Made by a program: the position numbers and the translations under genes. Positions 1-19,308 of a stretch of 19,308 bases of DNA are shown here, piece after piece (position 1 is the first letter of the stretch; the number at the start of each line of letters is the position of its first letter). Origin of the DNA: Myxococcales bacterium (GTDB lineage: Bacteria; Myxococcota; Polyangia; HGW-17; SLPX01); assembly GCA_007131745.1 (NCBI GenBank), contig SLPX01000378.1:1-19308 (forward strand), in the 5' to 3' direction. The notes under the pieces are model-generated. The model was given only the letters and a program-made list of their open reading frames with translations, was not told where the DNA came from and searched no databases.

Positions 1-233
1 GGCTCCGCGGCTTCTTCTTCCTCGGGTTCCGCGGCTTCTTCTTCCTCGGGTTCCTCTACAGTTTCTTCCCGGATCGCTTCAGAGGTCTCCCCGCCCAAAT
101 CTTCAACCTCATCTTCCGCCCGCTCTCCAAATGTTTTTTCGCGGCGGGATCGAATGAACTCCCGACCCACAAGAATCGCAATGATTGCGATCACAAGGAC
201 AAAAAAATAGAAAACAGCATCCAGATTGTTCAT
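1..233 (-). CDS. Partial membrane-anchored acidic protein (FtsY-like N-terminus)
   Basis: An open reading frame starts at ATG 233-231 and runs off the left edge; 77 codons are visible. Residues 6-23 form one hydrophobic helix (Val/Ile/Ala-rich), followed by a basic stop-transfer stretch (REFIRSRREK). The rest is strongly acidic, with two exact copies of the octapeptide EPEEEEAA near the truncation. An N-terminal anchor followed by a Glu-rich region is how the SRP receptor FtsY often begins, but TonB-like or ZipA-like proteins can start the same way and the diagnostic domain lies outside the window. FtsY is therefore only an inference. No Shine-Dalgarno precedes the ATG; instead a good -10 box lies 7 bp upstream. 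The gene is divergent from ribonuclease Z. Confidence 0.7.
   Translation of the reverse strand, partial: MNNLDAVFYFFVLVIAIIAILVGREFIRSRREKTFGERAEDEVEDLGGETSEAIREETVEEPEEEEAAEPEEEEAAE
7..54. repeat. Two perfect 24-bp tandem repeats in coding DNA
   Basis: Positions 7-30 and 31-54 are identical 24-bp units; positions 1-6 match the end of a third unit with one mismatch. Each unit encodes eight residues (EPEEEEAA) of the acidic region of the minus-strand gene. Unit length is a multiple of three, so copy-number change keeps the frame. Further copies may lie left of the window. Confidence 0.9.
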
Positions 234-240
234 GGGATGC

Positions 241-270
241 TTTATAAGGTAAACAAACCAAATACGTCAA
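241..270 (-). promoter_or_regulatory. Sigma-70-like promoter of the left-edge gene, leaderless layout
   Basis: On the minus strand, TTGACG (270-265) and TATAAA (246-241) are separated by 18 bp. Each hexamer matches the sigma-70 consensus at five of six positions. Only 7 bp separate the -10 box from the ATG at 233, so initiation at the usual distance would fall on or next to the A of the start codon. No Shine-Dalgarno is present in that space, consistent with a leaderless transcript. Confidence 0.55.
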
Positions 271-376
271 GAACACTGAAGCAATTCAAGAACACTTGAC
301 CAGAATGGCAATACTCGGATAGAGATTGCGTCGGATTTTTTTCTAGAGGGCGGTTTAAGCCCGTGGAGTCGAATGG

Positions 377-1312
377 ATGGAATGTTTTCTGCTCGGAAGC
401 GGCGGAATGATGCCGATGCCCCGCCGAAGATTAACTTCGGTGCTTGTGCGTACGGATCTTCACGATTACCTTTTTGACGCAGGCGAAGGCATCCAAGTTT
501 CCTTTAAAGAGTTGGGCCTCGGCATCAAGCGACTGTCGGTTGTTGCAATAACTCATTTGCACGCGGATCATTGCCTTGGACTTCCAGGCCTTTTGATGCT
601 CAGAGCCCAGGTTGAAGATCCCGGGCCACTCGTTATTATCGGCCCACAAGGCATTCGGAGATTTGTTCAAAACGTACGATCCGACCTGAGAACCTACATC
701 CCCTACAAGATGAAATTTATCGAGATAAAAACAGACAAGCAAAATTCCGGGACGTTTTTTTCAAATTCATCAGAGCATCTCTCGTGGGCAAAACTGGAAC
801 ACTCGGTTCCCTGTGTGGGTTTCAGACTTCAACAAAAGGAACGTCCCGGAAGATTTCATCCTGATAAAGCTTTGGCGGCAGGAGTGCCGGAAGGGCCGCT
901 TTGGGGCAAACTCCAAGCGGGAAACCCGGTCGTGCTGGATAACGGAAAAAAGGTTTTTCCATCGGATGTGCTGGGTCCACCCCGCCGCGGCAGATCCATG
1001 GCCTATGTCGTGGACACGAGGCCTTGTAAAAACATGGACGGCCTCACAAAAGACGCTGACATTGCTTTTATCGAGGGCATGTTTTTACCCGAACATTTGG
1101 AAACCGCACAAGAAAAAGGGCACATGACCGTGGATGAGGCAGCGCTGCACGGTTCACGAAACGGGGTCAAAAAACTCGTTCTCGTCCACATCAGTCCCAG
1201 GTACAATGATTCGCAAAGGTCTGAAATCCAATCAGCAGCGCGCGTTCAGTATCAGGATGCGATACTAGGAAAAGACTTGGCAAGCTACACGATCCCTCTG
1301 CCGGAGGAATAA
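377..1312 (+). CDS. rnz: Ribonuclease Z (tRNA 3' endonuclease)
   Basis: A 311-residue metallo-beta-lactamase-fold protein of the short RNase Z type, the usual length for the bacterial enzyme. RNase Z cuts tRNA precursors after the discriminator base using two zinc ions. The metal-binding motif THLHADH is at residues 59-65, followed by the family's CLGLPGLL. Other expected ligands are His142 (EHSVPCVGFR), Asp213 (VVDTRP), His249 (KGHMT) and His271 (VHISPRY). The central substrate-pocket segment with PGRF, GPLWGKL and LGPPRRGR is also typical. The ATG at 377 begins with the family N-terminus (LLGSGG); GGAG at 365-368 is a reasonable ribosome site. A nearby ATG at 373 is out of frame. The gene ends 3 bp from the stop of the convergent membrane gene. 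Confidence 0.95.
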   Translation: MECFLLGSGGMMPMPRRRLTSVLVRTDLHDYLFDAGEGIQVSFKELGLGIKRLSVVAITHLHADHCLGLPGLLMLRAQVEDPGPLVIIGPQGIRRFVQNVRSDLRTYIPYKMKFIEIKTDKQNSGTFFSNSSEHLSWAKLEHSVPCVGFRLQQKERPGRFHPDKALAAGVPEGPLWGKLQAGNPVVLDNGKKVFPSDVLGPPRRGRSMAYVVDTRPCKNMDGLTKDADIAFIEGMFLPEHLETAQEKGHMTVDEAALHGSRNGVKKLVLVHISPRYNDSQRSEIQSAARVQYQDAILGKDLASYTIPLPEE

Positions 1313-1315
1313 GGG

Positions 1316-2233
1316 CTACAGGTATCGCTGGCAACCATCGCACCAGGTGCGGTTGTACTGTGCGATGAAACGGGTGCGGCCTCCACAACCGGGACAGGCA
1401 GCCTGACCGGCCCCGTCCGCCGCAGGTGGCTGGGCCTGCTGTGCACCACCGAAACCACCTGGTTGCGACGCTCCGGCTTCCGGTCCTCCCCCCGCTCCAA
1501 ACGAACTTCCCGGACCCGGCTGGGGCTGAGATACTCCCTGAGAAGCGGCATTGTCTATCGCCATTGATGCAGCGGCCATGCCCACGCCCGCCTGGTCGCT
1601 GAATCCTTGAACCTTGCTTCCGAAAAGTCCCAGCAAACCGTCGGCCAGTTTACCCTTTGGTTCTTTGGAACCGAATACACTCACCTGCACAACAGCAAGC
1701 AAAAAGGCGACCGGAGCGTAAACCACCATCATTGTCACGGGAATATGGAAAGCTGCGCCCCTTGAAAACGCCACGAACGCACTGAAACTTCCTATCACAC
1801 CCATCACTCCATAGACCATCGTAAAAATCAGGTTAATCCCGTAGAAAACTTTCCTGGGATACCACTTTTCCTTGTTGTTTGTTTGTTTCAAAAGGATCTC
1901 AAGAGCAATGAACAGAGCTCCAGCGCCAATCAACGATCCGATTCCCCCACGCACTTCCGCAAAAGTAATGCCCTGGCTGCTTATCATCCCGAATATCCAA
2001 TTAAAGATCAGGAAAACCCCGTAAAGAGCCTGCTGAAAACAAACAACCTGGAACAACAATATGATGGACTTGAGTCCCAATTGATGATCCCGCTGTTCTT
2101 GTTCCAGTCCCTTTTCACGCCCCCTCATCACAAAGTAGGCCGGAACAAAACCGATCAGGAGAATCAGGGCCAATGCCGAATTAATCACCGACATCAACAT
2201 ACTTCTTACATCACCCATCATCATATCCAACAT
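1316..2233 (-). CDS. Five-helix membrane protein with C-terminal zinc ribbon
   Basis: 305 residues, no named family recognised. The N-terminal two thirds contains about five hydrophobic helices (roughly 14-36, 55-84, 94-112, 129-155 and 160-187). A flexible Gly/Pro/Gln/Ala-rich linker (about 215-275) follows, then a small metal-binding module: CPGCGG at 280-285 and CDGC at 298-301, the two CxxC knuckles of a zinc ribbon. The last helix and the loop signs suggest the ribbon is cytoplasmic, which is an inference. The start ATG at 2233 has GGGAG six bases upstream on its own strand. It lies 110 bp downstream of the PP2C phosphatase on the same strand and may be co-transcribed, which would link it to protein-phosphorylation signalling; no direct evidence for that is visible. 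Confidence 0.8.
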   Translation of the reverse strand: MLDMMMGDVRSMLMSVINSALALILLIGFVPAYFVMRGREKGLEQEQRDHQLGLKSIILLFQVVCFQQALYGVFLIFNWIFGMISSQGITFAEVRGGIGSLIGAGALFIALEILLKQTNNKEKWYPRKVFYGINLIFTMVYGVMGVIGSFSAFVAFSRGAAFHIPVTMMVVYAPVAFLLAVVQVSVFGSKEPKGKLADGLLGLFGSKVQGFSDQAGVGMAAASMAIDNAASQGVSQPQPGPGSSFGAGGGPEAGASQPGGFGGAQQAQPPAADGAGQAACPGCGGRTRFIAQYNRTWCDGCQRYL

Positions 2234-2343
2234 ATCAACTCCCTCGCATGCTTGAGTGTAAATAGGACTGCGCCTGCAATTCCTTTCGGTTGCAACGCTA
2301 AAAACCTGGTGTCATTTTCTGAAAACCATCATGCCGGCGACTT

Positions 2344-3105
2344 CTACACGCGGCATTCCAACAAAAGTGTAGTGATATTGTCGACTCCACCGTTTCTGTT
2401 AGCGCGATCCACCAGCGTCGCCACACCGGCTTCAAGATCCGGAGCATTGTCAACTATCTCCAACAGTTGCTCATCCTGGATCATCCCCGACAAACCGTCC
2501 GAACACAACAAAAACCTGTCGCCGTCTTCCAATGTGTAAGACGAAACGTCCACCTGAACGGTCTCACGCATGCCGAGAGCCCTTGTAATCACGTTCTTGT
2601 GTGGAAAGTTACGCTCCTCTTCCGCCGTCATGTCGGGCTTTGCATCTTTGTAATCTTCCAAAAGAGAGTGATCCCGGGTGAGCTGCTCGATTCCGCTGTT
2701 TCTCAAGCGGTAAATCCTGCTGTCCCCCACGTGAGCCATGTAAACTTTCTCGCCCTGAAGAAGACAGACTACTATGGTGGTCCCCATCCCCTTATACCTG
2801 ATGTCCGACGCTGCCGCATGAAAGATGCGGTAATTAGCCAGCTTGATGGCACAAACAAGACGATTCTCGGTGTAATTCAAGGATCGATCCATCTTGTACG
2901 GCCATGTGGCCTCTTCGTCTTTTGTCCGCTGATAAAACTCGCTCATGGCTTCAGCCGCCATTTTGGAAGCGACTTCGCCCGATGCATGGCCTCCCATGCC
3001 GTCGGCGACCATGAAAAGTTGCTCGTCTTCAATGAGGCTGAAATAGTCCTCATTGTGACTTCGTTTCATGCCCACATCAGTTTTCGCGGCGTAACGGATT
3101 CTCAT
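2344..3105 (-). CDS. PP2C-family serine/threonine protein phosphatase
   Basis: A 253-residue soluble phosphatase of the PrpC/Stp type, which removes phosphate from Ser/Thr residues and usually counters Hanks-type kinases. Numbering from a two-codon-longer reading, the family motifs are: NED at 20-22, the metal motif DGMGGH at 37-42, GMGTT at 108-112, VGDSRIYR at 128-135, DHS at 147-149, CSDGLSGM at 203-210 and GGVDNIT at 241-247. All metal-coordinating aspartates are present, so it should be active. I start it at ATG 3105 because GGAG lies six bases upstream; a TTG two codons earlier would sit almost on that site. No Ser/Thr kinase is visible in the window. A promoter lies directly upstream, and a zinc-ribbon membrane protein follows 110 bp downstream. 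Confidence 0.95.
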
Positions 3106-3126
3106 TAACAACTCCGAAGTGCTCGC

Positions 3127-3155
3127 ATATTAAAGCAGGCTTTCGCCTAAGTCAA
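3127..3155 (-). promoter_or_regulatory. Sigma-70-like promoter of the PP2C gene with palindromic spacer
   Basis: Minus-strand TTGACT (3155-3150) and TAATAT (3132-3127) are separated by exactly 17 bp, matching consensus at five and four positions. The spacer holds a perfect inverted repeat AGGC-GAAA-GCCT (3137-3148). Transcription would begin around 3120, giving a leader of about 15-20 nt that includes the GGAG site. The palindrome between the two hexamers is a plausible operator, which is inference. Confidence 0.5.
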
Positions 3156-3326
3156 TGCCGTCTTCCATCGTTTGCCTGCTTTCCGGGTTTAAAATCTACA
3201 GCGGGTCGTCTCGGACCATTTCCGAACAAAAGCATAAAACCACAATCTTGATGTTTGATCCATATTTTCCTGCAACGAATTTCGCTTTGCACCTTTATCC
3301 CTTCCGGAACAACCCGGCATTATCTA

Positions 3327-4562
3327 TCAATTTTTGACAAGAACGACAAGTGCAAGTTCAGGCGGCACTCCAAATCTCAATGGAGGCCCTGTCAACCCTA
3401 CTCCTGCGCATACATACATCCTTGTTTTTCCCTTTGAATAAAGGCCGTGCAGATATGGCACGAACCACCCTGCCGGATTGAGCCCCGGAACCGCCACCTG
3501 ACCCCCGTGCGTATGTCCGGCCAAAACGAGATCCACGCGTCGTCCGGCTGCTTCGTCAAAAACATCGGGTCGATGTGACAACAATACCGTTGGATGATGA
3601 GGGTTGCAGGAAGCAATAGCCTTGCACAAATCCGGGCGATCGCCCCAATCCCGGATTCCCGCGAGGTTCAGGCTTGCTCCCCGATATGACAGCAAGACCG
3701 ATCGATCCTGCAGAACCTCCCAACCGGCCTTCTCCATCTCAGAAACAACCTTTTCTCTTCCAGGCAGACGATCATGATTCCCAAGCACCGAGGCCACGCC
3801 CCGGCGGGCTCTCAACCCCCGGAGTCCGCGAGCGAGATCACTCACAAAGCCGGGATGAAACCCATGGACCTGGTCTCCGGTCAAAGCCACAAGATGCGGA
3901 TCCAAGCTGTTTGAAAGCCGCGCCAACTTTTCCAGCTTTGAAACATCATAGAAATACCCGGTGTGAATATCGGTGATCTGCACAATACGAAACCCGTCGA
4001 GTTTCGGATCCAAGCCATCTATCGGTATTTCAATTTTCGTGACAACCGGTTCGGCGTCTCCATGACCAAGCCCTCTCGCAGCAACCAGCAGCGCTCCGGC
4101 GCCGACCCCGGAAGCGGCCCCGGCTAAAAAGCGCCGTCTATTGCGATCCGGGATGAACTTTGCACCCCGGTCCATAGACCCTTTCAAATCCACTGTTCCC
4201 TCTTCCTGTTTTCCCTTCCCTAGTCTGACGACAAACAAAGCAAAATAAGCTGAACCTAGAAACAGACCGGAAACAAGACCCGCCGCCTGCCATGCCGTGA
4301 ATGGAAATACAATGGTTCGATACATCCATGACGGCAGCAATAATCCGAAAAACCAATCTGCGAAAATGAAAACATAAGGCAAATTCGAAACTGCAAAAAG
4401 TCCCCAAAACAAGAAACGTACTTTCTCGCGAATCCTCGGATCCAAAGAGTTCCAAATGCACCGGAACAAAAAAAGCTGCGCTCCAAACCCGACTGCAGCA
4501 AAAGCGATCCTCCTGGACAAAAAGGAGAACAATCCCCATGCACTCATTGAATCGAGACCCAC
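3327..4562 (-). CDS. Membrane-anchored metallophosphoesterase with internal Tat-like motif
   Basis: 411 residues. The C-terminal half is a calcineurin-like metallophosphoesterase of the YkuE/YaeI type, with two-metal motifs in order: DIH at 198-200, GD at 229-230, GNHD at 261-264, SH at 329-330 and GHTHGG at 349-354. YaeI of E. coli and YkuE of B. subtilis act on lipid A precursor-type or wall-linked phosphoesters at the membrane; the substrate here is unknown. The N-terminal part has about four hydrophobic helices (11-33, 49-66, 67-90 and 93-113). Residues 142-146 then read RRRFL, followed by a weakly hydrophobic Ala/Gly stretch to 163, as in a twin-arginine signal. The start is GTG 4562, with a partial GGCGG ribosome site; ATG 4547 is the alternative. 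It is divergent from the adenosine-kinase family gene. Confidence 0.88.
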   Translation of the reverse strand: MGLDSMSAWGLFSFLSRRIAFAAVGFGAQLFLFRCIWNSLDPRIREKVRFLFWGLFAVSNLPYVFIFADWFFGLLLPSWMYRTIVFPFTAWQAAGLVSGLFLGSAYFALFVVRLGKGKQEEGTVDLKGSMDRGAKFIPDRNRRRFLAGAASGVGAGALLVAARGLGHGDAEPVVTKIEIPIDGLDPKLDGFRIVQITDIHTGYFYDVSKLEKLARLSNSLDPHLVALTGDQVHGFHPGFVSDLARGLRGLRARRGVASVLGNHDRLPGREKVVSEMEKAGWEVLQDRSVLLSYRGASLNLAGIRDWGDRPDLCKAIASCNPHHPTVLLSHRPDVFDEAAGRRVDLVLAGHTHGGQVAVPGLNPAGWFVPYLHGLYSKGKTRMYVCAGVGLTGPPLRFGVPPELALVVLVKN

Positions 4563-4668
4563 TGTTCCGCCTTTCTTGCCGCTTCACGTTGTGTTAGCTT
4601 GGCCTTCACTGATCCCTTGGCATTGATACATGGGGATCACACTCTTTATACCAAAACGGAGGATTCTC

Positions 4669-5151
4669 ATGGAACTCAAAATCATCCAGTTGGAAATCCC
4701 GGACGAAGCAAACATCATCTTCGGCCAATCCCACTTCATCAAGACCGTCGAAGACCTTTACGAAATCATGGTGGGAGCGGTGCCGAGTGTCAAGTTCGGG
4801 CTGGCGTTTTGTGAAGCATCAGGAAAATGTCTTATACGCAGCGACGGCAATGACGATAACTTGATTGCCTCTGCGCGAAAGAACGCTGAAATGATCGGCG
4901 CGGGACACTCTTTCATACTGGTTCTCAAAGAGGCTTTTCCCATCAATTTCCTCAACCAGATCAAAGCTTGTCCTGAAGTTTGCCGAATTTATTGCGCCAC
5001 CGCCAACCCGGTCCAGGTGATCTTGGCGGAAACAGCGCAGGGACGAGGGGTACTCGGCATCGTGGACGGAGCATCGCCCAAGGGAGTCGAAGGTTCTGAA
5101 GACATTGAATGGAGAAAAGATTTTCTGCAAAAAATCGGCTACAAACGCTGA
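4669..5151 (+). CDS. Adenosine-specific kinase family protein (DUF355 type)
   Basis: 160 residues, matching the length of this small family known mainly from archaea and thermophilic or anaerobic bacteria. Recognisable family signatures (from memory of the family) are GQSHFIKTVEDLYE near the N-terminus, KFGLAFCEASG, GNDDNLI, IGAGHSF, AFPINFLNQIK, CATANPVQV, GRGVLGIVDG and a C-terminal WRKDFLQKIGYKR. The family is annotated as an adenosine-specific kinase from structural and biochemical work, but its cellular role is poorly known. I place the start at ATG 4669 because CGGAGGA lies just upstream (4657-4663) and the family begins MELK; upstream in-frame codons from 4630 lack a site. The gene stands alone on the plus strand between two minus-strand genes and ends 21 bp from the stop of the next one. 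Confidence 0.9.
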   Translation: MELKIIQLEIPDEANIIFGQSHFIKTVEDLYEIMVGAVPSVKFGLAFCEASGKCLIRSDGNDDNLIASARKNAEMIGAGHSFILVLKEAFPINFLNQIKACPEVCRIYCATANPVQVILAETAQGRGVLGIVDGASPKGVEGSEDIEWRKDFLQKIGYKR

Positions 5152-5172
5152 CACGAAACATCAAACGATGAA

Positions 5173-7191
5173 TCAATAGACGGGCAATCGTTCCACGGGA
5201 AATTCGTGCTTCTGATCCGGAGTAGATTCCGCCGCCCGCACCCTCTTCATGCTCAGAACACGCAGGTATTTCACTACTTCCGGAATCAACACCGCAGCCT
5301 CACGAAGATCCTTCGCCGGCATAAAAAGCATCCAGCACTTTGTCTTGGAAATGACACTGTGAGCCGCCTTCCCCCCGGAAAGCAAACTCGTCTCCCCCAC
5401 AACATCCCCGGGGCCCAACTGGGCCAGCGTGTTTGTTCTCCCGTTGTATACCGAGTTAACTTCGGCGCTCCCGCACATAATCGCGAACAGACCGGGAATG
5501 GGCCGGCTCTGCTTAATGAACCTTACATTCGGATCCAGCTCAAGGAATTTGAACCTCCTTGCAAGATCTCTTCGCAGAGAATTGTCCAGGGGCGCAAACA
5601 AAGGTGAAGTCTTGAGAATGATCTCCACCATCCGCCTTCTGAAAAACCTCACCAGGACCGCTACAACTTCCGGATGATCCTGGATCAGGTCCACAACCAG
5701 TTCGCGCGAGATCACCAACAGTTTCACGGGAGTTTTCGCAACAACAGACGCCTGTCTAGGAAGATCCGTCACAATTGCAATTTCTCCGAAAAAACTCCCC
5801 TCCCTCAACTCACCAACGGTAACAGCCGGAGGACCCTTTTTCGTAACATTTAAAACACCTTCCACTACAACGTATAATTCACCCCCCTGCTCTCCTTCAT
5901 TGATTATCGTAGCCCCGGCGGATTCCATTCTAACCGACATTCGAGCAACAAGCTTTTCAAGGGCAACCGAAGACAATTCGCCGAAAAGCGGTGTTGACGT
6001 CACCGCCTCCGTCTTGAGCGCCCTTACCACGTCGCCCGTCTCGCCTTTCCTGCGAGAGGTTCCGGCGAAGGAATCCATTGCCTGATCCGAACCTGAAAAT
6101 CCACTGTTTATGGCTTGCTGATCTTCACCGGCCGAAGCGGATGTGTATTCTTCGTCTGGAAAAACATTATCCAGGAGGCCGTCGACTTCTCGCTCCTCAA
6201 GAGGGATTTCGAAAGCGCTCACCGCCCTCACGATCGAAACCTCGCTTTCCGCCTCTTCCACCCTCCTTATAGCTACATCGCTCGGCAGCCGGGGCCTGAC
6301 CGGTCGGACCCTGGGTTCCTCCCCGCGCATCGAGCCTGGTTCAGCGTCATCATCCGGTCCCAGCAAAATATCATCGTCAATATCGGGATCCGAAATTCCG
6401 CCTTCGGGTTCTCCCATATTTCCAACCGGGTAATACTCTCCGGAAGATCCCACCACCTCCCTCAACATCAACCCATCGAGTGTTTCTCCGGATTTCAGGC
6501 TGATCTCCACCGCTGCACGATCACCCGGCGCATCCGGCGGCAAATTCCTTTCAATCGCGAAATCACTCTGCTTGCGGGTTTCTTGCAGGGGTGGAGTAGA
6601 TAACCCTGGACCCGCCTTGGATTGAGGCTTGCCCAGCGCATCCTTTGGAATCGGGGGCGGCTTCCGGGGAACGGGCGCCTTCACCTGCTGAGGGACATAA
6701 ACGCCATCCAGAGAAAATTCGTTCAAAGCAGGCAACTCAACCGAGCGCGGCCCGGACGACGTCACCGATGGAGTTGAGGAGTGCGAAGAATCGTCCCCAA
6801 CCCCTGAATCACTCACACTTCCGGTAGATACTGCGTACTTTGAAAAGCGATTGGTATCGACCCTCGACTCGTTTTCGGACAATCGTTTCAACAGGTCAAG
6901 AGCCTCCGGTTGGTCGGGGTCAAGGTCCAAGATCACTTTTGCCAAAACGAGAGCCTGAATGCCGAATCCGTTGGTGAAGTAACGGTTCGCTGCTTTGAGA
7001 AACATAGCTGCAGCCTCACCGTGGTTTTTCTGCATCTTCAATATTTCACCGGCCTGGTGAGGCCAACGGGGGTTGTCCGGATCCGTTTTCATCAGATCCT
7101 TGTATATCGGCAAGGCCTTCTGCAATTGCCCCTTCATGCGAAGCTTATCCGCCTTGTCTCTGAGCTTCCTTACTTCCGATAACGAAGACAT
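5173..7191 (-). CDS. TPR protein with two C-terminal cyclic-nucleotide-binding domains
   Basis: 672 residues, cytoplasmic, no signal or membrane segment. Residues 5-108 form TPR-like helical repeats (GQLQKALPIYKDL, HGEAAAMFLKAA, PDQPEALDLLKRL). Residues 110-395 are low-complexity, rich in Ser, Pro, Asp and Glu, probably disordered. CNB domain 1 spans about 399-515 with the phosphate-binding cassette FFGEIAIVTDLPRQAS (467-482), where Glu470 and Arg479 are the usual cAMP/cGMP contacts. CNB domain 2 spans about 528-645; its cassette VVGETSLLSGGKAAHS (597-612) keeps Glu600 but has Ala where the Arg should be, with Lys608 adjacent. Domain 2 may therefore not bind a nucleotide. No DNA-binding or kinase domain is present, so it is a scaffold or sensor of unknown output. 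ATG 7191 has GGGG nine bases upstream. Similar layouts are common in Myxococcota. Confidence 0.9.
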   Translation of the reverse strand: MSSLSEVRKLRDKADKLRMKGQLQKALPIYKDLMKTDPDNPRWPHQAGEILKMQKNHGEAAAMFLKAANRYFTNGFGIQALVLAKVILDLDPDQPEALDLLKRLSENESRVDTNRFSKYAVSTGSVSDSGVGDDSSHSSTPSVTSSGPRSVELPALNEFSLDGVYVPQQVKAPVPRKPPPIPKDALGKPQSKAGPGLSTPPLQETRKQSDFAIERNLPPDAPGDRAAVEISLKSGETLDGLMLREVVGSSGEYYPVGNMGEPEGGISDPDIDDDILLGPDDDAEPGSMRGEEPRVRPVRPRLPSDVAIRRVEEAESEVSIVRAVSAFEIPLEEREVDGLLDNVFPDEEYTSASAGEDQQAINSGFSGSDQAMDSFAGTSRRKGETGDVVRALKTEAVTSTPLFGELSSVALEKLVARMSVRMESAGATIINEGEQGGELYVVVEGVLNVTKKGPPAVTVGELREGSFFGEIAIVTDLPRQASVVAKTPVKLLVISRELVVDLIQDHPEVVAVLVRFFRRRMVEIILKTSPLFAPLDNSLRRDLARRFKFLELDPNVRFIKQSRPIPGLFAIMCGSAEVNSVYNGRTNTLAQLGPGDVVGETSLLSGGKAAHSVISKTKCWMLFMPAKDLREAAVLIPEVVKYLRVLSMKRVRAAESTPDQKHEFPVERLPVY

Positions 7192-7565
7192 CTGATAAAA
7201 CCCCGAACATTACCCCGGCTAAAACACCGTCAAACCGCCTCTTGTCCGAATTGCCACTCAAAGTGCCAAACACAAAACCACATTATTACAGAAATCATCG
7301 GCTATTCCAACCCATCTCACGACCACGCCGCCTTGACGGAGGGACGATTTTCCAAAACAAAAAACATTTCACTACAGGTCAAAAAATACAATGAAACGAA
7401 AAGCGACGCAAACAAAAATTCAATCTTCCATCTATCCTCCCCGGCACATTTCTACCTTTACCGGCTGGATCCATTCGATCGAAACCGCTTACACCAACGC
7501 ATTCTTCATGGAAAGACTGCTTGCCCCCGAAAGCGCGTTGTAGTAGAGAGCCGGAAGGCTTACAC
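7192..7565. other. Intergenic region between divergent genes
   Basis: 374 bp without a convincing gene, separating the TPR/CNB gene (-) from the six-helix membrane gene (+). It should carry both promoters, but I find no clean sigma-70 pair. It contains an imperfect inverted repeat, TTGCCACT (7251-7258) and AGTGCCAA (7262-7269), with one mismatch in eight and a 3-bp centre, about 60 bp upstream of the TPR/CNB start. A TTGACG at 7333-7338 has no -10 partner at normal distance. Confidence 0.5.
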
Positions 7566-8381
7566 ATGAACTCCAAGAACCCAAAATCAAAAAACGCAAA
7601 AAACGAAAAACCGGGAAAAGCCACATCCGGATCCAGAGCGAAGAACCCAAACAAGGGAGACAAAAAGAAGAATCCTGGAAAAGGGCCGAAACGACCTCCA
7701 CGCATGACAATAATCATGATTGTGGCAATCATTTCAGTCGCAGTTCTTGGGTGGTTTCTCGGCCGGTACGGCCCCCCTACATGGCCTTTGATCGCTTTTT
7801 TCAGCGCTGCCTTGTGGGGGCTTTGGTACCCCTCCCAACTTCTGCGCTCGGTCGACCAGCACAAAAACATCGCCAGGCAAGTTAACGACAAGAACTGGAA
7901 AGGGTATTCGCAGATACCGATCGCCGACATAGCAGCGGGGTTGCTTCTCATGGCGTGGATCGTGTTGCTTGGATTGAGTCTTAATCGCTACCCTCTGCCC
8001 TGGTTGCTGAGTTCGACCCTAGGGAGCCTTTGCGCTTCTTTGGGGATCATCCTGAGATCGGCATGGACCGGATGGCGCAAGGGTGTGCCCACGGTTCCGT
8101 ATGAACCTGATCCGCTTGAAAAGGCAATAAAGATAGCAGGGGATGAAAGGGGCAAGAGTTCCGTAGCGTTTTTCATCGCGCTTGTAGTGCTGCAGGCAGC
8201 TGCGGGGCAGGTTCTCCTGGGCGGAACTTTCGGCCATGTGTTGTTCGGGCGCATAACGGATCTCACACTGGGAGCGGTTCTGCTGGCTGCATCCGGAGCG
8301 GAAATAGTCATGCTCCTTGTAAATTTCCGCCTGCAACCAATCAAAAAAAGAGCGTCCGCCCTCCAAAAAGCCATGAAGTGA
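7566..8381 (+). CDS. Unknown six-helix membrane protein with Lys-rich N-terminus
   Basis: 271 residues; no family recognised. The first 46 residues are hydrophilic and rich in Lys, Asn, Pro and Gly, with many KNP/KNA repeats and a strong positive charge. About six hydrophobic helices follow: 47-66, 70-90, 118-138, 143-165, 198-220 and 230-253, and the protein ends in a basic tail. By the positive-inside rule the N-terminal tail should be cytoplasmic, where it could contact acidic lipid headgroups or nucleic acid; that is inference. The start is ATG 7566, with GGAAGG ending seven bases upstream; a longer TTG-initiated reading from 7521 has no ribosome site. The gene ends 11 bp before the stop of the convergent folE2. 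Confidence 0.75.
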   Translation: MNSKNPKSKNAKNEKPGKATSGSRAKNPNKGDKKKNPGKGPKRPPRMTIIMIVAIISVAVLGWFLGRYGPPTWPLIAFFSAALWGLWYPSQLLRSVDQHKNIARQVNDKNWKGYSQIPIADIAAGLLLMAWIVLLGLSLNRYPLPWLLSSTLGSLCASLGIILRSAWTGWRKGVPTVPYEPDPLEKAIKIAGDERGKSSVAFFIALVVLQAAAGQVLLGGTFGHVLFGRITDLTLGAVLLAASGAEIVMLLVNFRLQPIKKRASALQKAMK

Positions 8382-8392
8382 CCTGAAATAGA

Positions 8393-9211
8393 TCAATCCC
8401 TCTCATGGGATATATAGGCGAACGCGTTGTGGCTGTGAATCGACTCCATGTTTTCCGCTTCTATTGAAAAAAACCTGATGTTTTTATCCTTGATGAAAGC
8501 TTTGGCTACATTCCTGACGAGATCTTCCACGAACACCGGATTATCATAAGATTTTTCTGTGACGTATTTTTCGTCCACACGCTTCAACACCGAATAAATT
8601 TGGCAAGACGCAGCGGTTTCCACGGCCGCTATGATATCTTCTATCCAGAACATTTTGCGGAATCTCACTGCAACTTTCACAATCCCCCTCTGATTGTGAG
8701 CGCCGCGACTGCTTATTTCCTTGGAGCATGGGCATAGAGTCATAACAGGGACTTCCACTTCCGCTCCTATGTCAACCCGGGCGTCCCGTGAGGAAGAAGG
8801 AGCGGATCCAAGCAAACGACAATTATAAGCGACCAAGCCCTCCACTCCTGAAACCGGCGCGGCCTTCTTGATGAAATACGGGAACTCGATCTCCAGGTGA
8901 GCAGCTTCAGCGTCCAACCTCTTCTTCATTTCTTTCAGAAGAATCGGTATAGATTCCACTGTTATCGGCTCGCAATGTTCGTTCAACAGTTCCATGAATC
9001 GGCTCATGTGGGTTCCCTTGAACTGATGCGGCAAACTCACCGACATGGCGATTCGCGCCACCGTGGACTGTACTCCGTTGGCCTTGTCCAGCACCTTTAT
9101 GGGGAACTGAATCCCTCTCACCCCGACCCGATCGATTCCTATGGCTCGATCGTCCGGCCGGTTTTGGACATCCGCAAGTCCTGTCGAAAAATCGTTCGTT
9201 GTTTTGCTCAT
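8393..9211 (-). CDS. folE2: GTP cyclohydrolase I, FolE2 type
   Basis: 272 residues, typical of FolE2 (GTP cyclohydrolase IB), which converts GTP to 7,8-dihydroneopterin triphosphate, the first step of tetrahydrofolate synthesis and a branch point to queuosine. Family motifs are present in order: DVQNRPDDRAIGIDRVGV (14-31), LCPCSKEIS (159-167) holding the active-site cysteine region, GAHNQRG (170-176), KYVTEKSYDNPVFVEDLVR (215-233) and HSHNAFA (259-265). FolE2 does not require zinc specifically and in many bacteria is switched on by Zur when zinc is low. Here the upstream region shows no clear Zur box, so it may be the only such enzyme in this genome. ATG 9211 is preceded by GGAGAG. No other folate or queuosine gene is adjacent. 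Confidence 0.96.
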   Translation of the reverse strand: MSKTTNDFSTGLADVQNRPDDRAIGIDRVGVRGIQFPIKVLDKANGVQSTVARIAMSVSLPHQFKGTHMSRFMELLNEHCEPITVESIPILLKEMKKRLDAEAAHLEIEFPYFIKKAAPVSGVEGLVAYNCRLLGSAPSSSRDARVDIGAEVEVPVMTLCPCSKEISSRGAHNQRGIVKVAVRFRKMFWIEDIIAAVETAASCQIYSVLKRVDEKYVTEKSYDNPVFVEDLVRNVAKAFIKDKNIRFFSIEAENMESIHSHNAFAYISHERD

Positions 9212-9277
9212 AGTTCTCTCCGGTGGGCTTTTCTATCCCACAATGTCGAAAGAGACACAACCCCTCATGCACCCAAC

Positions 9278-9283
9278 ATTATA
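9278..9283 (-). promoter_or_regulatory. Candidate -10 box of folE2
   Basis: A perfect TATAAT is read on the minus strand 66 bp upstream of the folE2 ATG. The best upstream hexamer, TTGGTC, lies 19 bp away, so the -35 element is weak and badly spaced. The call rests on the -10 box and its placement alone. Confidence 0.3.
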
Positions 9284-9318
9284 AGGATCCCGCCAATCGT
9301 GCGACCAAGCGGAACAGC

Positions 9319-9347
9319 TTGACATACCTTGAAACCCAGTGTAGTAA
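9319..9347 (+). promoter_or_regulatory. Candidate promoter of the lipoprotein gene
   Basis: A perfect -35 TTGACA (9319-9324) is followed after 17 bp by TAGTAA (9342-9347), a weak -10 with three of six matches. The -10 falls inside the left arm of a perfect 10-bp inverted repeat. This could be an operator-controlled promoter whose weak -10 requires an activator, or the apparent -10 may be fortuitous. Confidence 0.35.
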
Positions 9348-9366
9348 CTCTTTGTTGAGTTACTAC
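9341..9366 (+). promoter_or_regulatory. Perfect 10-bp inverted repeat just upstream of the lipoprotein RBS
   Basis: GTAGTAACTC (9341-9350), loop TTTGTT, and GAGTTACTAC (9357-9366) form an exact 26-bp palindromic element. It ends six bases before the AGGAG ribosome site (9373-9377). No T-run follows, so it is not an intrinsic terminator. It may be a dimeric-repressor operator or a 5'-leader hairpin shielding or protecting the mRNA. Confidence 0.6.
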
Positions 9367-9383
9367 TGCTCAAGGAGTCAATA

Positions 9384-10250
9384 ATGAAAATTTCGGGAAA
9401 ACCCGCTGTAATCATCATTTTCGGAGCGCTGTTTTTAACCTCGTGCCACCATGCTCCGGAAGAAGACCTTGGCTATGATGACACCTCATCTGCCATGGTT
9501 ATGGAAAGCACCGGGCCGCTGCCTTCAGACGCTGATTTATCAACGCCTCCCAGTGCATCAGTTCAATTCGCAGACGATTGGCGGATTCTCTCTTTCGATA
9601 CAATGTACCATGGTGCCGACCTGACGGTCACTGTAGATCCGACCCGGTTTCCGGCGTGCGGCACATGGGGTGAGATCACTATTTTCATCCGCGCTGAAAA
9701 CGGAGACATCAGGGAATTTTCTATCGCAGAAGGTTATCCAGGCGGCTACCGCTGGGGCTCAGCCGAGCTTCCATTATCAGGCGAGTCCACCGAAGTATGG
9801 CTCCGAGCTATGAACGAAGACGGATGCCTGGAATGGGACAGCGATTACGGCAGAAATTACCTTTTCCAACTGCGTCCATGGAACCCCGTAAGAATCCGGT
9901 TCAACTCAGACTGGACTGAAAGGGTCGAAGGCCGGATAGACGACGATTCAGTGCTTGTGCTGGACTACGACTGGGATCGCCTGCCATGGTGCCGGATTAT
10001 TTACAGGGGTTTTCCCGGCTGGAACATCATTGCACACGGTCGCTTCGATACCGGAGAGCGGTTCGCCCAAAGCATTGTGGGCCGCCCTTCTCCATCTGAA
10101 ATCGAACACAGGCTGGCGGTTGTGGAAATACCAGGTGGAGCGAGAGGGGTGGAGATCTGGTTTGAAAACAAACAATATCCTCCTACATGTCAGGCATGGG
10201 ACAGCGACTACGGCAACAACTATCATTTTTCCATCGAACCCGCACTTTGA
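9384..10250 (+). CDS. Lipoprotein with two tandem DUF6209-like domains
   Basis: 288 residues. A short basic N-terminus and hydrophobic helix end in the lipobox LTSC (18-21), so Cys21 should be lipidated; the +2 residue is His, not Asp, which favours the outer membrane by the E. coli rule. Residues 22-57 are an acidic Ser/Pro-rich tether. Two copies of one domain follow (about 58-165 and 168-286). Each begins with a strand ending in DW, has a Cys after a Pro-rich turn (Cys92, Cys203), a strand with VWL or IWF, and ends in the signature C-x(2)-WDSDYG-x-NY-x-F (148-161 and 269-282). The paired cysteines of each copy probably form a disulphide. The pattern recalls the DUF6209 family of myxobacteria; I recognise it from memory only. 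The AGGAG site lies six bases before ATG 9384. Function unknown. Confidence 0.82.
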   Translation: MKISGKPAVIIIFGALFLTSCHHAPEEDLGYDDTSSAMVMESTGPLPSDADLSTPPSASVQFADDWRILSFDTMYHGADLTVTVDPTRFPACGTWGEITIFIRAENGDIREFSIAEGYPGGYRWGSAELPLSGESTEVWLRAMNEDGCLEWDSDYGRNYLFQLRPWNPVRIRFNSDWTERVEGRIDDDSVLVLDYDWDRLPWCRIIYRGFPGWNIIAHGRFDTGERFAQSIVGRPSPSEIEHRLAVVEIPGGARGVEIWFENKQYPPTCQAWDSDYGNNYHFSIEPAL

Positions 10251-10488
10251 AAAACCCTTGATGAGATCATCAATGTTCCCTCCAAAAAATCCACCAAATC
10301 CTCGACCCCCAAGGCTTTTTCTTTAAGCGTTCTATCCGGGTTTCTTTTTTCAAGCGGCACGAAACAGGAATATACTCCGTATAAAACCGTATATGTCTCA
10401 TGGTCGTAATCGCATTACTGTACTTATGGAAAACAAAGGTATAAAAATTGACACTGTAGGATAAAGAATCAGATTCAAGGGACCCGCC
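10251..10488. other. AT-rich intergenic region before the triple-repeat gene
   Basis: 238 bp without a gene. It holds a palindrome TTGATGA-GA-TCATCAA (10258-10273) directly after the lipoprotein stop, and a cluster of short TATA-rich repeats around 10370-10398 (ATATAC, CCGTATA, CCGTATAT). TATAAA boxes are at 10380-10385 and 10440-10445, and TTGACA at 10448-10453. None forms a properly spaced pair, so no promoter is assigned. Confidence 0.5.
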
Positions 10489-12498
10489 ATGCACGCAAAA
10501 CGAATTTACAGAACAAATCAAACCATGCAAAACCTGTTTGTACTGTTAGGACTGGTAACAGCCTGCTTGTCAACACTGAGGCCGTCTGTTGCACGGGCAG
10601 GCGGATGGCAAAGCATCGGCGATCCACCCGAATCGATATCTATGCAGGAAGTCCAACGGCTGATGAAAGCCGACGGACTGAAGAACCAAGCAGAACTGCT
10701 GAAATACCCCTACCTTGTAAGGATTGCCATAACCGACACCGGGGGCGGCACATCGAATCACTCGGAAGTGGCTGTGCGTTTCCGTTGGATCCCGCAAAGA
10801 GCATACGCCAGGGCCTGGTGCGACCGCATGGAAAGAAACCGAGCACAGCTAGGTGCATACGCTGATTGCAAGGTACCCGAATCCGATGGATCGGTGAGAC
10901 CTGTCGGCCGCAGTTGCCCCGTCATGTACAACGCAAGGGGTTTTGTCGACGTCACCAAAGCGTTCACGGATCGCAACATGGTGTTTATTCATGACCCGGC
11001 ACGTCCCAATCGAGGCAATACCATTTTGTGGGCCGCATCGGATAAGCCCCAGACGAACATGTGGTACTACGTTTTCGAAGGAGTGGGCGATGTGCGTTTC
11101 GGCTTCGGCTCGATCACCATGCGGCAGTTCCATGTCGAAGAAAAAGAAGATCCTTCGCCTGATCCCGAGCCGCCCGTTTCGCCCGAGAGAATCCGTCCAC
11201 ATGATCAGCCGCCGGATGAAGAACCGGTGGTAACCGAAGTTCGACCCGAACCGCATCACTGGCGAAATCACGACGAAGCACACAAACCCGTTCCCAGATC
11301 CGCCCTGGCCGAAAGGATGCGCTCGGACGGAGTGCCCAATCCTGAACACCTGCTTGGCTTTCCGTACCTCGTCAGGCTGCACATCGACAAGACGGGAGGC
11401 GGCTCGGCGTCATACAGCGAAGTGCTCGTGAAATTTTCGTCCTTACCCAAAAGAGCTTTAGGCAAGGCGTGGGCCGATAGAAAGGAAGTATCACGCGCCC
11501 AGATGGGCGCCCCTGGAGAATGCCGTAGACGAGCGGATGCCAAAGGGGCAATGAGAAGAACCCATTTGTGCCCGGTTCATTTCAGCGGTCTTGGCTGGAG
11601 AAACCTCCGGCAGGCTTTCACTAGCGAAACAATGCTTTTTACAAACAATCCAAACAACCCCAACCGCGGCGGAACCCTTATCTGGGCAGCATTCAATAAG
11701 CCGCAAGATGACCTGGCTCATAAGATCCCGGACTCAATCTCAGGCACATCCTTCGGACTGGGGAAGGTGTCCGTCCGGAAGTACCGGCTGAAAGACACTT
11801 TGGACCAAGTGAAAGAAAGAACCGCCCCCACCAGAGATCCCTGGAAATCTCACGCCATAAGAACTGAAAAGGTCGCGGCTCATCAGTTGGCGGGATTCCT
11901 TCGCAAAGAAGGGCTGAAAGCATTTGCTCCACTGTCCCGTTATCGTTACCTCGTGATCGTAGATTTGAGAAACACGGGCGGAGGAACCGGCAGAAGATCG
12001 GAAATAGGATTGCGGTTCAGCTCTCCGGCAAGAATGGTCCTGGGGCGAGCATGGGCGGACGACAAGGCAATGGGCCGAGCTCAAATAGGCGGGATGAATG
12101 AGTGCAGGACCGGAGTTCATGAAAACCTCCCTCCGGGCTGGCGCACCTGCCCGGTGCACTTCAACAACTTGGGATGGAGAGATCTTTCGTCCGGACTGTC
12201 GGGAAAAAATGAAGTTCTGCTGATCAACCAGCCTCAGAATTCAAACCGTGCAAACACCTTACTGGTATTCGGGTTCGACAAGGATCCCGGCACGATCATG
12301 GTGAGAGAATTCAGAAAAGCCGGCCGGTACACTCTGGGGACGGGGAGAATGCAGATAAGAAAACTACATGTACTTCCCAGGGGTCACCACAGAGAACACC
12401 CGCATCAACGAGGGCCCTACAGACATCATGATGACGACGACCGGTTCGACGATGACGACTACGACGACTACGACGATTACGACGATTACGACGATTAA
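10489..12498 (+). CDS. Secreted triple-repeat protein with His- and Asp/Tyr-rich tail
   Basis: 669 residues; no known family recognised. Residues 1-37 look like a Sec signal peptide (hydrophobic core 14-30, cut after ARA). Three homologous domains follow at about 52-216, 270-434 and 462-628. Each starts with an amphipathic helix, then YLVRI-type strand and TGGG (84, 302, 496), SEV/SEI (92, 310, 504), RAQ (118, 336, 530), a Cys pair (127/143, 345/361, 539/554) with CPVxF-like context, and a (P/S)NRxNT turn (173, 391, 585). Pro-rich charged linkers separate them. The tail has HHREHPH, then HHDDDD and repeated DDY to the C-terminus, giving a strongly acidic end likely to bind divalent cations. 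AAGGGA precedes ATG 10489. It lies downstream of the lipoprotein on the same strand. A surface, matrix or mineral-binding role is inference. Confidence 0.85.
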   Translation: MHAKRIYRTNQTMQNLFVLLGLVTACLSTLRPSVARAGGWQSIGDPPESISMQEVQRLMKADGLKNQAELLKYPYLVRIAITDTGGGTSNHSEVAVRFRWIPQRAYARAWCDRMERNRAQLGAYADCKVPESDGSVRPVGRSCPVMYNARGFVDVTKAFTDRNMVFIHDPARPNRGNTILWAASDKPQTNMWYYVFEGVGDVRFGFGSITMRQFHVEEKEDPSPDPEPPVSPERIRPHDQPPDEEPVVTEVRPEPHHWRNHDEAHKPVPRSALAERMRSDGVPNPEHLLGFPYLVRLHIDKTGGGSASYSEVLVKFSSLPKRALGKAWADRKEVSRAQMGAPGECRRRADAKGAMRRTHLCPVHFSGLGWRNLRQAFTSETMLFTNNPNNPNRGGTLIWAAFNKPQDDLAHKIPDSISGTSFGLGKVSVRKYRLKDTLDQVKERTAPTRDPWKSHAIRTEKVAAHQLAGFLRKEGLKAFAPLSRYRYLVIVDLRNTGGGTGRRSEIGLRFSSPARMVLGRAWADDKAMGRAQIGGMNECRTGVHENLPPGWRTCPVHFNNLGWRDLSSGLSGKNEVLLINQPQNSNRANTLLVFGFDKDPGTIMVREFRKAGRYTLGTGRMQIRKLHVLPRGHHREHPHQRGPYRHHDDDDRFDDDDYDDYDDYDDYDD

Positions 12499-12513
12499 GA
12501 CGATTAAGACGAT
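12454..12513 (+). repeat. 9-bp tandem repeat crossing the stop codon
   Basis: Six full units of GACGAYTAM (12454-12507) plus a 6-bp partial unit (12508-12513). The first four end in TAC (Tyr); units five and six end in TAA. The reading frame matches the unit, so unit five supplies the stop codon (12496-12498), and two more units lie beyond it in the same frame. The coding units give the (DDY)n tail of the secreted protein. Confidence 0.93.
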
Positions 12514-12588
12514 ATCTCGCGTTGACTCACATTTTTTCTCTTACCGATCAGATCCCCGTGACTGTGCGGATTTGGATTTCCAAAAAAA

Positions 12589-14667
12589 TCAAGGCAACCA
12601 AAAGGTTCCCGGGAGCCCTATTCCGATTCCACCGGCCTTCCACGCAGCAACGAAACTAACCGCCGCGGCGTACGACCCTCCCTTTACCGCCATTTCTTCA
12701 AGTGAAATAAAGCCGGACCGATCTGAACCCTCGCCGGCAAACACCATGTTGCCTGAATTCAACCCGGCAATATAAACCCGTTTCGTTTGGGGATTCTTGG
12801 AAAACGCCGGATCATCCGAACGAACGACGGAATCCGGGTCGGGCGAAACCTGTACGGAAAATAATTTATCATGGTTCTGAACTTGATCAGCTACAAGCGC
12901 GGCAGCGGATCGCTGGAGATCTCTCAGAGCAGCGGACAATCTCTCTCGGGCCTCACCGAGGTTTTCGAGTAAATTTCGGCTGGAAACCATATAATCATCC
13001 AGATGGCCCACGAACCAACCGTGCCTTCGTCGAATCGTGGAGTGTTCAAACCTGTCAGCCCCGTTGGTCACGATTGAAAAAGCCAGGCGGTTTCCCTCTC
13101 CATTGAACATGAATCCCGAAAGCGCGCTTATTCCTCTCAACGTACCGGTCTTCCCGATCAACCGGGAATTGAGATCCAGATAGGTCATTCTTCTGCGCAA
13201 CGTTCCGTCCCTGTGCGCCACTGCAAGAGATTCTTTAAAGAGGCTGGAAATTTTCCCCGAATTATCGCAAACCCAAAAACTTCTTCCACCCGAAACCCGG
13301 GGGGGACAGGCTGTCGGCATGCGATAACCGCCGGCCACACGTAGCACGCGCATGATCTGTCGGGCTGAAATGCGGGTTTTATACGACAACCCTGAACCCG
13401 TATCCAATACGATGTCCCGGGTATCGATTCCAGTACGCCAGACCAGCCACCGTTTCATGGCCGCCACCCCTTTATTCATGCAGGACCGCCCACCGTAAAC
13501 GTATGCGCCCAAAGTAGCCGTCAAGCTGTCGGCCAGATAGTTATCGCTCGACTTGTTAATTATCGCTGCAAGCTCAGCCATTGTCATGGAACGGTGTACC
13601 GACAATTTCTGCCGATCTTGTGAGCCATCCCCAAATACCGGAAAGCTCCGCCCGCCCAATCTGATATTCCCCGCCAACTCGATCCCGTTGCTTTCCAACA
13701 CTTCCAATAAAACTTCCGCTGTACGCACGTACGAATTGTCGATTTCCGGAGAAAACCTAACCATTGCGCCGGAACGGATGGTACCGGATACCACGATCTT
13801 CCCCAGGAATCCGTTTTCCTCCGGGTTGTCGGATTCCAATTCAAGCTTGGTCTTCACATCCCCCTCTGTGCCGGCTTTTATTCCAACGCGGCTCTCGAAA
13901 CTCAAATAGGAAGGCATGCCGGAGACAAGAGCCTGGGCCACCGGAGCGCGTCCTTCCGCAGACTCACCCTCATCAAGTTCGCCGCGGGAAAATCTCCGTG
14001 AGGGTCTGCCGAACACGACCAAATCAAGCTTCAGGTTATCTCCTCGGGCAAGCAACGCGCCGGGGCTCAAAAACAAGTCTCCGTGAATCCTTTTTATCCC
14101 GGCTTCCGCCAGTTCTTTCACCATGTTTTCCAGGTCACCGGCTTCCAAAGTCGGATCGCCGGAACCCTCAAGGTAAAGATCCCTTATTCCGCTCTTTCCT
14201 TTTCTGTCTCCTCCAAAAAAAGTTTCATACCGCCAGTCGGGGCCGAAAGCATCCAGAGCCGCGGCCGTGGCAATAAGCTTCACATTTGAGGCCGGATTCA
14301 AAAGCTTGTCTACATTGTGTTCTAATATGGGCTTGCCGGTATGTGCATCCACAACATACACGGCCGTGACCCCGCTTCTTAGAACAGGATCCCGAAACAG
14401 ACTCTCCACATTTCTCCTGAAATCATCGCCCGCGGCCGGCAGTTCATTTGTCAAGGAGCGAACTTTATTTCGTGCTTTGTTGACTGCACTGGAAAGTTTT
14501 GCATGTTCGGAAATAAGTTCTTTTTTAGTATTTCCGCGCGGATCCACAAGGCTGTGTCCCCCCTTTTCCATTTCCGGTTCAATGGATCTACCCACTCCGA
14601 CCGCAGGAGTCTGCCTCATCAATCCAACAAGAAACAGCAAAAGACTTATGCCCAATACCCTTTTCAT
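12589..14667 (-). CDS. dacB: D-alanyl-D-alanine carboxypeptidase/endopeptidase, PBP4 (S13) type
   Basis: 692 residues, exported (signal helix 3-16). Peptidase family S13 enzymes trim stem peptides and open peptide cross-links of peptidoglycan in the periplasm. The three active-site motifs are intact: SNVK at 127-130 (SxxK), SDN at 374-376 (SxN) and KTG at 506-508. Other family marks are PASNVKL, LYLEGSGDPTL (164-174), DTGSGLS and GKTGTLRGISALSGF. The inserted domains between SxxK and SxN are present. Two oddities: a charged helical segment before the catalytic domain (46-90), and about 130 residues after the normal end, including a probable coiled coil (567-597) and a tail I cannot assign. 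ATG 14667 is preceded by GGGAGGT. A perfect promoter lies about 130 bp upstream. Confidence 0.95.
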   Translation of the reverse strand: MKRVLGISLLLFLVGLMRQTPAVGVGRSIEPEMEKGGHSLVDPRGNTKKELISEHAKLSSAVNKARNKVRSLTNELPAAGDDFRRNVESLFRDPVLRSGVTAVYVVDAHTGKPILEHNVDKLLNPASNVKLIATAAALDAFGPDWRYETFFGGDRKGKSGIRDLYLEGSGDPTLEAGDLENMVKELAEAGIKRIHGDLFLSPGALLARGDNLKLDLVVFGRPSRRFSRGELDEGESAEGRAPVAQALVSGMPSYLSFESRVGIKAGTEGDVKTKLELESDNPEENGFLGKIVVSGTIRSGAMVRFSPEIDNSYVRTAEVLLEVLESNGIELAGNIRLGGRSFPVFGDGSQDRQKLSVHRSMTMAELAAIINKSSDNYLADSLTATLGAYVYGGRSCMNKGVAAMKRWLVWRTGIDTRDIVLDTGSGLSYKTRISARQIMRVLRVAGGYRMPTACPPRVSGGRSFWVCDNSGKISSLFKESLAVAHRDGTLRRRMTYLDLNSRLIGKTGTLRGISALSGFMFNGEGNRLAFSIVTNGADRFEHSTIRRRHGWFVGHLDDYMVSSRNLLENLGEARERLSAALRDLQRSAAALVADQVQNHDKLFSVQVSPDPDSVVRSDDPAFSKNPQTKRVYIAGLNSGNMVFAGEGSDRSGFISLEEMAVKGGSYAAAVSFVAAWKAGGIGIGLPGTFWLP

Positions 14668-14788
14668 ATACCTCCCTTCACCAAGATGACCTTCACTTCG
14701 ACTTCAAATATTCCTTTTTCAAAAAAAAGCCGATTGAATCAAAATACTTAGCAACAAAGTGTTGCATGCGAACAGGCCGATACCCGGC

Positions 14789-14809
14789 CTATATATCTAT
14801 TATATATAG
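14789..14809. promoter_or_regulatory. AT-rich inverted repeat over the dacB -10 box
   Basis: CTATATAT (14789-14796), loop CTATT and ATATATAG (14802-14809) form a perfect 8-bp inverted repeat that overlaps the -10 box and the predicted start of transcription. The position suits a repressor operator, but AT-rich palindromes also arise by chance around a -10 box. Confidence 0.4.
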
Positions 14810-14827
14810 AAACACCCAAGTTGTCAA
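14799..14827 (-). promoter_or_regulatory. Perfect-consensus sigma-70 promoter of dacB
   Basis: On the minus strand, TTGACA (14827-14822), a 17-bp spacer and TATAAT (14804-14799) match the consensus at all twelve positions and at the ideal spacing. Initiation would fall near 14792, giving a leader of about 125 nt before the dacB ATG. The -10 box lies within an inverted repeat, CTATATAT and ATATATAG (14789-14809). Confidence 0.8.
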
Positions 14828-14871
14828 AAGACCCCACCCTTTCTTAATATTAACAAATAGTTAGAGCATGC

Positions 14872-15858
14872 CTAAGCCGGTCGAATCGAGGATTCGCCCC
14901 CTGATTCGCCACCGGATCCGCCCCACAATGAAGCTCCCAACCCGGCCAAAGCTTCCACCCCACGAATAACGTCCGGCCGGGTATAAATGATCCGCATGTT
15001 CACATCCCCGGCGATTTCTCTGAGCCGGTTCAACTCTTTCCGGTGAATCTCGTGCCGAGCATTGCAGAAACTGCAACAATCCGAGCGGGGTTGAACACCG
15101 TTCACCAGCACCACGCCGAGGGGGATTCGATGAAGTTGAAGCTGTTTCATTGTTCTTGCGCTTTCCAAAACCGACATCGCCTCCGGAATTGTCACGAGCG
15201 CAAACAAAGTGCGTTCTCCATCGGTAAGCAACCGGCCCGCCTCTTTTATCATTGAGCGGGCTTCCGACAGCCCGGCCCCAATATCTTCGGAAACACCCTC
15301 TCCTCCGAAAAACCTCTTCACCGCTCTGCCCATTTTTCCGAGACCCTCCTTCAAAACGAGAAGCTTGCCGACCCAGCCATCCAGCATTTCGGGCAGCAAC
15401 AAAAGCCTCAACGCGTGACCGGTAGGCGCGGTATCGAAGATCACGGTGTCGTAATCCCGTGAATTCATGGTTTCCAGCATAATCTCCAGCGACATGAATT
15501 CGTCCACCCCGGGCGCTTCGCCGAGCGCTTCGATCAATTCCGATAAGATACGTCGCTTCCCTGAACCACGACCGTTCTGCCGGCGGCCCGGATCCCCTTG
15601 TTCCTTGTTGCGCGATCCGCCCGCACCTTCACGCCATCGGATCGATGAATCCATCTCCAAGGCGTAGAGGTTTCTCTCGATCTCAACGCCCCTGTGACCT
15701 ATTGGACGATCAAACACGTCGGAAAGGCTATGTGCGGGATCGGTGGAAGATATGAGAACCTTCATTCCGGAGCGGGCCAGATGAACCGCGGTAGCGGACG
15801 CCAGTGTGGTTTTTCCCACTCCTCCCTTACCGGAAAAAAAATAATAAAGCGGTGTCAT
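14872..15858 (-). CDS. ArsA/Get3-type P-loop ATPase
   Basis: 328 residues. A deviant Walker A SGKGGVGKTT is at 9-18, TDPAHS at 39-44 and the switch segment FDTAPTGHALRLL at 141-153, all hallmarks of the ArsA/Get3 (MinD-like) ATPase group. Near the C-terminus CCSFCNARH (261-269) supplies a CxxC (262/265) like the zinc-linked dimer cysteines of Get3 and many bacterial homologues. A Gly/Arg/Lys-rich insertion at about 77-103 is unusual. Arsenite-pump ArsA has two such halves and Cys ligands; here there is one half and no ars gene nearby, so a chaperone- or membrane-protein-related role is more likely, which is inference. The start is ATG 15858: it overlaps the permease stop as ATGA, AGGA lies upstream, and the family N-terminus begins just there. 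Translation is probably coupled to the permease. Confidence 0.92.
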   Translation of the reverse strand: MTPLYYFFSGKGGVGKTTLASATAVHLARSGMKVLISSTDPAHSLSDVFDRPIGHRGVEIERNLYALEMDSSIRWREGAGGSRNKEQGDPGRRQNGRGSGKRRILSELIEALGEAPGVDEFMSLEIMLETMNSRDYDTVIFDTAPTGHALRLLLLPEMLDGWVGKLLVLKEGLGKMGRAVKRFFGGEGVSEDIGAGLSEARSMIKEAGRLLTDGERTLFALVTIPEAMSVLESARTMKQLQLHRIPLGVVLVNGVQPRSDCCSFCNARHEIHRKELNRLREIAGDVNMRIIYTRPDVIRGVEALAGLGASLWGGSGGESGGESSIRPA

Positions 15859-17780
15859 TCTCTCTTCCTGGCGGAAAGCAAAACCATGTCGCGCAGTTTC
15901 TCGACGGTGTCCGCTGCAAACCACCGCTTTTCAAAATCATGCGCCTGCATCACGTGCGCAAACGCGACAAGAGTTCTCAAATAGTTCTGACGTTCATCCG
16001 ATGAACCAATCAGAACAAAAGACGTATGCACCGGCGGATGCATTTCGTCGTAAATGATTCCTTTTTTCGAACGTACCATTGTCAGCTCGAAAACCCCGGT
16101 TCTGTCGGTAAAAATCACGTGCGGAATGGCGAAACCGGATTGTATAACAGTGCTGGATTCACGTTCACGCTCCAACAAAGCCGTTTTTATTTTTTCCGGC
16201 GTTTCGTTCAATTTCGAACTCATGATTCTACCGACTTCCGTGAAAAGTTGCTCCACCGTCACCTGTTCCTTGATGTCCAGGATCGATGCGCTTCTCACAA
16301 GTTCATCAAACCTGTCGGCCTTGACCTCATCCCGCTCCAGGGTTATGTGCAAAAGCTCGTCTTCCAGGCAGGTCCTTGCATCCTGTTTTGACATGATCCC
16401 CTTAACCAAATAAGTCACAGCAGCCTCCCGCTCAAATTTCTTCTTCGTGTAGATCATGAACCAGGCGGATGCAACCACAATAAAGCCTGCCGTGGTCAGC
16501 AGGGAAACTATTCCCATTTCCGCTATCAAGAACCCGTAGAACACTGTGCACAATGCAGGCAACAAAGGACACAGGGGCATTTTGAAAGCAGGCCGGTAGC
16601 TTTCTATCTTACTCATCCTCATCACAATCACGGAAATGTTTATGAGGGCCAGCGAAATCAAAAGCATCGTAGACGCTGTCTTTACAAGGTTCTCGATGGA
16701 AAGAAACGCTATGACCAGCGCCATCATCATTCCTGTAAACAGAATAGCCGCATGAGGGGTTCCGAAACGTTTGTTCGTGCGCGAAAAAAATTCCGGCACA
16801 AGACCGTCCCGGCTCATCGCCATTGGCGAACGGGAGGCCGAAAGGATCCCTGCGTTTCCGGTAGTCGCGTACGCAAGAAATGCGCCTATTCCGACAGCAA
16901 TCAACCCGAACCGGCCCATGGCCGCGCCGGCCCCATCGGTAACCGGCCGCAAACTCCCCCTCAGCACATCGCTTTCAAGAACTCCTACAGTGACAAAAGC
17001 CACACCGATGTAGAGAAGATTCACTATGAAAAACGAAAGAAACATTCCAAGCGGCAGGTTCCGAGCCGGTTTTTTCACCTCCTCCGAAACATCCACCACC
17101 TTGGTGAGGCCTCCGTAGGCTATGAAAACCATTCCGGTCACCGCCATGAAAGAATCAAAGTCTCCGGAAAAAAACGGAGTATACCTTGAAGTCTCCATGC
17201 TGAAAAAACCCGAACATACGTAAGCAGCCAAAATCCCGATCAGACCGGCGACCAGCAATCCCTGTAGACCGCCTGTATGCTTGACGCTCACAAGATTCAA
17301 TATGGTAAACGCTATGCAGGAAACAATGGCCGTTATCTTTACAGCCCATATCCCCATTTCCGGGAAAAAATACAAGCCCAGGGTACCGATGCCCACCAGG
17401 GCGAACGCTCCCTTAAGCCCTATGGAACACCAGTTTATAAAACCGGCGATAGTGCCCATGTACGCTCCCAGGCTGCGCTCCACGACAAAATAACTGCCCG
17501 CGCTCCTGGGCATGGCGGTTGAAAGTTCGGCCTGCGCCAGCATGGTAGGGATATTCATGATGCCGGCCAGCGCATAACACAAGATCATGGATGGACCCAC
17601 GATTTCAAAGGCAATGCCGGGCAGCACGAAAAGCCCGGAACTCATCATTGCGCCGGCCGCGATCGCGAAAACACTCCACAAACCGAGATCCCTCTTGAGA
17701 GAAGGTGTCTTGAACGCTGTCACAGCCGGTATATCCGAAGGAGTTTTTTCAAACACGCCTTCGGGCGCGTCCTTCACCAT
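15855..17780 (-). CDS. APC-family amino acid permease fused to a PTS EIIA domain
   Basis: 641 residues. Residues 30-445 form an APC-superfamily transporter of about 12 helices, with the broken first helix GAMMSSGLFVLPG (43-55) and the AYGG and PRNLP-like loop (221-244, ARNLP) typical of amino acid/polyamine permeases. A cytoplasmic linker leads to a fructose/nitrogen-type EIIA-2 domain (about 500-641). Its phosphorylatable histidine is His554, in SGFAIPH, and the fold's later FVLIG and HVMQ segments are present. The domain is fused rather than free, suggesting transport control by phosphoryl transfer from HPr or by carbon/nitrogen status; no EI or HPr gene is in the window. ATG 17780 has GGGAG ten bases upstream. 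It follows the multi-helix membrane gene by 58 bp and overlaps the ATPase start by 4 bp. Confidence 0.93.
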   Translation of the reverse strand: MVKDAPEGVFEKTPSDIPAVTAFKTPSLKRDLGLWSVFAIAAGAMMSSGLFVLPGIAFEIVGPSMILCYALAGIMNIPTMLAQAELSTAMPRSAGSYFVVERSLGAYMGTIAGFINWCSIGLKGAFALVGIGTLGLYFFPEMGIWAVKITAIVSCIAFTILNLVSVKHTGGLQGLLVAGLIGILAAYVCSGFFSMETSRYTPFFSGDFDSFMAVTGMVFIAYGGLTKVVDVSEEVKKPARNLPLGMFLSFFIVNLLYIGVAFVTVGVLESDVLRGSLRPVTDGAGAAMGRFGLIAVGIGAFLAYATTGNAGILSASRSPMAMSRDGLVPEFFSRTNKRFGTPHAAILFTGMMMALVIAFLSIENLVKTASTMLLISLALINISVIVMRMSKIESYRPAFKMPLCPLLPALCTVFYGFLIAEMGIVSLLTTAGFIVVASAWFMIYTKKKFEREAAVTYLVKGIMSKQDARTCLEDELLHITLERDEVKADRFDELVRSASILDIKEQVTVEQLFTEVGRIMSSKLNETPEKIKTALLERERESSTVIQSGFAIPHVIFTDRTGVFELTMVRSKKGIIYDEMHPPVHTSFVLIGSSDERQNYLRTLVAFAHVMQAHDFEKRWFAADTVEKLRDMVLLSARKRE

Positions 17781-17838
17781 TGCCGAAGATCTCCCTGTGC
17801 TGATGAATAGATCTCAATTATTTTAAACAACCGGACTT

Positions 17839-18936
17839 TCAACAATCCTTCTTTTGAAGACCGATCTCGCATCTGCGTTTCTTCTCGGCTTTTGCCATGA
17901 ATCCCACCGCGATGACAATGAATATCAACGACAACCAGTCGATAAGAACCGGGTAATCTCCGGTAAAAAGGATAGCAAAAAGCAAGGTCGCCGTCGTACC
18001 GGCTACAAGAGAGGTCAGGCGGTTGACCAACCCCGCGAAAGTCGCGGTCCGGCCTTTGAACATAAAAAGAAACACACTGAAAAAAGCCACTATTCCCCAG
18101 ATGATACCGGCCGAAAACGCCCAGGGCGCCCATTCCCAATTAGGTGATGTCGCTGCTTCCACAAAGGGAGTAACCCTCACCCCTGTGATCCCGGTGGATT
18201 TCGCCAGGATCACCACGGATATGGCAATGAGTACCAGGGTGGTGGTAGATGCAATCTGCTCGATAGCGAAAAATGCCTTGTTGTTGTCCCTCTTGTCATC
18301 CGGTCGGCGCGTGTTCTTGTAGTAATTCATTATGTAAATTCTGATCGAATAAGCGATGATATAAGAAACAAATATCACCATCACGGGAACCGACTTGAAA
18401 GGGCTTCCTCCACTCCCCCCGCCGGGTGCAAATATTTTTGCGCTCACCGCTCCCAACGCCAAAAACATGGCGATGTTTTCTTCCATGTATACTCTCTTTT
18501 TCAATATCCCCTTCTTGATCTGAATTGCATCCACAACCCTGCCGATGACGATTACCGAACCGCGCATGATCACCATCGCAACCATTACTGAAATCCCATC
18601 GAAGGAATAGAGAAGCGTGGTGGTGGGAATAATCACCGCGGTACACACGCCCGATGCCACGATATACGGTATTTCAGACGGCATGTTGATTCCCAGGAAT
18701 TTCGTTTTTCGCAAGGTTTCAAGGCGATACCATCTCAATATGAGAACGACCGATGTGGCCAACATGGCTCCACCGGCAGTATTGTAAACAAGGTATTCCA
18801 TGCCGTGCAACCCGGGATACCCGGCGTCCGTCTCCAGAAAATATTTCACAGCCACTCCGGTAATCACATAGAAAAAGAAATACCCGGCGCAAAGCTGCAG
18901 AAGTCTCGCTGTTGAACCTGATTTGTCCGGTTTCAA
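17839..18936 (-). CDS. Polytopic membrane protein, possibly DMT-like transporter
   Basis: 365 residues with about ten hydrophobic helices from residue 12 to 350, a short basic N-terminus and a basic C-terminal tail (KAEKKRR). The helix number, the short loops and the Gly/Thr-rich helices resemble the drug/metabolite transporter superfamily, but I see no diagnostic motif, so the family is tentative. I choose TTG 18936 as the start: GGAG (18946-18943) lies exactly six bases upstream and the first helix follows soon after. The reading frame continues upstream to 19101 without stop, but that part has irregular, Cys-rich composition and overlaps a likely promoter. It is the first gene of an apparent operon with the APC-EIIA permease (58 bp downstream) and the ArsA/Get3-like ATPase. 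Confidence 0.78.
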   Translation of the reverse strand: MKPDKSGSTARLLQLCAGYFFFYVITGVAVKYFLETDAGYPGLHGMEYLVYNTAGGAMLATSVVLILRWYRLETLRKTKFLGINMPSEIPYIVASGVCTAVIIPTTTLLYSFDGISVMVAMVIMRGSVIVIGRVVDAIQIKKGILKKRVYMEENIAMFLALGAVSAKIFAPGGGSGGSPFKSVPVMVIFVSYIIAYSIRIYIMNYYKNTRRPDDKRDNNKAFFAIEQIASTTTLVLIAISVVILAKSTGITGVRVTPFVEAATSPNWEWAPWAFSAGIIWGIVAFFSVFLFMFKGRTATFAGLVNRLTSLVAGTTATLLFAILFTGDYPVLIDWLSLIFIVIAVGFMAKAEKKRRCEIGLQKKDC

Positions 18937-18997
18937 GATGTTCTCCAATCGGTATGAGTTTACAAAAAGCGGTTTTAGAGTTCTTAATAAAGCGCAT

Positions 18998-19027
18998 ATA
19001 ATATCACATCGTCTCAAATAGAGGCAA
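18998..19027 (-). promoter_or_regulatory. Candidate promoter of the transporter/ATPase operon
   Basis: Minus-strand TTGCCT (19027-19022) and TATTAT (19003-18998) are separated by 18 bp, with four and five matches to consensus. Initiation near 18991 would give a leader of about 55 nt before the TTG start at 18936. It also supports the shorter start, since the longer reading frame would include the promoter. Confidence 0.4.
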
Positions 19028-19236
19028 TCCCCGTGTTTCTCTCCCTTCAATTCAGACAGTAGAGGGTGTGCCTGGCGGGTTGAGGAGCAGCAGCGAGCCA
19101 CTATAGTCGGGGTAGAGTGTCGGAAAGCGTCATTGTGAGGATCTCGGGCAAGTAAGCAGAAGAACCATCATCCCGGTGGACACAATTTTAAGTAGGAAGG
19201 GAAGTTGGTCAGGGAAAACAGGAGAAAAAAGAGAGA
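19028..19236. other. Region upstream of the transporter operon, no gene recognised
   Basis: Little coding potential is visible on either strand. The plus strand from about 19180 to 19255 is strikingly purine-rich (runs such as GGAGAAAAAAGAGAGA). I looked for terminal inverted repeats, tRNA and transposase fragments and could support none. Confidence 0.4.
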
Positions 19237-19308
19237 ATGAAAAAAGAGGAAACAATACCTCACCGGCTCGCTCCGCCGGATGCAGGTGGCGGAATCGCAT
19301 TCTCCACC
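19237..19308 (+). CDS. Possible start of a plus-strand gene running off the right edge
   Basis: ATG 19237 opens 24 codons without a stop (MKKEETIPHRLAPPDAGGG...), with GAGAG close by and GGAG 12 bases upstream. The competing reading is a minus-strand gene ending at TGA 19262-19260, whose visible last 15 codons read VENAIPPPASGGASR. That stop is followed by a short GAGG/CCTC stem and a run of six T (19245-19240), as in a weak terminator. The sequence is too short to decide, and neither may be real. Confidence 0.2.
   Translation, partial: MKKEETIPHRLAPPDAGGGIAFST

Follow-up and report, generated by a model that had tools for sequence, protein, structure and literature searches.

The locus and its gene

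The window analysed here, a stretch of 19,308 nucleotides, carries an open reading frame precisely at 10489-12498 (+), where a sequence-only reading had placed a secreted protein built of three copies of an unrecognised domain. The gene is real, because a protein search returned at least 12 further proteins of the same family and genomes yielded more. Its parts are as follows.

10489..12498 (+): whole family gene, coding for a 669-aa protein that comprises a signal-like start, three domains, two linkers and a tail; the stop codon occupies 12496-12498
10489..10602 (+): putative N-terminal export signal, from hydropathy, alignment with relatives and an AlphaFold helix at residues 6-29
10603..11148 (+): domain 1, aa 39-220
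11149..11256 (+): linker 1, aa 221-256; Pro-rich, acidic; predicted disordered (pLDDT <50 at 220-252)
11257..11799 (+): domain 2, aa 257-437; modelled alone
11800..11838 (+): linker 2, aa 438-450; about 13 aa; predicted disordered
11839..12384 (+): domain 3, aa 451-632
12385..12495 (+): C-terminal His/Asp/Tyr-rich tail, aa 633-669; predicted disordered
12454..12513 (+): 9-bp tandem repeat, 6.7 copies, coding for the Asp/Tyr end of the tail and extending past the stop codon

The N-terminal sequence suggests that the protein is exported. A hydrophobic stretch at residues 16-34 (hydropathy) is followed by a signal-peptidase-I-like site, ARA-GG, read by eye, and the alignment places AMA-GG, AHA-GG or ARA-GG/GS at the same point in P0001, P0002, P0003, P0005, P0006 and P0010 (also by eye). 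The N-terminus is hydrophobic in 7 of 7 family proteins checked by hydropathy, in agreement with the signal peptide claimed by the sequence-only reading. Met13 is a possible alternative start of the window protein. A lipobox-like VTAC is also present in the window, and its Cys has no counterpart in the same six relatives (alignment, by eye). Both linkers had been described as Pro-rich, which is true of linker 1 and does not hold for linker 2. The 9-bp repeat spans the stop codon and the protein tail therefore terminates within the repeat array. The tail, put forward as cation-binding in the sequence-only reading, may have such a role. Acidic tails that differ in sequence from that of the window recur in P0001-P0005, the tails of P0006 and P0010 are Pro-rich with few acidic residues, an acidic tail is absent from the six four-copy proteins, and members of the distant family branch have at most 10 residues of tail.

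The following genes lie near the family gene in the window.

2344..3111 (-): PP2C-type phosphatase; L028, L032 and L035 each have one 61-63% identical to it close to the family gene
7521..8381 (+): membrane protein that has four hydrophobic segments and matches no Pfam family; its counterpart in L001 has the same relative place and is 43.7% identical
8393..9211 (-): FolE2-type GTP cyclohydrolase (PF02649), which also adjoins the family gene in L001
9384..10250 (+): DUF6209 (PF19714) protein, E 1.2e-47, directly upstream, with a signal-like start
12589..14667 (-): D-Ala-D-Ala carboxypeptidase of family S13, convergent, downstream of the family gene

Neither a class A PBP gene nor a Ser/Thr kinase gene adjoins the family gene in the window. 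The upstream DUF6209 protein is like the family protein in its strand and its signal-like start; kinship between the two was rejected, as hhalign, run with a single sequence for DUF6209, gave a probability of 0.2% with one column aligned. Both halves of the DUF6209 protein end in similar WDSDYG.NY.F motifs, which resemble starch-binding modules by eye. No plasmid sequence matched when the whole window was used as a megablast query.

A repeated domain and its family

The three segments align pairwise over 170-180 residues, with 35.0% identity between domains 1 and 2 (E 1.8e-43), 31.2% between domains 1 and 3 (E 3e-31) and 32.6% between domains 2 and 3 (E 5e-29). These pairs have Smith-Waterman scores of 349, 248 and 250; 2000 shuffles of each pair reached at most 53, 46 and 56, and the observed scores exceed the shuffles by 45-71 standard deviations. 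The proposal of three tandem copies is thus borne out, with the correction that each domain is about 180 residues long and not about 165. The single Cys pair noticed in each window domain is present in all 34 domains of alignment A4 and in all 69 domains of the tree set (78 rows minus 9 duplicates or near copies), and as the protein is putatively exported, this invariant pair probably forms a disulfide.

Searching 5.8 billion proteins, with 7996 candidates scored, returned at least 12 relatives that are 35-80% identical to the window protein. The protein searches covered proteins of 0.55-1.75 times the query length, scored no more than about 8000 candidates, and gave counts of at least 12, at least 10 and at least 2; those yielding at least 10 and at least 2 missed members found by other means. 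The smallest count came from a profile of mostly distant members, which recovered P0013 (the G382 protein) and P0014, labelled at source as Deltaproteobacteria and Myxococcota. When genome contigs were scanned, two genomes, each labelled Deltaproteobacteria, and one chance match emerged, and six-frame searches with domain profiles recovered distant relatives. All named relatives are labelled Deltaproteobacteria or Myxococcota. The chance match of the contig scan, a locus labelled Nitrospirae (L003), was rejected as a relative, its matched reading frame resembling by eye a glycosyltransferase of trehalose metabolism and adjoining a phosphatase. Text searches by the contig, isolate and locus-tag names of the relatives found no paper.

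The 24 compared entries hold 78 domains and every entry shows three or four copies: three in 17 of the 24 (the third copy of L035 is cut by the contig end), four in 6, while L030 is cut at its start by the contig and shows three. Among these entries P0010 and the L001 protein are one and the same, and L033, L034 and L036 are near copies of one another. Single-domain copies did not appear in six-frame scans of the order, class and phylum samples.

Across these samples nearly all genomes of one order carry the family, and no genome outside that order does. The family protein was found in 11 of 13 genomes of the order containing G001 and G002, in 11 of 192 genomes of the class sample (at most 18 candidates per genome scored) and in 3 of 377 of the phylum sample (at most 9 scored), and all positives belong to the same 11 genomes. 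Judged by its relatives, the window would belong to this order as well. The two genomes of the order without the protein are G387 and G381; since the PBP ortholog of G387 ends 26 bp from a contig edge, on the side where the family gene would come, its absence there may be an assembly gap.

At E<=1, the whole window protein and its three domains match no family in Pfam-A or NCBIfam, and the 34 domains of A4 gave only matches of single members at E 0.045 or weaker, two unrelated ones in one of the scans. PHROGs and PDB sequences gave no credible match. Designed TIM barrels matched among PDB sequences (E 0.0005-0.003) were set aside as chance, with about 30 residues matched and no stretch that passes alone. 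The description of the domain as unrecognised therefore stands at the level of sequence: the repeats of this protein, which carries an export signal, make up a new domain family that has to date been met in a single order, and the window protein has the characters by which members are known, namely a signal for export, three or four domains, and a Cys pair in each.

Domain 2 modelled alone gave a confident prediction (pLDDT 93.4, pTM 0.90), and all three modelled domains have the same order of elements. The whole-chain model has a low pTM of 0.38. In the models the domains are beta-sandwich-like. Foldseek with the domain 2 model returned no match at E<=0.001 in PDB or BFVD, and no solved structure matches closely; a whole-model match to an integrin (E 8.6e-4) was not accepted, having a TM-score of 0.11 and an rmsd of 26. 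Over about 95-107 residues the domain loosely resembles, in its beta-sandwich arrangement, the distal C2-like domain of calpain-7 (2qfe) and the C-terminal part of Tk-SP (3afg, 9ues). The domain could belong, as a highly divergent member, to one of the known beta-sandwich superfamilies (C2-like, PPC-like or jelly-roll) and not be new; we put the chance of this a little short of even. That reading concerns the fold and can be combined with any of the functions discussed below.

Across the 69 domains the Cys pair is kept in 100%, Trp 399 in 90%, the Arg of YLVR in 87% and the Glu of SE in 78%. These few strongly kept residues would be compatible with an enzyme or enzyme inhibitor on a beta-sandwich scaffold. 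Against this, of the 34 columns that are conserved in 60% or more of the domains, 19 are Gly, Trp, Leu, Pro or Cys, which fits a structural role, and a catalytic domain would not usually be found in tandem copies; we regard an enzymatic or inhibitory function as very improbable.

In trees of 69 and of 36 domains the copies cluster by position within each of two family branches, with support of 64 to 100 for the position groups in the 36-domain tree. In the 69-domain tree the fourth-copy clade of the four-copy proteins pairs with the third copies of the three-copy proteins, at a weak support of 70. An AU test on 36 domains of 12 proteins, which omitted the four-copy members, P0001, P0003 and near copies, gave p-AU 0.35 for monophyly of the three positions and 0.22 for branch-wise monophyly, so that neither date of the triplication relative to the branch split is rejected. 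The grouping by position within each branch, together with the confident model, agrees with the suggestion of an old duplication under structural constraint.

Gene order around the family gene in relatives

We compared the gene neighbours of the window with those of 11 relatives' loci, of which L030 is cut upstream and L035 downstream. Of the 10 loci that have an upstream side, 6 (L028, L032-L036) have a class A PBP gene as the immediate upstream neighbour on the same strand, at gaps of 56-175 bp; the 56-bp gap of L036 depends on an early start codon and becomes 197 bp from the conserved Met (3864). The PBP domains (Transgly and Transpeptidase) were identified against Pfam in two of the six loci and by sequence cluster in the remainder. 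Of the 10 loci that have a downstream side, 6 (L029, L031-L034, L036) have a protein (Ser/Thr) kinase gene immediately after the family gene, at a gap of -8 to 28 bp, and three of these six genes were scanned against Pfam. L033, L034 and L036, being close kin, amount to a single case, and the six PBP loci and the six kinase loci thus represent fewer independent cases. L001 and L002 have neither this kind of PBP nor a kinase beside the family gene, and L028 and L030 have no kinase beside it.

A PBP match at E<=1e-60 is present in all 13 genomes of the order, and in G001, G002, G303, G379 and G380 the best match is on a contig other than that of the family gene. A kinase ortholog, 48-80% identical to that of G382, was found in 6 of the 13 genomes searched (a search that left out G384 and G386), all of them carrying the distant family branch. 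The G208 ortholog sits on a different contig from the family gene, and that of G385 begins 115 bp from a contig edge. Where the ortholog is absent, kinase identities reach 43-44%.

Several loci have further genes of note. In L028, L032 and L035 a conserved run comprises RimO-like, PP2C, CinA-like, an unnamed gene, RecA-like, class A PBP and the family gene (RimO, CinA and RecA by eye). L031 has two kinase-like genes in series after the family gene (1887-2855 and 2836-3777, minus strand), the second of which has a hydrophobic segment at its end (301-319), a possible membrane anchor. Divergent from the family gene and upstream of it in L029 is a gene for a PNGase F-like protein (2129-3808, minus strand; PF09113, E 1.2e-25). 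L028 (827-3157, minus strand; G208) has a glycoside hydrolase family 31 gene in the position that the kinase holds in six other loci.

The kinase neighbours raise the possibility that the family protein is the outer half of a signalling unit, sensing the state of the envelope and signalling to the downstream Ser/Thr kinase and PP2C through a membrane partner. In six relatives' loci the kinase gene overlaps the family stop codon or begins within 28 bp of it, G303 and G380 keep gene and kinase together despite a PBP on another contig, and among the 13 genomes searched the kinase ortholog is confined to those with the distant branch. However, no membrane partner was identified, the kinase does not adjoin the gene in the window, L001, L002, L028 or L030, and the kinase matches listed for G001, G002 and G379 are at most 43% identical, about as in genomes without the family. 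On balance we consider a signalling role of this kind quite unlikely.

Proposed role and comparison with known systems

We tentatively favour, at rather less than even likelihood, a cell-envelope binder with several sites, whose partner would be the cell wall or a class A PBP and which would help or anchor peptidoglycan synthesis in a lineage-specific manner. The protein would be a soluble exported protein with three basic beta-sandwich-like domains on flexible linkers, one disulfide probably pinning each domain, and it would most likely remain in the cell envelope, where several domains at once would bind a repeated, negatively charged target; the likeliest partner would be the cell wall or the class A PBP that makes it. 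Multivalent envelope binding is suggested because the protein appears to be exported, each domain has a Cys pair, the three domains are basic and flexibly linked, and no enzyme family is matched. Nearby class A PBP genes in some members of the order point to the cell wall; it is gene order, in the relatives only, that would connect the family to peptidoglycan.

Binding of a polyanion is suggested by charge, the calculated pI being 8.8-12.0 in 31 of 31 tabulated domains, each with more K+R than D+E. Besides the charge and the Cys pairs, the cell-wall reading is favoured by the common order of elements in three domains joined by disordered linkers, by the PBP directly upstream and the kinase directly downstream in six of ten loci each, by the restriction of the kinase ortholog to genomes with the distant branch, by a PP2C ortholog close to the family gene both in the window and in three relatives, and by retention of the family in 11 of the 13 genomes of a single order. 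Several observations weigh against it. The window, L001 and L002 lack such a PBP or kinase beside the gene, the best PBP match is on another contig in five genomes, and no peptidoglycan-binding or Lpo-type family was matched. The kinases immediately downstream show no convincing membrane segment by hydropathy, so that they are unlikely to touch an exported protein directly. Since the surrounding order (PP2C, RecA-like gene, PBP) is generally conserved, the PBP adjacency may reflect inheritance and not function.

Basic charge could also fit many ligands, and domain 1 of the window is only mildly basic (pI 8.8), while its linker 1 and tail are acidic. A released or surface-bound protein that binds a polymer outside the cell, in adhesion or polysaccharide capture, with the three or four domains giving avidity, seems to us only slightly less likely than the cell-wall reading. 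A more far-reaching form of the cell-wall proposal, in which a novel beta fold in three or four copies would be a near-core, order-defining exported organiser of cell-wall synthesis, partly wired to a dedicated Ser/Thr kinase, seems to us rather unlikely.

The repeat defines a new domain family whose structure is predicted with confidence, and it could serve as a Pfam entry and as a marker of an order represented here by genomes alone. Should the gene neighbourhood have the meaning that we propose, it would also represent a new lineage-specific factor of peptidoglycan synthesis outside the model bacteria.

Gram-positive bacteria have clusters of kinase and cell-wall genes, and the proximity of PBP, Ser/Thr kinase and PP2C genes in some relatives is similar to these. 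The relatives differ insofar as they belong to another bacterial group and their kinases have no PASTA domain match in the three scanned and no convincing membrane segment. To our knowledge the Gram-positive clusters have no counterpart of the exported triple-domain protein.

A closer comparison for the cell-wall reading is with the regulators of class A PBPs. Passages of PMC4632607 present LpoA and LpoB of E. coli and CsiV of Vibrio as such regulators, mutually different in structure, and note that class A PBPs often have non-catalytic regions peculiar to related groups; PMC7267771 describes LpoP as a class A PBP regulator in Pseudomonas aeruginosa. Such regulators thus vary from one bacterial group to another, and those described there are TPR, periplasmic-binding-like or small proteins. 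LpoA, LpoB, LpoP and CsiV are exported and act on a class A PBP, and the family protein is putatively exported and adjoins a PBP gene in six loci. It differs from the Lpo-type activators in having no Lpo-type family match (whole window protein against Pfam at E<=1; scan of 34 domains) and no conserved lipobox in the family (by eye), with three beta domains instead. Although it belongs to none of their families, the family protein would, by this analogy, work like LpoA, LpoB, CsiV and LpoP.
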